This document shows, piece after piece, positions 1 to 64,000 of a stretch of DNA of 64,000 nt. How positions within the stretch are numbered: the first letter of the stretch is position 1; every line of letters begins with the position of its first letter. Both the position numbers and the translations under genes were made by a program. Source of the DNA: Lentibacter algarum (GTDB lineage Bacteria; Pseudomonadota; Alphaproteobacteria; Rhodobacterales; Rhodobacteraceae); the NCBI RefSeq assembly GCF_040580765.1, contig NZ_CP158687.1, forward strand, positions 930,001-994,000, written 5' to 3'. The notes below the pieces were generated by a model. That model had not been told where the DNA came from and did no database searches. It saw only the letters and a program-made list of their open reading frames with translations.

Positions 1-1249
1 TTTTGGGCTTGGCAGGGGCTGCTGAATTCTCATCAATGAAGTTAAGCACGAGCGGGCGGATATTATTGCGCCAGCTTTTACCTGCGAAGATGCCATAGTG
101 GCCAGCGCCTGGCTCTACGTGTGAGGCTTTTTTGCTGTCGGGCAGGCCTGTGCAAAGGGCAAGCGCAGCAATGCATTGTCCTGGGGCCGAAATATCGTCC
201 TTCTCGCCTTCGACGGTTTTGATGGCGACTGTGGTGATCTTACCCATATCGACTTTGTGACCCGCGACGACAAATTCGTTTTTGGCGATTTCGCGCTCTT
301 TGAAGATGCGGTCGACGGTCGACAGATAGAATTCTGCAGTCATGTCCATGACAGCGAGATATTCGTCGTAGAATTTGTTGTGTTTGTCATTGTCGCCAGC
401 CTTGTCTTTGGCGACGCGGGCAATCTGATCGGAGAAGGCTTTGGCGTGTTTCTCGGCGTTCATGGAGATAAAGGAGGTGAGCTGCAGAAGGCCTGGATAA
501 ACCTTGCGGCCAACGCCTTTATATTTGAAGCCGACCCGCTGGATCATGCTTTCTTCGAGTTGGCCCATTGTGACACGGCGGCCAAAGTCTGTGACGTCTG
601 TGGGCGTTGCATCGGGGTCAACGGGGCCGCCAATGAGCGTGAGCGAGCGGGGCTGCGCTTCGGGCTCTTTCTCGGCGAGATAGGCTGTGGCCGCGAGTGT
701 GAGGGGGACAGGCTGGCACACGGCGATCACATGCGTGTCGGGGCCAAGTTTTTTCATGAAGTCAACAAGATAGAGGGTGTAGTCCTCAATATCAAACTTG
801 CCTTCTGAGACCGGAATGTCGCGGGCATTGTGCCAATCTGTGATGTAGACTTCACAGTCGCGGATCAGGCTCTTTACGGTGGAGCGCAGGAGCGTGGCAT
901 AATGGCCAGACATTGGGGCAACGATGAGCACCTTGCGGGGCGCTTTTTCACGGCCTGTCACGTTAAAGTGGATCAGATCGCCAAAGGCGCCTTCGACAAT
1001 TTTCTCGACTTTGACGAGGTGATCTTTGCCATCGTCGCAGGTGAAAGTGTCAATGCCCCAGTCAGGCTTGGCGATCATGCGTTCGAAGCTGCGCTCTGTC
1101 ACTTCGCCCCAAGCGGCGAGCCACTGAAAAGCAGGGTTTGGCGCGAGAGCAAAAGCGGGGTAGGATGCAAAGGATTGGGCGGTTGCGCCGAACCATTGGT
1201 TGGCATTGCGAAACGATTCCATGAAGTCGTAGCTGGCCATATAGCGCAT
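1..1249 (-). CDS. phaZ: Intracellular polyhydroxyalkanoate depolymerase, C-terminus cut by window edge
   Basis: The protein degrades stored polyhydroxybutyrate granules inside the cell. Reading the minus strand from ATG at 1249 gives an open frame of 416 codons to the window edge, beginning MRYMASYDFMESFRNANQWF. An alpha/beta-hydrolase core is visible, with the nucleophile motif AVCQPVP (Cys178); this matches the Cys-type active site of intracellular PhaZ rather than a Ser lipase box. Further on it has the SLTLIGGPVD and HYGIFAGKSWR segments typical of the PHB_depo_C family. An AAAGGA ribosome site lies 7 bases before the ATG. The gene is divergent from phaC and shares a 115-bp control region with it. 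Only the last part is missing, so the family call is firm. Confidence 0.93.
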   Translation of the reverse strand, partial: MRYMASYDFMESFRNANQWFGATAQSFASYPAFALAPNPAFQWLAAWGEVTERSFERMIAKPDWGIDTFTCDDGKDHLVKVEKIVEGAFGDLIHFNVTGREKAPRKVLIVAPMSGHYATLLRSTVKSLIRDCEVYITDWHNARDIPVSEGKFDIEDYTLYLVDFMKKLGPDTHVIAVCQPVPLTLAATAYLAEKEPEAQPRSLTLIGGPVDPDATPTDVTDFGRRVTMGQLEESMIQRVGFKYKGVGRKVYPGLLQLTSFISMNAEKHAKAFSDQIARVAKDKAGDNDKHNKFYDEYLAVMDMTAEFYLSTVDRIFKEREIAKNEFVVAGHKVDMGKITTVAIKTVEGEKDDISAPGQCIAALALCTGLPDSKKASHVEPGAGHYGIFAGKSWRNNIRPLVLNFIDENSAAPAKPK

Positions 1250-1277
1250 GTGGGCGTCCTTTGTTTCTTGTGTGCTG

Positions 1278-1288
1278 ACCTAGGGTAA
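1278..1288. promoter_or_regulatory. Shared 11-bp element in the phaZ-phaC control region
   Basis: The sequence ACCTAGGGTAA occurs here and, as its reverse complement, at 3274-3284 upstream of phaP. The second copy lies in a perfect GTTACC-CTA-GGTAAC palindrome. It differs from the PhaR-type sites. I infer a second regulator site common to the phaZ/phaC and phaP promoters; the binding protein is unknown. Confidence 0.4.
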
Positions 1289-1328
1289 GTCACTTCGTCG
1301 CGTTGTTAAGATCGTGGTAATAATTATG

Positions 1329-1339
1329 CTGCATTGCAG
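1329..1339. promoter_or_regulatory. PhaR-type operator between phaZ and phaC
   Basis: CTGC-ATT-GCAG is a perfect match to the CTGC-N3/4-GCAG site bound by PhaR in Paracoccus and Rhodobacter. It lies about 25 bases before the phaC start, where a bound repressor would block phaC transcription, and phaR itself is encoded 2.7 kb away. Confidence 0.75.
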
Positions 1340-1364
1340 AAAAAGATAGGGGAATTTTGTTAAG

Positions 1365-3158
1365 ATGACAACAAAAGATGATGTCTCGAGTGAAAATCTT
1401 GACAAAATGCAAGCTAATTTGCAGCGGGTTGAGGCGCTTACAGAGCGATTGATGCTGGCGATTAGCGGACGAAAAGCTGTGAATCCGACCCTGAGTGGTC
1501 CGGGAACTGAGCTTTATGCGCAGGCTGCTGTGAATTATTGGGCTGAAATGGTCGAGAATCCTAAGCGGATTTATGAGCATCAGCTTGAATATTGGGGCAG
1601 ATCTGTTCAGCATTTTGTCGCAGCTCAAGAAGCGTTCGCCACTGAAGGCTTCAAGGCGCCCGCAGATCACACAGGGGCTGACAAGCGTTTTGGCAACCCT
1701 TTGTGGCAGACGCATCCGTATTTTAACTTTGTGAAGCAGCAATACCTGATCAATTCAGACGCAATCCGTAAGGCTGTTGAAGATGTTGAGGATATGGACC
1801 CCAAAGACAAACGGCGGCTGAATTACTTCTCTGAGCAGATTATTGCGATGATGGCTCCTAGCAATTTCCTCGGGACGAACCCTGACGCGCTGGAGCGGGC
1901 CGTGCAGACGGAAGGCGAGAGCCTTGTGCGCGGGCTTGAGAACCTTGTGGCTGATATGGAAGCAAATGACGGCGAGCTTCTGGTCAAGCTCTGTGACGAG
2001 AGCGCCTTCGAGCTTGGTCGCAATGTGGCGACGAGCGAAGGCTCTGTTGTGTTTCGCAACGAGATGCTGGAGCTGATCCAGTATAAGGCCGCCACAGAAG
2101 AGGTGCATAAGACACCGCTGCTTATTTTCCCTCCATGGATCAACAAGTTTTATATTCTCGACCTCAAGGCCGAAAACAGCCTGATCAAATGGATCACCGA
2201 GCAGGGCTATACCCTGTTTGTTGTGAGCTGGCGCAATCCGGGACGTGCCCAAGGGGTCTGGGGCATGGAAGATTATATCGAGACAGGCTTTAAAGAGGCG
2301 ATCCGCGTGACCAAAGAGATCACGGGAGAGAAGCAGGTCAATGCTGTGGGATACTGCATTGCGGGCACGACGCTTCATCTGATGCTCGCTGATATGAAAG
2401 CCAAGGGCGATACATCTGTGAAGTCAGCGACTTTCTTCACGGCGCTGTCTGATTTTGGCGAACAAGGGGAGTTTACGCCCTTCTTGCAGGATGACTTTGT
2501 GGATGGGATCGAAGAGGAGGTGGCCAACTACGGAGTATTACGCTCGGTGATTATGTCACGGACCATGAGTTTCTTGCGCTCTAATGATTTGGTGTATGGG
2601 CCAGCCATCAAGTCCTACATGATGGGAGAGACGCCGCCTGCCTTTGATCTGCTGTTCTGGAATGGTGATGCGACGAACCTGCCTGGAAAGATGGTCATGG
2701 AGTATCTGCGCGGACTTTGCCAGAAGAACGCTTTTGTCGGGGAGGGGTATGAGATTCTGGGAGAGCGGCTGCATGTGCGCGATGTCGAGATCCCGCTCTT
2801 TGCCGTGACGTGCGAGACAGATCATATTGCCGCGTGGCGAGACTGCTACCGTGGGTTTGGGATGACAGGGGCAAAGGACAAGACCTTTGTTGTGAGCCAG
2901 TCGGGGCATATTGCGGGGGTCGTTAACCCGCCGAGCAAGAAGAAATACGGCCACTACACCAACGAAGAGTTGCCTGAAGCGGCGGCTGATTGGTGGGAGG
3001 GCGCAACGTTCCACGAGGGGTCTTGGTGGCCGCGCTGGGAAGGCTGGCTTGGCAAGCGCTCGGGCAAAATGATACCTGCGCGTGAATTGGGCGGAAACGG
3101 CTATGAGCCGTTGTGCGCCGCCCCTGGCACATATGTGAAGCTCAAACCAGAAGTCTAG
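1365..3158 (+). CDS. phaC: Class I poly(3-hydroxyalkanoate) polymerase
   Basis: It polymerises (R)-3-hydroxyacyl-CoA into polyhydroxybutyrate at the granule surface. At 597 residues it is the size expected for a class I synthase. An N-terminal PhaC_N region is followed by an alpha/beta-hydrolase core. The catalytic triad can be placed at Cys331 (VGYCIAGT), Asp486 (CETDHIAAW) and His515 (SQSGHIAGV). The lipase-like box reads G-Y-C-I-A instead of the commoner G-Y-C-I-G. The ATG at 1365 follows an AGGGG-type ribosome site by about 13 bases, somewhat far. It is divergent from phaZ and preceded by a PhaR-type operator at 1329-1339; phaP and phaR follow on the same strand. Confidence 0.96.
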   Translation: MTTKDDVSSENLDKMQANLQRVEALTERLMLAISGRKAVNPTLSGPGTELYAQAAVNYWAEMVENPKRIYEHQLEYWGRSVQHFVAAQEAFATEGFKAPADHTGADKRFGNPLWQTHPYFNFVKQQYLINSDAIRKAVEDVEDMDPKDKRRLNYFSEQIIAMMAPSNFLGTNPDALERAVQTEGESLVRGLENLVADMEANDGELLVKLCDESAFELGRNVATSEGSVVFRNEMLELIQYKAATEEVHKTPLLIFPPWINKFYILDLKAENSLIKWITEQGYTLFVVSWRNPGRAQGVWGMEDYIETGFKEAIRVTKEITGEKQVNAVGYCIAGTTLHLMLADMKAKGDTSVKSATFFTALSDFGEQGEFTPFLQDDFVDGIEEEVANYGVLRSVIMSRTMSFLRSNDLVYGPAIKSYMMGETPPAFDLLFWNGDATNLPGKMVMEYLRGLCQKNAFVGEGYEILGERLHVRDVEIPLFAVTCETDHIAAWRDCYRGFGMTGAKDKTFVVSQSGHIAGVVNPPSKKKYGHYTNEELPEAAADWWEGATFHEGSWWPRWEGWLGKRSGKMIPARELGGNGYEPLCAAPGTYVKLKPEV

Positions 3159-3231
3159 GCTCTTCGGAGGCGGCTCTTGGATGTGCTTTTGATGGCAGGC
3201 GATTCCATGAAGGTTTTGTAAAAATGTAATG

Positions 3232-3242
3232 CTGCGTTGCGG
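3232..3242. promoter_or_regulatory. Imperfect PhaR-type site upstream of phaP (distal)
   Basis: CTGC-GTT-GCGG differs from the PhaR consensus by one base in the right arm. It is the outermost of three such sites before phaP (also 3297-3307 and 3324-3334), which suggests cooperative binding. Confidence 0.4.
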
Positions 3243-3272
3243 CTAAAGATTTTTTGCGAGCAAAATAAGGGG

Positions 3273-3287
3273 GTTACCCTAGGTAAC
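3273..3287. promoter_or_regulatory. GTTACC-CTA-GGTAAC palindrome upstream of phaP
   Basis: This is a perfect inverted repeat with 6-base arms and a 3-base spacer, lying between PhaR-type sites. Its core is shared in reverse orientation with 1278-1288 before phaZ/phaC. It is a candidate operator for a regulator other than PhaR. Confidence 0.4.
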
Positions 3288-3296
3288 TTTTTTATG

Positions 3297-3307
3297 CCGC
3301 AGTGCAG
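3297..3307. promoter_or_regulatory. Imperfect PhaR-type site upstream of phaP (middle)
   Basis: CCGC-AGT-GCAG has a complete right arm and one mismatch in the left arm. It is followed by GAAAAAGA, and the same GCAG-AAAAAGA context follows the operator before phaC. Confidence 0.4.
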
Positions 3308-3321
3308 AAAAAGACTTGAAT

Positions 3322-3336
3322 TGCTGCGATGCAGCA
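3322..3336. promoter_or_regulatory. PhaR-type operator upstream of phaP (proximal, perfect)
   Basis: The sequence is TGCTGC-GAT-GCAGCA, a perfect inverted repeat with 6-base arms containing the CTGC-N3-GCAG consensus (3324-3334). It lies about 80 bases before the phasin start and is the best candidate for PhaR control of phaP. Confidence 0.75.
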
Positions 3337-3413
3337 TGTATATATTCCTCAGACGCGTAACCAACTCCTCGGGCCAAAGTAGAGTTGCCCGATTAACCTG
3401 ATAGGATTTTAAA

Positions 3414-3863
3414 ATGGCTAAGGCACAAGATTTCACAGCGACACTCAAAGACATGATGGGCGCATTCCCTGTAGACACAGCTGCTTTTGAAGGCGCTTTC
3501 AAAAACCAAGCCGAGCTTGGCGAAAAGTTCTCTTCAGTTGCTCTGGAAGCTGCTGAAAAATCAGCCGCCATCTCAACAAAGTGGACATCTGAGACACTTG
3601 CCAAGCTTGGCGACATGTCAAAAGTAAAAGCAGAGCCTGCTGACTACGCAAAAGCGATCACAGACTTCGCCTCAGCCCAAGCTGAAGTTGCTTCAGAAAA
3701 CATGGCTGCTTTCGCTGAAGTTGCGAAAAAAGTTCAAATGGAAACAGTTGAGCTCATGATGGCAGCTGGTAAATCAGCTTCAGAAGAAGCCACAACAGCT
3801 GTTAAAAAAGCGACTGAAGACATGACAGCCGCAGCGAAAAAAGCGACAGCTGCTGCAAAGTAA
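3414..3863 (+). CDS. phaP: Phasin, polyhydroxyalkanoate granule coat protein
   Basis: Phasins coat polyhydroxybutyrate granules and control their size and number. The 149-residue protein is almost entirely helical in composition, rich in Ala, Lys and Glu, with no Cys. It ends in a Lys/Ala-rich tail with AAKKATAAAK repeats, like those of phasins that contact nucleic acid or the granule surface. Its position between phaC and phaR is the standard alphaproteobacterial order. The upstream 255 bp hold three PhaR-type sites, and a strong intrinsic terminator follows, so phaP is probably a separate, highly expressed transcript. Codon choice is visibly biased, consistent with high expression. Confidence 0.92.
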   Translation: MAKAQDFTATLKDMMGAFPVDTAAFEGAFKNQAELGEKFSSVALEAAEKSAAISTKWTSETLAKLGDMSKVKAEPADYAKAITDFASAQAEVASENMAAFAEVAKKVQMETVELMMAAGKSASEEATTAVKKATEDMTAAAKKATAAAK

Positions 3864-3918
3864 GCTGACAGAGATAGAGCGCAACAGTCTCCTCCCATTC
3901 TGAAAGCGCTCCACTCTT

Positions 3919-3951
3919 GAGCGGGTCCTTAGCGGCCCGCTCTTTCTTTTT
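3919..3951 (+). terminator. Intrinsic terminator after phaP
   Basis: GAGCGGG (3919-3925) pairs with CCCGCTC (3936-3942) across a 10-base loop, and a T-rich run follows to 3951. It separates the phaP transcript from phaR. Confidence 0.8.
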
Positions 3952-3969
3952 GTGATCGGCTGCCATAAG

Positions 3970-3980
3970 CTGCACTGCAG
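3970..3980. promoter_or_regulatory. PhaR-type operator upstream of phaR
   Basis: CTGC-ACT-GCAG matches the consensus exactly and sits inside a 13-base palindrome, GCTGCACTGCAGC. It lies 26 bases before the phaR GTG start, consistent with PhaR repressing its own gene. Confidence 0.75.
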
Positions 3981-4006
3981 CGCGGCTCATTTGGGAGGAT
4001 ACAAGC

Positions 4007-4567
4007 GTGGACGAGTCTCAAAAACCATTGCTGATCAAGCGGTACGCAAGCCGCAGGCTTTATAATACCGAAACATCAGACTATGTAACGCTTGACGATA
4101 TTGCGGCTTTTATCCGCGAAGGGCGCGAGGTTCAGATTGTAGATCTGAAATCTGGCGACGATCTTACACGGCAGTATCTCTTGCAGATTATTGCAGACCA
4201 CGAGAGCCGCGGCGAGAATATGCTGCCTGTCTCTGTGCTCAACGATATTGTCCGTAGCTATACAAACCAAGCCACCCAGATGATGCCTGAGTTTTTGCAA
4301 GCCAGCTTTGATATGCTCCGTGAGGGGCAAGAAAAGATGATGAAAAACATGGGGACAATCAGCCCTATGGCCAAAGTTCCGGGTTTTGAGGCGCTTCAGG
4401 CACAGCAAGAAGCCTTTTTGAAAGCGATGACGGGCGGCTTTGGTGGGGGTGCTGCGGCGACAAAACCGGAAGCGGCGGCGCCAAAAGGCGACAGTCCTGA
4501 CGATCTTGATGACATCAAGGCCGAGCTGGCTGCGCTTCAGGCCAAGCTTTCCAAGATGGGTAAGTAA
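4007..4567 (+). CDS. phaR: Polyhydroxyalkanoate synthesis repressor PhaR
   Basis: PhaR senses polyhydroxybutyrate and represses phasin and polymer genes until granules form. Residues about 8-70 are the PHB_acc_N DNA-binding domain (IKRYASRRLYNTETSDYVTL). The accumulation-regulator domain follows (LPVSVLNDIVRSYTNQATQM), then a low-complexity Ala/Lys tail that ends in a short coiled coil (LDDIKAELAALQAKL). The start is GTG at 4007, preceded by GGGAGGA. A perfect CTGC-N3-GCAG operator lies just upstream, so the gene is probably autoregulated. Length (186 residues) is normal for the family. A LysR gene begins 6 bases after the stop. Confidence 0.95.
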   Translation: MDESQKPLLIKRYASRRLYNTETSDYVTLDDIAAFIREGREVQIVDLKSGDDLTRQYLLQIIADHESRGENMLPVSVLNDIVRSYTNQATQMMPEFLQASFDMLREGQEKMMKNMGTISPMAKVPGFEALQAQQEAFLKAMTGGFGGGAAATKPEAAAPKGDSPDDLDDIKAELAALQAKLSKMGK

Positions 4568-4573
4568 TGCAAA

Positions 4574-5539
4574 ATGGCTGACAACGCGGGGCGGATCACC
4601 CTTTGGGGGGTGGAAGTTTTTATTGCCACGGCAGAGGAACGCTCCATCACCGCGGCAGCGCGCCGCCTTGGTGCGAGTCCTTCGGCTGTGAGCCAGCAGC
4701 TGACCAATCTTGAGGGCGCAATGGGTGTTACGCTGTTGCAGCGCAATGCCCGACCCATTTTGTTAACGCCGGCGGGAGAGATTTTCCGCAGGCGGGCGCA
4801 GAATATTATGAACGAGGCTGAACAGGTCCGTACAGAGCTTGCAATGAGCGATATGCGTGGTCTGACGCGGTTTCGCCTTGGGATGATCGAAGATCTGGCG
4901 GCAGATGTAACGCCCCAGCTTTTGACGCAGATGGCCGATGAACTCACCACCTGCCAGTTTTTGCTGGAGACGGGGGCGAGCCATTTTCTGCATGATCAAC
5001 TTGATGCACGCGCCTTAGATGTCATCGTTGCAGCGGAGATGGGCGAGGCCTTGAGCGGGATGGAAGTCCACCCGCTTATGGAGGAAGGGTTTGTTGTTGC
5101 GGCCCCAAAAGGCGCGATTGACCGAAAGGGCGATGTGCTGCGTCAGCTGAAGCGGCTTCCGCTCATTCAGTATACGTCACGGCACCATATGGGACGTCAG
5201 ATTGCCAGTCACCTGTCCCGCCAGAATTTGCGGATGTCCCACCGTTTTGAGCTTGATAGCTATCATGCCATTTTGGCGATGGTCGGGCAGGGTGCGGGCT
5301 GGACCATCCTGACGCCGCTGGCCCTGATGCGTGCGCGGCGCTTTGCACCCAAGATTGATGTAATGGCACTGCCGTTTGAGCCGCTCTCACGGCGGATCAG
5401 CCTGACGGCCCGTGAGGGCATTTTGCAGGATATGCCTGAAGGGGTCGCGCAGAAGCTGCGCCCGATCCTGCGCCAGACCATTATTGATCCGGCGCTGGAA
5501 GCGTTTCCTGAAACCAACGGTGTGATCAGCCTGCTTTAA
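4574..5539 (+). CDS. LysR-family transcriptional regulator
   Basis: The protein has 321 residues with an N-terminal winged helix-turn-helix (about residues 8-65, including ITAAARRLGASPSAVSQQL). An effector domain with the periplasmic-binding-protein-like fold follows (about 90-300). It starts 6 bases after the phaR stop, so the two are probably co-transcribed and it may respond to carbon storage state. LysR genes more often regulate a divergent neighbour, but here the next gene is convergent and overlaps its 3' end by 14 bp, which leaves no divergent target in view. The effector cannot be read from the sequence. Confidence 0.88.
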   Translation: MADNAGRITLWGVEVFIATAEERSITAAARRLGASPSAVSQQLTNLEGAMGVTLLQRNARPILLTPAGEIFRRRAQNIMNEAEQVRTELAMSDMRGLTRFRLGMIEDLAADVTPQLLTQMADELTTCQFLLETGASHFLHDQLDARALDVIVAAEMGEALSGMEVHPLMEEGFVVAAPKGAIDRKGDVLRQLKRLPLIQYTSRHHMGRQIASHLSRQNLRMSHRFELDSYHAILAMVGQGAGWTILTPLALMRARRFAPKIDVMALPFEPLSRRISLTAREGILQDMPEGVAQKLRPILRQTIIDPALEAFPETNGVISLL

Positions 5540-6737
5540 GGGTGGGCTCTGCCTTGGCGTCTTGGGCGGCTGCGAGGAGGGCATCGGCAATAAAGTCGAG
5601 CTCTTCGCGCGTGAGACGGGCAGGAAGGCGGGTATCACAGGCGCGCATGAGCATCTGACGGGTGTGCGGCAGTTCTGGTGTTTCGCCTGGGATGAACTTC
5701 CAGTTCCAGAAGGCGCGGGCGTTGTCCGTGCTCATCCCGAAAATCTGAACTTTTACGCCGCGTGCGGCGGCGGAGCGGGCAAAAGTTTCTGTCTCGCTGT
5801 CATCCATGTTCACAAGGTTGAACTGGATGCTATCGGGCGCGCGCTCTTCAGGGGCGAGCTTGGCGGGCACAGTCAACCAAGGGCTTTGTTCCAGCTTTGT
5901 GGCGACATAGTCATGATTGTTGCGGCCTTTGGTGACACGTTCAGCCACAAGCGGCAGCTGTGGGCGAATGACGGCTGCGGAGAGATTGCTCAAGCGGAGA
6001 TTGTAAAGTGGAAGACGGTTTTGCCAGCGTGCGAAGGCGGCCTCGAGGGCTTCGTCAATCTCGCCATGCTTGCGCCAGTTGTGTTCATAGGCGCCAGACA
6101 TGATCACGGCTTGGGCGAGCAGATCGGCATCGTCGGTGATGAGGATGCCGCCTTCGCCAGCGTTGACGAGCTTGTAAGACTGGAAGGAAAAGCAGCCGAT
6201 GCGCCCGAGCGTGCCGATGTTTTGACCGTGCCATGTTGTTCCGAGGCTGTGAGCGGCGTCTTCAATGACGGGAATATTGCGCGCGTCGCATAGTGCCATG
6301 ATGGCGTCCATATCGGAGGTGTGGCCGCGCATATGGGAGATGATGACAGCGCTAATATTGTCGGCAAGCTTTGCCTCAAAATCGACCATATCGATACGAT
6401 AGTTCTCGCCGACGTCACAAAGCACAGGCAGGCAGTCTGCATGGACAACAGAGGAGGGCACGGCGGCAAACGTAAAGGCAGGAATGAGCACGCGGGCGTC
6501 GCGTGGCAATCCGAGCGCTTTGAGCGAGAGAAAGAGTGCAGCAGAACATGAGGAGACAGCCAGCGCGTATTTTGCGCCAAGCAAGTCCGCAAATTCTCGC
6601 TCCAGAAGCGCGACAGGGGCGTCTTCGGGGGCGGTGTAGCGAAAGAGGTCGCCTGACGCGAGCAGGCGGTCAATTTCGTCACGCGCGGCGTCTGGGATGG
6701 ATTCTGCGTCGTGAACGGATGGGGCTTTGGTCAACAT
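5526..6737 (-). CDS. DegT/DnrJ/EryC1/StrS-family PLP aminotransferase
   Basis: This family uses pyridoxal phosphate to transaminate keto-sugars, usually for surface polysaccharide or cofactor building blocks. The 403-residue protein shows the family signatures: SSCSAALFLSLKALGL near residue 65, PVIEDAAHSLG (phosphate/PLP-binding Asp), and the Schiff-base Lys189 in FSFQSYKLVNAGEGG. No sugar dehydrogenase or glycosyltransferase lies nearby, so the substrate is unknown. Its 3' end overlaps the LysR gene by 14 bp, tail to tail. The ribosome site is weak (GGGAATCC). Confidence 0.87.
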   Translation of the reverse strand: MLTKAPSVHDAESIPDAARDEIDRLLASGDLFRYTAPEDAPVALLEREFADLLGAKYALAVSSCSAALFLSLKALGLPRDARVLIPAFTFAAVPSSVVHADCLPVLCDVGENYRIDMVDFEAKLADNISAVIISHMRGHTSDMDAIMALCDARNIPVIEDAAHSLGTTWHGQNIGTLGRIGCFSFQSYKLVNAGEGGILITDDADLLAQAVIMSGAYEHNWRKHGEIDEALEAAFARWQNRLPLYNLRLSNLSAAVIRPQLPLVAERVTKGRNNHDYVATKLEQSPWLTVPAKLAPEERAPDSIQFNLVNMDDSETETFARSAAARGVKVQIFGMSTDNARAFWNWKFIPGETPELPHTRQMLMRACDTRLPARLTREELDFIADALLAAAQDAKAEPTLKAG

Positions 6738-6840
6738 ATTCAGGATTCCCGAAAATTACATTCGTTAAATCTAAACTATTTTGCGATTCAAAAAAACCCC
6801 ATATGCGCCCGTGCGACCCTATGTGTCTTTTTCTCTTTAA

Positions 6841-6914
6841 AAATATCCTGGGGGAGTGCGAGGGGGCGAGCCCCCTCGCGGGGTCGGATTTTCGCGCAGC
6901 GAAAATTCGAAGTC
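6841..6914 (-). repeat. Two-hairpin 3'-flanking element, copy 1
   Basis: The element begins 4 bases after the ferredoxin stop codon. Hairpin A: TCGGATTTTCGC (6884-6895) pairs with GCGAAAATTCGA (6899-6910) with one G-T wobble. Hairpin B: GCGAGGGGG (6858-6866) pairs with CCCCCTCGC (6871-6879). On the minus strand a GGATATTTTT tract follows, so it can act as a terminator of the P450-ligase-ferredoxin operon. Copies 2 and 3 are at 11337-11402 and 51641-51692. Confidence 0.8.
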
Positions 6915-7229
6915 TTAGACCTCTGGCACAATCAAAGTGAGACCATCCAGTGCCTGTGACGCCAGTATCTGGCAGGAGAGGCGGGATGTTGGCCCGCGCT
7001 CGGCCTCGGTTGCATCCAGCATGGCATCTTCAAATTCGCCAGCGGCGCCGGTTTGGGAGCTCCATGCCGCGTCGACATAGACATGGCAGGTTGCGCAGGC
7101 GAGGCTGCCGCCGCATTCGCCAATCACGTTCGGTACATTGTTGGCCACGGCGGCTTCCATCATGTTGGTTCCGTCGCTGACTTGCGCTGAGATTTCGCTG
7201 CCGTCGGGCAGTTTCCAAATGACCTTCAT
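6915..7229 (-). CDS. [2Fe-2S] ferredoxin of the adrenodoxin/putidaredoxin type
   Basis: This small electron carrier probably donates electrons to the P450 encoded in the same operon. Four cluster ligands are visible at Cys39, Cys45, Cys48 and Cys86. The spacing C-x5-C-x2-C-x37-C is that of the adrenodoxin/putidaredoxin class, which serves bacterial P450s. Length (104 residues) is typical. It is the last gene of P450-ligase-ferredoxin, 12 bp after the ligase stop, with AAGGGGA before its ATG. No ferredoxin reductase gene is present in the window, so the reductase must be encoded elsewhere. Confidence 0.93.
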   Translation of the reverse strand: MKVIWKLPDGSEISAQVSDGTNMMEAAVANNVPNVIGECGGSLACATCHVYVDAAWSSQTGAAGEFEDAMLDATEAERGPTSRLSCQILASQALDGLTLIVPEV

Positions 7230-7241
7230 CGCTTTTCCCCT

Positions 7242-8531
7242 TCAAACAAAGTGCACATAAAAGTCGCGCAGTGCGTCGCCTTCCAAGTCACGGGTTTTCT
7301 TGACCTCTTGTTCTTTCATATAAACGTGGTTGGCGCAGAGCATATCGCCCACCGCGTTGCAAAGTGCTGTGTCGGCCTTGAGGTCTGCTGTGGCGCCTTT
7401 GAGGTCCATCGCCGTGCTTTCCTTGGCGTCGGTTTTTTCAAAGCCGTCGCCTGTTTCCATTGGCGGCAAGCTGTACCCGTTTTCCAGACCTAGAAGGCTT
7501 GCTTGCAAGACCGCTGCTGTCGCGGTGTAGGGGTTTGAGGAGGCGTCGGCCATGCGGTGCTCAAGCCGCGCTTTGACCCCGCCTTCGGAGCTGATGCGCG
7601 TCGTGACGTTGCGGTGATCCCCGCCCCAGTTTTTCCAGAAGCCCGAGAGCGAACCTGGTTGGAGGCGTTGGTAGCTGTTGGCTGTGGGGGCGATGAGGCC
7701 TGCGAGGCCTTTGTGGTGCTCAAGCAGTCCAGCAAGGCAGCTTCGAGCTAGATCGTTCATATGATCGGGGCCGCCCTTATCACCCGAAGAAAGCGCGTTT
7801 TTGCCGCTCTTGTCGGTGAAGGAGAAGTTGATGTGCATGCCCGAGCCGCCCGCTTCGGCCAGAGGCTTGGGCATGAAGCTTAGGAGTACGCCGTGCTCTA
7901 GGGCGATTTCGCGGGCCATGAGGCGGAAGAGCACGATATCATCGACCGCTTTCACGGCATCATCAAATGTCAGGACGTATTCAAACTGTGGTGTGTCAAA
8001 CTCTGATGTGATCATTTCAATGTGGAAACCAAGGCGCTCGGCTTCTTCCCAGATCGCATCATTGAAGCGCAGGGGGTCAGAGAAGGGGCCAGTTCCGTAG
8101 ACCACACCGCCTGGGGCATCGTACGGAATGATGCGGCCCATGTCGTCGGTCTGAAGGGCGAAGCACTCAAGCTCGATGCCGACCTTTGGTGTCAGACCTT
8201 TGGTCTCCCATGCGGCCACAGCCCGCTTGAGCGCTCCGCGCGGGCACAGGCCGAGGGGTGCTCCGTCAACATCATAAAGGTCACCAAGAACGATTTTGGT
8301 GTGCTCATCCCAGCTGTCTCGGATCTCTTCGGCTTTCCACTTCAGCTCCATGTCGGGCAGCCCCTCCATCATCATGGCGCCGGGGGCATTGAGCAGATCC
8401 TTGTCATAATGCACCCCGAAGGTGGAGCGGCAAAACCGTGTGCTGCTGTCAGCGATTTTACTGCCAGGCAAGTATTTGCCCCGCATGATTGAGAGGTGGT
8501 CACAGAATACGGCGCGTAAACGGTCTTTCAT
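7242..8531 (-). CDS. Glutamine-synthetase-family ligase (GlnT/PuuA-like)
   Basis: Members of this branch use ATP to join glutamate's gamma-carboxylate to ammonia or to an amine. The 429-residue protein keeps the main family motifs: VGIELECFAL (metal-binding Glu), AGGSGMHINFSF (ATP/metal site), NSYQRLQPGS, RISSEGG and LEHRMADASSNPY. It is close in size to GlnT and PuuA and smaller than GlnA. It sits between a P450 and its ferredoxin, with a class I amidotransferase divergent from the operon. That context suggests gamma-glutamylation of an amine substrate rather than ammonia assimilation, as in PuuA or the aniline enzyme AtdA1; this is inference. AGGGAGA precedes the start. Confidence 0.85.
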   Translation of the reverse strand: MKDRLRAVFCDHLSIMRGKYLPGSKIADSSTRFCRSTFGVHYDKDLLNAPGAMMMEGLPDMELKWKAEEIRDSWDEHTKIVLGDLYDVDGAPLGLCPRGALKRAVAAWETKGLTPKVGIELECFALQTDDMGRIIPYDAPGGVVYGTGPFSDPLRFNDAIWEEAERLGFHIEMITSEFDTPQFEYVLTFDDAVKAVDDIVLFRLMAREIALEHGVLLSFMPKPLAEAGGSGMHINFSFTDKSGKNALSSGDKGGPDHMNDLARSCLAGLLEHHKGLAGLIAPTANSYQRLQPGSLSGFWKNWGGDHRNVTTRISSEGGVKARLEHRMADASSNPYTATAAVLQASLLGLENGYSLPPMETGDGFEKTDAKESTAMDLKGATADLKADTALCNAVGDMLCANHVYMKEQEVKKTRDLEGDALRDFYVHFV

Positions 8532-8575
8532 TTTAAGTCTCCCTGATGGGCTTTTGCCCTTATTGGTATTGGTAT

Positions 8576-9832
8576 TCAGGCGCGCTTGATGCGCACAGGC
8601 AATGATTTGATCCCGCCGACAAAGTTGGAGCGCAGGAACTTGTGCTCGCCGTCAGCTTCGATGTGGCTGAGACGTTTGGCAAGCTTTTGAAACAAGACCC
8701 GCACTTCGAGCCGTGCCAGCCACATGCCAAGGCAGACATGTGGGCCGCCTTGGCCGAAGCTGACGTGTCTGTTGTTTTCGCGTAGAAGATTTACGCGCAT
8801 CGGGTCGTCAAAGGCGGTTTCGTCACGGTTGCCTGAAGACCACCAAAAGAGGACTTTGTCGCCCTCTCGAATGGTTTTGCCATGGGCCTCATAGTCTTGC
8901 ATCGCCGTGCGGCGGAAGTAGAGCGCGGGCGTTGCCCAGCGGATGATTTCGTCGGGGGCGGTGCTCCAGATATCGCCTGTTTGCATCTGGGCGAGCAGTT
9001 CGGGCTGATGACACATAGCCTGTATGCCCGCAGCAATAGAGTAGCGCGTGGTATCGTTGCCTGCGGCGACGAGCAGACAGAAGAAGTTGCGAAACTCTTC
9101 TTCTGTGATGGTGTTGCCGTCTTTGTCGGGCTGCAGGATCATATGTAGCACGCCCTCTGTGTCGCCCGCGGCCTCTTTCTGTTTCATGAGGTCTTTGGCA
9201 TAGAGAAAGAGTTCGGCGCCAGCAGGAGAGTTGAACGGCATCATGCGAAACTCGTCAGTTTTCATTTTGTCGAGCACATGATCCGTAAAGTCGGGGTCTG
9301 TATTTGCGATAAGCGCATCCCCCTTTTCGACGAGCCAAGGCAAATCTTTCTCGGGCAGGCCGAGGATGCGACCAAGCATTCGCATGGGCAATTCGCGGGC
9401 AATTGTTTTGGTGGCGTCAAAGCTATCAACACTTAGGGCCTCCTCGAGGATTTCGTCGCAGAGCAGGCCGATTTCTTCATCAAACTTCGCGATCACGGGC
9501 TTAGAAAAGGCCTTGGCGACTTTGATGCGCGTTCTCATGTGCTCGGGAGCGTCTGTTTCCTGAAATGTGCGCCGCGCGAGGTACTCCTCATAAGACTGAT
9601 CTTCCATACGAATGCCGCGCGCGGAGGAAAAGACGCTGGTGTTGCGGTTCATTTCCATCATGTCTGCGTGTCGGGTAATCGACCAGTAGTTCTCGCCATC
9701 AGCGTAGTCTGTCCAGCTCACAGGGTCTTCATCACGCAGGCGCTTGAAGGTGTTGTGCGGCGCCCCTTGCTCAAATGTGTCGTGGCTTGAGAGGTCGGCA
9801 AAGCCGTCATCCGTAGGGGTCCAGACCGTCAT
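8576..9832 (-). CDS. Cytochrome P450, soluble class I type
   Basis: A monooxygenase with 418 residues from the chosen start. The heme-ligand loop FGQGGPHVCLG places the thiolate at Cys367. The I-helix AAGNDTT and the K-helix Glu-x-x-Arg in DEIIRW are present. There is no membrane anchor. The open frame extends 46 codons upstream to 9970, but I chose ATG 9832 because AAGGTAG lies just before it and the extension would run into the divergent amidotransferase gene. It leads the P450-ligase-ferredoxin operon with a 44-bp gap to the ligase. The substrate is unknown; the neighbours point to an amine or its gamma-glutamyl derivative. Confidence 0.93.
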   Translation of the reverse strand: MTVWTPTDDGFADLSSHDTFEQGAPHNTFKRLRDEDPVSWTDYADGENYWSITRHADMMEMNRNTSVFSSARGIRMEDQSYEEYLARRTFQETDAPEHMRTRIKVAKAFSKPVIAKFDEEIGLLCDEILEEALSVDSFDATKTIARELPMRMLGRILGLPEKDLPWLVEKGDALIANTDPDFTDHVLDKMKTDEFRMMPFNSPAGAELFLYAKDLMKQKEAAGDTEGVLHMILQPDKDGNTITEEEFRNFFCLLVAAGNDTTRYSIAAGIQAMCHQPELLAQMQTGDIWSTAPDEIIRWATPALYFRRTAMQDYEAHGKTIREGDKVLFWWSSGNRDETAFDDPMRVNLLRENNRHVSFGQGGPHVCLGMWLARLEVRVLFQKLAKRLSHIEADGEHKFLRSNFVGGIKSLPVRIKRA

Positions 9833-9920
9833 GGGGGCTACCTTACTTCGCGTTTCACTTGTTAAGTATATTATGAGGGGATATAAATATGTAAAGAAGA
9901 ATCTGAACTGGAGTCTCCCG

Positions 9921-10607
9921 ATGCGTATCGCTGTCTTGATGACAAACACCGACGAGAGTGATTTTTCCAACAGCTGGCCGAAGGATGGCGAGAAGTTTCC
10001 TGCTATGATGCGACGTGTGCGCCCCGAGTGGGAGTATGTGGTTTATTCCGTCAAGGACGGGGTGTTTCCTGAGGTGCTGACAGGGATTGAGGGAGTGCTG
10101 ATCACTGGCTCGCCGCATTCTGTGAACTCTGGCGACGCTTGGGTGGAGCGCTTGTTTGGGCTGATACGAGAGATCTATGCCGCTGGTATTCCTATGTTTG
10201 GGGCCTGTTTCGGGCATCAGGCCATCGCCAAGGCTTTGGGAGGTGATGTGGCAGCGAATCCGAAGGGATGGGTCTTTGGCTTGGTCGAAAAGCGCTTTGC
10301 TGATGGGCGCAGTTTGCCGCTCTATGCGAGCCACTCTGAGCAAGTGACCAAGATGCCGAAAGGCGCCGAGGTGATTGCTTCAGGACCAGACTGTGATGTG
10401 GCGGGATTCGTTATGGGGCGGGGAGTTATGACAACTCAGTATCATCCCGAAATGGAGCCTGCGTTTATTGCGGCACTGGTTGAGCATCTGGCGGATGAAC
10501 TGCCGAGCGACGTGACCGAGCGGGCGCGTGCCTCGCTTGTCAAAGAGGCCGACATGCAGGCCATGGCAGAACGTATTGCTCTTTTTATAGAGGGCCAATC
10601 AGCTTAG
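9921..10607 (+). CDS. Class I glutamine amidotransferase-like protein
   Basis: A stand-alone triad amidotransferase fold of 228 residues. The nucleophile elbow GACFGHQAIA gives Cys96, and TQYHPEME gives His175 and Glu177, so the triad is complete. Proteins of this type either deliver ammonia from glutamine or hydrolyse gamma-glutamyl amides. It lies divergent from the P450-ligase-ferredoxin operon across 88 bp. I infer a hydrolase partner of the ligase, in the manner of AtdA1/AtdA2 or PuuA/PuuD. The start ATG 9921 (MRIAVLMTNTDESDF) is preferred over an in-frame ATG at 9744 that would lie inside the P450 gene. It overlaps the GntR gene by 9 bp, tail to tail. Confidence 0.86.
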   Translation: MRIAVLMTNTDESDFSNSWPKDGEKFPAMMRRVRPEWEYVVYSVKDGVFPEVLTGIEGVLITGSPHSVNSGDAWVERLFGLIREIYAAGIPMFGACFGHQAIAKALGGDVAANPKGWVFGLVEKRFADGRSLPLYASHSEQVTKMPKGAEVIASGPDCDVAGFVMGRGVMTTQYHPEMEPAFIAALVEHLADELPSDVTERARASLVKEADMQAMAERIALFIEGQSA

Positions 10608-11249
10608 GGCAGCCAAAAGGTCAAGTGCGGTGACATGGTCAAAACTGACGTGGCGTTCCATGGCGGCTTCCGCTTCTTCTGCATCCCGTGCAAAGATCAG
10701 GGTAGCAATCGCGCGGTGCTCTCTGGCCGAGGTCGCGATAACGCCCTTGTAGTGATAACGAGCGCGATAATAGGCCATAAGCTTGCGCGCATTGGTCTTG
10801 ATCATATCCAGTAAGTAAGGGTTGCCAGCGGCTTCCGCGACGACGCGGTGAAAGTCCATGTTGAGCTGGTAATAAGCGTCAGGTGCGCCATCACCATGCT
10901 CTTGCGCATGGGCTTCGCAAGCGGCGACGGCTGCTTCCAATGCGGCGGCATGGGTTGCTGACAGACGCCGCGCAGCAAGCCCCGCTGCTTGGCCCTCCAG
11001 CTTGGCATGCACTTCTAGAATCGCGAGAAACTGCTCTAGCGTCGGGCGAAAGACAACCGCACCCTTGCGGGCCACGCGCTCGACCAGTCCTGATGCTTCC
11101 AGCTGGATGAGGGCTTCTCGAACCGGCGTGCGTGAGACCTCGTGGCGGGCCATGATTGCGGCGTCTTCAATAAAGTCGCCCGGGCGCAATGCACCTGTTT
11201 CAATGTCGCGTAGGATCGCACTGATGATGGTTTCTGTTTGGCCTGCCAT
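10599..11249 (-). CDS. GntR-family regulator, FadR/FCD subfamily
   Basis: Residues about 5-70 form the winged helix-turn-helix with the GntR signature (LRPGDFIEDAAIMARHEVSRTPVREAL). Residues about 80-205 form the all-helical FCD ligand domain, with the conserved Asp and His residues of its metal/acid site (NMDFHRVVAEAAGN, REHRAI). Such proteins usually respond to organic acids. It is encoded on the same strand as the downstream P450 operon and the upstream aldolase and decarboxylase, either of which could be its target. No clear ribosome site precedes the ATG. Confidence 0.9.
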   Translation of the reverse strand: MAGQTETIISAILRDIETGALRPGDFIEDAAIMARHEVSRTPVREALIQLEASGLVERVARKGAVVFRPTLEQFLAILEVHAKLEGQAAGLAARRLSATHAAALEAAVAACEAHAQEHGDGAPDAYYQLNMDFHRVVAEAAGNPYLLDMIKTNARKLMAYYRARYHYKGVIATSAREHRAIATLIFARDAEEAEAAMERHVSFDHVTALDLLAALS

Positions 11250-11336
11250 TTAGAGAGATTGACCGAAAAAGAAGGGCAGGTCCAGCTTTAGGTATATTCA
11301 GGCTTTGCAAAAATATGTTCTTCTTCTTTCTCTCCG

Positions 11337-11402
11337 TATCTCGGGGGAGGTTGGGGGCAAAGCCCCCAGCGGGTCGGATTTTTCCGAAAGAAAAATTCGA
11401 AC
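11337..11402 (-). repeat. Two-hairpin 3'-flanking element, copy 2
   Basis: The element starts 2 bases after the aldolase stop codon. Hairpin A: TCGGATTTTTC (11374-11384) pairs with GAAAAATTCGA (11390-11400) with the same G-T wobble as copy 1. Hairpin B: TGGGGGC (11352-11358) pairs with GCCCCCA (11362-11368). The inner stem bases differ from the other copies but pairing is kept. Confidence 0.8.
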
Positions 11403-12176
11403 TCAAATGCGCGCCCGCCAGTGCCCTTCCAGATCGCGCATAGCCTTTGCAAAGACGCCCACATCGACGCCAACGGCAAGAAACTGCGCTCCCCAGTCGG
11501 CATACTCCTGCGTGGCGGTTTGGCTGACGCCAAGGATACCAGCGGCTTTGTCGGACTCGCTGATGCGACCAAGCATGTCTTTGATCGCAGCTTTGACATC
11601 CTCTGCCGCAGAGTTGCCAGGGTGCCCCATGTCAGCGGCGAGATCGGCGGGGCCGATGAAGACGCCGTCCACGCCCTCGACGTCTAGAATGGCATCGAGA
11701 TTTTCCATGCCGAGGCGGGTCTCGACTTGGACGAGCAAACAGACTTCATCGTTGGCTGTCTGTACATAATCTTCAATCGCGCCGAACAGTGAAGCGCGTG
11801 CGCCAGCAGCGCCTGCACCGCGGATGCCATGAGGCGGGTAGCGCATGGCGCGCACGAGGGCTTTCGCTTGTTCTGCCGTGTCGACCATCGGCACAAGCAC
11901 GGTCTGCGCGCCTGCATCGAGCACTTGCTTCACCAGCCAGTCGTTGCCTGTGGGGATGCGTACGACCGCGTGGGAGTGTTTGCCTTCAAGGACTTGCAGC
12001 TGGGAGGTGATGGTTTGCAAATCGTTTGGAGCATGTTCTCCGTCGATGACGACCCAATCAAATCCTGCGGTCGCTACCATTTCGATCGGGTAGGGATGAG
12101 CGAAGCTTGACCAGACGCCGAGTTGCTTTTTGCCCGCTTTGAGAGCGGCTTTGAAGGGGTTGTGAGGGGCTGGCAT
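11403..12176 (-). CDS. HpcH/HpaI-family aldolase/citrate lyase-type protein
   Basis: A class II (metal-dependent) pyruvate-type aldolase of 257 residues. The signatures are GFDWVVIDGEHAPND (catalytic and metal region), VLVPMVDTAEQA, QVETRLGMENLD (metal-binding Glu) and GVFIGPADLAADMGH (metal-binding Asp). The family cleaves 4-hydroxy-2-oxo acids to pyruvate and an aldehyde. I took ATG 12176 because AAGGAGAG precedes it; the longer open frame would overlap the decarboxylase gene. It follows that gene by 10 bp, so the two form an operon. The combination may handle an aldehyde or oxo acid derived from an aromatic amino acid, but no substrate can be assigned. Confidence 0.88.
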   Translation of the reverse strand: MPAPHNPFKAALKAGKKQLGVWSSFAHPYPIEMVATAGFDWVVIDGEHAPNDLQTITSQLQVLEGKHSHAVVRIPTGNDWLVKQVLDAGAQTVLVPMVDTAEQAKALVRAMRYPPHGIRGAGAAGARASLFGAIEDYVQTANDEVCLLVQVETRLGMENLDAILDVEGVDGVFIGPADLAADMGHPGNSAAEDVKAAIKDMLGRISESDKAAGILGVSQTATQEYADWGAQFLAVGVDVGVFAKAMRDLEGHWRARI

Positions 12177-12186
12177 GGGTCTCTCC

Positions 12187-13596
12187 TTAAAGGGTCGCGG
12201 CGATTTCGGTGATGACATCATAGGCCATCATCACATCGGCGCGTGTGGCATCAAACTGGCCTGCTTGAAAGCGGATCACAAGAGCGCCTGTTGTGCGTGT
12301 TTGGGTGATGTAGATGCGGCCGTCGTCGTTGACCCGATCGACAAGGTTTTGGTTGAGTGCGTCAAGGTCTGTGGCGCTTTGGGGCGCGTAACGGAACGTG
12401 AAGAGCGAGAGCACAGGGTCGGTGATGATTTCAAAGTCTGGCGCTGCACGAAAACGCTCGCAGAGCTCTTCGGACCATTTCACATGATTGCGCAACATGG
12501 TGCGCAGGCCTTCAAGCCCGTAGGTGCGAAAGAGAAACCAAAGCTTGAGTGCGCGGAAGCGACGACCAAGGGGGACGGACCATTCAGAGTAGTTGATGAT
12601 CCCGTCTTTGCCATGTGTTTTCAGATATTCAGGCTGGATTGCCAAGGTGCGGGTCAGGTCTTCGGGGGCGCGCACGAAATGGGCGGAGAGGTCAAACTGC
12701 GTGCCCATCCATTTATGCGGGTTGAGCACGACGCTGTCGGCCTTTTCCACACCTGTCCAGAGCGAGCGGAATTCTTCACACAGCATCGCTGAGCCCGCCC
12801 AAGCCGCATCGACATGGGTGTAAAGCTCATGCGTGGCGGCGACATCGCAAACGGCAGATATATCATCGCAGGCGCCTGTGCCTGTGCCGCCTGTGCAGGC
12901 GATGACGCCAGCGGGGAGGAAGCCCGCGGCAAGATCGGCTTTGATGGCGGCGTCGAGTTTGGCGGGGTCCATGGCGCGCATAGGTCCATGCGTTGGGATG
13001 CGGACAAGGTTCTCTTGTCCGATGCCTGCGATCCAGATCGCGCGGTCAACGGACGTGTGCACCTCCTCAGAGGCATAGATGCGCAGGCGGGCTTGGCCTG
13101 TAAGGCCTTTCTGGTTCCCGGCCCAGTTGAGGGCTTTCTCGCGCATGGTGAGCACGGCGGCCAGCGTCGCGCCGCTGGCACTGTCTTGGATGACCCCGTG
13201 GAAGGCTTGCGGAAGGCCGAGCGCATCGCGCAGCCAGTCCATCATGCGTGTTTCCATCTCGGTGGCGGCAGGAGAGGTCTGCCACAGCATACACTGTGGC
13301 GCCATCACTGTTGTGAAGAAGTCGGCCAGCACGGCAGCGGGGGAGGCGTTGGACGGGAAGTAGGCAAAGAAGCGTGGGTGCTGCCAGTGGGTGATGCCGG
13401 GCATCACGATGCGCTCGAAATCCTTGATCACATCCTCCACAGGCTGGCCCTGTTCTGGGGCGGCTGCGGCGAGCTGTGCTGCGATTTCGCCCGGCTTTGT
13501 CTGGGCGCGCACAGGGCGCTCTCGCAAGGAACCGTGATACTCTGCTGCCCAATCGGCTACATAGCGGCCCCATTTTGGAAAATCTGTCCAGCGCAT
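12187..13596 (-). CDS. PLP-dependent aromatic-L-amino-acid decarboxylase family (group II)
   Basis: It is likely to decarboxylate an aromatic amino acid to its amine. The 469-residue protein aligns with the DOPA/tryptophan decarboxylase pattern: N-terminal ITHWQHPRFFAYFPSNAS, central DSASGATLAA, THVDAAWAGSAMLCEE (Asp contacting the PLP ring), and the PLP lysine Lys295 in LNPHKWMG. Distance from the usual bacterial tyrosine decarboxylases is not measurable here, and some homologues act as aldehyde synthases instead. It is the first gene of a two-gene unit with the HpcH-type aldolase and lies next to the homogentisate operon. Confidence 0.88.
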   Translation of the reverse strand: MRWTDFPKWGRYVADWAAEYHGSLRERPVRAQTKPGEIAAQLAAAAPEQGQPVEDVIKDFERIVMPGITHWQHPRFFAYFPSNASPAAVLADFFTTVMAPQCMLWQTSPAATEMETRMMDWLRDALGLPQAFHGVIQDSASGATLAAVLTMREKALNWAGNQKGLTGQARLRIYASEEVHTSVDRAIWIAGIGQENLVRIPTHGPMRAMDPAKLDAAIKADLAAGFLPAGVIACTGGTGTGACDDISAVCDVAATHELYTHVDAAWAGSAMLCEEFRSLWTGVEKADSVVLNPHKWMGTQFDLSAHFVRAPEDLTRTLAIQPEYLKTHGKDGIINYSEWSVPLGRRFRALKLWFLFRTYGLEGLRTMLRNHVKWSEELCERFRAAPDFEIITDPVLSLFTFRYAPQSATDLDALNQNLVDRVNDDGRIYITQTRTTGALVIRFQAGQFDATRADVMMAYDVITEIAATL

Positions 13597-13702
13597 CTAC
13601 GGCTCCCTCTTTTGTTAACAGGGTAACTGTATTTTTGGGGCAGACAAGTGGATTGTTAGAGGTATTGGGGCGACGCGCTGAACCGTATCGCCCCTTGCTG
13701 CT

Positions 13703-13897
13703 TTATTTTGTGCGCTTGGCGGCTGTGATGGCTTCGGAGAGTATGGCGCGCTCACCAATGTGGTTCGCCAGCAGCAGGATCAGGCGCGCGTTGTAGGCGT
13801 CGCTTTCCTCTTTGCTGAGGCCTTCATGCGCGTTGAGCAATTCCTCATAAAAGTCATCGCCACCTTTGATGTTGGGGGTCAGGGTCAATGTGCTCAT
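13703..13897 (-). CDS. DUF2783 small protein, candidate MhaB-type coupling protein
   Basis: A 64-residue protein beginning MSTLTLTPNIKGGDDFYEEL, acidic at the N-terminus and helical after. An open frame continues upstream to 13978, but ATG 13897 has an AAGGAA ribosome site and lies 4 bp after the monooxygenase stop. The pairing of a large flavin hydroxylase with a protein of about 65 residues beside homogentisate genes resembles 3-hydroxyphenylacetate 6-hydroxylase MhaA/MhaB of Pseudomonas putida U, where MhaB is a small coupling protein. That assignment is by context and size; I see no catalytic motif. Confidence 0.78.
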   Translation of the reverse strand: MSTLTLTPNIKGGDDFYEELLNAHEGLSKEESDAYNARLILLLANHIGERAILSEAITAAKRTK

Positions 13898-13901
13898 GGG
13901 A

Positions 13902-15527
13902 TTATTCCTTGCCTGTTGCGCGGCGAAGGGCCGTGCGGAAGAGGTTTTCGTCAAAGCGGTCGCGGCGCGCAGCAACATGCTGATCGGGGCGAATGAGATA
14001 AACGCCTGATTTGGCTTCGCCGAGATAGCGCGCTTTGAGTGCGCCCGTCGGGTCGTCTTTGGCCGAGAGAGCGAGGCGGGTCACTGTGATGCCATTATCT
14101 TCAAAGCTATCGGGCGCGTCTGCGTCGATCGTTAGGAGCGTGAATTTGCCGCCAAGCTTAGAGAGAAGGAATTCTGCCCCGAGCGGCGCATCGGGGCAGG
14201 GCGCGCCTGGGCGGGTGCGCTCGGGGCCATGGGAAAGACCATCGGCTGAGTTCAGCGGAGAACTGTCATAAACGCAAGGGAGCGAGAGGCGGCCCGAATT
14301 GACCAGTGGGCGCGCAAACTCGTAGCGCTCGGAAAGCTCCAGAACGGCGTTGCGGAAGATGTGGCTCGTCTCGCTTTTGGGCGTGATGAAGTCGGTCGCG
14401 CGGGTTGAGTTCAGGATATTTTCGTCAGCTCCGTGGACGCGCTCTGTATTGTAGCTGTCGAGTAGGCTGTCGGGGGCTTGGCCATTGATTACAAGGCCGA
14501 GCTTCCAGCCGAGATTGTCGATGTCCTGCATGCCCGAGTTGGCCCCGCGCGCGCCGAAGGGCGATACCTGATGCGCCGCATCGCCTGCGAAGATCACTGG
14601 TCCGTGGCGGAACTTTTCCATGCGTTTGCATTGGAACGTATAGATTGAGGACCAAACCATCTCATACTCGACCCCTTCGCCGAGAAAGGCATCGAGGCGG
14701 CGGCGGATGTTTTCTTCTTTCATTTCTTCCTTGCGGTCGACATCCCAGCCGATCTGGAAATCAACGCGCCAGACATCATCTGGTTGGCGGTGCAAGAGCG
14801 TCGATGCGCCCGAGCCGTGGCTTGGCTCAAACCAGAACCAGCGCTCTGTTGGGAAGTTTTCGTTGATCATTTTGATATCGGCGATGAGGAAGCTGTCTTG
14901 AAAGACTTTGCCTGTGAAGTCATGGCCGAGCATGTTGCGCAGTGGAGAGTTCGCGCCATCGCAGCCGATGAGCCAGTCGGCTTCCATCGTGTAGGGGCCA
15001 TCGGGGGTCATGACCTCAAGCACCACGCGGTCGTCTTTGACCGTGACGCTATCAACGCGGTTTTTGCCACGGATTTCGACAGGCGCGCCAGCCTTTTGCA
15101 TCTCAAACAGCCGCTCGATCATGAAGCTTTCGAAATAGGGCTGCTGGAGGTTGATGAAGGCGGGGAACTCGTGGCCTTCTTCTGGCAGGAGATTGAATTC
15201 GAATACTTTGTCTTCTTTGTGAAAGACTTTACCGAGGTTCCAGACCACACCCTTTTCGACCATGGGCTTGCCTGCGCCGTAGCGGTCGGCAATTTCGAGG
15301 GAGCGTTTGGCAAAACAAATCGCGCGGCTGCCCATGCCGACACCTTCGTGATCATCAAGCACGACGACAGGGATGCCTTGGGCGCCCAGATCAAGCGCTG
15401 TCGCGACACCGACGGGGCCACCGCCCATGACCACAACAGGGTGGCGCACAGCAGCGCCTTTGTCTTGGTCGGCGTGGCGCTTGTATGGGTAGAGGCGGTA
15501 AGCGAGTGTGTATCGGTCATCAAACAT
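13902..15527 (-). CDS. FAD-dependent aromatic-ring monooxygenase, MhaA/MhpA-like
   Basis: A group A flavoprotein hydroxylase of 541 residues. The FAD-binding motif VVVMGGGPVGVATALDLG is near residue 31, the second dinucleotide motif WLIGCDGANSPLR is mid-protein, and the ribityl-binding GPVIFAGDAAHQVSPFGARG follows. The C-terminal thioredoxin-like domain of the phenol/MhpA group is present. It lies fourth in the operon hmgA-fahA-hydrolase-monooxygenase-DUF2783. A hydroxylase that makes homogentisate, such as 3-hydroxyphenylacetate 6-hydroxylase, fits best, although 3-(3-hydroxyphenyl)propionate hydroxylase (MhpA) is the family's best-known member. AGGAGGAG precedes the start. Confidence 0.88.
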   Translation of the reverse strand: MFDDRYTLAYRLYPYKRHADQDKGAAVRHPVVVMGGGPVGVATALDLGAQGIPVVVLDDHEGVGMGSRAICFAKRSLEIADRYGAGKPMVEKGVVWNLGKVFHKEDKVFEFNLLPEEGHEFPAFINLQQPYFESFMIERLFEMQKAGAPVEIRGKNRVDSVTVKDDRVVLEVMTPDGPYTMEADWLIGCDGANSPLRNMLGHDFTGKVFQDSFLIADIKMINENFPTERWFWFEPSHGSGASTLLHRQPDDVWRVDFQIGWDVDRKEEMKEENIRRRLDAFLGEGVEYEMVWSSIYTFQCKRMEKFRHGPVIFAGDAAHQVSPFGARGANSGMQDIDNLGWKLGLVINGQAPDSLLDSYNTERVHGADENILNSTRATDFITPKSETSHIFRNAVLELSERYEFARPLVNSGRLSLPCVYDSSPLNSADGLSHGPERTRPGAPCPDAPLGAEFLLSKLGGKFTLLTIDADAPDSFEDNGITVTRLALSAKDDPTGALKARYLGEAKSGVYLIRPDQHVAARRDRFDENLFRTALRRATGKE

Positions 15528-15581
15528 GTCAGTCTCCTCCTATGACATGGGGGCGCGGTCTTATCGATCTGTCTCTGGTAA

Positions 15582-15605
15582 GCCAGCCTCACATGAGAGG
15601 CTGGC
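15582..15605 (-). other. Intra-operon hairpin between hydrolase and monooxygenase genes
   Basis: GCCAGCCTC (15582-15590) pairs perfectly with GAGGCTGGC (15597-15605) over a 6-base loop. No U-run follows, so it is not a terminator. A role in mRNA processing or stability within the hmg transcript is possible. Confidence 0.55.
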
Positions 15606-15623
15606 CCAAAGAGGCAGAGTGGA

Positions 15624-16574
15624 TCAGCTTTGCAGCTGTTCCCACATTTCGATGTCGCGTTTGTCGGTCCAGATGCGCGGGTGGTCCATGCCGCGGGCTT
15701 CGTCATAGGCGCGGGCCACGTTGAAGGGCAGGCAGTGCTCATAGATCGCGTAGTCCGCGAACTTGGGGTCACATTCGGCGCGGCAGGCGTCCCATGCTTC
15801 CTTAAGCGAGCCGCCGCGGGCAGCCACGCGGGCCACGGGGCGATAGGTGCTTTCCACAAAGTCGCGGGTGTTCTCGATGGCTGCGTTGACCATCTCCTTG
15901 CCGATGAGCGCATCACCACGTCCTGGTGCGATGGCGTCGACATCAAACCAAGCGATGTTGTCGAGCGTGTTGCCCCAATCGGCAAAGTGACCATCGCCGC
16001 AGTAGCAGGCGGAGTGATATTCAACGATATCGCCTGTGAACATGACGTTCTGGTCAGGCACATGGACGACAGCGTCGCCCGCTGTGTGGGCGCGGCCAAG
16101 GTGCATGATGTCAACGCGGCGCTTGCCAAGGTAGACTGTCATGGACTCCGAGAATGTTGTTGTCGGGTAGGTGAGGCCAGGGATGCTCTCGTGGCCTTCA
16201 AAGAGACGCGGGAAGCGTTGGAACTCGCTGTCCCAGTCTTCCTGACCGCGCTCGACAACCATTGAGCGGGCTGCGTCTGACATGATGATTTCGGGCGCGC
16301 CATAGGCAGATGCGCCGAGCACGCGGACAGCATGATAGTGAGTTAGCACAAGGTGACTGATGGGTTTGTCTGTGACGGAGCGGACTTTTTCGATCACTTT
16401 GTGAGCCAAGCGCGGTGTTGCTTGGGCCTCAACGATCATCACGCTCTCGTCACCGATGATGACGCCAGAGTTTGGATCGCCCTCGGCGGTGAAGGCCCAG
16501 AGGCCCTCGCCGACTTCGACGAAGGAGATTTCTTTTTCCGTCATGTCGCCTTGGGATGCGAATTTTTTAGACAT
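15624..16574 (-). CDS. Metallo-beta-lactamase-fold protein with degenerate metal site
   Basis: The fold is recognisable over 316 residues: a beta-rich N-terminus, the motif-2 region LTHYHAVRVLGA near residue 79, HLGRAHTAGDAVVH, MFTGDIVEYHS, and APGRGDAL where an active enzyme has PGHG. Motif 2 keeps two His but lacks the Asp-His of HxHxDH, and the PGHG His is Arg. Metal binding is therefore altered or lost at one site. It is co-encoded with hmgA, fahA and the monooxygenase. Nothing in this operon looks like maleylacetoacetate isomerase, and this gene occupies a place where one might be expected, but a role in that step would be speculation. Confidence 0.83.
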   Translation of the reverse strand: MSKKFASQGDMTEKEISFVEVGEGLWAFTAEGDPNSGVIIGDESVMIVEAQATPRLAHKVIEKVRSVTDKPISHLVLTHYHAVRVLGASAYGAPEIIMSDAARSMVVERGQEDWDSEFQRFPRLFEGHESIPGLTYPTTTFSESMTVYLGKRRVDIMHLGRAHTAGDAVVHVPDQNVMFTGDIVEYHSACYCGDGHFADWGNTLDNIAWFDVDAIAPGRGDALIGKEMVNAAIENTRDFVESTYRPVARVAARGGSLKEAWDACRAECDPKFADYAIYEHCLPFNVARAYDEARGMDHPRIWTDKRDIEMWEQLQS

Positions 16575-16651
16575 TGGGTTTCCTTTTCAAATCGGTGTGC
16601 CTGCGGGCATTTTGGAGCCTTCGGCGAGGATATTTTAGCAATAAGAAAGCG

Positions 16652-17908
16652 TTAGCGTTTGTATGGGTCTGCGAGGGCGGGCAGGATTGTTCCTGCGCAT
16701 GTGCCAAAGCCAATGGTGTAGCCGTCGCCTTTGGCTGCGCCGTGAAGGGTGAGGGTGTCGCCATCTTCCAAGAAGCTGCGTTCCTCGCCTATGTCCAGCG
16801 TGATCGGCTCTTTGCCGCCCCATGAGAGCTCCAAGAGCGCGCCGCGCTGGTGCTTTTCTGGGCCAGAGATTGTGCCTGAGCCCAATAGATCGCCGGGGTT
16901 CATCGGGCAGCCAGATGTGGTGTGGTGCGCAAGCTGCTGGGCAGATGAGTAATACATCTCTTTGTAGTTTGTCGTGGCGATGGTGCTTGTCGCTTTGCCC
17001 TCGGGTGTCAGCGTCACTTGCAGGTCGATGTCATAGAGCATCGGTCCGCAGTCTTGCAGATGCGGGAGCAGGTCTTTCTCGCGGGGCGGTGTGTCTGTGC
17101 GGAAAGGCTCAAGTGCTGCTTTGGTGACGATCCAAGGGGAGATGCTTGTCGCAGTCGCTTTGGCCTGAAACGGGCCGAGGGGCTGGTATTCCCAGGCCTG
17201 AATGTCGCGTGCGGACCAGTCGTTGAGGAGCACATAGCCGAAGATCATTTCGTCGGCCTCAGCGACGGTAACGGGGGCATCTGAAAATGTACCGACGATG
17301 GCACCCATTTCAAGCTCCAGATCAAAGCGTGCGGAAGGCGCCCAGCGGGGGGCGTCATCGTTTGGACCTTTGAGCTGGCCCCAAGGGCGGCGTATGTCAG
17401 TGCCTGAGACAACAACCGAAGAGGCGCGGCCATTGTAGCCGATGGGAATATGGAGCCAGTTGGGCGGCAGGGCGTTTTCGGCGCCGCGAAACATCGTGCC
17501 CACATTGGTGGCGTGATTTTTGGACGCGTAGAAGTCTGTGAACTCGCTCACGAGGAAGGGAAGGTGCATGTCGGCGTCTGATTGCGCGACAAGCATGTCT
17601 GAAAGCTCGGCCTGATCAGGGGAGCCCTCGGCAAGAAGTTCTGTGAGGCGGGTGCGCAGGGCGGCCCAAAGCTTTGGGCCTTCTTCCATGACTTCGTTCC
17701 AGAAGGGCACATCAAAGAGTGGCGCATCTGTAAGTGCGATAAGGCCCGCTTCTTCGGCGGCGGCCACATCAAGGATCATATCGCCGATGGCGACGCCGCA
17801 GCGTGGATCGCTGTTGGCTGTGGAAAAGACGCCATATGGCAGATTGTTGAGCGGGAAGGGGGCATCGGCGGTATTGGCCGAAGTGACCCATGATGTGAGC
17901 AGAGACAT
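16652..17908 (-). CDS. fahA: Fumarylacetoacetase
   Basis: It hydrolyses fumarylacetoacetate to fumarate and acetoacetate, the last step of homogentisate breakdown. The 418-residue protein has the FAH N-terminal domain (NNLPYGVFSTANSDPRCGVA). The catalytic domain follows with YASKNHATNVGTMFRG, RFDLELEMGAIVG (metal-binding Glu residues), LLNDWSARDIQAWEY (metal-binding Asp) and SGCPMNPGDLLGSGTISGPE. Length equals the eukaryotic-type enzyme. It starts 9 bp after the hmgA stop with AAGGAA before the ATG. The following hydrolase gene is 77 bp away. Confidence 0.96.
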   Translation of the reverse strand: MSLLTSWVTSANTADAPFPLNNLPYGVFSTANSDPRCGVAIGDMILDVAAAEEAGLIALTDAPLFDVPFWNEVMEEGPKLWAALRTRLTELLAEGSPDQAELSDMLVAQSDADMHLPFLVSEFTDFYASKNHATNVGTMFRGAENALPPNWLHIPIGYNGRASSVVVSGTDIRRPWGQLKGPNDDAPRWAPSARFDLELEMGAIVGTFSDAPVTVAEADEMIFGYVLLNDWSARDIQAWEYQPLGPFQAKATATSISPWIVTKAALEPFRTDTPPREKDLLPHLQDCGPMLYDIDLQVTLTPEGKATSTIATTNYKEMYYSSAQQLAHHTTSGCPMNPGDLLGSGTISGPEKHQRGALLELSWGGKEPITLDIGEERSFLEDGDTLTLHGAAKGDGYTIGFGTCAGTILPALADPYKR

Positions 17909-17917
17909 TGGTATTCC

Positions 17918-19279
17918 TTATTTCTTGCCAGGCTTGCCATCGAATTTCTTTTCGATGTCAGTCCAGCAGTCGATGTAATCGTCTTGTAGCGGGGCCTCTT
18001 TGGCAGCGAAGCCAGTGAGGTGCTGCGGGAAGCGGGTTTCAAACATGAAGCTCATGGTGTTGTCGAGTTTCTCTGCCTTCAGCTCCGCGTTGGAGGCGCC
18101 TTCAAAGGCGTTTTTGTCGGGGCCGTGGGGCAGCATCATATTGTGCAGGGACATGCCGCCAGGAATGAAGCCTTTGGGTTTGGCATCATACTGACCGTAG
18201 ATGTTGCCCATGAGCTCGGACATAATGTTCTTGTGATACCATGGAGGGCGGAACGTGTCTTCGGCCACCATCCAGCGCTCGCGGAAGAGCACGAAGTCAA
18301 TATTGGCTGTGCCCTCTTGGCCCGACGGGGCGGTGAGCACAGTGAAGATGCTGGGGTCAGGGTGATCAAACAGGATCGAGCCGACGGGGCAATAAGTGCT
18401 GAGGTCGTATTTTACAGGGGCGTAGTTGCCGTGCCATGCGACGACATCAAGGGGCGAGTGGCCAATCTTGGTCTCGTGGAACTGGCCGCACCATTTGATT
18501 GTGACCGTTGAAGGCGCGTCGCGGTCTTCAAAGGCGGCGACGGGCGTTTTGAAGTCGCGCGGGTTCGCCATGCAGTTGGCACCAATGGGGCCACGGCCCG
18601 GAAGCTCGAATTTCTGGCCGTAGTTTTCGCAGACAAAGCCGCGCGCCGGGCCTTCGAGAACTTCGACGCGATAGAGGAGGCCTCGGGGGATGATTGCGAT
18701 CTCTTGTGGGGCGAGGTCTATGATACCGAGCTCTGTTGCAAATCTCAGTCGGCCTTCTTGGGGCACGATGAGAAGCTCGGAATCAGCGGAATAGAAATAT
18801 TGATCTACCATGCTCTCGGTGACGAGGTAGATATGGCTGGCCATGCCGACCTGTGTGTTGACATCGCCCGCTGTTGTCATGGTGCGCATGCCTGTAAGCC
18901 AGTTGAGCGCTTCGCCTGCGTGGGCGACGGGATCCCAACGGTATTGGCCAAGGGAGATCACATCGGGATCCACATGGGGGGCAGATTTCCAATAGGGGAG
19001 ATCAATCTTTGTATATCGGTGGGAGTGCTTGACCGAGGGGCGGATGCGATAACACCATGTGCGCTCGTTCTGATGGCTTGGCGCTGTGAAGGCTGTACCA
19101 GAGAGCTGTTCGCCGTAGAGGCCGTAGTTGCATTTCTGTGGGGAATTCATGCCTTGTGGAAGGGCGTCGGGCAAAGCCTCGGTTTCAAAGTCGTTCCCAA
19201 AGCCGGGCATGTAGCCTTTGTGAGGGCCGTCAAGCGAAGGGGCTTGTGTGAAACTGTGAGGAAATGTTTTTTGGGTCAT
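17918..19279 (-). CDS. hmgA: Homogentisate 1,2-dioxygenase
   Basis: This non-heme iron enzyme opens the homogentisate ring to maleylacetoacetate, the central step in tyrosine and phenylacetate-type catabolism. At 453 residues it is full length. It begins [10 protein letters not shown] and contains [12 protein letters not shown] near the N-terminus, the cupin region with [36 protein letters not shown] (iron ligands His and Glu) and [11 protein letters not shown] (ligand His). I chose ATG 19279; further in-frame starts up to 19336 exist but would crowd the divergent MarR gene. It heads the five-gene operon. Confidence 0.97.
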
Positions 19280-19306
19280 GGCGCGCATCCTGTCGAATTT
19301 GGTTGC

Positions 19307-19335
19307 GTAATTAACAGTTGATTTTGTAACTAACA
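19307..19335. promoter_or_regulatory. Direct repeat in the hmgA-marR control region
   Basis: GTAATTAACA (19307-19316) and GTAACTAACA (19326-19335) are 10-base direct repeats with one difference, 19 bp apart, in the 73-bp divergent spacer. They are candidate binding sites for the adjacent MarR protein, overlapping both promoters. Confidence 0.4.
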
Positions 19336-19352
19336 ACAGAGGGAGACGCGCT

Positions 19353-19787
19353 ATGACAAAAAAAGATGACTTTGATTTGCAGAATTTTCTGCCCTACCTG
19401 CTTAATCAGGCGGCAGAGGAAAGCAGCCTCGCGTTTCAGAATATCTATAAGGACCGCTACGGAATGTTGCGGACGGAGTGGCGGGTGCTGTTTCACCTTG
19501 GGATTTACGGGCGTCTGACCGCCAAAGAAATCTGCGAGCGCTCCAAGATGCACAAGACAAAGATCAGCCGCGCGGTGGCACGGCTCGAAGAGCGGCGTTT
19601 CTTGACGCGCGAGCGTGATGAGGCAGACAGGCGGCTGGAGTATCTGGAACTCACGAGTGCAGGGCGAGCGGCTTATACCGAGCTGCGCGGTGTGGCTATC
19701 GACTATGATGCGGAGCTGGCGGCGACATTTTCTTCCGAAGACGTCACGGTGTTGCGTAAGCTTTTGCACCATTTGGCCAAGCTATGA
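19353..19787 (+). CDS. MarR-family regulator, probable controller of the homogentisate operon
   Basis: The 144-residue protein has a winged helix-turn-helix core (residues about 35-110: [40 protein letters not shown]) flanked by the N- and C-terminal dimerisation helices of MarR proteins. It is divergent from hmgA across 73 bp, the usual position for an aromatic-responsive repressor, so I infer control of hmgA-fahA and its own gene. The start of the downstream EamA transporter overlaps its stop (ATGA), which indicates translational coupling and hints that the transporter belongs to the same regulon. Confidence 0.92.
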
Positions 19788-20674
19788 GCGATCAGCTGAA
19801 AGGGCTGCTCATCACGATGATGGGCGTTTTGTTTGTTGTGCCTGACAGCTTGTTCATCCGGCTGATCGATGTCCCGCCTTTGGAGGTATCTTTCTGGCGG
19901 GGGTTGAGCACGGGGCTTTTGGTGCTGGTTTATGTGCTGATGACCACAGGCGCGCGCTCGGTTGGGGCTGCGCTGCGTGGCGGGCCCTATGCCTATGTCT
20001 ATCTTATTGCGATGAGCGGTACGGGAATTCTCTTCACGCTGGCAGTGAGCCACACGAGCGTGGCCAATGTTGTCTTTATCATTGCCTCGATGCCTGTCTT
20101 CGCAGCGATTTTGAGCTTTGTCTGGATGGGTGAAGCGATGAGCCGCCGCATGATGGTCACCATGATTGCGGTTTTTGCTGGTCTTGGCATTATCACCTAT
20201 GGCTCGGGTGAGACTCATGGCGCGAGCCTGAAGGGGGATCTTCTGGCGGTGTGCGTTTCGTTTGTCTTTGCCGTAGCTCTCACCGCGGCGCGACGGGTGC
20301 GCACTGTCTCGATGGTTCCGATGTTGCCCGTGGCTTATCTGGTTTCGGCTTTGTGTCTGTCACCGTTTGTTTTGCCGGTACAGCTTGAGGCCTCGCAGTA
20401 TTCCCTTGTGGCTTTGCATGGGCTTTTTATAGGGATCAGTTCGGTCGGACTGGCGCTGGGTCCAAGGTATATTCCGTCTGCCGAAGTGGCGCTTTTGATT
20501 TTGCTTGAGTCAGTGCTGGCGCCGCTTTTGGTATGGTTTGCATTGGGCGAAGACCCAGGCGCTTATGCGCTTGTGGGCGGCGCTGTTGTGATCTCGGCTT
20601 TGGGGCTGTCGAACCTTGTGGTGCTGATGCGCAAGCGCCCTAAAGCGGACCCGATTGGTAGAGCCGCACCTTGA
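19784..20674 (+). CDS. EamA/DMT-family inner-membrane transporter
   Basis: The 296-residue protein has ten predicted hydrophobic helices arranged as two EamA repeats (residues about 5-135 and 150-282), typical of drug/metabolite transporters. Family features include the EVSFWRG stretch after helix 1-2 and VAFAAILSFVWMGE-like ends of the first repeat (here MPVFAAILSFVWMGEAM). It is translationally coupled to the MarR gene. Export or import of an aromatic acid is plausible from context but not shown. Its 3' end overlaps the convergent methyltransferase gene by 35 bp. Confidence 0.87.
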   Translation: MSDQLKGLLITMMGVLFVVPDSLFIRLIDVPPLEVSFWRGLSTGLLVLVYVLMTTGARSVGAALRGGPYAYVYLIAMSGTGILFTLAVSHTSVANVVFIIASMPVFAAILSFVWMGEAMSRRMMVTMIAVFAGLGIITYGSGETHGASLKGDLLAVCVSFVFAVALTAARRVRTVSMVPMLPVAYLVSALCLSPFVLPVQLEASQYSLVALHGLFIGISSVGLALGPRYIPSAEVALLILLESVLAPLLVWFALGEDPGAYALVGGAVVISALGLSNLVVLMRKRPKADPIGRAAP

Positions 20675-21746
20675 GGCCGCCGTGGGGCACGTAGGGGCCT
20701 GCGGAGAGAGTGAGGCCCGTTGCTTTGGCGAGGGACGCTTCAGTCGTGATGATCGCGACGCGCCACCCCCTGAACTCAGTTTTGAGCGTTGTTCCCAGCG
20801 CAGCATGAAGCGCAAAGAGGGGCTTTTTGTTGCCGATGCGTGCCCCATAGGGGGGGTTGATGATCACGAGACCAGCAGGGCCTTCGGGGCGCTTGAGATC
20901 GGAAATTGAGGTGCAGGTGAAGTTTGTGTGCTCCGAGACGCCCGCCGCATCAGCGTTGCGGGTGCTCATGGCGATTGCCCCTTGGTCGCGATCTGAACCG
21001 TAAAAATGCTGATCGGTGCTGCGTGGGGTTACGCCGCTGCGCAGGGTCTCCCATGCGGCAGCATCAAAGCTTGCGAGGTTTTCAAAAGCGAAGCTGCGCG
21101 CGCGTCCCGGGGCGAGGCCCATCGCGATCTCGGCGGCCTCGATGGGGAAGGTCCCTGAGCCGCACATCGGGTCAAGAACAGGCTCGGTTCCAATGTAACC
21201 CGCTTCGCGAAGAAAAAGTGCTGCAAGCGTCTCGCGCATGGGAGCTTTGTTGACGGCCTCTTTGAAGCCGCGTTTGTGCAGGCTTTCGCCAGAGCTATCG
21301 AGGCTGAAGGTGACGAGGTTATCATCAATACGTGCCTTCAGTGTGAGCGCGGCTTCGGGCGAGATAGGCGCACCGAGAGATTCCTTGATCGCAGTTTCAA
21401 TGCGCTGGGCGGCGGCGCCTGCATGATATATTTTGGAGCGCTTGTTGGTGCTCACCTCGACCCGAACAGGCACATCTGGTCGCAAAAAATCGGCCCACGG
21501 AAACTTGCGTGCGCGCTTGTCGAGCTGTGCAAGGTGAAAGGCACGGAATGAGCCGATGCGCACGAGCACACGGACGGCGCCGCGCAGCATGAGGTTGGCG
21601 CGCCAGACTTCAGGCCAATCGCCTTTGATCTCAACTCCGCCAGAAATTGCGTTCGCAGGGGCAAAGCCATGCTCCAAAGCCTCGGATGCCAAGGCGGACT
21701 CTAGCCCGGGAGGGCAGATCAGGAAAATATCAAAGGGATCTGACAC
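20640..21746 (-). CDS. THUMP-domain class I RNA methyltransferase, RlmL N-terminal type
   Basis: An RNA guanine-N2 methyltransferase of 368 residues. The N-terminal THUMP/ferredoxin-like part (residues about 5-155) is followed by a Rossmann methyltransferase with the PMRETLAALFLREAGY lead-in, SAM motif DPMCGSGTFPIEAAEIA and catalytic NPPYG (VIINPPYGARIG). It corresponds to the RlmL half of the E. coli RlmKL fusion, which methylates G2445 of 23S rRNA, and lacks RlmK. The start is GTG and directly abuts the TAA stop of mipZ, so the two are co-translated or coupled. Confidence 0.88.
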   Translation of the reverse strand: MSDPFDIFLICPPGLESALASEALEHGFAPANAISGGVEIKGDWPEVWRANLMLRGAVRVLVRIGSFRAFHLAQLDKRARKFPWADFLRPDVPVRVEVSTNKRSKIYHAGAAAQRIETAIKESLGAPISPEAALTLKARIDDNLVTFSLDSSGESLHKRGFKEAVNKAPMRETLAALFLREAGYIGTEPVLDPMCGSGTFPIEAAEIAMGLAPGRARSFAFENLASFDAAAWETLRSGVTPRSTDQHFYGSDRDQGAIAMSTRNADAAGVSEHTNFTCTSISDLKRPEGPAGLVIINPPYGARIGNKKPLFALHAALGTTLKTEFRGWRVAIITTEASLAKATGLTLSAGPYVPHGGLKVRLYQSGPL

Positions 21747-22556
21747 TTAGAAGTCGACGCTGACGTTGGGAAGCTTAAGTGATTTCATCATCTCGCGGAG
21801 CTCTTGGCGGGCGGCGATGTTGGAAATGTTCAGCTTTTGAACGCCGACATCCTTTAGGTCGAGTAGGGTCAGGCCGCGCGGAAAGAGCTCGCGGAAAATA
21901 ACGCGCTCATTAAAACCCGGCGCGACGCGAAAACCGATGCGTGCGGAGAGATTGTCAACGGCGCGTTCCATTTTCTCTTTGTTGACCATGCGCTGCGCGC
22001 CGAGGCGGTTGCGCATCACGATCCAGTCAATGGGCTTTAGCCCAGCTTGAGCCCGCAGTTGACGCGCGGACCAGACCATCTCAGAGTAGACCGAGGGGCC
22101 TTTGATCTTTTCGCCTTCGGCGTCGATGTGGGCGAGCAGGTCAAAGTCGATGAAGCTGTCGTTTAGTGGAGTGACGAGCGTATCAGCGAGCGAGTGGGCC
22201 ACTTGGCTGAGGCGTGTGTGCGAGCCGGGACAGTCAATCAGGATAAAGTCGTTGTCAGGCTCAAGCGTGGCGACGGCGGCCGATAGACGGTGATCATAGA
22301 TGTTTTCGCCTGGCTTGAGCGTCTCTTTGTCTATTTCAGGAAGCTCATGGTACTCAGGCGTTGGTAGATCAAGGCCTGCTTTGGCACAGAAATCCACGCG
22401 GTTCTCAAGGTAGCGGCCAATCGTCTTTTGGCGCAAATCCAAATCGAGCACAGAGGTTTTGTGGCCCAAGCGAGCGAGCGCGGTGGCGATGTGCATGGAG
22501 ACCGTTGATTTGCCTGCGCCGCCTTTTTCATTGCCGACGACGATGATGTGAGCCAT
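21747..22556 (-). CDS. mipZ: Division-plane positioning ATPase MipZ
   Basis: MipZ forms a polar gradient on the nucleoid and inhibits FtsZ away from midcell; it replaces the Min system in many alphaproteobacteria. The 269-residue protein has the deviant Walker A NEKGGAGKST (residues 9-18) with the signature lysine Lys11, LDLDLRQKTIGRYLENR (switch I region) and ILIDCPGSHTRLSQ (switch II, MipZ-type). The C-terminal ERVIFRELFPRGLTLLDL is characteristic of MipZ and distinguishes it from ParA. AAGGGG precedes the ATG. It is followed without gap by the RNA methyltransferase gene. Confidence 0.95.
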   Translation of the reverse strand: MAHIIVVGNEKGGAGKSTVSMHIATALARLGHKTSVLDLDLRQKTIGRYLENRVDFCAKAGLDLPTPEYHELPEIDKETLKPGENIYDHRLSAAVATLEPDNDFILIDCPGSHTRLSQVAHSLADTLVTPLNDSFIDFDLLAHIDAEGEKIKGPSVYSEMVWSARQLRAQAGLKPIDWIVMRNRLGAQRMVNKEKMERAVDNLSARIGFRVAPGFNERVIFRELFPRGLTLLDLKDVGVQKLNISNIAARQELREMMKSLKLPNVSVDF

Positions 22557-22750
22557 GGCTCTTGCCCCTTAAGTTCCGAGCGCTGTTGCGCTTTTGTCTA
22601 TCTTGGATTGGTTATAAGCGGGGGAAAGCCAAAGGGGAAGCGTAAGAAATACGTCGCGTCACAAGATTGAAGGCTTGGCTTGCTGATGTCTTGGCGCTAG
22701 CTTTTGCACAGACGGTCCGCGAACAGGGCTGCTAAATGGGAGAAAATTTT

Positions 22751-23764
22751 ATGAACACAGTTGCAAAACTGGCTGCGACAGCCGTTGCTTTGAGCTTTGC
22801 CACAGAAGCGGCAGCCACCGAGTGGAACGTATCCGTCTGGGGCAAGCGCCGTGCCTTTACCGAGCACGTCGAAAAACTGGCTGAGCTTGTCAGCGCAAAA
22901 ACGGGTGGCGAGTTCACTATGAACGTCAGCTATGGCGGCCTCTCGAAGAACCGTGAAAACCTTGATGGTATTTCAATTGGTGCGTTCGAAATGGCGCAAT
23001 TCTGCGCCGGCTATCACCGCGACAAAAACCGTGTTGTGACCGTGCTTGAGCTGCCATTCCTTGGGGTTGAAAATCTTGAGCAAGAGCTTGCTGTTTCTAA
23101 CGCGGTTTATGCACACCCTGCCGCGACAGAAGAGATGGCGCAGTGGAATGCCAAGCTTCTTATGACATCACCTATGCCGCAGTATAACCTTGTCGGCACA
23201 GGTGAGCCTCGCGACGAGCTGGCGGAATTTGAAGGCATGCGTGTTCGTGCAACAGGTGGCATTGGCCAAGCTTTTGAAGCTGTTGGCGCGGTTCCAACAT
23301 CAGTAACGTCATCAGAAGCCTATCAGGCGATGGAATCTGGCGTTGTTGACACGGTGGCCTTTGCTCAGCACGCGCACCTGAGCTTTGGTACGATCAACGA
23401 AGCGGATTGGTGGACGTCAAACCTCAACCCCGGCACTGTAAACTGCCCTGTTGTTGTAAACATCGACGCTTATGAGAGCCTGTCGGATGAGCACCGTGCT
23501 GCGCTGGATAGCTCGGTTCCTGAGGCGCTTGAGTTCTATCTCAGCAACTATGGTGAGCTTCTGAAGCGTTGGGACGCAGTTCTTGAAGAAAAAGGCGTGG
23601 AAAAAGTCGTGATCGCTCCTGAAGTGATTGCGGAGTTCCGTACCAAAGCTGCTGATCCGATCCGCGATGCTTGGATTGCAGACATGGAAGCCCAAGGCAT
23701 TCCTGGCCAAGAGCTTTATGACCTTGTCATGAAAACTCTGGACGAAGCGAAGAGCGGAAGTTGA
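22751..23764 (+). CDS. TRAP transporter substrate-binding protein (DctP family)
   Basis: This periplasmic receptor captures a carboxylate-type solute for a TRAP transporter. Starting at ATG 22751 (GGGAGA upstream), it has 337 residues with a Sec signal peptide MNTVAKLAATAVALSFATEA and probable cleavage near AAA-TEW. The DctP core includes the family region RVRATGGIGQAFEAVGA, with the conserved Arg that usually binds the ligand carboxylate. An in-frame ATG at 22736 is possible but would be poorly placed for the ribosome site. Two hairpins after the stop separate it from the membrane subunits. The ligand is unknown. Confidence 0.93.
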   Translation: MNTVAKLAATAVALSFATEAAATEWNVSVWGKRRAFTEHVEKLAELVSAKTGGEFTMNVSYGGLSKNRENLDGISIGAFEMAQFCAGYHRDKNRVVTVLELPFLGVENLEQELAVSNAVYAHPAATEEMAQWNAKLLMTSPMPQYNLVGTGEPRDELAEFEGMRVRATGGIGQAFEAVGAVPTSVTSSEAYQAMESGVVDTVAFAQHAHLSFGTINEADWWTSNLNPGTVNCPVVVNIDAYESLSDEHRAALDSSVPEALEFYLSNYGELLKRWDAVLEEKGVEKVVIAPEVIAEFRTKAADPIRDAWIADMEAQGIPGQELYDLVMKTLDEAKSGS

Positions 23765-23770
23765 TTTCTG

Positions 23771-23832
23771 GGCAGAGGCTTTTTGCCTCTTGCCAAAAAT
23801 CTGAAGGCTGCGCGACACCGCGCAGCCTTTTT
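23771..23832 (+). terminator. Tandem hairpins between TRAP receptor and permease genes
   Basis: A first, slightly bulged hairpin spans 23771-23794. A strong one follows: AAGGCTGCGCG (23804-23814) pairs perfectly with CGCGCAGCCTT (23819-23829) and ends in a T-run. This partial terminator would lower permease expression relative to the abundant receptor. Confidence 0.75.
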
Positions 23833-23868
23833 GCGCAATTCACGCAATAGCATAAAAGGGAGACTGAG

Positions 23869-24498
23869 ATGGCCGGTTCAGCCGCCGTGCTGGAAGATTC
23901 CAGCTTACTGAGCAAATTGGACCGCATGTTGCTGCCTGTGGAGCGCGTTTGTGCGCTGCTGAGCGGCCTTGCGATTTTTTCATTGATGTTTCTGGCGGCG
24001 TATTCCGTCATCGCGCGCAAGTTTTTTGGAAGCCCCTTGTTGGGCTATGTGGACTATATCGAGGCAGCGATGCCTGTGATTGCAATCATGGGCGTGTCCT
24101 ATGTGGCGCGGGACGGGACGCATATCCGCATGGACATGCTCGTTAACGCGCTCAAGGGGCGGGTGCTTTGGTTCTTTGAGCTTATCTCTGTTCTTTTGAT
24201 GCTCTTGCTTATTGTGGGTCTTACTTACGGCGCTTGGGAGCATTTTGACCGCTCGTTTGATTGTGCTCGCCCATGGTGTTCGCGTGACAGCTCGATTGAT
24301 ATCAGTCTCCCGATCTGGCCGAGCAAGCTTGTCGTTCCGTTTGCATTTGGAGTGCTGATGCTGCGCTTGTTGCTTCAGGCTTGGGGCTATGGCCGCGCTC
24401 TTGTCTTGGGGTTGGAAAACCCTGTGGCTGTGCCTTTGTCGTTGACGATCGAGGAACAGGCGATGGCCGAGGCCAAACTTTTGGAAGGAGCCGACTGA
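23869..24498 (+). CDS. TRAP transporter small permease subunit (DctQ family)
   Basis: The 209-residue protein has four hydrophobic helices, at about residues 25-52, 60-80, 100-125 and 145-170. It has the DctQ layout, with the YVDYIEAAMPVIAIMGVSYVARDGTHIRMDML segment after helix 1-2. It pairs with the large subunit DctM, whose ATG overlaps its TGA by one base, so the two are translationally coupled. A longer-than-usual loop (about residues 125-142) has two Cys (FDCARPWCSRDSS). GGGAGA precedes the start. Confidence 0.88.
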   Translation: MAGSAAVLEDSSLLSKLDRMLLPVERVCALLSGLAIFSLMFLAAYSVIARKFFGSPLLGYVDYIEAAMPVIAIMGVSYVARDGTHIRMDMLVNALKGRVLWFFELISVLLMLLLIVGLTYGAWEHFDRSFDCARPWCSRDSSIDISLPIWPSKLVVPFAFGVLMLRLLLQAWGYGRALVLGLENPVAVPLSLTIEEQAMAEAKLLEGAD

Positions 24499-25895
24499 TG
24501 GAGCCGATTGAAATTGGTTTATACACATCCGCAGGGATGCTTGTGTTGGTTCTGCTGGGTATGCGGGTTGCTTTTGCGGCGGGACTTGCGGGCTATATTG
24601 GCCTGATCTGGCTGCGCTGGAATGGTTTTGACTATGATCCGGAACGCTTTTGGAAAGCGGTGGAGATCAGCACTAAGATTGCCGGACTGACGCCGCATTC
24701 GAAAGTCTCTGCACAGGTGCTATCACTGATCCCTGTTTTCATTATGATCGGTTATCTCGCCTATCATGCCAAGTTGACGACAGCTCTTTTTGAGGCCTGT
24801 AAGCGTTGGATCGCTTGGGTCCCAGGTGGGCTTGCTGTTTCAACCGTCTTTGCGACAGCGGGCTTTGCAGCTGTGTCAGGCGCTTCTGTGGCCACGGCGG
24901 CTGTGTTTGCGCGGATTGCGATCCCTGAGATGCTTAAAATCGGATATAATAAGCAGTTTGCGGCGGGTGTTGTCGCGGCGGGCGGCACTTTGGCCTCACT
25001 TATTCCGCCCTCGGCGATTTTGGTGATCTATGCCATTATTGTTGAGCAAGACGTGGGTATGCTCTTGCTCGCAGGCTTTATTCCAGGTGTTTTCTCGGCG
25101 ATCGTCTATGCTGTTCTGATTATTGGTATCGCGGTGGTGTTCAAGAATGTGGGCCCGCCTGTGACTGGGTTTACTTGGAAAGAGCGCTTTGAGAGCCTGC
25201 CACCAGCCTTGCCCATTGTGGCTGTCGTCGTGATCATTATTTTCTTTGTCTACAACCCGTTCGGCGACGCTTGGGGCACACCGACGGAAGGCGGCGCTGT
25301 TGGCGCGTTTATCGTCTTTCTCATGGCGCTCTATCGTGGGATGCGTTGGCCAAAGCTGAAGGAAGCACTGCTCGAAACTGCTAAGCTCACCGTGATGATC
25401 TTCACGATCATCTGGGGCGTGTTGATCTATGTGCGTTTCCTTGGCTTTGCTGAATTGCCCGACGCGTTTTCTAGCTGGATCACATCGCTTGAGCTCTCGC
25501 CCATGATTATTCTTATTTGTATCCTGCTGGCCTATGCCGTGCTCGGCATGTTCATGGATGCAATTGGGATGCTCTTGCTCACACTACCTGTGGTTTATCC
25601 TGCTGTTATGGCGCTGAACGGGGGCGAGAATGTTGCCGCCGTTGATAGTGCCTTTGGGATGTCAGGGCCGATGTGCGCGATCTGGTTTGGCATTCTGGTG
25701 GTCAAAATGGCGGAGTTCTGTTTGATCACCCCGCCAATTGGCCTCAACTGCTTTGTTGTTGCTGGGGTGCGTGATGATCTGACGGTGCAGGACGTTTTCA
25801 AAGGCGTGACGCCGTTCTTCATTGCAGATGCGCTGACCATTGCCGGGCTTGTTGCTTTCCCGGGCATTGTGCTCTGGTTGCCCTCTCTGGCGTGA
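24498..25895 (+). CDS. TRAP transporter large permease subunit (DctM family)
   Basis: This is the sodium-coupled transport subunit, with 465 residues and about twelve hydrophobic helices. DctM features include the IPVFIMIGYLAYHAKLTTAL stretch, VAAGGTLASLIPPSAILVIYA (the first hairpin with its conserved Pro residues) and the later LLTLPVVYPAVMALNG and CLITPPIGLNCFVVAGV hairpin. I placed the start at 24498 (MEPIEIGLYTSAGM), overlapping the DctQ stop, rather than at the in-frame 24381. A hairpin and then hutH follow, so the cargo may be histidine-related or a different organic acid. Confidence 0.93.
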   Translation: MEPIEIGLYTSAGMLVLVLLGMRVAFAAGLAGYIGLIWLRWNGFDYDPERFWKAVEISTKIAGLTPHSKVSAQVLSLIPVFIMIGYLAYHAKLTTALFEACKRWIAWVPGGLAVSTVFATAGFAAVSGASVATAAVFARIAIPEMLKIGYNKQFAAGVVAAGGTLASLIPPSAILVIYAIIVEQDVGMLLLAGFIPGVFSAIVYAVLIIGIAVVFKNVGPPVTGFTWKERFESLPPALPIVAVVVIIIFFVYNPFGDAWGTPTEGGAVGAFIVFLMALYRGMRWPKLKEALLETAKLTVMIFTIIWGVLIYVRFLGFAELPDAFSSWITSLELSPMIILICILLAYAVLGMFMDAIGMLLLTLPVVYPAVMALNGGENVAAVDSAFGMSGPMCAIWFGILVVKMAEFCLITPPIGLNCFVVAGVRDDLTVQDVFKGVTPFFIADALTIAGLVAFPGIVLWLPSLA

Positions 25896-25907
25896 TGATC
25901 GCCCCTT

Positions 25908-25930
25908 AATATGTGTAGACATATTATTTT
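25908..25930. other. AT-rich hairpin between dctM and hutH
   Basis: AATATGT (25908-25914) pairs with ACATATT (25919-25925) across GTAG, followed by ATTTTT. It could be a weak terminator of the TRAP operon or an operator for hutH; the stem is too AT-rich to be sure. Confidence 0.45.
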
Positions 25931-25972
25931 TAAGTCGGTAACTCTTCCCCTAATCTAAGGGGGAGAGTTCTC

Positions 25973-27508
25973 ATGACCACGATCGTTTTGACGCCTATGT
26001 CTGTCGGCTTTTCCCAGCTTGAACAGGTATATCGGGACGGCATTTCTCCTCAGCTTGATCCCTATTGTAAGCCCGCTGTGGAGCTGGCTGCCAGCCGCAT
26101 TGCAGAGGCGGCCGCAGGAGGCGCTGCTGTTTATGGTGTGAACACGGGTTTTGGCAAATTGGCGAGTGTGAAAGTCGCGCCAGAGGATACGGCGCAGCTG
26201 CAGCGGAACTTGATCTTGAGCCATTGTTGCGGGGTGGGCGAAGCGATGCCTGAGGCGCATGTGCGCCTGATGATGACGCTTAAGCTTTTGTCTTTTGGAC
26301 GCGGCGCTTCTGGCGTGCGGTGGGCCCTGGTCGGACTGTTGGAAGGGATGCTGCGCAAGGGTGTGACACCTGAAGTTCCTGCGCAAGGCTCGGTGGGCGC
26401 ATCTGGTGACCTTGCGCCTTTGGCGCATATGACCGCAGCAATGATGGGCGAGGGCAAGGCGCGCTATCAGGGCGTCTTGATGGACGCGGCTGAGGCCTTG
26501 GCCAAGGCGGGGCTCGAGCCTGTGGAGCTTGGTCCCAAAGAGGGCCTCGCCTGTATAAATGGGACGCAATTTTCCACGGCCTATGCGCTTGCGGGCCTCT
26601 TTGAGGGCTGGCGCGCGGCGCAGAGCGCTCTTGTGATTTCGGCGCTTTCGACAGACGCGATCATGGGCTCGACCGCGCCGTTGCAGCCCGAAATTCACGC
26701 GCTGCGCGGCCATGCGGGGCAGATCGAGGCGGCGGCTGCGATGCGTACGCTTTTGGACGGCTCAGAAATCCGCGAGAGCCACCGTGAGGGCGACACACGC
26801 GTGCAGGATCCGTACTGCATCCGCTGTCAGCCGCAGGTGACGGGGGCGGCGATGGATGTGATGCGCCAAGCTGCAAGCACGCTGATTATTGAGGCCAATG
26901 CGGCAACGGACAATCCTTTGGTGCTGACGGAGGCGGGTCTCATTGTGTCGGGGGGCAACTTCCATGCTGAGCCTGTGGGGTTTGCCGCAGATATGATTGC
27001 ACTCGCGCTTTCAGAAATCGGTGCGATTGCGCAGCGGCGCGTGGCTTTGATGGTGGATCCGACCTTGAGCTTTGATTTGCCGCCTTTCCTGACGCCCAAT
27101 CCCGGACTGAACTCTGGTCTGATGATTGCCGAGGTGACGACGGCGGCTTTGATGAGTGAAAACAAACACCTCGCTAACCCGACTGTCACCGACAGCACGC
27201 CAACCTCCGCAAACCAAGAGGACCATGTAAGCATGGCAGCTCATGGTGCGCGGCGCTTGATGCAGATGGTGCGCAATCTTGAGCATATCTTGGGGGTTGA
27301 GCTTTTGTGCGCAGCGCAGGGTGTGGAGTTTCGTGCGCCTCTGGAGACGAGCGGTCCTTTGGCGGCTGTGATCAAGCGTTTGCGCCGTGACATCGCGAGC
27401 CTCACGGACGACAGGTATATGGCCAACGATTTGGCGCAGGCCGCCGCGCTTGTGGGCACAGGCGCTGTAACGCGCGCGGCGGCAACAGAGCTGCCAACGC
27501 TGGGCTAG
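25973..27508 (+). CDS. hutH: Histidine ammonia-lyase
   Basis: It deaminates L-histidine to urocanate using an MIO prosthetic group formed from Ala-Ser-Gly. The tripeptide is Ala143-Ser144-Gly145 in [15 protein letters not shown], at the position known in Pseudomonas HAL. At 511 residues it is full length, with [10 protein letters not shown] near the N-terminus and [15 protein letters not shown] in the middle. The selectivity segment reads [10 protein letters not shown] with the Ser-His pair of histidine enzymes rather than the lone His of tyrosine lyases. No hutU, hutI or hutG is adjacent, so hutH is separated from the rest of the pathway here. Confidence 0.94.
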
Positions 27509-28713
27509 ATCACGGCTTTTTCGAGGATCGGCGCGTTCGCGGCGATGCGCTCGTAATGGAAGGCACTAAGATCAAGGCTGCGGTAGCTTCCATAGGTCAA
27601 CCATTCGGCTGTGCCCCGGCCCATGGCTGGGGATTGTTGCAGCCCGTGACCTGAAAAACCGTTGAGAAACAAAAAGTTGCTTATGTCGGGGTGGGGGCCA
27701 GTGATGGCGTTTTGGTCCAGCGTGTTATAGGCGTAATGGCCTGCCCATTCGGAAACAATCTTTATGGCCTCGAACTGGGGAATGCGTGTCGCGATCATTG
27801 GCCAAACATGGTTTTCCCAAAGGCTGTGATCCATCGCGAAATCATCGAATGCGACAGCGGGGTCTTCTTCTGTATGGGCGCCTGCCATATAAGTTCCGCC
27901 GCTAACTTCCCGCACATGCACCCCTGAGGGGTCAATGGTGAGCGGCAAGGGCTGCTCCAGCGGGTGTTCGGCGCGAAAGACCCATGTGAAGCGCTTGCGC
28001 GGCTCAACCGGCAGGCTGAGCCCAGCCATAGCCGCGGTGCGCGCGGCGCGCGAGCCTGTTGCGTTGACAAGCTGGCCACAAGAGACGGTCTGACCGGTGC
28101 TCAGAGTGATGCTTTCTATTCGGTTACCTGCGGTGTTCTTGTTGAGGGCGGTAACCTCTGCTGCGACGTATTCTACTCCTGCCTCGCGGCCAATGCGCCG
28201 CTGCCAATCAAAGACGGCTTGGCCATCAAAGAAGCCCTCATCAACTGTGTTGATCGAGCCGAGTAGGATATCGTCGAGTGCATAAAAGGGATAGGCGGCT
28301 GCGATTTGTTCACGGCTCATAAGTTGCGTGGCGGCGCCTGCGGCGTGCTGTACGGCGTGGTTCGTGCGCAGGGTCGTGGCCATTTCTTCCGTGTCTGCGA
28401 GATACATGTAGCCGAAGTTCTGGATGTCGAGCTTTGGAACGCGACTGTCGCTGAGGTATGCACCGAGGTTTTTTACATAGTCGGCGGCAAACTGCGAGAT
28501 GCGCACGTTCAGCCCTGTCGAAAACTGCTGCCGCATACAGGAGTTTGTGTGGGAGGTTGAGGCGAACTCATAAGTCGGATCACGCTCAACCACCAAAACT
28601 TTGCCTTGAAAGTCCTTGTTTTGGCTCAAAAAGCAGGCCGTGGAGGCCCCCATGATGCCGCCACCTATGATAATCACATCGTAAGAAGTTTGCAATGAAG
28701 TGACTTTCTGCAT
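27505..28713 (-). CDS. FAD-dependent amine/amino-acid oxidase (DAO family, SoxB-like)
   Basis: A 402-residue flavoprotein of the D-amino acid/sarcosine oxidase superfamily. The dinucleotide motif is [19 protein letters not shown] near residue 13, followed by [16 protein letters not shown], where the loop contacting FAD lies. The late [33 protein letters not shown] is the family's C-terminal FAD segment. It resembles the monomeric dehydrogenases related to sarcosine oxidase beta. The start is uncertain: I chose ATG 28713 ([12 protein letters not shown]), but no good ribosome site is visible and 28767 is possible. It ends with a 4-bp tail-to-tail overlap with hutH. The substrate is unknown. Confidence 0.85.
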
Positions 28714-29035
28714 GGGTGCGGCTCGCTGGAAGGAATTTGGCTTCAGATTGCCCGAAAACAGAGCCATTGCAAGGCCAGAAAAACCGTGCCGCTGCTGCGC
28801 TTTGGCGGGGCTGCAGATTCGGTGTATTTTGATGTGAGAGGCGATACTCCATTGGTGAGGAGGGATGTGGTTAAAAATTGATGCGTTCGAACGTGATGAA
28901 TTTTTCATTTAATAACACATGATTAACCTCTGATGTCGGGAGCAAATTTAACGGGTGTGTCGGGGTGGGTTGACTTGGCGGCAGCATTGGTCGAGCTTTT
29001 GGTTTGATAGTTTGTTAAATCTTGGGGCTGTTTTT
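28714..29035. promoter_or_regulatory. Divergent 322-bp control region with nested palindromes
   Basis: There is no gene here. Three inverted repeats are packed into 28884-28926: CGTTCGAACG (28884-28893), ATGAA-TTT-TTCAT (28896-28908) and TTAAT-N8-ATTAA (28909-28926). They lie roughly 110-150 bases before the adhesin start and are the best candidates for adhesin control sites. The rest shows no clear structure. Confidence 0.5.
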
Positions 29036-32000
29036 ATGGTTGTGTTTTCCCGCGACGTTTTTCCGTCGGTTGTGTCTGTTTCGTCTTCATCAGAGTTTGC
29101 TAAGAGGCTCTCAAAGCTTAGCCAAGCACAGGCGACACCTGTTGCGCTGCCACGGGATAATCAGGCGCAACAAAGCTATTTCAAGCGGTTTATGAAACAG
29201 AATGCCTTGCGCCTAGCGGTGGGCAGCTCTGCTATGGTCTTGGTGCTTCTGAGCGCTGATGATGCGAGTGCGCAAAGCGCGGGTCTGGATATTGCGGGCC
29301 TTGAGGGTGTTGCCTCTGCGGTGCAGCAAGCCGACGGTTCATTGCTCGTCACACTGGAAAACGGCCAGACGATCCGAATTCCCGAAGGCAGCTATACCGT
29401 GGGTGCTGCGGGCGACATTGTGGTGTCGGAGGCTGTGGCGCAGCAAGTCGTGGATATTGTGGCTGCGGGTCTTGAAGGCGGCGCGACCATGACTGCCGGA
29501 ATGGCCGCGGGCGGCGCTGTGGGTGTTGGTGCTTTGGCGGCACTTGGCGGTGGCTCTTCGGGCTCTGCGGCAGGTGCGGCGCCTGCGCCTGCGCCTGTGT
29601 TTAACAATGGTGGCCGTGTTGTGGACGGCTATTTGGTGGGCGCAACAGTCTATCGCGACCTGAATGGGAATGAAGCCCTGGACGCGGGCGAGCCAACGAC
29701 GACGACCGACAGCGAAGGCAACTGGACCTTGGCGGAAAGCAGTGCCAACCCGAGCGCCAAGCTTATTTCCTTTGGCGGCACGGATGCGGCCACTGGCAAA
29801 CCTTTCACGGGCGTTTTGACGGCCCCAGCGGGTGCGGATGTGATTACGCCACTCACAACGCTGGTGCAAAGTCTGGTCGAAAAGCGGGCTGCAGAAGGAA
29901 ATGAGATTTCGGTGGAAGATGTCAGCGCGCAGTTGGCGGCAGCGCTTGGGTTGTCGGGGCAAAACCTGCTTGAGCTTGACCCAATTGAGGCGATTGAAAA
30001 CGGCACGGGGGACGCGGATGCGGATGCCTTTAAGGCTGCGGCCAAAGTTGCTGCTGTGATCAACGCGGCGGCAGCGGGCGCGGCAGATGATGCGGCGGCG
30101 CTGGAAGGCTCGGCGCAGGCGACTGGGTCTTTGGCGGAGTCGCTTCTGGCAGCTGGCAACGATAGCGCATTGGAAGATAGCGCAGCCATTGCTGCGGCGC
30201 TTGAGAGCGCTGGCGTGGATGCAACGAAGTCTGGGGCGATTGCAAATCAAGTGCGAAATGCGAACACTCTGATTGAGCAGGCAGCTGGCTCTGACTTGCA
30301 AGAGGTGCAGCAGCAGATCGAGGCTGTGCAAGAGGTTGTGCAGGGCGAGCTTGTGGATGCGATTGAAGCGTCAGACGAAGAAGGCAATACGGATCTTGAA
30401 GATCTGGATGTTGGCCAGCAGGCTCAGGCTGTTGTGCCTTTGCGTCCGAGTGTGACCAGTGAAGTCAACGAGCTCTATGGCGCGGATGGCCCTGGAGCCG
30501 ATCTCATTGTGGCTGGCCTGGGCCGACCTGGGAGCACCGTTGAAGTCACTGTCGGGGATGCAGTCGAGACGGTTGTTGTGGCTGCTGCGCTTGAGGGCGA
30601 GACCACAGGCGCTTGGAGTGTGAGCTTTGCGGCGGCTGATCTGCCTGATGCAACTGGCGAGTACGATGTGACTGTGGCAGCAGCTCCCGAGGGGAGCACT
30701 GTCTTTACATTGGCGCGTTCGGTTGGCTCGGTCGAGGTGGATGCGATAGCGCCTGATGCGCCAGTGATCGACGCGGTCACAGGCGATGACGAGCTGAACC
30801 TTATTGAGCAGTTTGAAGATCTGACTGTGACGGGCACTGCCGAGGCTGGCGCAACTGTGACAGTGAGCATTGGCGACACTGATGTTGAAGTCACGGCCTC
30901 CGAGACGGATGGCAGCTTTAGTGCTACATTTGATGCCGCTGATTTGCCCACAACCAGCCCGTTTGATATCTCGGCTGTGGCCGAAGACGCGCTTGGCAAC
31001 ACGGGCGTTGCCGCGACACGTTCCGTCACGCTGGGCGACACGGATTTGAGCGCGAGCGTTGTGCTCAACGCGGCGGTGTCTAACTTTGCCGAGCCAGCCA
31101 ACACAGAGGCTGTCGATATTTCAGGCGCGCGCCCTGGTGTGTTTGTGCAGGGCGAAGACGGGTCTGCAAGTCTGCGCACACCTGTTGTGAGCGACACCGC
31201 CATTACCTTTACAGGCGATGACGGGGTGGTCTTTAGCTTTACGGGCACGGGCCTGAGCTATGGAGACGGCAGTGCCAGCGGGATCATCTCGGGCTATACG
31301 GTGGGCACAACCGCCACCCCCAACGCGCTTGTGGCAACGGGGCTTGCTGTTCCGGCGGCTATATTGCCCGCAGGCCTTGCGGCGCTTGTTTCTGAGGCGG
31401 GTGTGATCAACGAAGAGGCTTTTGATGACTTGTTTGCGCAATTCACCAATACTGTGGTTGGCTCGGCCGACGGGGATGACCTTGATTTTGACGATATATC
31501 CCCCAACAACGACAGTGTTGATGGTGGCGCGGGCGACGATAACCTGAGCTTTGGTGCAGGGGATGACAGCTATCAGGGGGGCGAGGGCGACGATTATATC
31601 TTTGACTCTCTTGGTTCAAATACGATTGACGGCGGCGCTGGTGATTATGACCAAGTGGCCTATTGGCGTGCCAAAGCGGGTGTCACAGTTGATTTGAACG
31701 CCGGCACAGCCACCAAGGGCGATGGCTCGGTCGACACGATCACAAATGTGGAAATGGTGCGCGGCTCGATGTTTGCCGACAGCATTCAGCTGGCGGATGG
31801 CGATGGACCATCACGGGCGCGCGGCCTTGACGGCAACGACACGCTGATGGGCGGCAGTGGCGACAATGACCGTGTGTCATATGACCGCGACGCGCAATAT
31901 GGCGGCAACGCCGGCGTCACGGTCGATTTGCAAGCTGGCACAGCGACAGACGGCTTTGGCGCAACGGACATGCTTTCGGGCTTTGAAGAAGTGCAAGGCA

Positions 32001-34864
32001 CAGAGTTTGCGGATAGTTTGACAGCGGCGGACAGCGGCTCGGATCTGCGCGCCGGCGGCGGCGATGACACCGTGGTGTCGGGCGCGGGCGATGACACGAT
32101 GGTGCTAGGCGCCGGCGCTGATGTGGTGCGTTACTCCGGCGGCCTTGACTGGGTCGAGGATTTTGACGTTAGCGAAGACACGCTTGAGTTTGTGGGCGGT
32201 GCTGCAAGCAGCGTTCTGAATGTCTCGGTTGGCGAGTATAACAACGGCACTGGCCCATATGACCAAGGCGCGTTTCTTGATTTTGGCGATGGAAACGGCT
32301 TGACGCTGAACGGCGTGAGCGGGGCTGAGGCGCAAGCTTTGTTGCTTGGGCTTGATCTAGAGGGTGTGTCCTTGACGGGAACCACAGGCAACGACACGCT
32401 TGAGGGCACTTTGGGTGACGATACGCTCAACGCTCTCAGCAATGACGATGGCAACGACCGTTTGGTGGCCAGCCTTGGCGACGACCAGCTTGTATTCTCG
32501 GATGGCACGGCCACAACTTATGCCGAGATTGATTACTCAAATCTTGTTGGCACTGGTATTACGGCCACGGTGGACTATCAGGCCAACACAGGCAGCGTTT
32601 CAAAAGGCGCGCTTGGCACGGATACTTTGGTTGGGGTGGCTTCGGTTTCAAACTGGGGGTTGGGCCTTATTACCACAGCCGAAGACGACAGCGTGACGAT
32701 CACCCAAGGGGCGCAGGATAGCTACACTTGGAGTGGGGTTTACTATGTAGGCGGCGATGACGTTGTGAATGTCAACGTCGGGCAAGGCTCTGGGACGACA
32801 CGTGTGGCCATCAAGGGCGATGACGCGGTCATTGCAAATTTGGGTACGGGTGCGGTTGATATTGGCGGAGGCGCAGGCTCTGTTCAGATCAACGTGACAG
32901 GCGCGGCCGATGGCGCAGGTAATATTGAATTAGAGACCAGCTCGGCGGCCGACAGTGTGATGGGCAGCGCGTTTGGGGACCGCTTTATTCTGGGCGGTGG
33001 GAACGACACGCTGGATGCGGGCGATGGCTTTGACATGGTGCGCTATGACCGCTCGGGTGTCGGGCCTATCACGGCTGACTTGGGCGCAGGGACTGTAACG
33101 GGCACCTGGGATGGCGTGGCCTTTAGCGATATGCTCATGAACATTGAAGAGATCCGCGGCTCGCGGGACGGCGCTGACAGCTTGACGGCGGCCAACACAG
33201 GCTCTGTGCTGCGCGCTTATGAGGGCGATGACACGCTGACGGGCGGTGCAGGAAACGACTACCTGCGGGGCGGTGATGGCGGCGACACCTTTGTAGTTGG
33301 CCATGGCGGCTATGATGTGATCGCTGATTTCAACATTTCAGAAGGCGATATGATTGTTGACGTGCTGGCTGACAGCCGTGGCGAAGAACAATTGGTTTTG
33401 ACCGCTGTTGGTGGGTCAACCGAAGTGTCGATTGGCGGCACGACTGTTTTGCTCGAAAATGTCTTTATCGAGGATGTGGAAGACTATCTTGCGGGTCTTG
33501 GTGGTATTTTGGGTACGGCGGAAGACGACACGCTGGTGGGCACTGAAGGTGATGACACCCTTAACGGCCTTGGCGGGGACGATGTTCTGACAGGTGGTGC
33601 TGGTGCGGATGAGTTTGTTGTTGGTCTGGGCAACGATACTATTACCGACTTTAACCCTGAAGAAGGCGACGATGTTTACACTGCAGAAGACATCGACATT
33701 GATTTTGATACAGCGCTTACAGACACCACTTATGACGGTTCAGCGGCTGCCCGAGTGGCCTTTGGCGGCGGAAACTCTGTTACGCTTGCAGGCTATACGG
33801 CGGCTGAGTTCCTCGACCTCCTATCGTCTTTTGTCTACTCGGACGCACCGTTTGACCCAGCTGATTTTGGCGAACGTGTAGTGACGTTTGAACAATTTGA
33901 TACTGGGGGTGTTGATCCTTACGATGCCTTTGATGCCGTTCTTGAAAATGGCGATATTGATGTTGCAAGTTTCTCCTCAACAAGCGTGACGTTTGTCGGG
34001 ATGTATGATGGCACCTCTTACAGTGCGATTGTGACGGGCAGCGACTTTACTGTATCGGGCACGGGAGAAAACCAGGAGTTGCTTGGCAATATTGTTGATA
34101 TTGACTTTGGCCCGACAGGTGGGTCAAACTGGTTGGCGATCAGTGATCTGAACCTCAGTCCAACAGAGCTTTATGATGCGGTCACGGGCGATATGAGCAC
34201 CGCTGAGGTCTTTGGTGCGGATGCGCAGTTTGTCTTGATTGACAGTGACGCCGGCGCGCGAGACGGATGGGACGGCGCAGACACCTGGATTGACTCAGGT
34301 GCAGGGGATGACACCGTTGATGTGGGCGGCACTGGAGACTTTGGCGTTGTGTTGGGCGATGGCAGTGACCGGCTTGAGATTTACAAATCAAGCTTTGATG
34401 GCGCGACGCTGAACGATCAGACCTTTGTCTACATTGATATCGAAGACACGGGCGTTGACACAATCTCTGGGTTTAGAATGGCGCCAGGCGCTGACCAGGG
34501 CGATATAATTGTGCTGCGCGATTTGGGCGGGTTGGAACAGTTTGATTACTTCACAATCTTTGACAACAACTTGCCTGAGATGGTCAATGTTGCGACAGGC
34601 GAGGTAGATCTGTCTGTCATCAATAACGATCTTTCGTTCTTTGGGTATGACGGCCAAGATGACTTGTTTTATGGAATGTTCGTTGAGGGCAGCAGCAGCG
34701 AGGCCGTCTTGGCCAAGCTTGAAGTCAATGAGAGCGGCACCGTGGTTGTTCAAGAGACTGTCGCGATCTTTGAGAACCTCCAGCAAAACGGCTTTAACGC
34801 GGAGCTGCATGAAAACATATTGCTCTTTGTTGAAGACATTCCGGCCACGCCGGAGGTGGCCTAA
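29036..34864 (+). CDS. Large RTX/Ig-like repeat adhesin secreted by a type I system
   Basis: A predicted surface or biofilm adhesin of 1942 residues from ATG 29036. It is acidic and has almost no Cys. Order: a basic N-terminal stretch with a Sec-like hydrophobic segment (LAVGSSAMVLVLLSADDASA); a BapA/LapA-prefix-like region ending in a Gly/Ala-rich hydrophobic run; a VYRDLNGNEALDAGEP module; Ig-like domains (about residues 470-670); and RTX calcium-binding nonapeptides (GGxGxDxLx) in blocks at about 820-1055, 1118-1145, 1308-1425, 1491-1545 and 1745-1782. A unique C-terminus follows, where the secretion signal is expected. Three copies of an AGVTVDLxAGTAT unit accompany the RTX blocks. Exporter, adaptor and outer-membrane genes follow. 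The exact start is uncertain. Confidence 0.87.
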   Translation: MVVFSRDVFPSVVSVSSSSEFAKRLSKLSQAQATPVALPRDNQAQQSYFKRFMKQNALRLAVGSSAMVLVLLSADDASAQSAGLDIAGLEGVASAVQQADGSLLVTLENGQTIRIPEGSYTVGAAGDIVVSEAVAQQVVDIVAAGLEGGATMTAGMAAGGAVGVGALAALGGGSSGSAAGAAPAPAPVFNNGGRVVDGYLVGATVYRDLNGNEALDAGEPTTTTDSEGNWTLAESSANPSAKLISFGGTDAATGKPFTGVLTAPAGADVITPLTTLVQSLVEKRAAEGNEISVEDVSAQLAAALGLSGQNLLELDPIEAIENGTGDADADAFKAAAKVAAVINAAAAGAADDAAALEGSAQATGSLAESLLAAGNDSALEDSAAIAAALESAGVDATKSGAIANQVRNANTLIEQAAGSDLQEVQQQIEAVQEVVQGELVDAIEASDEEGNTDLEDLDVGQQAQAVVPLRPSVTSEVNELYGADGPGADLIVAGLGRPGSTVEVTVGDAVETVVVAAALEGETTGAWSVSFAAADLPDATGEYDVTVAAAPEGSTVFTLARSVGSVEVDAIAPDAPVIDAVTGDDELNLIEQFEDLTVTGTAEAGATVTVSIGDTDVEVTASETDGSFSATFDAADLPTTSPFDISAVAEDALGNTGVAATRSVTLGDTDLSASVVLNAAVSNFAEPANTEAVDISGARPGVFVQGEDGSASLRTPVVSDTAITFTGDDGVVFSFTGTGLSYGDGSASGIISGYTVGTTATPNALVATGLAVPAAILPAGLAALVSEAGVINEEAFDDLFAQFTNTVVGSADGDDLDFDDISPNNDSVDGGAGDDNLSFGAGDDSYQGGEGDDYIFDSLGSNTIDGGAGDYDQVAYWRAKAGVTVDLNAGTATKGDGSVDTITNVEMVRGSMFADSIQLADGDGPSRARGLDGNDTLMGGSGDNDRVSYDRDAQYGGNAGVTVDLQAGTATDGFGATDMLSGFEEVQGTEFADSLTAADSGSDLRAGGGDDTVVSGAGDDTMVLGAGADVVRYSGGLDWVEDFDVSEDTLEFVGGAASSVLNVSVGEYNNGTGPYDQGAFLDFGDGNGLTLNGVSGAEAQALLLGLDLEGVSLTGTTGNDTLEGTLGDDTLNALSNDDGNDRLVASLGDDQLVFSDGTATTYAEIDYSNLVGTGITATVDYQANTGSVSKGALGTDTLVGVASVSNWGLGLITTAEDDSVTITQGAQDSYTWSGVYYVGGDDVVNVNVGQGSGTTRVAIKGDDAVIANLGTGAVDIGGGAGSVQINVTGAADGAGNIELETSSAADSVMGSAFGDRFILGGGNDTLDAGDGFDMVRYDRSGVGPITADLGAGTVTGTWDGVAFSDMLMNIEEIRGSRDGADSLTAANTGSVLRAYEGDDTLTGGAGNDYLRGGDGGDTFVVGHGGYDVIADFNISEGDMIVDVLADSRGEEQLVLTAVGGSTEVSIGGTTVLLENVFIEDVEDYLAGLGGILGTAEDDTLVGTEGDDTLNGLGGDDVLTGGAGADEFVVGLGNDTITDFNPEEGDDVYTAEDIDIDFDTALTDTTYDGSAAARVAFGGGNSVTLAGYTAAEFLDLLSSFVYSDAPFDPADFGERVVTFEQFDTGGVDPYDAFDAVLENGDIDVASFSSTSVTFVGMYDGTSYSAIVTGSDFTVSGTGENQELLGNIVDIDFGPTGGSNWLAISDLNLSPTELYDAVTGDMSTAEVFGADAQFVLIDSDAGARDGWDGADTWIDSGAGDDTVDVGGTGDFGVVLGDGSDRLEIYKSSFDGATLNDQTFVYIDIEDTGVDTISGFRMAPGADQGDIIVLRDLGGLEQFDYFTIFDNNLPEMVNVATGEVDLSVINNDLSFFGYDGQDDLFYGMFVEGSSSEAVLAKLEVNESGTVVVQETVAIFENLQQNGFNAELHENILLFVEDIPATPEVA

Positions 34865-34879
34865 CGCGGGGCGGCGGAG

Positions 34880-35650
34880 ATGTCATTTGATGCGCACCCG
34901 CCGCGCCCTATTGCTTTGAACGCGGATTTGCTTGCAAACAAAACGTGGCGCGCGCCGTCAGACTTAAGCTTTGTGCAGAGTTTGAGAGAAGTTCAGATCG
35001 GGGCGAATGAGGCTGCGCGCGTTGGGCGCAGCTATAGCTGGTCTTTCAAGCGGGATGGCGCGGGCTGGGCGCTTGTTGTGCCCTTAACAGATGCGGTGCA
35101 AAAGCAGATGTGCAGTCTTGAGCGCCAAGAGGCCGCCTTGGGGCTGCCTTTTTTGCTGAGGCTGTATCCTTTTACTCTTGTGAAACAGAAGGGGCGCGCG
35201 TGCTTGGCTGTTTGGGACACTATGATCAGACAGGCTGATCAAGGGCAGAGCTTTTTTGAGGGTAAGAATCTGACACCACCTGTTGCCAAAGTGAGTGAGC
35301 ACTTCACAAGCTTTGGGGCAGATCTGGGCTTGGCATCGCGCCTAGCAGGAGCCTTGGAGGCGGCGGGCCTACTTGCTCCAGCAGCGCAGAGCCAGCTTGG
35401 TTACTATGAGATCGATGAAGCCATACTTATGTCTTTACCTGACCAAACGATTGTAAATCTCCACAAAATCGGGGCACTTGGGTTAGCTTATTCGCAACTT
35501 TTTTCGTTGCACAGTAAGGCTGTTGCAAAGTCACAAAGCACGCAAGCTGTGCGCCCCGAGGCTTTTGGTCATAGCGACGGTTTTTTGTCGTCGATTGCGC
35601 GAGATATCGAGGCAGATATCCCCGCCTTAGAAGTTGATTTTGAGGGTTAA
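34880..35650 (+). CDS. SapC-family protein in the adhesin secretion operon
   Basis: The 256-residue protein has no signal peptide or membrane segment. The pattern FLLRLYPFTLVKQKGRACLAVWD, with RYPF-like and hydrophobic strands, matches the SapC family. That family is named after a Campylobacter surface-array locus and is of unknown biochemical function. It starts 15 bp after the adhesin stop with GGCGGAG before the ATG, and precedes the TolC-like gene by 6 bp. Location inside a type I secretion operon suggests a cytoplasmic role in adhesin folding, targeting or modification, but this is inference. Confidence 0.78.
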   Translation: MSFDAHPPRPIALNADLLANKTWRAPSDLSFVQSLREVQIGANEAARVGRSYSWSFKRDGAGWALVVPLTDAVQKQMCSLERQEAALGLPFLLRLYPFTLVKQKGRACLAVWDTMIRQADQGQSFFEGKNLTPPVAKVSEHFTSFGADLGLASRLAGALEAAGLLAPAAQSQLGYYEIDEAILMSLPDQTIVNLHKIGALGLAYSQLFSLHSKAVAKSQSTQAVRPEAFGHSDGFLSSIARDIEADIPALEVDFEG

Positions 35651-35656
35651 ACCATC

Positions 35657-37018
35657 ATGAAACGTGCGGCACTTATTTGCCTTTTGGCAATGGCTGGCTG
35701 TGAGGCAGGTCAAAGTGGGGGCGAGGCGCGCCTTGCACTCGGCTCAGAAACGCTGCCTAAAACACGCGGAGACGGTGACACAAGCGGTGCTGCTGTTGGA
35801 GCGCGGACAGACCGCTCGCTTGCGCAAACGAGCTTTGCCGCCTTGATTCAGCAAGGCGTCACAACAGGACCGCTCTCAAAGGCAGCTGGGTCTGCTATCC
35901 TTGATGCAAGCGCGCAAATAGAAATTGAGAAAAGCGCTTTGCGGCCCCAGATCAGCGCCGAGGGGTCAGTTATCTCTAGTGGCACATCTGTGCCTGTATT
36001 ACGCCTCAACCAGATTATATATGATGGGGGGCGCACAGAAGCGCGTGTAGCTTTACGACAAACCGAAGCCGAGCGCGTCTATCAGTCTGAAGTGGCAAGC
36101 TTGAGTGCGCGGACTTTTCAGGCCGTTGAAACTGTTATTGATTTTGAGCGGGATAAAGCCCTGCTTTCGCAAGCCAAGCAAAATGCGGCTCAGATTGAGG
36201 GGCTTGTCGTGCTGATTGAACAGCGTTTTGATGCAGGGGCCGGCTCAATAGCAGATGTGCTTTCAGCCAAGGGCCGTTTGTCAAATGCACAGTCAGACGT
36301 TGCGCAAGCGATCACCAATTTAGCCTCGTCAAAAGCCGTTTGGGTCGAGGTATTTGGAGGGCCGCCCAAGCAAAGCTTGAGCATTCCAACTGCGCCACAG
36401 CTGCGCCTGACCGATGAGGGATTTGCCCTTCAAAACAGTCCGAGACTCCGTGAGCTTGCGCTTGTTCTTGAGACGCGCGAGCAAGAACTTGGCTTGAGTG
36501 CGCGCGCGCGCGTCCCGACGGTCTCTGCAATTTTGGAGACTGATTTTAATCAGGGAACCTTCTCTAACGGAGTGCAAGCACGGCTTGGTGTGAACTTTCC
36601 GATTTATAGAGGGGGGCTGGAGAATGCTTCAGAAGCCAGTGCAAAGGCGCGGCGGGATCAGGCATTGGCGGCCTTTGATAGCTTAAAACGTGAGCTGACG
36701 CGCAGTTTGAGCCAGGCAAGGGCGGAGACAGACTCTATTCAGACACGGCTCTCCGCCACAAAGCGGGCTGTGGCGCTCAATGAGCAGGCTTTGGTGACAT
36801 CAAAAGGCCAGTTTGAGCTGGGAAAAGGGAATTTTACACAAATTGTCGAGGCCGTGCGTGAGCTCGACGTGGCCCAAGAGCGCTATATCCGTCAAAAGAG
36901 CGAGGCTCGCCGCGCCGAGTATGCCATTTTGGCAGTGACGGGTGATATTTTGGATGCTCTCGGTATTTTGGCCCCGCTGCGACCCGTTGGGCTTGATGAT
37001 AGTAAAGAGCAAGGGTGA
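35657..37018 (+). CDS. TolC-family outer-membrane factor, probable lipoprotein
   Basis: This is the outer-membrane channel of the type I secretion system. The 453-residue protein starts with a lipoprotein signal (MKRAALICLLAMAGC, acylated Cys15). Two long-helix repeats follow, with the family pattern LNQIIYDGGRTEARVALRQTEAER and NFPIYRGGLENASEASAKARRD, each leading into coiled coils, and QRFDAGAGSIADVLSAKGRLSNAQ. The lipid anchor is like OprM rather than E. coli TolC. It lies between the SapC gene and the exporter ATPase with gaps of 6 and 9 bp, within a single operon. Confidence 0.9.
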   Translation: MKRAALICLLAMAGCEAGQSGGEARLALGSETLPKTRGDGDTSGAAVGARTDRSLAQTSFAALIQQGVTTGPLSKAAGSAILDASAQIEIEKSALRPQISAEGSVISSGTSVPVLRLNQIIYDGGRTEARVALRQTEAERVYQSEVASLSARTFQAVETVIDFERDKALLSQAKQNAAQIEGLVVLIEQRFDAGAGSIADVLSAKGRLSNAQSDVAQAITNLASSKAVWVEVFGGPPKQSLSIPTAPQLRLTDEGFALQNSPRLRELALVLETREQELGLSARARVPTVSAILETDFNQGTFSNGVQARLGVNFPIYRGGLENASEASAKARRDQALAAFDSLKRELTRSLSQARAETDSIQTRLSATKRAVALNEQALVTSKGQFELGKGNFTQIVEAVRELDVAQERYIRQKSEARRAEYAILAVTGDILDALGILAPLRPVGLDDSKEQG

Positions 37019-37027
37019 GGCATTATT

Positions 37028-39142
37028 ATGATGCAAAACACCCTGCAGAAAAGCCTGATCTTTTTAACGGAAAAGCTTGAGCATAAGTTAAGCCAAGCTG
37101 ATTTATTACGCGTGTTCCACGGGGAAACGGAAGCTTACGGTGTTGAAGACGCCGTTCATGCGCTGGTGGCAGCAGGTTTTTCCGCAGAGTTTGGTACGGG
37201 TAATCCAACACAGCTTGATCCTGTTCTATTTCCGCTTATTTGCCTAAATGCGCAGGGGGCCGCCTTTGTTGTCCTGTCTAAGAGTGACGCTGGCGCCTTT
37301 AGGGTGGTTGATTTTGCAGAGGGGCCTAAAGAGCAGATTTGGCAAAGCGGTGACGCTCGGCTTGAGGCCGCGTCCTATGTGCTGCGCGTGAGTCGAAACC
37401 GGCAATGGCAGGCAGGCAAAACGCCCGAAAACGGACATTGGTTTTGGGGGGCGTTCCAAGGCCTGCGAAGTGTATATTTTCAGATTATTCTCGCGGCGGC
37501 TGTGGCAAATGTGCTGGGGCTGACCTCCTCTCTTTTTACGATGGTTGTTTATGACAGGGTTTTGCCGAATGAGGCGATTGACAGCCTTCTTGCGTTGACC
37601 TTTGGCGTTGGATTTGCGCTTGGATTTGATTTCCTTATCAAGTCCTTGCGGATCAGATTTATTGATGCGGCGGGTAAATATGCCGACGAGAAAATGGCAG
37701 AACGGCTGTTCAATCATCTCTTGGCTTTAAAGATGCGCGCTCGCACTGGCTCCAACGGGCAGATGGCCTCGATCATGCGCGATTTTGAGGTTGTGCGCGA
37801 GTTTTTCACTTCGGCGTCGTTGACAGCTTTGGTTGATTTCCCGTTTCTGGCGCTGTTTGTCACTGTGATTTACATGATCGGTGGGCCGCTGGCGATTGTG
37901 CCTTTGGTGGCTGTTCCTGTTGTGTTGATCGCGGGGCTGATTGTTCAGCCTTTTTTGCGCAAATATGCCGCAGAAGCGAGCAGTGATGGGCAGACGAAAC
38001 AATCAATTTTAATGGAAACCCTCTCGGGTATGGAAACGCTCAAGACGACAGGTGCGGAACCCGTGATGCGAGCGAGGTGGCGTGCGGCTGTTAAAAACCA
38101 ATCGGAAAGTGGCGGTAAGGGACGGCTTCTGGCGCAGGGTACAGTGAATTTTACCCAGCTTGTGCAGCAAGTTGCTCAGATCGGGATTGTGTTTTACGGT
38201 GTCTTTCTGATCCGCGATGGTGTCGTCTCTATGGGTGCACTGATCGCCTGTGTGATTTTGACGGGCAAAACACTCGCGCCTTTGGGGCAGATTTCACAGA
38301 TATTAACGCGTCTCAATCAATCGATCGTCGCCTATCGCCAGATTGACCAGATGATGAAGTTAGAAGGCGAGCGCAAGACGGGGCGTCGCTATTTGAGCCG
38401 CGATCGTATTGAGGGCCATGTGGCGTTTCAGAATGTGAGTTTTGCCTATGATCCTGAGCTCGGGTCTGTGCTGAACGGGCTTAACCTGGAGATCAAGCCG
38501 GGTGAAAAAGTTGCCATCATGGGGCCTGTCGGGTCTGGAAAAAGCACATTGGCGCGGCTGATCCTTGGGCTTTTTGAGCCAGATGACGGCGCTGTCATGC
38601 TAGACGGTCTTGATGCGAGGGCGGTTGATCCTGCGGACCGGACGCGCAACATCGGGGCTGTTTTGCAAGAGTGCTGGCTTTTTTCGGGCACGCTGCGCGA
38701 CAATATCGTGGCGGGACGATTTGGCGTAAGTGATGACGAGGTGGCCGAAAAGGCCAAGCTCTCTTTGGCGGCAGCTATGGCAGCGCGCCATCCACACGGA
38801 TTTGACATGGCGGTGCGCGAGGGGGGGATGGGCGTTTCTGGCGGGCAGCGACAAGCCATCGCAATTGCACGCAGTTTGATTGGCGATCCGCCCACATTGA
38901 TCATGGATGAGCCAACCTCAAGCATGGATGTGCAAACAGAAGCCAGGGTTATTGAAAATATAAAGTCCTGGGCCACTGACCAGCGGACCTTAATTGTTGT
39001 GACGCATCGCACCAGCCTGTTGGCGTTGGTGGATCGGGTGATTGTTTTGAAAGATGGAAAAGTCAGCTTTGATGGCAACAAAAGCGAAATGATGGCGCGT
39101 GCACGCCGCCCAGAGAACAAAGAAGCGCTCGCCAATGTCTAA
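37028..39142 (+). CDS. Type I secretion ABC exporter with degenerate C39-like domain
   Basis: The 704-residue protein has three parts. Residues about 1-125 are a C39-peptidase-like domain without a recognisable catalytic Cys-His pair. Residues about 150-430 hold six hydrophobic helices. Residues about 460-695 form the ATPase, with Walker A GPVGSGKST, signature VSGGQRQA, Walker B LIMDEPTSSMD and the switch His in VVTHRTS. The C39-like domain is what RTX exporters such as HlyB and LapB use to hold unfolded substrate. GAGG precedes the start. Its stop overlaps the HlyD start by 8 bp. Confidence 0.93.
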   Translation: MMQNTLQKSLIFLTEKLEHKLSQADLLRVFHGETEAYGVEDAVHALVAAGFSAEFGTGNPTQLDPVLFPLICLNAQGAAFVVLSKSDAGAFRVVDFAEGPKEQIWQSGDARLEAASYVLRVSRNRQWQAGKTPENGHWFWGAFQGLRSVYFQIILAAAVANVLGLTSSLFTMVVYDRVLPNEAIDSLLALTFGVGFALGFDFLIKSLRIRFIDAAGKYADEKMAERLFNHLLALKMRARTGSNGQMASIMRDFEVVREFFTSASLTALVDFPFLALFVTVIYMIGGPLAIVPLVAVPVVLIAGLIVQPFLRKYAAEASSDGQTKQSILMETLSGMETLKTTGAEPVMRARWRAAVKNQSESGGKGRLLAQGTVNFTQLVQQVAQIGIVFYGVFLIRDGVVSMGALIACVILTGKTLAPLGQISQILTRLNQSIVAYRQIDQMMKLEGERKTGRRYLSRDRIEGHVAFQNVSFAYDPELGSVLNGLNLEIKPGEKVAIMGPVGSGKSTLARLILGLFEPDDGAVMLDGLDARAVDPADRTRNIGAVLQECWLFSGTLRDNIVAGRFGVSDDEVAEKAKLSLAAAMAARHPHGFDMAVREGGMGVSGGQRQAIAIARSLIGDPPTLIMDEPTSSMDVQTEARVIENIKSWATDQRTLIVVTHRTSLLALVDRVIVLKDGKVSFDGNKSEMMARARRPENKEALANV

Positions 39143-40433
39143 TGCTGAATTTGATAGAATTGCCCGAGACCTGCGAGGCCGCTCAGGCCGGACTGGGACC
39201 TATCTTTTGTTTGCGGTGGGTTTGGTTTTGATGAGTGTGGGCTATTGGGCGCATCTCACGGAGATAGACGATGTGACACGTGCTGACGCGCGCGTTGTTC
39301 CGAGCCAATTGGTGCAGGTCGTGCAAGCTGCTGAAACCGGCACAATCACCGAGATTGGTGTGAAGGTGGGCGATATTGTAGAGCCGGGTGATGTAATTAT
39401 GCGGCTTGATCCGACCTTGCTGCACTCTGAGTTGAATACAGCACAGGCGGATGCTGCTGCGCTTTTCATCCGTCAGAACCGTTTGAAGTCACAGATTTCA
39501 GGCACTGATTTCAATATGATAACAGAGCCTGAGACACAGGATATTTTGGATGCGGAACACCAACTGTTTTTGTCTCTTCAAGAGCAGTTGTTTGCGGATC
39601 TACTGGTTTTGGAAGCGCGGCGCGACATCAAGATGGCTGAGATTAAGGGCGCTGAAGTGGGGCGCGACGTTGCAGAAGAAAACATTGCGCTCTTGCTGGA
39701 GGAAATAAAGGTTGTAGAACCTCTTGTTGAAAAGCGGATTGAGAGCCCGCTTGCTCTTATTTCGTTGCGGCGCCAATTTGCTGAGCTGAACGGGCGCCTC
39801 AGAGAGACGGAAACGCAAATTGTTATGGCGCAAACCGCTGTAACAGAAATTGAAAGTCAGATTGTTGCGCGCAAGCGAGACCAGCTCACCAAAGCGCATC
39901 AGGAATTGACCGAGGTTCATGCGCGTTTGGCATCGCTTGAAACACGCATTCCGGCTTTGCAAACACGCTTGAAACGCGCAGAGATACGCAGCCCGACACG
40001 CGGGATTGTAAACCAGGTATTATTTGCCACCCTAGGGGGAGTTGCCCAGCAGGGCCAGACTGTCGCAGAGATCGTTCCTTTTGGCGATACGGTGACTGTG
40101 GAGGCTTTTGTAGACCCTGCGGATATTGCCTTTATCCGCCCGAACCAAGAGGTGAAGGTGCGTATTACGGCCTATGATGCGTCGCGCTATGGCGCTCTGG
40201 ATGGAGCTGTAACACGTATTGGGGCGGACACTGTGGAGGCCCCTGACGGGGAGCGCAGCGTATATGTGGTTGAAATAAGGTTGCAAGGAACGCTGACGGA
40301 CGCGGATGGAGTGGAGCTTGAGATTATTCCCGGCATGATTGCTCAGGTGGATATGCTATCACAGAAGAAGACTGTGCTGGCTTATTTGACACAACCGGTG
40401 GTGCGCATCAAAGACCGAGCCTTTCGCGACTGA
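39135..40433 (+). CDS. HlyD-family periplasmic adaptor of the type I secretion system
   Basis: This membrane-fusion protein of 432 residues joins the ABC exporter to the TolC-like channel. After a short cytoplasmic N-terminus there is one membrane helix (TYLLFAVGLVLMSVGYWA, about residues 24-42). A lipoyl half-motif follows (VVQAAETGTITEIGVKVGDIVEPG), then a long coiled coil (about 105-285), the second lipoyl half (IRSPTRGIVNQVLFAT) and a beta-barrel region. I chose ATG 39135 (MSNAEFDR), overlapping the exporter stop by 8 bp, over the in-frame 39099. It is the last gene of the adhesin operon. Confidence 0.93.
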   Translation: MSNAEFDRIARDLRGRSGRTGTYLLFAVGLVLMSVGYWAHLTEIDDVTRADARVVPSQLVQVVQAAETGTITEIGVKVGDIVEPGDVIMRLDPTLLHSELNTAQADAAALFIRQNRLKSQISGTDFNMITEPETQDILDAEHQLFLSLQEQLFADLLVLEARRDIKMAEIKGAEVGRDVAEENIALLLEEIKVVEPLVEKRIESPLALISLRRQFAELNGRLRETETQIVMAQTAVTEIESQIVARKRDQLTKAHQELTEVHARLASLETRIPALQTRLKRAEIRSPTRGIVNQVLFATLGGVAQQGQTVAEIVPFGDTVTVEAFVDPADIAFIRPNQEVKVRITAYDASRYGALDGAVTRIGADTVEAPDGERSVYVVEIRLQGTLTDADGVELEIIPGMIAQVDMLSQKKTVLAYLTQPVVRIKDRAFRD

Positions 40434-40524
40434 GGCTGCCCCGTTTACGTTTCGGACATGATGGCCTAAACGGACGTTTGAGCCGAACCACTTGGGAAGG
40501 TCGGCGCAGAGCCTCGGGTGCCTG

Positions 40525-41571
40525 ATGATGCAAAAAAGTAAAAATATCAATGTCAAAGCAAAGCCTGTGACCCAAGCTGCGCGACTCTCCGTTGCGCCTA
40601 TGATGGATTGGACGGACAGGCATTGTCGTTTTCTGCATCGGCTCCTCTCGCGGGAGACTTTGCTTTATACTGAGATGGTCACGTCACCCGCTTTGGTGCG
40701 GGGGCGGGCGTTTCATTTGCTGGCGCATAGCCCTGCGGAGCACCCTGTCGCTTTGCAGTTGGGTGGCTCTGACCCTGTAGAGCTTGCTGAAGCGGCGCGG
40801 ATTGGGGCTGCGGCAGGGTATGACGAGATCAACCTCAATGTCGGCTGCCCGTCTGATCGGGTCCAGTCAGGGACCTTTGGAGCGGTGTTGATGCGTCAGC
40901 CTGAGCTTGTGGCGGAGTGTTGCGCGGCTATGCAGGCTGTTGTGGAGGTGCCGGTGACGGTCAAGTGCCGCATCGGTGTTGATGATCAAGAGCCAAAAGA
41001 GGTCTTGCCAGCCTTTCTGGAGACTGTGTCTGGCGCGGGTGTCAGTCGGTTTAGTATTCATGCGCGTAAGGCTTGGCTTAAGGGGCTTTCGCCCAAAGAA
41101 AATCGCGATATCCCGCCACTTGATTATCCTCTTGTCTATGAAATGAAACAGAATTTTCAGCATCTACATCTTTCTTTGAATGGTGGTGTGACGAGTTTGA
41201 AAGAAGCGGTGGCGCATCTTGAAATGGGGATGGATGGCGTCATGATTGGGCGCTCTGCCTACCACCAGCCTTGGGATATTCTGGGCGATGCCGATGCCCT
41301 TATTTTTGCCAAGCAAAACCCTTTTGCCGATCCTGTTGAGGGCGTCGAAGCGATGTTGCCTTATGTTGAGGAGCATTTGAGCGAAGGGGGCAAGCTTGGC
41401 CAGATCAGCAAGCATATGCTTGGTCTCTTTGCGGGACAGCCTGGGGCGCGGCTTTGGAGGCGGGTGCTCTCGGAAGGGGCGCACAAAGAGGGCGCTGGCG
41501 TGGCTTTGATCAAAGAAGCGCTGGACGCGGTGCGCGTGGCGCGCGAGGGTGCGCTTGAGGCGCAAAAATAG
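40525..41571 (+). CDS. dusA: tRNA-dihydrouridine(20/20a) synthase
   Basis: An FMN enzyme that reduces uridines 20 and 20a in the tRNA D-loop. The 348-residue protein has a TIM-barrel with APMMDWTDRHCRFLHR at the N-terminus, and the DusA-type NLNVGCPSDRVQSGTFGAVLM containing the catalytic Cys. VKCRIGVDD, SIHARKAWLKGLSPKENR (a DusA insertion) and LNGGVTSLKEA near the phosphate site follow. The start could be ATG 40525 or 40528; an upstream in-frame ATG at 40492 has no support. The TauE/SafE gene follows by 7 bp. Confidence 0.94.
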   Translation: MMQKSKNINVKAKPVTQAARLSVAPMMDWTDRHCRFLHRLLSRETLLYTEMVTSPALVRGRAFHLLAHSPAEHPVALQLGGSDPVELAEAARIGAAAGYDEINLNVGCPSDRVQSGTFGAVLMRQPELVAECCAAMQAVVEVPVTVKCRIGVDDQEPKEVLPAFLETVSGAGVSRFSIHARKAWLKGLSPKENRDIPPLDYPLVYEMKQNFQHLHLSLNGGVTSLKEAVAHLEMGMDGVMIGRSAYHQPWDILGDADALIFAKQNPFADPVEGVEAMLPYVEEHLSEGGKLGQISKHMLGLFAGQPGARLWRRVLSEGAHKEGAGVALIKEALDAVRVAREGALEAQK

Positions 41572-41578
41572 GGACGGA

Positions 41579-42400
41579 ATGATGCCAGAAACAGGTTTGT
41601 TACTTCAGATGCTGGTGATGCTGTTGGCCATCGGGGCCTTTGCAGGGGTGCTCGCAGGGCTCTTGGGTGTGGGTGGTGGTATCATCCTTGTGCCAGCGTT
41701 TTTCTATGCATTTCAGGTGCTTGGGTATGATGGGCCGCAGCTAATGCAGGTCTGCTTGGCCACATCTCTTGCGACGATTGTCGTCACCTCGGTGCGCTCG
41801 GTTCTGAGCCACAATAAGAAGGGTGCTGTGGATTGGGAGATCTTGCGCTCTTGGGCCATCGGGATTGGTATCGGGGCCGTCTTCGGGATGCTGCTTGCCT
41901 CATCATTGCGCTCAATAACGTTGCAGGCGATTTTCGGCTGCCTTGGTGTTGTGATTGGGCTTTACATGGGCTTTGGGCGCAGCGAGTGGCGTCTCGGGCA
42001 GGAGATGCCGAAGGGGCTAAAACGTGCGGTGCTTTCGCCAACGGTTGGGTTTCTTTCGGTGTTGATGGGCATTGGCGGAGGCAGTTTTGGGGTTCCGTTG
42101 ATGAGCTTGTTCAATGTGCCTATTCACCGTGCTGTGGCGACGGCGGCGGGCTTTGGCGTGATTATCGCTGTGCCTGCGGTCATTGGCTTTCTCTTTGTCA
42201 GCATTGATGGCGCGCCGCCTTATACAGTGGGCGCTGTGAACCTTGTTGCCTTTGCGGTGATCGTGTCGATGACAATGATAACCGCGCCTTACGGGGTGAA
42301 GCTTGCACATGCGATGGACCCAAAGCCGCTCAAGCGTGTGTTTGCTGTCTTTTTAACCTTGGTTGCCTTGAACATGCTTCGTAAGGCACTGGGATATTGA
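41579..42400 (+). CDS. TauE/SafE-family sulfite/organic anion exporter
   Basis: A 273-residue integral membrane protein with eight to nine hydrophobic helices and the two TauE repeats: AGVLAGLLGVGGGIILVPAF near residue 22 and LMGIGGGSFGVPLMSLFN near residue 160. The family exports sulfite, sulfoacetate or similar anions. GGGACGGA precedes adjacent ATGs at 41579 and 41582. It is in a run with dusA upstream and an oxygenase-like gene downstream whose TTG start overlaps its TGA stop. No sulfonate-degradation gene is adjacent, so the substrate is open. Confidence 0.87.
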   Translation: MMPETGLLLQMLVMLLAIGAFAGVLAGLLGVGGGIILVPAFFYAFQVLGYDGPQLMQVCLATSLATIVVTSVRSVLSHNKKGAVDWEILRSWAIGIGIGAVFGMLLASSLRSITLQAIFGCLGVVIGLYMGFGRSEWRLGQEMPKGLKRAVLSPTVGFLSVLMGIGGGSFGVPLMSLFNVPIHRAVATAAGFGVIIAVPAVIGFLFVSIDGAPPYTVGAVNLVAFAVIVSMTMITAPYGVKLAHAMDPKPLKRVFAVFLTLVALNMLRKALGY

Positions 42401-43161
42401 GAGAATACCTTGAAAGAGGTTGGTTGAATTTTCCACATGATGACCGACTTCTGAACTGGGTCGGATCTGTGTCTGCGCCTGCTTGGACCGCTGTTGATGC
42501 CCCTGAAAATGCTCATTGGCATCAATGCGAGGGCACCTGGTTTGTCGGGGTAGACGCTTTGCCCAGCAATGGCATGGGCGCCGTTGAGGCCGGCATGGTG
42601 CTTGGCGGGACGGCCTATGAGTTTGCGACACATCTGTTTGGCTCCTTGGCGCTGCATCCTGCGCAGCTTTCGGTGATCTATCCTGGTTACCCTAAGCCTC
42701 GCGTGGGAGAGAGCGAAGCGGCGGGTCGATATCGGGCCAAACGCGATGCGGCGCATTTGGATGGGTTGAAAATGGAGCTGCCTGAGCGGCAGAGGCGGAT
42801 GGGGGAGTATCATGCGTGGGTGCTGGGGGTTCCGTTAAGCGAGAGTGCGGCGAGCCCTTTGGTTGTCTGGGAGGGGAGCCACCTCAAGCTTGCGGCGATG
42901 TTGAGGGCGGCCTTTGAGGGCGTGCCTGAGGCCGAGTGGCATAGGGTTGATCTTACTGCGGCCTACACAGCGGTCCGCTCGGAGATTTTTGAGACATGTC
43001 AGAGGGTTGAGGTGCGTGCAGCCGTTGGTGAGGCCTATCTTGTGCACCGTTTTGCTCTGCATGGTGTTGCGCCTTGGAGCGGGGCTGAAACCGCGCCGCG
43101 CATGATTGCCTATTTCCGTCCAGAGCTGACCGATCGGCGGCGCTGGCTGGAAGCGGATTAA
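42397..43161 (+). CDS. Phytanoyl-CoA dioxygenase-like (2-oxoglutarate/Fe(II)) protein, unassigned
   Basis: The 254-residue protein has features of a double-stranded beta-helix oxygenase: an H-x-D pair in RDAAHLDGL (about residues 108-116), a distal His in LVHRFALHGVAPW and a downstream Arg in RMIAYFRPEL. It is otherwise Trp- and Ala-rich with no signal peptide. I do not recognise a characterised relative. The start is TTG at 42397, overlapping the previous TGA (TTGA), with AAGG about 12 bases upstream, so it is probably coupled to the TauE/SafE gene. The oxygenase call rests on these few residues. Confidence 0.68.
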   Translation: MREYLERGWLNFPHDDRLLNWVGSVSAPAWTAVDAPENAHWHQCEGTWFVGVDALPSNGMGAVEAGMVLGGTAYEFATHLFGSLALHPAQLSVIYPGYPKPRVGESEAAGRYRAKRDAAHLDGLKMELPERQRRMGEYHAWVLGVPLSESAASPLVVWEGSHLKLAAMLRAAFEGVPEAEWHRVDLTAAYTAVRSEIFETCQRVEVRAAVGEAYLVHRFALHGVAPWSGAETAPRMIAYFRPELTDRRRWLEAD

Positions 43162-43231
43162 GCCGACCCTAAGGCTGCGTGCCATATGGTTAAGGCGCTC
43201 AAAACACGCTGATTCTAGGGGGGTGATATGC

Positions 43232-43259
43232 GTGCACAACGCGTGCACACCCCGTGCAC
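43232..43259. repeat. Three GTGCAC sites at exact 11-bp spacing
   Basis: GTGCAC occurs at 43232, 43243 and 43254, each a 6-base palindrome and each one helical turn from the next. They lie in the 225-bp gap between two convergent genes (42397-43161 and 43387-43623). A nearby inverted repeat GTTAA-N6-TTAAC is at 43277-43292. I see no gene that these would obviously control. Confidence 0.5.
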
Positions 43260-43386
43260 CGCCCTTAGCGGTAAATGTTAAGCAAAATTAACTTAATGCG
43301 GCGCACGGTGCGGCTGCAAATTTCGGATATTGAAGGCAACAAGAGGCGGTGAGCAGGCTGCGACGCATGCGGTTGTCCTGTCGTGT

Positions 43387-43623
43387 TCAGCGGTTGAGAC
43401 GGGCGGCGCGGCCACCGCGGCGGCCTGTGGGGGCCGCTTCGCGGGCTGGAAGTTCGGCCATGATGGCGCGGCGCTCTTCGGGAGACATGCGCGACCAACG
43501 TCCAATCTCGTCAATCGAACGAGCGCAGCCTGTGCAGAGCCGCGTTTCGGGGTGCACCACACAGATCTGGATGCAGGGGCTGTCGATCTCGGCGCGTTGC
43601 CAGACTTTGGAGTTTTCGCTCAT
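43387..43623 (-). CDS. DUF1289 small cysteine protein
   Basis: A 78-residue protein with the DUF1289 pattern PCIQICVVHPETRLCTGCARSI, four Cys at C-x3-C and C-x2-C spacing that probably bind zinc or an iron-sulfur cluster. WSRMSPEERRAIM follows, then a basic Arg/Gly-rich tail. Biochemical function is unknown. It is the third gene of ccmI-ruvX-DUF1289 on the minus strand, 1 bp after the ruvX stop. Confidence 0.86.
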   Translation of the reverse strand: MSENSKVWQRAEIDSPCIQICVVHPETRLCTGCARSIDEIGRWSRMSPEERRAIMAELPAREAAPTGRRGGRAARLNR

Positions 43624-43624
43624 A

Positions 43625-44098
43625 TCACTCTGCCTTCATATGCCCGAGACGGTCGAGCAGCCCTTGAAGGATATAGGAGGCAGCGACATGGTCGATCACC
43701 TCTGCGCGACGTTTTCGGGTCGTATCCGCCTCAAGCAGGGCTTTTTCTGCGGCAACCGTGGAGAGACGCTCATCCCAATAGGTGATCGGAAGGTCCGTCA
43801 TGCGCGTGAGGGAGCGGGCAAAAGCGCGGGTCGATTGACAGCGCGCGCCTTCAGTTCCGTCCATGTTGCGCGGCAGACCGAGCACGAGCCCAGCGATGTT
43901 GCGCTCGGTGGCCACGGCGAGCATGGCCGTGGCGTCGGGGGTGAACTTTTTGCGGCGGATGGTTTCCAGCGGGCTTGCAGAGCTTCGGAAGGTATCAGAC
44001 ACGGCAAGGCCGATGGTCTTGTCGCCAAGATCAAGGCCCATGAGCGCCCCGTAAGCGGGCAGGGCGGCAACAAACTCTTGGGGGGTTTCGCAGATCAC
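43625..44098 (-). CDS. ruvX: RuvX/YqgF-family Holliday-junction resolvase-like nuclease
   Basis: An RNase H-fold nuclease of 157 residues implicated in 16S rRNA 5'-end maturation and, in some species, junction resolution. Family motifs are GLDLGDKTIGLAVSD (first acidic residue), LVLGLPRNMDGTEG, TYWDERLSTVAAE (catalytic Asp-Glu) and IDHVAASYILQGLLD (last catalytic Asp). Its start overlaps the ccmI stop by 4 bp, so translation is coupled. Confidence 0.95.
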   Translation of the reverse strand: MICETPQEFVAALPAYGALMGLDLGDKTIGLAVSDTFRSSASPLETIRRKKFTPDATAMLAVATERNIAGLVLGLPRNMDGTEGARCQSTRAFARSLTRMTDLPITYWDERLSTVAAEKALLEADTTRKRRAEVIDHVAASYILQGLLDRLGHMKAE

Positions 44099-45330
44099 TG
44101 GTCGACCCCTGCGCGCGCCGCACCGCGACGGACCGTTTCAAGGGCGTCAGGCGTGTCTGCAAAGCGCTGTTGTGCCTCTAGCCAGATCGCGCGGGCGCGG
44201 CCCTCATCGCCCAAAGAGCCATAGGCGCTGATCAGGCGCGCCCATTCTTCGGGGGTTCCGCCTTCTGTGGCGAGGCGGTCATTGAGGCGCTGGACCATGC
44301 TTTGGACCATTTCTTGGCGCTCTTCTGGCGTCATTTCGCCTGCGTTCTCAATGTCTTGAACCGTTGGTCCAGGCATGTCTGTTGCCATTTCGCTCGGTGC
44401 GGGCTGGGTGTACTCGACGCCTGCGAGCCAAGCGATATCATCAATGCTTTGGCGGATCGGGGCGATCCATGGAGCCTCTTCGGGGCCTTCGTTGAGCAGC
44501 TGTGACCAGAGACCAAAGGCGCGGTCGGGGCGGTCGTTTTGGAGCCACATCTGACCAAGGAAGTAGCGCGCGACGGGGTCTGTACGGTCCGCGCGCAGGG
44601 CGCGGCGCAATGCGGCCTCGGCTTCGGGAGAGACGTAGCCATCCGCTTCTGTGATATACATTTGCGCCATGGTCACGAAGTCACTTGCGCCCACTGCCTC
44701 GCCTTTGAGGCGGATAACAGCACTTTGAGCGGCACGCGCAGCGGCGTAGTTGCCAAGGCGGGCTTCACTCTGGGCCAGGAACTGCTGGCCTTGAAGCTCG
44801 TCTGGACGGCTCGCCACGGCTTCGCGCAGGCGCTCAACCAGTTCAAGATAGCCCGCCTCTTGTTGCGGGGCGTTGCGCACTGGCAGGCGGGCAAGAAAGG
44901 CCTCGTGGCTGCTGCGGCTGCTGTACAGGTCTTGGGAGGCTTGCAGGCGCGCCTTGTGAGGCAGATCGCCAAGGCCAGGCGTGCCAAGCTGTGTGTAGAT
45001 GGCAACGCCACCCCCTGTGAGGATGAGGGCGATTGTAGCGGCGATGACGATGGTCAGGGCGCGCGGCTGCTGGCTTGAGACATCGGCAATGGCCAGCTGG
45101 GCATCGGCGGCCAGAACACGGCGGCCCACTTCGGTGCGGATGCGCTCGGCATCGGCCTCATTGATCACGCCGCGGGCAAGATCACGTTCCACTTCTTTGA
45201 GCTGGTCGCGGTAAATGCGCAGGTCATAGGCGGCGGGGTGCTCGGCTTCGGCGCGACGGGTGAGCAGCGCGAGGGCGAAGAGAGCGGCGATGAGCAGGGC
45301 CAGAGCGGCGGAGATTATCCAGAATAACAT
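44095..45330 (-). CDS. ccmI: Cytochrome c biogenesis protein CcmI
   Basis: CcmI binds apocytochrome c and presents it to the heme ligation machinery of system I. The 411-residue protein has two membrane helices (about residues 3-22 and 92-113). Between them is a cytoplasmic loop with the CcmI signature YDLRIYRDQLKEVERDLARGVI. A large periplasmic TPR region follows (about 135-410), with AEAALRRALRADRTDPVARYFLG and PEEWARLISAYGSLGDEGRA as clear TPR units. Other ccm genes are not in the window. It is divergent from soxB across 159 bp. Confidence 0.93.
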   Translation of the reverse strand: MLFWIISAALALLIAALFALALLTRRAEAEHPAAYDLRIYRDQLKEVERDLARGVINEADAERIRTEVGRRVLAADAQLAIADVSSQQPRALTIVIAATIALILTGGGVAIYTQLGTPGLGDLPHKARLQASQDLYSSRSSHEAFLARLPVRNAPQQEAGYLELVERLREAVASRPDELQGQQFLAQSEARLGNYAAARAAQSAVIRLKGEAVGASDFVTMAQMYITEADGYVSPEAEAALRRALRADRTDPVARYFLGQMWLQNDRPDRAFGLWSQLLNEGPEEAPWIAPIRQSIDDIAWLAGVEYTQPAPSEMATDMPGPTVQDIENAGEMTPEERQEMVQSMVQRLNDRLATEGGTPEEWARLISAYGSLGDEGRARAIWLEAQQRFADTPDALETVRRGAARAGVDQ

Positions 45331-45393
45331 GAGCGGTATTTAGGGCGGCGGGGGGCGACTGGGAAGGGGAAATCGGATGCGCGCGCGATGATG

Positions 45394-45420
45394 TCGCAAT
45401 TGTGAGGGATTGTGGCGCAA
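45394..45420. promoter_or_regulatory. Palindromic pair in the ccmI-soxB spacer
   Basis: TCGCAATTGTGA (45394-45405) is a 12-base near-palindrome, and TTGTGGCGCAA (45410-45420) repeats the same TTGYG/CRCAA half-sites. They lie about 70-95 bases before soxB and may be operator sites for the sarcosine oxidase operon. The regulator is unknown. Confidence 0.35.
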
Positions 45421-45489
45421 TGCTGGGTGGATGCGGAGCGCTTTTGGGGCAGACAGGATGCAAGCATCTAACACGATTGGATTCGAGCC

Positions 45490-46737
45490 ATGAGACGGTA
45501 TTCTGCATTTGCTGTGGCACGCGAGGCTGCGCGCTTTCATACAGGTTGGGAGCGCGCGTGGCGTTCACCGCAGCCCAAGAAAAAATACGATGTGATCATC
45601 GTGGGCGCGGGCGGCCATGGGCTGGCCACGGCTTTCTATCTTGGCAAGAACTTTGGGATCACCAATGTGGCGATCATCGAGAAGGGCTGGCTTGGCGGCG
45701 GCAACACAGGCCGCAACACCACGATCATTCGTTCCAATTATCTGCAGGACCCATCAGCGGCGCTTTATGAAAAGGCGCGTTCCCTGTATGAAACGATGTC
45801 TCAGGATCTGAACTACAACGTCATGTTCTCCCCTAGAGGCGTGATCATGCTGGCGCAGACCGAGCATGAGGTGCGCGGCTACAAGCGTACGGCGCATGCC
45901 AATATGTTGCAGGGCGTTGAGACACGCTTCATCGGGCCAGAAGAAGTGAAAAAGCTGGTGCCGATCATTTCGCTCGAGGGGCCACGCTATCCTGTCCTTG
46001 GTGGCTTGTATCAGGCGCGCGGCGGCACAGGGCGGCACGATGCTGTGGCTTGGGGTTATGCGCGGGCCTGCTCGGATATGGGCATGGATATCATCCAGCA
46101 GTGCGAAGTGACGGGTGTGCGCTCATCGGGCGGCAAAGTCACGGGTGTGGACACCACGAAGGGTGCGATTGATTGCGACAAGCTTGGCCTTGTTGTTGCG
46201 GGGAACTCGGGCGCGCTGGCGAATATGGCGGGCTTCAGGCTTCCGATGGAATCTGTTGCGCTTCAGGCGCTTGTGTCTGAGCCGATCAAGCCATGCATGG
46301 ATGTGGTTGTTATGGCCAACACGGTGCACGGCTATATGAGCCAGTCCGACAAGGGCGAGATGGTCATTGGCGGCGGCACGGACGGGTTTAACAACTATAC
46401 ACAGCGCGGCTCGTTCCATCATATCGAGGAGACGGTGCGCGCGCTTGTGGAGACCTTCCCGATGGTTTCGCGTCTGAAGATGCTGCGCCAGTGGGGCGGG
46501 ATTGTGGACGTCACTGGCGACCGCTCACCCGTGATAGGCAAGACGCCGCTGGGCAACTGCTTTATCAACGCGGGCTGGGGCACGGGGGGCTTTAAGGCCA
46601 TTCCGGGCGGCGGCTGGGCGACTGCGGAGCTGATTGCCAAGGGCGAGCCTGGGCCGCTGTCTGCGGAGTTTGGTATGGAGCGCTTTATTGAAGGCCGCTT
46701 TATTGATGAATCTGTTGCCGCTGGCGTGGCACATTAA
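45490..46737 (+). CDS. soxB: Sarcosine oxidase beta subunit
   Basis: The beta subunit carries FAD and the covalent FMN and oxidises sarcosine to glycine. The 415-residue protein has VIIVGAGGHGLATAFYLGKN (FAD motif near residue 36), GNTGRNTTIIRSNYLQDP and TGRHDAVAWGYAR. His183 in the last segment corresponds, by my reading, to the region that carries covalent FMN in known beta subunits. KTPLGNCFINAGWGTGGFKA is the C-terminal FAD contact. It is first of soxBDAG, and soxD follows by 12 bp. Confidence 0.95.
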   Translation: MRRYSAFAVAREAARFHTGWERAWRSPQPKKKYDVIIVGAGGHGLATAFYLGKNFGITNVAIIEKGWLGGGNTGRNTTIIRSNYLQDPSAALYEKARSLYETMSQDLNYNVMFSPRGVIMLAQTEHEVRGYKRTAHANMLQGVETRFIGPEEVKKLVPIISLEGPRYPVLGGLYQARGGTGRHDAVAWGYARACSDMGMDIIQQCEVTGVRSSGGKVTGVDTTKGAIDCDKLGLVVAGNSGALANMAGFRLPMESVALQALVSEPIKPCMDVVVMANTVHGYMSQSDKGEMVIGGGTDGFNNYTQRGSFHHIEETVRALVETFPMVSRLKMLRQWGGIVDVTGDRSPVIGKTPLGNCFINAGWGTGGFKAIPGGGWATAELIAKGEPGPLSAEFGMERFIEGRFIDESVAAGVAH

Positions 46738-46749
46738 GGAGGATATGAG

Positions 46750-47079
46750 ATGCTTATCCTTGAATGCCCCTATTGCGGGATCAAAGGCGAAGAGACGGAG
46801 TTTCACGCGGGAGGCGAGGCGCATTTGAAGCGTTTTGGGCCTGGCTCGTCAGATGAAGACTTCGAGACATATTTGTTTATGCGCGAAAACCCCAAGGGGG
46901 TGCATCTGGAGCGCTGGCGCCATGCAAACGGCTGTGGCAAGTGGTTTCACGCGGCGCGCTGCACGATGACGCTCGAAGTGTTTGGGACGTATAGCGCTCA
47001 GTCGTTTGAGCCGCCCAAAGAGATTAAAGACATCCTGACGGCCAAGCGCCCGGGATGGAGCTGGAGGAACTTCAAATGA
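46750..47079 (+). CDS. soxD: Sarcosine oxidase delta subunit
   Basis: The small delta subunit of heterotetrameric sarcosine oxidase binds zinc. The 109-residue protein has the ligand set Cys6 and Cys9 (ECPYCG) with His58 and Cys62 (RWRHANGCGKWF), as in known structures of the complex. AAGGAGG precedes the ATG, and the stop overlaps the soxA start (ATGA). The region FETYLFMRENPKGVHLERW is typical of the family. Confidence 0.95.
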   Translation: MLILECPYCGIKGEETEFHAGGEAHLKRFGPGSSDEDFETYLFMRENPKGVHLERWRHANGCGKWFHAARCTMTLEVFGTYSAQSFEPPKEIKDILTAKRPGWSWRNFK

Positions 47080-50000
47080 GCACACGTCTCACGCACGGCG
47101 GACGCCGTATTGACCGCTCAAAGCCTGTTACTTTTTCCTTCAATGGCAAGAGCCTGAAGGGCTTTCAGGGCGACACGCTGGCCTCAGCGCTTCTGGCCAA
47201 TGACCAGATGATGATGGGCCGTTCGTTCAAGTATCACCGCCCACGCGGTGTTGTGGCGTCGGGCGCGGAAGAGCCGAACGCTTTGATGAACATGGGTGAG
47301 GGCGGCAAGTTTGAGCCCAACCAACGGGCCACGACCACGGAAGTCTTTGATGGGCTGGCCGCCAAATCCCAGAACCACTGGCCAAACCTTGAGTTTGACA
47401 TCGGGGTGATCAACAACTCTTTTGCACGCTTCTTGCCTGCTGGGTTTTATTACAAGACGTTCCTCTTCCCGCGGTTCGCATGGAAGCACATTTATGAGCC
47501 GTTTATCCGCCAGTCAGCGGGCCTTGGCCAAGCGCCCAAGGCACGCGATGCTGATACATATGAGCACTTCTATTTCTTTGCGGATGTCGCAGTTATCGGC
47601 GGCGGACTTGCAGGCTTGCAAGCGGCCAAGACCGCGGCTCTCTCAGGTGCGAAAGTGCTTCTCATGGAGCAAGATCCGTTTTGGGGTGGGCGCGCGGCTG
47701 TCGATGGCGGCGAACTCGATGGCGCACCTGCGGGTGAGTATGTCGCACGCCTTGTGGCCGAGCTTGAAGCTATGGAAAACGTCACGCTGCGCACGCGGAT
47801 GATGGGAGCAGGGGTTTACGACCACGGCTACCTTCTCGGCTATGAGCGCCTGCGCGACCATGCGCCAGAGCTGGAAGGGCCACGCCATCGCCTTTGGAAA
47901 ATCCGTGCGAGCCAGATCATCACGGCGTCTGGTGCGATTGAGCGGCCTCTCAGCTTTGCGGGCAACGACATCCCTGGTGTGATGCTGGCAGGGGCTTTGC
48001 GCGACTATATCGCCGATTATGGTGTGAGCGCGGGCGACCGTGTGGTTGTTGTCACCAACAACGACGATGCATATAAAACAGCGATGGCTGTCAAGGCGGC
48101 TGGTCTTGATGTGCCTGTGATCCTTGACGCCCGCGCAGGCGGCGGCGGAGCGGCGGCAGACGCTGCTCGTGCAGCAGGCATCCGTGTGGAAAATGGCAAG
48201 GCGATTGCCAAAGTCACTGGCGGCAAGCGCGTCAAATCTGTCAAGATTTGTGCGCAGGCTGGCGAAGGTGGTGTGCTTGAGGAGATCGCTTGCGATGCGG
48301 TGGCTATGTCAGGCGGCTGGTCTCCTGTTGTGCACCTCTGGAGCCATTGCGGCGGCAAGCTTGTTTGGGATGAGGAGCACGCTATGTTCCGCCCTGACGA
48401 GACACGGCCGCCCTTGGGCGCAACAGGCGAGGGATTTGTTATCCCTGCAGGTGCGGCCAATGGTGTGATGGATATGGGTGTGGGTCTGGCTGATGCCGAC
48501 CATGCGGGGCGCAAGGCTGTTGAGGCTCTTGGGCTGACGGCCAAAGCTGTCAAGTTGCCCGATTTTGAGCAGGCGGCAGAAGCGCCGCTTGAGCCTGTCT
48601 GGATGATGCCGCAAGGTGCGGGGCCAAAGCTTCGCATGAAGGCGTGGCTGGATTATCAGAACGATGTGAAGGTGTCTGATGTGCAGCTTGCCGCGCGTGA
48701 AGGCTACGAAAGTGTCGAGCACACCAAGCGTTATACCACGCTCGGCATGGCGACGGACCAGGGCAAGCTGAGCAACATCAATGGCTTGGCTGTCTTGTCG
48801 GAAACGCTCGGACAGGCGATCCCTGAGACGGGCACAACGACGTTCCGCCCGCCTTACACGCCGATCTCGATTGGCTCTATTGCGGGGGAAGCGCGCGGAG
48901 AGGTCTTCCAGCCTTTGCGTCGCACGCCGATGCATGACTGGCATGAGGCCAATGGCGCCTATTTTGAGCCAGTGGGTCAATGGCGGCGCGCCTATACCTA
49001 TCAGCGCGCTGGCGAGAGCGTGCATGAGGCGGTGAACCGTGAGATTCTAGCAACCCGCGAGAGCCTTGGTTTGCTGGATGCGTCAACACTCGGCAAGCTG
49101 ATCGTTAAGGGGCCTGACGCGGGCAAGTTCCTTGATATGCTTTACACCAATATGATGAGCACACTTAAGCCTGGCAAATGCCGTTATGGGCTTATGTGCT
49201 CTGAAAACGGCTTCTTGTCTGACGATGGTGTTGTTGTGCGGCTCGATGAGGAAACCTTCCTCTGCCACACCACGACGGGGGGCGCTGAGCGCATCCATGG
49301 CCATATGGAAGAGTGGCTTCAGACCGAATGGTGGGACTGGCAGGTTTATGTGACCAATGCGACCGAGCAATGGGCGCAGATCGGTGTTGTCGGGCCGAAC
49401 TCACGCAAAGTGCTTGAGACGCTTGGAGGCGTTGATGTCTCTAAGGAGGCGCTTGGCTTTATGGAGTATACTTCAGGCAAGCTGGGTGGCTTTGATGCGC
49501 GGATTTTCCGGATCTCGTTTGCGGGGGAGCTGTCTTACGAAATTGCTGTGCCTGCCTCTCAGGGGCGCGCGCTTTGGGATGCGCTTTTTGAGGCGGGAGC
49601 CGAGTTTAACGCGACCGCTTATGGCACCGAAGCGATGCACGTGATGCGGGCCGAGAAGGGCTTTATCATGATTGGCGATGAGACCGACGGAACGATCATT
49701 CCGCAGGACTTGGGCCTGTCGTGGGCAATTTCCAAGAAGAAAGAAGACTTCCTTGGTAAGCGCGCACAGGAGCGTGCCTTTATGGCTGACCCCGAGCGCT
49801 GGCAACTTGTCGGGCTTGAGACAGTTGATGGCTCGGTTATTCCTGATGGGGCTTATGCTGTCTCTGAGGGGGAAAACGCCAACGGCCAGCGCAATGTGCA
49901 GGGGCGTGTGACCTCGACATATTTCTCGCCGACTTTGGGCAAAGGCATCGCTATGGGCCTGATCCACAAGGGGCCTGAGCGCATGGGCGAGACTGTGGAC

Positions 50001-50087
50001 TTCCCCGGAACAGACGGGAAGACCTATACCGCAAAGATTGTGAGCGCGGTTTTCTATGACCCTGAAGGGGAGAAGCAAAATGTCTGA
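47076..50087 (+). CDS. soxA: Sarcosine oxidase alpha subunit
   Basis: The alpha subunit binds NAD+ and tetrahydrofolate and captures the methyl group as 5,10-methylene-THF. It has 1003 residues from ATG 47076. Order: an N-terminal 2Fe-2S-like fold without cluster Cys (FSFNGKSLKGFQGDTLASAL and GRSFKYHRPRG); a Rossmann dinucleotide domain (VAVIGGGLAGLQAAKTAA) and a second nucleotide region (IPGVMLAGALRDYIADYGV); and a C-terminal aminomethyltransferase-like domain (about 600-1000) containing DASTLGKLIVKGPDA and EKGFIMIGDETDGTIIPQDL. The start overlaps soxD by 4 bp and the stop overlaps soxG by 8 bp. Confidence 0.96.
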   Translation: MSTRLTHGGRRIDRSKPVTFSFNGKSLKGFQGDTLASALLANDQMMMGRSFKYHRPRGVVASGAEEPNALMNMGEGGKFEPNQRATTTEVFDGLAAKSQNHWPNLEFDIGVINNSFARFLPAGFYYKTFLFPRFAWKHIYEPFIRQSAGLGQAPKARDADTYEHFYFFADVAVIGGGLAGLQAAKTAALSGAKVLLMEQDPFWGGRAAVDGGELDGAPAGEYVARLVAELEAMENVTLRTRMMGAGVYDHGYLLGYERLRDHAPELEGPRHRLWKIRASQIITASGAIERPLSFAGNDIPGVMLAGALRDYIADYGVSAGDRVVVVTNNDDAYKTAMAVKAAGLDVPVILDARAGGGGAAADAARAAGIRVENGKAIAKVTGGKRVKSVKICAQAGEGGVLEEIACDAVAMSGGWSPVVHLWSHCGGKLVWDEEHAMFRPDETRPPLGATGEGFVIPAGAANGVMDMGVGLADADHAGRKAVEALGLTAKAVKLPDFEQAAEAPLEPVWMMPQGAGPKLRMKAWLDYQNDVKVSDVQLAAREGYESVEHTKRYTTLGMATDQGKLSNINGLAVLSETLGQAIPETGTTTFRPPYTPISIGSIAGEARGEVFQPLRRTPMHDWHEANGAYFEPVGQWRRAYTYQRAGESVHEAVNREILATRESLGLLDASTLGKLIVKGPDAGKFLDMLYTNMMSTLKPGKCRYGLMCSENGFLSDDGVVVRLDEETFLCHTTTGGAERIHGHMEEWLQTEWWDWQVYVTNATEQWAQIGVVGPNSRKVLETLGGVDVSKEALGFMEYTSGKLGGFDARIFRISFAGELSYEIAVPASQGRALWDALFEAGAEFNATAYGTEAMHVMRAEKGFIMIGDETDGTIIPQDLGLSWAISKKKEDFLGKRAQERAFMADPERWQLVGLETVDGSVIPDGAYAVSEGENANGQRNVQGRVTSTYFSPTLGKGIAMGLIHKGPERMGETVDFPGTDGKTYTAKIVSAVFYDPEGEKQNV

Positions 50088-50640
50088 TGTGAGAAGCGCC
50101 CTTGCTGGCGCGTCCTTTGAGGGGATTGCCTCGGTAAAAGAAGCGGGCTTGCGCGGGATGATCAGCTTTCGGGGTGATCTGTCCGCGAGCAAGGTGAAGG
50201 CTGCTTTGAAGGCCGTCAGTGGCGTTGATATGCCTGGCCAGCGCGGCTGTGTTGTCAACGGCCAGAGCGGTCTGGCGTGGATGAGCCCTGACGAAGTGCT
50301 TGTTATGGTCCCTCATGACGAGGCGGATGGCGCTGTCGAAAAGCTGAACAAAGCGCTGAAAGGCCAGCACTTTATGGCCGAGAATGTCTCCGATGCACGG
50401 GCTGTCTTTACGGTTTCGGGCAAGCATGCGCGTGAAGTGATCGCCAAGCTGGCCCCTGTGGACATGAGCGGCTTTCAGGCGGGCGAAATCCGCCGTACGC
50501 GGATTGCTCAAGTGGCGGCAGCTTTTTGGATGCATGAGGCTGACGCGCTGACTGTGGTCTGCTTCCGCTCGGGTGCGGAGTATATGTTTGGCACGCTCAA
50601 AATGGCCGCGCAGACGGGCAGCGAAGTCGGCGTTTACTAA
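50080..50640 (+). CDS. soxG: Sarcosine oxidase gamma subunit
   Basis: The gamma subunit has a GcvT-like fold and stabilises the complex. The 186-residue protein includes GQRGCVVNGQSGLAWMSPDEVLVM and a later RRTRIAQVAAAFWMHEADAL segment, both typical of SoxG. I placed the start at ATG 50080 (MSDVRSAL), which overlaps the soxA stop by 8 bp; an in-frame ATG at 50056 lies deeper in soxA. It is the last gene of the operon and is followed by an intrinsic terminator. Confidence 0.94.
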   Translation: MSDVRSALAGASFEGIASVKEAGLRGMISFRGDLSASKVKAALKAVSGVDMPGQRGCVVNGQSGLAWMSPDEVLVMVPHDEADGAVEKLNKALKGQHFMAENVSDARAVFTVSGKHAREVIAKLAPVDMSGFQAGEIRRTRIAQVAAAFWMHEADALTVVCFRSGAEYMFGTLKMAAQTGSEVGVY

Positions 50641-50668
50641 AGCGTCACGGTGCTCAAAATTTACACAG

Positions 50669-50695
50669 GGCCCTCGCGGGATGCGGGGGCCTTTT
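50669..50695 (+). terminator. Intrinsic terminator after soxG
   Basis: GGCCCTCGC (50669-50677) pairs with GCGGGGGCC (50683-50691) with one wobble over a 5-base loop, then TTTT. It closes the soxBDAG transcript. Confidence 0.75.
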
Positions 50696-50753
50696 GCTTG
50701 TCCTGCACAAGAGAGGCTTTTCTTAACTGAAATCCCGTATTACCTATGCGGCT

Positions 50754-51551
50754 ATGAAACATGAAACGCCCAAGCGCCGCCCCGTTGTGGGGATCATCGG
50801 CAACCAGCATTTGATCAACGAAACCTACCTCACCCATGGGGGCGGGGTCATCAACACCGAGGCCGTGGCGCAGGTGGCGGGTTGTTTGCCGATGCTGATC
50901 GCTGCGGACCCGCGATTTGTTTCTGTTGAAGAGTTGATGGAGGTCTGCGACGGCTTTCTGCTCACGGGCGGGCGGCCCAATGTGCACCCTGAGGAATACG
51001 GCGAGGCCGAGACAGAGGCGCATGGCGAGTTTGACCGCGCGCGCGACGCGATTGTTCTACCTCTCGTGCGCGCCTGTGCGGAACGTGGCCAGCCGTTTTT
51101 TGGCATTTGCCGTGGCTTTCAGGAAGTGGCAGTGGCCTTTGGGTCAACGCTTCACCCCGAAATCCGTGATCTGCCTGGCCGCGACAATCACCGGATGCCG
51201 CCAGATGGAACTCTGGAGGAAAAATTCGAGCTGCGCCACGAGGTCCGCTTTGAGACCGGTGGGCGCTTTCACAGGCTTGTCGGCGCGGAGGCCGTGATGA
51301 CCAATACGCTTCATGGCCAAGGTATTTGCAAGGCAGGTCCGCGGGTTGTGATTGAAGGCTATGCCCATGATGGCACGCCCGAGGCGATTTATATCAAAGA
51401 CGCCAAGGGCTTTACGATGTCTGTGCAATGGCACCCTGAGTGGAACGCGGCCAACGACCCTGTGTCGCGCCCACTCTTTGAGGCTTTCGGCGCAGCCACA
51501 CATGAGTGGGCCGAAGCCAAAGCTGCGAAACCACAGCTTTCCTCAGCATAA
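50754..51551 (+). CDS. Gamma-glutamyl-gamma-aminobutyrate hydrolase-family peptidase (PuuD-like)
   Basis: A class I amidotransferase-fold hydrolase (peptidase C26) of 265 residues that would cleave gamma-glutamyl amides. The nucleophile is Cys119 in FGICRGFQEVAVAFG, with His227 and Glu229 in QWHPEWN. PLPGRDNHRM-like residues (LPGRDNHRMPPD) and TNTLHGQGI are PuuD-type. It stands alone after the sox operon terminator, convergent with kynU. A PuuA partner is not adjacent; the GS-like ligase at 7242-8531 is the only candidate in the window. Confidence 0.9.
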   Translation: MKHETPKRRPVVGIIGNQHLINETYLTHGGGVINTEAVAQVAGCLPMLIAADPRFVSVEELMEVCDGFLLTGGRPNVHPEEYGEAETEAHGEFDRARDAIVLPLVRACAERGQPFFGICRGFQEVAVAFGSTLHPEIRDLPGRDNHRMPPDGTLEEKFELRHEVRFETGGRFHRLVGAEAVMTNTLHGQGICKAGPRVVIEGYAHDGTPEAIYIKDAKGFTMSVQWHPEWNAANDPVSRPLFEAFGAATHEWAEAKAAKPQLSSA

Positions 51552-51640
51552 CCTCTTATTTTTTATAGATATATTCCGCTGGTCCCGCGCAACAAGTTCT
51601 CTCTATCGGTCTAGGCGTTTGCTCTGCAAACAGCTTGGTG

Positions 51641-51692
51641 GGCTGGGGGCAAAGCCCCCAGATGGTCGGATTTTGCGAAGCAAAATTCGATA
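51641..51692 (-). repeat. Two-hairpin 3'-flanking element, copy 3
   Basis: The element starts 2 bases after the kynU stop codon. Hairpin A: TCGGATTTTGC (51666-51676) pairs with GCAAAATTCGA (51680-51690) with the conserved G-T wobble. Hairpin B: CTGGGGGC (51643-51650) pairs with GCCCCCAG (51654-51661). Order and distance match copies 1 and 2. Confidence 0.8.
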
Positions 51693-52886
51693 TCAAGTGA
51701 CAGCCGCGCGGGCGTGGTACTCAGGTTTGTCCCATAGTTTGCCCGTCATCACCTCCTCGATCACATCACAGGCGCGCAGAACATCGACCTCGTCGATGAA
51801 GAGTGGCGTAAAGCCAAAGCGCATGATGTCTGGCGCGCGGAAGTCGCCGATGACGCCGCGCGCAATCAGGGCTTGCATGGCGGCATAACCCTGTTCGAAA
51901 CTGAAGGAAATCTGGCTGCCACGCGCCGCCGCATCGCGTGGGGAGGCCAACGTGAGCATTGGGCAGCGCCGCTCAACCTCTTCCAAAAAGAGTTGCGTCA
52001 GCTCTTGGGAGCGGGTGCGCAGATCACTCATATCCACGGTCGCCCAAGCGTCGAGGGCGGCCTCAAGGCTCGCCAGAGCAAGGATCGGGGGCGTTCCGAC
52101 ACGCATCCGCTCAATACCTGCGCCTGCGCGATAGGACAGGTCAAAGGCAAAGGGGGCATCATGGCCAAGCCAGCCTGAAAGTGCAGGACGGACCAGATTG
52201 GCGTGCTGGGGGGCAACATAAATAAAGGCTGGCGCGCCAGGGCCGCCGTTGAGGTATTTATAGGTGCAGCCAACGGCAAAGTCGGCACGCGCCTCTGAAA
52301 GTTTCCCGTCTGTTGCACCTGCGGTATGGGCCAGATCCCAGATTGTGAGTGCGCCGACGCTATGCGCCTTGGCGGTGAGGGCTTTCATGTCATGCAGGCG
52401 GCCTGTGCGGTAGTCGACTTCTGTGATCAGGGTTACGGCGACGTCCTCGGTGATGTTTTCCTCAACCTCTTCAGGCGCGACGATGCGCAGTTCGTGGCCT
52501 TGGCCGAGAGATTTGATGAGGCCTTCGGCCATGTAGAGATCAGAGGGGAAGTTGCCGCTGTCTGAGAGGATCACGCGGCGTTCTGGGCGCAGCTCAAGGG
52601 CGGAGGCCAGTGCCTGATAGACCTTGATGGAGAGCGTATCGCCCATGACGACATGGCCAGCCTCGGCCCCGATCAGCTTTGCCACGCGGTCGCCGACTTC
52701 GGTGGCTTTGGCCATCCAGCCTGCCTTATTCCAGCCCGTGATGAGCATTTCGCCCCATTCTTCTGTCATGGCTTTGGCCACGCGCGCAGGCGCTGCCTTG
52801 GGCAGGGGGCCGAGTGAGTTGCCATCCAGATAAATCATCCCGTCGGGAATGTGGAACATGGCTTTGGTGGCGGCGAAGTCGGTCAT
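51693..52886 (-). CDS. kynU: Kynureninase
   Basis: This PLP enzyme cleaves kynurenine to anthranilate and alanine in tryptophan catabolism. The 397-residue protein has YLDGNSLGPLPKAAPARV at the N-terminus, GDTLSIKVYQALASAL, WDLAHTAGA (PLP-contacting Asp) and the Schiff-base Lys210 in GCTYKYLNGGPGAPAF, all kynureninase signatures. AAAGGA precedes ATG 52886; the longer frame to 52955 lacks support. No kynA or kynB is adjacent. It is divergent from the hydrolase/rhodanese operon and is followed by copy 3 of the two-hairpin element. Confidence 0.95.
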   Translation of the reverse strand: MTDFAATKAMFHIPDGMIYLDGNSLGPLPKAAPARVAKAMTEEWGEMLITGWNKAGWMAKATEVGDRVAKLIGAEAGHVVMGDTLSIKVYQALASALELRPERRVILSDSGNFPSDLYMAEGLIKSLGQGHELRIVAPEEVEENITEDVAVTLITEVDYRTGRLHDMKALTAKAHSVGALTIWDLAHTAGATDGKLSEARADFAVGCTYKYLNGGPGAPAFIYVAPQHANLVRPALSGWLGHDAPFAFDLSYRAGAGIERMRVGTPPILALASLEAALDAWATVDMSDLRTRSQELTQLFLEEVERRCPMLTLASPRDAAARGSQISFSFEQGYAAMQALIARGVIGDFRAPDIMRFGFTPLFIDEVDVLRACDVIEEVMTGKLWDKPEYHARAAVT

Positions 52887-52984
52887 GATATGTCCTTTGG
52901 CGCGGGGGCATGGTATTGGGATGGTACACCTTACGTGGTGTTGCGCGGAGGGCAAGGCAGATAGGCATTAGAAATGCGTTAGAC

Positions 52985-53000
52985 ATTCACTCGCATGAAT
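52985..53000. promoter_or_regulatory. ATTC-N8-GAAT operator-like site, SqrR/BigR type
   Basis: ATTC (52985-52988) and GAAT (52997-53000) are 8 bases apart, inside a longer inverted repeat ACATTCA-N6-TGAATGT (52983-53002). The pattern is that reported for SqrR/BigR persulfide-sensing repressors. It sits between a TTAGAC-like -35 and a TATGCT-like -10, upstream of the hydrolase/rhodanese operon. Confidence 0.6.
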
Positions 53001-53037
53001 GTGTATGCTGCGCCGAACCGAGGAGGAGGGGGTAAAC

Positions 53038-54000
53038 ATGGTACGAATTTCAAGATGGATCGTGACGGGTGCTTTGGCCGCTATGATTGCGGGCGCGGTG
53101 GCTGCGAGCGAAGATATTGCTGATCAGTATCCACAGAGCGAGCTATACGCCAAGCCTGTTGAATTTATCCCTCATGTTTTCACTGCGATTGGGGCCACGG
53201 CCCCGCCGACTTATGAAAACTCAGGTCATAACAACAACTTGAGCTTTGTTGTGACGTCTGAGGGCGTTGTTGTTGTCAATGGTGGCGCCTCGGCGCGGCT
53301 GGCGGCGGCGCTGCATGATGAGATCAAAGCGGTGACTGATTTGCCTGTCAAACTTGTGATCAACGAAAACGGACAAGGCCATGCCTTTCTCGGCAATTCC
53401 TACTGGGCGGATCAGGGTGTTGATATTCTCGCCCATGAAGATGCGATTCACGAGGTTGAGGAGAACGGGCATTTTATCCTTGAGGGGATGAAGCGCTACA
53501 ACCGTGACAAGGCCGAGGGCACGCGAACTGTCGCAGCGAACCTGAGCTTTTCGGACCGCTACGATTATGAGCTTGGTGGCGTTAAATTTGAGATATTACA
53601 TCTCGGTCCGGCCCATGGGCCAGGCGATACGCAGGTCTGGATACCTGAGTGGAGTATGATGATTGCGGGGGATATTGCCTTTCACGAGCGGATGCCGCCT
53701 TTGTTTGCCGATACCTGCTCAAAATGTTGGGTTGAGACGTTTGAAGAGAAGTTTATCCCGCTCGCGCCGACCTATGTGATTCCGGGCCATGGGCATCCGA
53801 CCAATCTGGCCGTGGTGACGCGTGGTACGGTCGATTATCTCAAGGATCTGCGCGAGAAGATCGGTGCGCATATTGAGGAGGGCGGAGACCTTGGTGGCGC
53901 CTATTACGTGGACCAGTCCCCATGGGAGCATCTGGACACATTTGAAGAGCTCGCCACGAAGAATGCGGGCCGTGTCTTTGAGGAAATGGAATGGGAATGA
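53038..54000 (+). CDS. Exported metallo-beta-lactamase-fold protein with altered metal motif
   Basis: The 320-residue protein has a Sec signal peptide (MVRISRWIVTGALAAMIAGA, likely cleavage after AVAA). The fold is clear: LSFVVTSEGVVVVNGGAS, HLGPAHGPGDTQVWIP, MMIAGDIAFHERMPPLF and YVIPGHGHPT. The HxHxDH motif is replaced by NENGQGHAFLGN, which keeps only the last His. It resembles the SoxH-like hydrolases found with sulfur or quinoprotein genes. It starts a three-gene operon with an exported rhodanese. Start ATG 53038 follows GAGGAGGAGGGGG. An ATTC-N8-GAAT site upstream suggests sulfur-responsive control. Confidence 0.85.
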   Translation: MVRISRWIVTGALAAMIAGAVAASEDIADQYPQSELYAKPVEFIPHVFTAIGATAPPTYENSGHNNNLSFVVTSEGVVVVNGGASARLAAALHDEIKAVTDLPVKLVINENGQGHAFLGNSYWADQGVDILAHEDAIHEVEENGHFILEGMKRYNRDKAEGTRTVAANLSFSDRYDYELGGVKFEILHLGPAHGPGDTQVWIPEWSMMIAGDIAFHERMPPLFADTCSKCWVETFEEKFIPLAPTYVIPGHGHPTNLAVVTRGTVDYLKDLREKIGAHIEEGGDLGGAYYVDQSPWEHLDTFEELATKNAGRVFEEMEWE

Positions 54001-54413
54001 GCTTTAAAGCTACACTTTTGGCACTGTCTATGGTTGCGGCGCCCGCTTTTGCGGATCAGGACGCTGTTGCTGAGGCTGTGCAAGGGTATATGGACTTTGC
54101 CACTTATGAGCAGGGTATCATCCTCCCCCAGCAGATTGATGCAGATGTGTTTGCGGCGGCGGTTTTTGTCGACACGCGCGATGCGGAGCAGTTTGCGGCG
54201 GGTCATATCGAGGGCGCTGTCAACATCGAGTGGCGTGAGGTGCCTGCGCGTCTTGAAGAGTTGCCCGAGACGGGCATGGTGATTTTCTATTGCAACACGG
54301 GTACGCTCAGTGCGCAGGCGACGTTTGCGGCGCGGCTCTTGGGGCATGAAAATGTGGTTGTTTTGCAGTCGGGCTACACTGGCTGGCAGGAAACGGCGGC
54401 TTATAAACCGTGA
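53991..54413 (+). CDS. Exported single-domain rhodanese-like protein
   Basis: The 140-residue protein has a signal peptide (SFKATLLALSMVAAPAFA) and one rhodanese domain: VFVDTRDAEQFAAGHIEGAVNIEW and the active-site loop FYCNTGTLSA with Cys101. The loop C-N-T-G-T-L lacks the basic residues of thiosulfate sulfurtransferases, so the sulfur donor may differ. It would act in the periplasm beside the exported hydrolase. The start is ATG 53991 (6 bases after AGGA) or ATG 53997, which overlaps the previous stop as ATGA. The next gene overlaps its stop by 4 bp. Confidence 0.88.
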   Translation: MGMSFKATLLALSMVAAPAFADQDAVAEAVQGYMDFATYEQGIILPQQIDADVFAAAVFVDTRDAEQFAAGHIEGAVNIEWREVPARLEELPETGMVIFYCNTGTLSAQATFAARLLGHENVVVLQSGYTGWQETAAYKP

Positions 54414-54853
54414 TACATTGGGTTGATCTCCCGCCTGTTTGGCTTGTTGGTTTTATCGCGCTTGCGTGGGTGCAGTCTGTGCTTCTGCCTGTGGGTGGGG
54501 TGCTGCCGACCGAGCCGTTTGGCTTTGCGTTGATCGGGACGGGGGCGGCGCTTATGGTGGCGGCTGTTGTGCAGATGTATCGTGCCAAAACCACGATCAT
54601 TCCACGGCATGATGCCTCCCAGCTAGTGACGGGGGGTGTCTTTAGTCTGAGCCGCAACCCGATTTATCTGGGAGATGCGCTCGTTTTGGCGGGGTTTGCG
54701 CTCTATTGGGGGGCTTGGCCTAGCCTTGTGCTCGTGCCTGTGTTCATGTGGCTGATCAGCTGGCGGTTTATCGAAGGCGAAGAAGCTAAGCTTCGGCATG
54801 CTTTCGGTCAGGCGTTTCATGCCTATGAAAAGGAGACACGCCGTTGGCTTTGA
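54410..54853 (+). CDS. Membrane methyltransferase, ICMT/PEMT-like
   Basis: A 147-residue integral membrane protein with about four hydrophobic helices and the isoprenylcysteine/phospholipid methyltransferase pattern at its C-terminal half: LVTGGVFSLSRNPIYLGD, then RFIEGEEAKLRHAFGQAFHAYEKETRRW with the conserved Glu and Arg of the cofactor site. The substrate is unknown; in bacteria such proteins may methylate thiols or lipids. It overlaps the rhodanese stop by 4 bp and completes the hydrolase-rhodanese-methyltransferase operon. Confidence 0.87.
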   Translation: MIHWVDLPPVWLVGFIALAWVQSVLLPVGGVLPTEPFGFALIGTGAALMVAAVVQMYRAKTTIIPRHDASQLVTGGVFSLSRNPIYLGDALVLAGFALYWGAWPSLVLVPVFMWLISWRFIEGEEAKLRHAFGQAFHAYEKETRRWL

Positions 54854-54879
54854 TGGCGGGGTTTACAGAAACTGCGGGG

Positions 54880-54925
54880 AATGCCGCAATGCGGCATTGA
54901 CTTCGCGGCGAACTTTTACAAAAGT
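54880..54925. promoter_or_regulatory. Two palindromes upstream of pntA
   Basis: AATGCCGC-AAT-GCGGCATT (54880-54898) is a perfect inverted repeat with 8-base arms; ACTTTT-AC-AAAAGT (54912-54925) is a second. They lie 77-122 bases before the pntA GTG start. No U-run follows the first, so an operator is more likely than a terminator. Confidence 0.4.
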
Positions 54926-55001
54926 CGATGAGACTTTCGGCGCAATAATATTTCTCGGCCAATATTGCCGAAACTGAAGAGAAACTAGAGGGGACGCTAA
55001 C

Positions 55002-56573
55002 GTGATAATTGGAACGCCAAAGGAAGTGTTTGCAGGCGAGGCGCGGGTTGCCATGACGCCTGCCTCGGCACTTGACCTGCAAAAGCTCGGATATGAGTGC
55101 ATGATCGAAACGGGCGCAGGCGCGGGCGCTGGCTATTCGGACGCGGACTATAAGGCCGCCGGCGTGAGCGTGAAAAAAACCGCTGCTGCCCTTTGGAAAG
55201 ACGCGGATATTATCGCCAAGGTGCGCCAGCCTGAAGCCGAAGAGCTGAAGTACCTCAAGGCGGGCAAGACCCTGATTTCATTCTTTAACCCTGCGGTGAA
55301 CGACGCGGGCATGACCGCGGCCAAGACCAAGGGCGCGAATGTTATTGCGATGGAAATGGTGCCACGGATCAGCCGTGCGCAAAAAATGGATGCGCTCAGC
55401 TCCATGGCCAATATTGCGGGTTACCGCGCCGTTATTGAAGCGGGTAACAACTTTGGCCGCTTCTTCACAGGCCAGATTACGGCGGCGGGCAAAGTTCCAC
55501 CTGCGAAAGTTTTGGTTGTGGGGGCTGGTGTGGCTGGGCTTGCGGCCATCGGCACTTCAACCTCGCTTGGCGCGATCACCTATGCGTTTGATGTGCGCCC
55601 CGAAGTGGCGGAACAAGTCGAATCAATGGGCGCCGAGTTTGTTTATCTCGACTTTGAGGAAGACCAGCAGGACGGCGCCGCGACAGGCGGCTATGCGGCT
55701 GTTTCAAGCCCTGAGTTCCGCGAAGCGCAGCTTGCTAAATTCCGCGAGCTGGCACCTGAAGTTGATATCGTGATCACCACGGCCCTTATTCCGAACCGTG
55801 AGGCACCAGAGCTTTGGACCGAAGATATGGTCAAGGCGATGAAGCCTGGTTCTGTGATTGTGGACCTTGCTGCTGAGAAGGGTGGCAACTGCAAACTCAC
55901 TGTGATGGACGAGAAGATTGTGACCGAGAATGGCGTGACCATTATTGGCTACACCGACTTCCCGAGCCGCATGGCGACGCAGGCGTCAAACCTCTATGCG
56001 ACAAACATTCGCCACATGATGACCGATCTGACGCCTGAGAAGGACGGGCAGATCAACCACAATATGGAAGACGATGTCATCCGTGGTGCGACTGTGACCC
56101 ATGAGGGGGAAATCACCTTCCCGCCGCCGCCCCCAAAGGTGGCTGCGATTGCGGCCAAGCCCAAGGTGGAAGTGAAGGAGCTGACGCCAGAGGAAAAACG
56201 CGCTGCAGAAGTGGCCGCGTTCAAGCAGCAGACCAAGAACCAAGTGACGCTTCTGGCCGTTGGGGCCGTGCTTCTGCTCGGTGTTGGGCTTGTTGCACCC
56301 GCGAGCTTCATGCAGCACTTCATCGTGTTTGTGCTGGCTGTTTTTGTTGGTTTCCAAGTGATCTGGGGGGTTGCGCATTCGTTGCACACGCCGCTCATGG
56401 CTGTGACCAATGCGATCAGCTCGATCATCATTTTGGGCGCGCTGATGCAGATCGGTTCAGGCTCTTTCCTTGTGATCCTCTTGTCGGCACTGTCTGTCTT
56501 TATGGCAGGGATCAATATCTTCGGGGGCTTCCTCGTCACACGGCGCATGCTTGCCATGTTCCAGAAATCTTAA
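55002..56573 (+). CDS. pntA: Proton-translocating NAD(P) transhydrogenase alpha subunit
   Basis: It supplies NADPH from NADH using the proton gradient. The 523-residue protein carries the NAD(H)-binding domain I (IIGTPKEVFAGEARVAMTP at the start, VLVVGAGVAGLAAIGTSTSLGA for the nucleotide, and YTDFPSRMATQAS). A linker with PPPPPKVAA follows, then four C-terminal membrane helices (about residues 415-515). It is a full-length E. coli-type alpha subunit, not split into PntAA and PntAB. The start is GTG with AGAGGGG upstream. pntB follows by 14 bp. Confidence 0.96.
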   Translation: MIIGTPKEVFAGEARVAMTPASALDLQKLGYECMIETGAGAGAGYSDADYKAAGVSVKKTAAALWKDADIIAKVRQPEAEELKYLKAGKTLISFFNPAVNDAGMTAAKTKGANVIAMEMVPRISRAQKMDALSSMANIAGYRAVIEAGNNFGRFFTGQITAAGKVPPAKVLVVGAGVAGLAAIGTSTSLGAITYAFDVRPEVAEQVESMGAEFVYLDFEEDQQDGAATGGYAAVSSPEFREAQLAKFRELAPEVDIVITTALIPNREAPELWTEDMVKAMKPGSVIVDLAAEKGGNCKLTVMDEKIVTENGVTIIGYTDFPSRMATQASNLYATNIRHMMTDLTPEKDGQINHNMEDDVIRGATVTHEGEITFPPPPPKVAAIAAKPKVEVKELTPEEKRAAEVAAFKQQTKNQVTLLAVGAVLLLGVGLVAPASFMQHFIVFVLAVFVGFQVIWGVAHSLHTPLMAVTNAISSIIILGALMQIGSGSFLVILLSALSVFMAGINIFGGFLVTRRMLAMFQKS

Positions 56574-56587
56574 GGGAGGCTTGATCA

Positions 56588-58021
56588 ATGGATTATGGTT
56601 TCACCACAGCGGCTTATGTAGTTGCCGCAGTCTTGTTTATCCTCTCGCTGGGCGGCCTTTCGGGGCAGGAAAGTGCTAAGCGTGCGGTTTGGTATGGTAT
56701 TGCGGGCATGGCTTTGGCTGTGTTTGCCACGCTGATTGGACCGGGCTCGGGCCTATGGCTTTTGTCGCTTGTTCTGATCGGGGCGGGCGGGCTTATCGGC
56801 TATCAACTTGCAACCAAAGTGCAGATGACACAGATGCCAGAGCTTGTCGCAGCGATGCACTCGCTTGTTGGCTTGGCAGCTGTTTTTGTGGGCTTCAACG
56901 CGCACATCGAGCTGGGCCGTGTTATGGCGATGGACGACAGTGCCAAAAAAGCACTCGAGGGCTTTGCCGCACTTCTTGCGAAGAAAGATGGCGTTGAAAT
57001 TGCCATTCTGCGGGTTGAGCTTTTCCTCGGGATCTTCATCGGGGCTGTGACATTCACGGGCTCTGTTGTGGCCTATGGCAAGCTTGCGGGGCGTCTGACA
57101 TCTGCGGCAGAGAAACTTCCGGGTGGGCATATGCTCAATGCGGCTGCTGCGGGTATCTCGCTGCTGACCCTGATCTGGTATTTCAACACAGGTGGCTTCC
57201 TTCCGCTGTTTATCATGACGCTGGCGGCGCTGTTTATCGGCTATCACCTGATCATGGGGATTGGCGGCGCGGACATGCCTGTGGTTGTGTCGATGCTCAA
57301 CTCCTACTCAGGCTGGGCGGCTGCGGCTATTGGCTTTAGCCTTGGCAACGATCTTTTGATTGTTGTGGGTGCGCTTGTTGGCTCATCAGGTGCGATCCTG
57401 AGCTACATCATGTGTAAGGCGATGAACCGTTCGTTTGTCAGCGTTATTCTCGGCGGTTTTGGTGGCCCACAGGGCGAGCAAATGGCTGTGGAAGGCGAGC
57501 AGATTGCCATTGAAGCAGAAGGTGTCGCGGCGGCGCTCAATGAGGCGGACAGCGTTATTATCATTCCTGGATATGGTATGGCTGTTGCGCAGGCGCAGGC
57601 GGGTGTTGCGGATCTTGTGCGCAAGCTGCGTGCCAAGGGCAAGAACGTGCGCTTTGCCATTCACCCTGTTGCGGGGCGTCTGCCTGGGCATATGAACGTG
57701 CTCTTGGCCGAAGCTAAAGTGCCTTATGACATCGTGATGGAAATGGATGAGATCAACGAAGACTTCCCGTCAACCGACGTGGCCATCGTGATCGGCTCCA
57801 ATGACATCGTAAACCCTGCAGCGCAGGACGATCCGAACAGCCCGATTGCTGGTATGCCAGTGCTCGAGTGCTGGAAGGCGAAACAGGTTTTCGTTTCCAA
57901 GCGCGGGCAAGGCACCGGCTATTCGGGGATCGAGAACCCGTTGTTCTTTAAAGAGAACACACGGATGTTCTATGGCGATGCGAAGGCGAGCCTTGATAAG
58001 CTTTTGCCGATGATCGACTGA
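56588..58021 (+). CDS. pntB: Proton-translocating NAD(P) transhydrogenase beta subunit
   Basis: The 477-residue protein has an N-terminal membrane domain of about eight to nine helices (residues 5-265) with [20 protein letters not shown] and [21 protein letters not shown], which hold the proton-channel residues. The C-terminal NADP(H)-binding domain III follows ([18 protein letters not shown] for the nucleotide, [21 protein letters not shown], and [20 protein letters not shown]). AGGGAGG precedes the ATG. It forms an operon with pntA, closed by a terminator. Confidence 0.97.
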
Positions 58022-58044
58022 TCATTCCGGATGATTGACCAGAG

Positions 58045-58075
58045 AGGGCGTCCTGCGGAGGGGCGCCCTTTTTCG
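58045..58075 (+). terminator. Intrinsic terminator after pntB
   Basis: AGGGCGTCC (58045-58053) pairs with GGGCGCCCT-type bases (58061-58069) with one wobble over a 7-base loop, then a T-run. It is located 24 bases after the pntB stop. Confidence 0.78.
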
Positions 58076-58181
58076 TTTCTGTATACAAATGTATTCCGCT
58101 AACTTATTGATTTTGCGGCAAATTGCGTATTTACATGTGCGCCGAGCGCGTTAGGGTGCCCAGAACACAGGAGAGCGCGCT

Positions 58182-59465
58182 ATGACGGCTTTGCAAGACC
58201 ATCCGCTTCGATACGAGCTGGCCAACGAGCTTCATGCACGCCCTTTTCCGAGTATTGCGACCTCGGCCACTGCTGTTTTTGTAGCGCTGCGTCCCAAGAA
58301 AGACGCGGCAGGGCGGAACCGCGCTGCTGACCTTGCGCATCTCTGTGCCTTGCTCGACCGCTACGGCGCGGCGCATCCTGCGCCTCATGCCACGCATTAT
58401 TCGGGGCAGATTGGCCGCCATACCCTGAAGTGGGAGAGCCACACCGAGTTTGTAACCTATACCGCGTTTTTTACGGGCGTATCTGACCGCGCGTTTGATG
58501 CGGCGGACTTTAACATTTTCCCCGATGACTGGCTTGCGGCCTCTGGCATGGAGCGGGTCACGAGCGCTTTGGTCAGGGTGGGGCCAAGCCCTGTTGTTGC
58601 GACGATCAAGGAGGCTGTGGCGGAGTGGTTTGTGCCTGAAAGTGTGGCTGTGTCATACGTTCTGGATGGGGCCGCTGTGATTGCGGGCGATTTTCACATC
58701 GATCCAGCAGGGCATATGCGCTTTGCAGTGTTTGTGAATGAGGGGACAGGGCCGCAGCGCACGGGGCGGATTGTTCAGCGGCTGTGCGAGATAGAGACCT
58801 ATAAGACCCTCTCAATGCTCGGGTTTGCGCGGGTGCGTAGCCTGAGTGGGCCTTTGGCAAAGTTTGATGCGCAGCTTTCTGGCTTGATGGAGGATATGAC
58901 GCTCTCGGAGACGCCTGCAGAGGCCACGCTGGATGCGCTTTTGAGTGTTTCAGCTGAGCTTGAGGCGCTGTCTGCGACCTCGTCTTTCCGTTTTGGAGCG
59001 ACAGAGGCTTACGAAGCGTTGGTACATGAGCGGATTTCGGTTTTGCGGGAGTCCCGTTTTGAGGGACGCCAGACCTTTGGCGAGTTTATGATGCGCCGCT
59101 ATGATCCAGCGATGCGCACTGTGGCTGCGACGCGGGCGCGCTTGAGCAAGATGGCTGATCGGGCGATGCGGGCGGGGGAGCTGCTCAGAACGCGAGTTGA
59201 AGTCGAGCGGAGCGCGCAGAACTCGGCGCTTTTGGAGAGCATGAACAAGCGGGCTGATTTGCAGCTTAGGTTGCAGCAGACTGTGGAGGGACTCTCGGTG
59301 GTCGCTATCAGTTATTATGCTGTGAATTTGGTGACTTACGCGGCTTATCCCTTTGCCAAGGCCTTGGCCGGCGTTGACAAAGGGATGCTGAGTGCGTTGG
59401 TTACTCTGCCGGTTGTAGGGCTTGTGTGGATGGCTGTGCGCCGTATCCGGAACCGCTTTCATTAA
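58182..59465 (+). CDS. DUF3422 family protein, C-terminal membrane hairpin
   Basis: The 427-residue protein begins LRYELANELHARPFPSI, a hallmark of DUF3422. The rest is largely soluble and alpha/beta, with a predicted coiled coil (about residues 310-370) and two hydrophobic helices at the C-terminus (about 375-420), like a cytoplasmic protein anchored to the inner membrane in the manner of CorA-type helices. Function is unknown. AGGAGAG precedes the start. The last 65 bp overlap the convergent YeeE gene. Confidence 0.85.
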   Translation: MTALQDHPLRYELANELHARPFPSIATSATAVFVALRPKKDAAGRNRAADLAHLCALLDRYGAAHPAPHATHYSGQIGRHTLKWESHTEFVTYTAFFTGVSDRAFDAADFNIFPDDWLAASGMERVTSALVRVGPSPVVATIKEAVAEWFVPESVAVSYVLDGAAVIAGDFHIDPAGHMRFAVFVNEGTGPQRTGRIVQRLCEIETYKTLSMLGFARVRSLSGPLAKFDAQLSGLMEDMTLSETPAEATLDALLSVSAELEALSATSSFRFGATEAYEALVHERISVLRESRFEGRQTFGEFMMRRYDPAMRTVAATRARLSKMADRAMRAGELLRTRVEVERSAQNSALLESMNKRADLQLRLQQTVEGLSVVAISYYAVNLVTYAAYPFAKALAGVDKGMLSALVTLPVVGLVWMAVRRIRNRFH

Positions 59466-60483
59466 GGACACGGCCCGCGATTTTCGCGCCTACGATGATT
59501 GCTGCAAGGGCGAGGAAGGCTGCGAAACCGAGTGTCGGGATGCCTGAGAGGCCTGCGCCTAGGGTGCAGCCACCTGCGAGCACACCGCCAAGACCCATGA
59601 GCAGAGCGCCAAGCGCATAGCGGCCTGTTTGAGCTGGGCTTTCAAAGCTCTGCCATGCGAAGCGCCCAAAGATGAGCGAAGAGGCTGCTGCGCCCGCGAG
59701 GATACCCCCGAAGAGGCCGACGCCGAAGCCTGGTGTGATCGAAGTGCTTGCAATGCCCCAGAAAAGCGTGGCTGTGGCGGGGCTTGTGAGGCTGAGGCTT
59801 TCGGCCACGATCGGATCAAACTCATCAAAAAGGATATACCCTGTGCCGACCCATGCCGCGGGTACGATCAGGCCGATGAGCGCCGCAAGGGCGAGGTTGA
59901 GCTTGCTTGCGCCTGAGCGCAGGGCGAAGGCGAGGAAGCCGAGCGCCAGCGCAGCTGTATAGGGCAGGGCACCGCCAGGGAGGGCTGCGAGGGATGTCAG
60001 ATCACCCAAGGGGAGTGTCACACTGGCAAGGCTTGAGGAGAGCGGCGCAAACACGCCTTTGAGCGCGGCGTGAGCCGCAATCGCGAAGAGCACGAGGACG
60101 AAGGCAGCACGCAGGTTGCCTGAGCCTGAGAGCACGGCGAGACGTGAGGCACAGCCGCGGGTGAGCACCATGCCTGCGCCAAAGGCGAGGCCGCCGAGGA
60201 GTATTGCCAGCACCGGCAGATCGGAGGCCAGCAGTCTGTGGCTGTCAAAGTTGATGAGGCCTGTGGCGACGCTGGCTTGTGTGCCGATGAGGGCGACTGC
60301 GAGGGCCATGAGCCAGACGCCGCCCGCAGAGCGGCGCTCGGATGGGTCAGCACTCACGAGGGCGCGGCGCAGACAAAAGCGGGTGATCTCGGCCAGCACG
60401 CCGAAGGCGACGCCGAGGGCAAGGGCCAGATAGAGGCTGGCTGTGACTGGGGTCAGAGTTTCAAAACCAAAGGATTCAAACAT
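59401..60483 (-). CDS. YeeE/YedE-family thiosulfate-type transporter
   Basis: A 360-residue membrane protein with about nine to ten hydrophobic helices. It has the two inverted half-repeats with conserved Cys: MVLTRGCASRLAVLSGSGNLRA and VLAGGCTLGAGLSGIPTLG, where YeeE homologues relay thiosulfate. RFCLRRALVS near residue 37 fits the family. The start ATG 60483 has GGAG about 10 bases upstream; the open frame continues to 60645 without support. It has no adjacent TusA-like gene. Its tail overlaps DUF3422 by 65 bp. Confidence 0.87.
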   Translation of the reverse strand: MFESFGFETLTPVTASLYLALALGVAFGVLAEITRFCLRRALVSADPSERRSAGGVWLMALAVALIGTQASVATGLINFDSHRLLASDLPVLAILLGGLAFGAGMVLTRGCASRLAVLSGSGNLRAAFVLVLFAIAAHAALKGVFAPLSSSLASVTLPLGDLTSLAALPGGALPYTAALALGFLAFALRSGASKLNLALAALIGLIVPAAWVGTGYILFDEFDPIVAESLSLTSPATATLFWGIASTSITPGFGVGLFGGILAGAAASSLIFGRFAWQSFESPAQTGRYALGALLMGLGGVLAGGCTLGAGLSGIPTLGFAAFLALAAIIVGAKIAGRVLNESGSGYGAQPSTQALQPAE

Positions 60484-60651
60484 GGGTGTGCTCCGCAATG
60501 TGAGGGCTGTTGCTGTCCAGTTGGCAGGGGTTGGGGCTTGAAACAAGGGGAGGGGCTGGCCGAGGGCGGCGCGCGCGCAGACAGGTGTTCTCAGCGTCCG
60601 CAGGCTTTGGGGCGTTGTTCTGAGCCTTTCGGCGCGGTGGAACAAAAGACC

Positions 60652-60686
60652 AAACGCGCGCCCTGATAAGGGACGCGCGTTTTTAT
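60652..60686 (-). terminator. Bidirectional terminator after the peptide ABC permease
   Basis: AAACGCGCGCCCT (60652-60664) pairs with AGGG-A-CGCGCGTTT (60669-60682) with one bulged base and a 4-base loop. T-rich flanks lie on the plus side. It follows the OppC-like gene 25 bases after its stop, so no ATPase genes continue the operon downstream. Confidence 0.72.
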
Positions 60687-60711
60687 TTTGAGATATTGGT
60701 TCTGAGGCGGG

Positions 60712-61680
60712 TTAGCGGCCTCTGATACGCGGATCGAGCGCGTCGCGTAGGCCATCGCCGAGGAAGTTGACGGCCAGCACTGTGAGCGAGATTGCGATTC
60801 CTGGTAGAATGACGCGCTCAGGGAATTCGGTCATGCGTGAGACCGAGTCTGCAAGCATTTTGCCCCATGTCGGGAAGTCAGACGGGAAGCCTACGCCGAG
60901 GAAGCTGAGCGAGCTTTCTGTGATGATCGCTGTTGCGAGCCCGAAGGTCGCGGAAACCACGATGGGCGAGACGACGTTTGGCAGAAGGTGGCGCATGATG
61001 ATGCCGCGTGAGGTCGTGCCTGCGGAGCGGGCTGCGAGGACGAACTCACGCTCTTTGAGCGCCAGAACATCGCCACGCACGATCCGTGCGGTGTGCATCC
61101 AAGATGTGATGCCAATGACGCCGACAATCAGGATAAACATGCCACCCTCCGGGCCAAAGTTTGCTCTGAGCGGCTGTCGGAAAAGCGTGACCGCGACCAA
61201 AAGCAAAGGCAGGATCGGCAGAGACAGAAAGAGATCTGTCAGCCGCATGAGCGGTCCATCGAGCTTTTTGAAGTAGCCCGCAAGCACGCCAATCATTGCG
61301 CCAAGAAACAGCGAGAGCAGCATAGCGGCCCAGCCCACGGCCATAGAGGTACGTCCGCCAGCGAGCATATTGGCGAGGCCGTCGCGACCGAGCTGGTCTG
61401 TGCCGAATGGGTGTTTCCAGCCTGTTTTGGCATCTGAATCCCAGAGGGCCGTATAGATCGGACGATAGTCTTTGGCGCGGATGTCGAGCTTGCCTGGGTC
61501 TACGGTCCAGATCAGCGAGCCAAAGATCACCGCAATTGTGATCAGCATAAGGAAGCTGCCGCCGACCATCGCGCCCTTATGTTGGCGGAATTGCAGCCAG
61601 ACCTCTCCCCATTGGGAGCGATGCGGTTTTAAGGGTTCGTTGTCTTGGAGCGCCTCGATGGCTTGAATTTCGTCAGTCAT
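60712..61680 (-). CDS. Peptide/nickel-type ABC transporter permease (OppC/DppC family)
   Basis: An inner-membrane permease of 322 residues. It has an N-terminal cytoplasmic segment, the OppC_N helix (GAMVGGSFLMLITIAVIFGSLIW), and a periplasmic loop ending in HPFGTDQLGRDGLANMLAGGRTS. Five further helices follow, with the EAA loop EFVLAARSAGTTSRGIIMRHLLPN that contacts the ATPase. I chose ATG 61680 (MTDEIQAI), preceded by AAGGA and overlapping the OppB-like stop by 8 bp. ATPase genes do not follow; a terminator does. Confidence 0.93.
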   Translation of the reverse strand: MTDEIQAIEALQDNEPLKPHRSQWGEVWLQFRQHKGAMVGGSFLMLITIAVIFGSLIWTVDPGKLDIRAKDYRPIYTALWDSDAKTGWKHPFGTDQLGRDGLANMLAGGRTSMAVGWAAMLLSLFLGAMIGVLAGYFKKLDGPLMRLTDLFLSLPILPLLLVAVTLFRQPLRANFGPEGGMFILIVGVIGITSWMHTARIVRGDVLALKEREFVLAARSAGTTSRGIIMRHLLPNVVSPIVVSATFGLATAIITESSLSFLGVGFPSDFPTWGKMLADSVSRMTEFPERVILPGIAISLTVLAVNFLGDGLRDALDPRIRGR

Positions 61681-62737
61681 AGCGGATCCTTGGATCAAGC
61701 ACGCCGTAGAGCACATCGGCGATGATATTCGCCATGACAATCAGAAAGGCGAAGATAAAGGTGAGTGTCATTACCATTGGCATATCGGAGGCAAAGAGCG
61801 CGCCGATGAGAGCGTCGCCGATCCCGTTTACTTTGAAGACGCGTTCCGTGATGATCGAACCACCGAAGATGCCTGGAATGGCGAGTGCGACCACTGTCAC
61901 CACGGCGATCATTGAGTTGCGCAGCACATGAACGAGCAGCACGACGCGCTCTGGCAGGCCCTTGGCGCGGGCGGTGCGCACATAGTCTTGCTTGAGGTTG
62001 TCGAGCATGGAGGCACGCATGAAGCGGCTGATCTGGGCTGTGACTTGTAGGGCGAGTACCATAACCGGCATGATCATTTGCTTGAGCTGGACCACGAAGC
62101 TTTCCCAATCATTGACCACATGGGTGGTGTCATAGATCGAGGGGAACCAGCCGAGATAGACCGAGAAAATTACAATCAGAAGCGGTCCCGTGAAGAACGG
62201 GGGGACGGAAAAGCCAATCATCGTGATGAATGTGCCCGCTTGGTCGAAGGCGGAGTATTGTTTGTAGGCCGAGTAAATGCCGATGGGAATGGCGATGAAG
62301 AACGCAACCACATAGGCAAGGCCGACGACCCATAGCGTCTGTGGCATCCGCTGGATGATGATGTCCATTACGGGTGAACGGGTCTGCCAGCTGATGACGC
62401 GCAGGTCGCAGGGGCCGTCTACTGCTGGGCCACAAGGGGTGTAGAAGTCGGTGTTAGGGAGCCAGCCGAGGAGTGAGCTGTGGTTTGTGAGCCAGTCGAT
62501 AAAGACCATCGGCTCGATCCAGAACATCTGCACCAGCCATTTCCAGAACTGGATATACCAAGGTGCGCCGAGGCCGAGCGCTTCGCGCATCTTCTGTTTG
62601 ACTTCGGGAGGCACTGTGAGGGGCACCTGCGCCATCGGATCGCCAGGGGCGAGCTGTAGCAGCAAGAAAATGATCAGAGCGATAAACAAAAGCACCGGAA
62701 CGGAGAGAATAAGCCGGCGGATCGTATAGGTCAGCAT
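61673..62737 (-). CDS. Peptide/nickel-type ABC transporter permease (OppB/DppB family)
   Basis: The 354-residue protein has the first helix typical of the family (LTYTIRRLILSVPVLLFIALIIFLLLQLAPGDP). An unusually long periplasmic insert follows (about residues 60-130, with two Cys in FYTPCGPAVDGPCDLR). The remaining helices carry the EAA loop YVRTARAKGLPERVVLLVHVLRNS. It pairs with the OppC-like protein, whose start overlaps its stop. A 101-bp gap containing a hairpin separates it from the upstream binding-protein gene. Confidence 0.93.
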   Translation of the reverse strand: MLTYTIRRLILSVPVLLFIALIIFLLLQLAPGDPMAQVPLTVPPEVKQKMREALGLGAPWYIQFWKWLVQMFWIEPMVFIDWLTNHSSLLGWLPNTDFYTPCGPAVDGPCDLRVISWQTRSPVMDIIIQRMPQTLWVVGLAYVVAFFIAIPIGIYSAYKQYSAFDQAGTFITMIGFSVPPFFTGPLLIVIFSVYLGWFPSIYDTTHVVNDWESFVVQLKQMIMPVMVLALQVTAQISRFMRASMLDNLKQDYVRTARAKGLPERVVLLVHVLRNSMIAVVTVVALAIPGIFGGSIITERVFKVNGIGDALIGALFASDMPMVMTLTFIFAFLIVMANIIADVLYGVLDPRIRYD

Positions 62738-62795
62738 GAAGCGGGGCCTTGGTTTATAGGTCTGTTAATGTCGGATGACGCGGGGCAGTCAGATT

Positions 62796-62821
62796 GGGCG
62801 CCCCACAAAAGCAGGACGCCC
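62796..62821 (-). other. Hairpin between binding-protein and OppB-like genes
   Basis: On the minus strand GGGCGTCC pairs with GGGCGCCC across about 10 bases with one wobble. No U-run follows, so it is more likely a transcript-stabilising or attenuating hairpin that keeps the receptor mRNA more abundant than the permease part. Confidence 0.5.
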
Positions 62822-62838
62822 TAAAAGCACAAGGCTTA

Positions 62839-64000
62839 TCAGTCGATGCGATACCACTCAGCGGCATCCCAGAGCTCTGAGTCCCACACGTTGAGGACGT
62901 GGCCGCCCAGCGTGTTGGCTTGGCCAGAGACGCGACCACGGTGAACAAGACCCACGATGGTGTGGCTGTCTTTTGTCAGCATGTCGTTCATCTTCTTGGC
63001 GATCTCACCGCGCTTGGCGATGTCGCCTGTGCGGCCGAGTTCGTCGATCAGTGCGTCGTAGGCTGGATCACAGAAGCGGTTGATGTTTTCACCCTGCCAC
63101 TGGCTTGATGGCTTGGGCTCGCCGCCACAACGGTAGGCCGCAAGATACTGCTGCGGGTCTGTGCCGTTGAAGGTGTTGGCATACATTTCTACGTCTGCGT
63201 AGAACTTCTGGAAGGTGTCGGGCGAACCGGGGTCGCCACCGAAGAAGACAGAGGCATCAAGGTTGCGCAGTTCTGTTTCAACACCGATTTCTTCCCACCA
63301 CTGTTTGATCAGGGCCTGGAAGTCCTGACGCACAGCATTGGTTGATGTTTGATAGAGCAGCGAGAGTTTTTTGCCGTCTTTGTCACGCACGCCGTCGCCG
63401 TCTGTATCTGTCCAGCCAGCTTCTTCAAGCAGAGCTTTGGCGCGGTCCATGTCCTGCGTGAGGCAGAAGTCGTTCATCGACGCATAGTTTGCAGGCGATG
63501 GAACGAGATCACATGTGGGCTTACCCGCTTGGCCATAGCCGACTTCTACGAGCAGATCGCGGTCGATCGAAATCGAAAGCGCTTCCCGCACGCGGATGTC
63601 TGAGAGGATTGGGTGTGGGTGCATCACAGTCGAGCGCTCGCCTTCTGGAAGGTCGGGCGATGGGTCTGTCATGTTCATTTCAAGGCGTTCAACGAGTGGG
63701 CCGAAACCTGTAATCGCTTTGCCTTTACCGCCTTCTTCGAACTTTGAGATCACGTCGGGCGCGAGCTGAAGGTTCCATGCGTAGTCCATTTCACCCGTTT
63801 CAAAAACGGCACGGGCCGAGGCAACTGCATCACCACCGCCTTTGAGAACCATTTTGGCAAACTTCGGTTTGTCGGCCTCACGGTAGTTCGGGTTGGCCGA
63901 CAGAGTGATAACGTCGTTTGGCTTGAATTCGTCAACGACGAAAGCGCCTGTGCCGATCGGGTTGAAGTTGGCTTCTGTGCACTCGGGCGCTTTGGCACCT
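62839..64000 (-). CDS. Peptide ABC transporter substrate-binding protein (family 5), N-terminus cut by window edge
   Basis: This is a periplasmic solute-binding protein of the oligopeptide/dipeptide class. The open frame runs from the window edge (about 386 codons visible) to a stop at 62839. The visible part contains NPIGTGAFVVDEFKPND and LSANPNYREADKP. SDIRVREALSISIDRDLLVEVGYG follows, then NDFCLTQDMDRAKALLEEAGWTDTDGDGVRDKDGKKL, all characteristic of SBP_bac_5. The signal peptide lies outside. OppB- and OppC-like genes follow on the same strand. The ligand is unknown. Confidence 0.93.
   Translation of the reverse strand, partial: GAKAPECTEANFNPIGTGAFVVDEFKPNDVITLSANPNYREADKPKFAKMVLKGGGDAVASARAVFETGEMDYAWNLQLAPDVISKFEEGGKGKAITGFGPLVERLEMNMTDPSPDLPEGERSTVMHPHPILSDIRVREALSISIDRDLLVEVGYGQAGKPTCDLVPSPANYASMNDFCLTQDMDRAKALLEEAGWTDTDGDGVRDKDGKKLSLLYQTSTNAVRQDFQALIKQWWEEIGVETELRNLDASVFFGGDPGSPDTFQKFYADVEMYANTFNGTDPQQYLAAYRCGGEPKPSSQWQGENINRFCDPAYDALIDELGRTGDIAKRGEIAKKMNDMLTKDSHTIVGLVHRGRVSGQANTLGGHVLNVWDSELWDAAEWYRID

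Follow-up and report, generated by a model that had tools for sequence, protein, structure and literature searches.

What is the element that recurs behind genes in this stretch of Lentibacter algarum DNA, and what might it do there? The window is the whole stretch that was analysed, 64,000 nt of contig NZ_CP158687.1 (GCF_040580765.1, positions 930,001-994,000, forward strand), and it belongs to a 3.28-Mb genome that consists of one contig. The original prediction described three copies of a two-hairpin element lying 2-4 nt after stop codons. All three are found in their places, with gaps of 4, 2 and 2 nt to the stops of minus-strand open reading frames (Table 1). They belong to a mosaic repeat that is found directly behind genes in the Rhodobacteraceae and close kin, the family of the window genome. 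The main feature of this repeat, a co-varying third strand, was absent from the prediction, as were the mirror-image tail and the motif GGATATTT..AGAAAAAG of copy 1.

Read in the sense of the upstream gene, the copies in the window consist of the stop, hairpin A, the dinucleotide CC, hairpin B and a C-rich tail, to which copy 1 adds the motif AGGATATTTTTAAAGAGAAAAAG. The full repeat has a variable hairpin A, a G/C hairpin B, a pyrimidine tail and then GG(A/G)TATTT-N4-AAGAARAAG, and the TATTT is nearly invariant right after the tail (74 and 31 elements). Only copy 1 has an intact tail in the window. RNA folding of the gene-sense strand gave z-scores of -4.34, -1.52 and -4.18 for copies 1-3, so that the fold of copy 2 is not outstanding. 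Rfam 15 had no match at the gathering score in the window, and two sub-threshold matches fell on copy 1.

Table 1. Parts of the three copies, and the open reading frames that precede them, in positions of the window
Feature	Position	Strand	Description
Open reading frame upstream of copy 1	6915..7229	-	104 aa; stop at 6915, 4 nt before copy 1
Copy 1 hairpin A	6884..6910	-	gene sense TCGAATTTT..AAAATCCGA, A.C mismatch
Copy 1 hairpin B	6860..6877	-	gene-sense arms GAGGGGG / CCCCCTC; stem extends to 6858-6879
Copy 1 linker	6857-6859	-	3 nt between right arm of hairpin B and tail
Copy 1 candidate third strand	6850..6856	-	gene-sense tail CTCCCCC, mirrors CCCCCTC; intact
Copy 1 3' motif	6827..6849	-	AGGATATTTTTAAAGAGAAAAAG
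Open reading frame upstream of copy 2	11403..12221	-	272 aa; stop at 11403, 2 nt before copy 2
Copy 2 hairpin A	11374..11400	-	
Copy 2 hairpin B	11353..11367	-	arms GGGGG / CCCCC
Copy 2 tail	11343..11349	-	CTCCCCC; 4/5 against GGGGG arm; imperfect, decayed
Open reading frame upstream of copy 3	51693..52955	-	420 aa; stop at 51693, 2 nt before copy 3
Copy 3 hairpin A	51666..51690	-	
Copy 3 hairpin B	51645..51659	-	arms GGGGG / CCCCC
Copy 3 tail remnant	51637..51641	-	CCACC, 4/5; followed by a different repeat

The prediction also spoke of an amplified 3'-end module, and this part is borne out. The exact hairpin A pattern TCGGATTTT-N3-14-AAAATTCGA occurs 11 times in the L. algarum genome and its reversed form does not occur, and the 3' motif has 58 matches there (3 of which overlap others) against 1 for the backward control. 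Among GTDB species contigs the exact hairpin A pattern was found in 77 stretches, mostly from Lentibacter and other Rhodobacteraceae; loci from unrelated organisms without the rest of the element (L019, L020, L023, L031, L054, L056, L061, L072, L085) were dropped before later counts. The mirror element with a GAGGGG stem, GAGGGG..CCCCTC-N3-CTCCCC, was counted 304 times, spread over 47 genomes of a set of 120 from the family (120 genera), and the backward pattern not once. Its number per genome ranges from 0 to 79, with the maximum in genome G110. In a sample of the phylum it occurs in 6 of 15 family genomes compared with 5 of 284 outside the family.

The tail and the right arm of hairpin B are mirror images of each other across a fixed linker of 3 nt, as in CCCCCTC-GCA-CTCCCCC and CCCTCTC-GCG-CTCTCCC; further examples are CTCCCCCC-GCA-CCCCCCTC, CCCCTCCC-AGA-CCCTCCCC and TCCCCCTC-GAA-CTCCCCCT. 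A tail that mirrors the right arm is complementary to the purine left arm in parallel orientation, which is the requirement of a major-groove third strand and not of antiparallel pairing. This was counted in a clean set, comprising the window and loci selected by hairpin A or the 3' motif and not by stem or tail, with misses included. In its 83 elements 451 of the 492 tail positions are the parallel complement, compared with 404.7 (sd 5.2, maximum 424) in 5000 shufflings of tails within equal stem length. A tail that copied the arm directly would account for 384 of the 492. The 53 positions with A in the arm stand opposite T in 43 cases, A in 4, C in 4 and G in 2. An earlier set of 64 elements had 364 of 377 tail positions mirrored.

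The length of the linker was compared over 0-8 nt. Full mirror tails numbered 19 at linker 3 against 1 and 1 at linkers 4 and 5 in stretches of the L. algarum genome, and 46 at linker 3 against 1 and 3 at linkers 2 and 4 in GTDB loci selected by hairpin A; these are the two unbiased groups, the 30 family loci and the G110 stretches having been picked via matches to the mirror pattern. In a further search the tail was left free, as a stem, N3 and any six pyrimidines, in the 120 family genomes. GGGGAG stems were found in 22 places, 14 with the mirror tail CCCCTC and none with the direct copy CTCCCC, and GGGAGG stems in 19 places, 7 with the mirror CCCTCC and none with the direct copy CCTCCC. The backward controls of such loose patterns were not empty (31 places for GGGGAG, 17 of them in genome G034, and 12 for GGGAGG), and it is therefore the ratio of mirror to direct tails that carries weight. 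TATT or TACT follows the mirror tail in 13 of the 14 and 4 of the 7 places, the exceptions being L238 and three places in G104. A two-hairpin switch, in which the tail would pair antiparallel with the left arm, would give a direct copy, seen in 0 of 22 and 0 of 19 places, and this candidate was rejected. A G-quadruplex or i-motif was set aside, there being only two runs of G or C per strand. The 17 matches in G034 read YYYYYY-N3-CCCCTC..GAGGGG and perhaps represent another triplex-type repeat of opposite topology.

Stem and tail also change together at orthologues of the three window sites. At site 1 arm and tail are GAGGGGG/CTCCCCC in L. algarum and L294, GGGGGGA/CCCCCCT in L289 and GGGGGGAG/CCCCCCTC in L291; L288 has another module there, L290 has no element and in L292 the site is cut by a contig end. 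At site 2 arms with their own mirror tails are GAGGGGG in L288 and L291, GGGGGG in L289 and GGGGG in L292 (the same sequence as L079). The L. algarum copy is decayed at this site, the element is absent in L290 and G417 is not covered. Site 3 has the arms GGGGG in L334, GAGGGGG in L335 (with another module in place of TATTT), GGGGGA in L336 and GGGGGGA in L337. In L334 and L337 the element is the second of two B hairpins, of which the first has no mirror tail; the L. algarum copy is again decayed, L342 has no element and G416 is not covered. All 12 orthologues classed as intact are mirrored, with six different arms. In hairpin A the inner stem changes at these sites and pairing is kept. Taken as sequence evidence, these comparisons show the tail changing as the mirror image of the stem across many stem alleles, orthologous sites included, while the linker stays at 3 nt.

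Purine arm, pyrimidine arm and matching third strand are consecutive on one strand, the arrangement of a potential intrastrand triplex. On the coding strand this would be a class III (pyrimidine) triplex and on the template strand a class I triplex of the purine motif. Holder et al. 2015 (PMC4666352) describe the purine motif as using G.G:C and A.A:T or T.A:T and as unable to form in RNA, and the pyrimidine motif as able to form in RNA, its C-rich form preferring acid. Should the purine motif be the one that matters, T and A would both be allowed in the coding-strand tail opposite a stem A:T pair.

Tails with a base other than T at such a place were sought in 394 family genomes, with the stem and TATT as anchors and T excluded. 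The base is A in 35, C in 2 and G in 3 of 40 places from 32 genera, with A in 28 of the 32. Under equal frequency of change the excess of A over C (35 to 2) has p = 5e-9 by places and 4e-7 by genera, though some of the 35 A may have arisen for a different reason, since the linker of all-G arms also mostly ends in A (47 of 51). Among loci not selected by tail in which all G:C triplets are intact, arm position 2 faces T in 72 of 72 cases, and the interior and last arm positions face T in 16, A in 3 and C or G in none (n = 19). In 120 genomes searched without the TATT anchor the 14 non-T tails had A in 7, C in 5 and G in 2; the anchored search was made because the loops of several of these read as the opposite strand. 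A tail of T or A follows the purine-motif rule and so points to DNA.

Hairpin A was compared in 134 distinct copies. As predicted, pairing is kept while the inner bases change: several Watson-Crick types occur at positions 6-11 and mismatches are few, in a pairing table of the eight commonest pair types per position. The G-T wobble reported for every copy is present on the plus strand; in the transcripts it is instead an A.C mismatch, because the genes are on the minus strand. In transcript sense this pair is the A.C mismatch in 90 of the 134 copies and G-C in the other 44, and the other listed mismatches are 6 A.C against 2 G.T. These mismatches agree weakly with a structure formed in DNA. 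The polarity of wobble pairs in hairpin B is uninformative (A.C 5, G.T 4, some in chance hairpins).

REP and BIME mosaic palindromes are extragenic, lie at 3' ends and have mosaic and tandem arrangements, and in these features the Rhodobacteraceae repeat is like them. To our knowledge REPs have no third strand. A REP with a RAYT transposase was rejected as an identity for the repeat; PF01797 had no match in the L. algarum genome and the controls were positive. Intrinsic (rho-independent) terminators likewise lie behind genes and have a T-rich stretch after a GC hairpin. The repeat differs from them in that about 11 nt (linker, tail and GGG) separate the hairpin from the nearly invariant TATTT, and the tract has only 3-5 T.

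According to Holder et al. (PMC4666352), bacteria have been known since 2000 to carry intrastrand triplex motifs. The closest known element is BoxC, also called the PIT element or TM_ECO, and judged by its potential intrastrand triplex the Rhodobacteraceae repeat is of the same kind and of a different family. Both are G/C-rich and intergenic, with a pyrimidine arm, a purine arm and a third purine strand, a second loop of 3 nt, a possible purine-motif triplex on one strand and many copies per genome. TM_ECO is described in that article as class II (Y-R-R), in the order C-rich arm, G-rich arm, G-rich third strand, with one 9-nt consensus and with neither orientation bias nor fixed distance to genes. 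In the Rhodobacteraceae repeat the template strand would be class I (R-R-Y), that is third strand, purine arm, pyrimidine arm; its arms are 5-9 nt with many co-varying alleles, and it is tied to gene ends and convergent gaps, hairpin A and the TATTT motif. Thus neither the class II order nor the absence of gene-placement bias is found in this repeat. Right arm and tail together make up a polypyrimidine mirror repeat and in this resemble the H-DNA treated by Holder et al. (PMC4666352). Here the left arm is conserved too, and all three strands would therefore come from one strand, unlike H-DNA.

Placement was analysed in six genomes with a codon-scored gene finder, using as background gaps of at least 40 nt in the same stretches as the elements; these stretches were picked around element matches, so they are independent of gene direction but unrepresentative in density. 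Two of the 63 elements lie inside predicted genes, and the rest fall between convergent (39), tandem (18) and divergent (4) genes, compared with 145 convergent, 441 tandem and 229 divergent background gaps. The convergent bias (39 of 61 against 145 of 815) has an odds ratio of 10.8 (p = 5e-17), and this location of most copies was beyond the reach of the original prediction. In 11 of the 14 convergent cases in L. algarum the end of the 3' motif falls between -2 and +8 nt from the stop of the convergent gene, and the element therefore fills the gap between two stops.

At Lentibacter-type loci 1 of 71 hairpin A copies is in a predicted gene, and the others are convergent (39), tandem sense (22) or tandem antisense (9), with no divergent case; 55 of these 70 lie 2-17 nt after a sense stop. 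The common orientation relative to the upstream gene, which the prediction had noted in the window, holds as a tendency (61 of 70 have a sense gene upstream) but not as a rule, given the 9 antisense copies, and over all elements of the six genomes tandem pairs have 8 sense against 10 antisense. G110 has 28 copies, 2 inside genes, 19 convergent, 4 tandem sense, 2 antisense and 1 divergent, at longer distances. In 27 plasmid records, the gene table of which is incomplete, the best match overlaps no listed feature in 25 of the 25 that are annotated. Inspection of 13 records placed the end of a sense gene at most 50 nt upstream of the match in 10; H20 and H22 have only an antisense gene with its stop just behind the match, and in H23 no listed gene lies within 200 nt of it.

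With the origin set at dnaA, the terminus half-way round and three overlapping duplicate rows dropped, 36 of 55 3' motifs in the L. algarum genome run with the replication fork. This bias is weak (p = 0.03), and gene orientation could be its cause. Canonical terminators are not depleted beside elements, either in L. algarum (3 of 15 against 6 of 21) or in G110 (1 of 20 against 0 of 17), and no support was obtained for the termination role that had been proposed. At L107 and L089 a canonical hairpin with a T-run adjoins the element, which can therefore coexist with an ordinary terminator.

The function of the repeat is most likely that of a DNA-structural stop or insulator at transcript ends. 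The tail could occupy the major groove of hairpin B as a third strand. Once the strands are parted by transcription or replication, the template would fold into a class I purine-motif triplex, with hairpin A perhaps as a second structured block. The folded template might impede the polymerase or re-annealing, and transcription arriving from either side would then end or be insulated within the short gap between the two stops. The RNA hairpins, together with the TATTT tract, may also contribute ordinary termination in one of the two directions. We tentatively favour, at rather less than even confidence, a mosaic repeat behind genes in which a template-strand triplex stops or insulates transcription between convergent stops. 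A broader claim is possible but doubtful: that these are naturally occurring DNA triplexes in which selection maintains the third strand, as the mirror covariation and the T-or-A rule suggest, and which act as structural insulators between converging transcription units. The undepleted terminators, the tandem orientation of 8 to 10 and the decay of the tail in two of the three window copies count against the template-triplex reading. A rival is an element that works as RNA, in which hairpins A and B and the C-rich tail would fold before TATTT and bring about intrinsic termination or 3'-end protection, perhaps as a class III pyrimidine RNA triplex. It keeps weight because hairpins behind stops that are followed by TATTT resemble transcript ends; the 2-17 nt spacing of hairpin A from sense stops, the stable RNA hairpins, the near invariance of TATTT and the rarity of canonical terminators in G110 (10 of 187 gaps of 40-600 nt) are consistent with it, and pyrimidine-type triplexes are possible in RNA according to Holder et al. 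(PMC4666352). We nevertheless consider it unlikely, since the T-or-A rule of the tail fits the purine and not the pyrimidine motif, the T tract is short, the mismatch tolerated in the hairpin A transcript is A.C and not G.U, half of the copies in tandem gaps run antisense to the gene and canonical terminators are not depleted.

The repeat may also be a self-spreading mosaic like BIME or BoxC, with no host role, merely tolerated at gene ends and with a fold that serves its own copying. Its genus-wide A.C signature in hairpin A, its presence or absence at orthologous sites with stems swapped as units, the tandem B copies and intruding modules and the range of 0 to 79 copies per genome would suit such an origin. 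Tolerance alone leaves the tenfold convergent bias and the exact fit between two stops unexplained, however, and the Y1 transposase (PF01797) found in the control genomes is missing from the L. algarum genome; this explanation seems unlikely. A binding site for a DNA- or RNA-binding protein would fit the outer bases of hairpin A (TCGRA..TCCGA), which are nearly invariant around variable inner bases, and the conserved purine-rich 3' motif. It would explain neither the mirror tail nor the substitution rule, and in at least 4 plasmid copies hairpin B lies too close to the stop for a hairpin A to fit in, which makes it very improbable.

Comparative evidence that the third strand matters comes from the many stem alleles, the natural joint changes at the same sites and the motif-specific rule, and the location between convergent genes indicates where its function might be sought. 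Holder et al. (PMC4666352) report that E. coli PIT elements acted neither as terminators nor as promoters and that footprinting did not back a stable triplex in vivo, which counts against the template-triplex reading. The co-varying third strand makes the question of a cellular role of DNA triple helices testable. In the open-access literature, the scope of our search, no report of the Rhodobacteraceae repeat was found, nor a paper joining intrastrand triplex with Rhodobacter, or Roseobacter with intergenic repeat or triplex-forming. The main text of PMC4666352 does not name Rhodobacter or Roseobacter; its database may well list these sites.

Parts of the repeat are also found in other combinations. 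The sequence C-run-GG-TATTT-N4-AAGAARAAG occurs behind other structures that have no mirror hairpin (L169-L188 of the L. algarum genome and the window; 21 convergent or tandem gaps have the motif only), and it is therefore a more general 3'-flank signal. In copy 3 the TATTT motif is replaced by another recurrent module (window positions 51588-51636), reading AAGC-N-GTTYGC..GCRAACGCG-ACCGACAGAGCGCACTTGTTGCG in gene sense, which likewise follows hairpin B in many copies, for example L012, L027, L034, L036, L050, L060, L077 and L335. A third palindromic module, TTCAAAAGC..GCTTTTGAA, lies between hairpin B and the C-rich tail in L033, L053, L062, L086 and L106. Hairpin B is repeated in tandem with a period of about 30-32 nt in L115, L057, L075, L037 and L083, where only the copy adjoining TATTT has the mirror tail.
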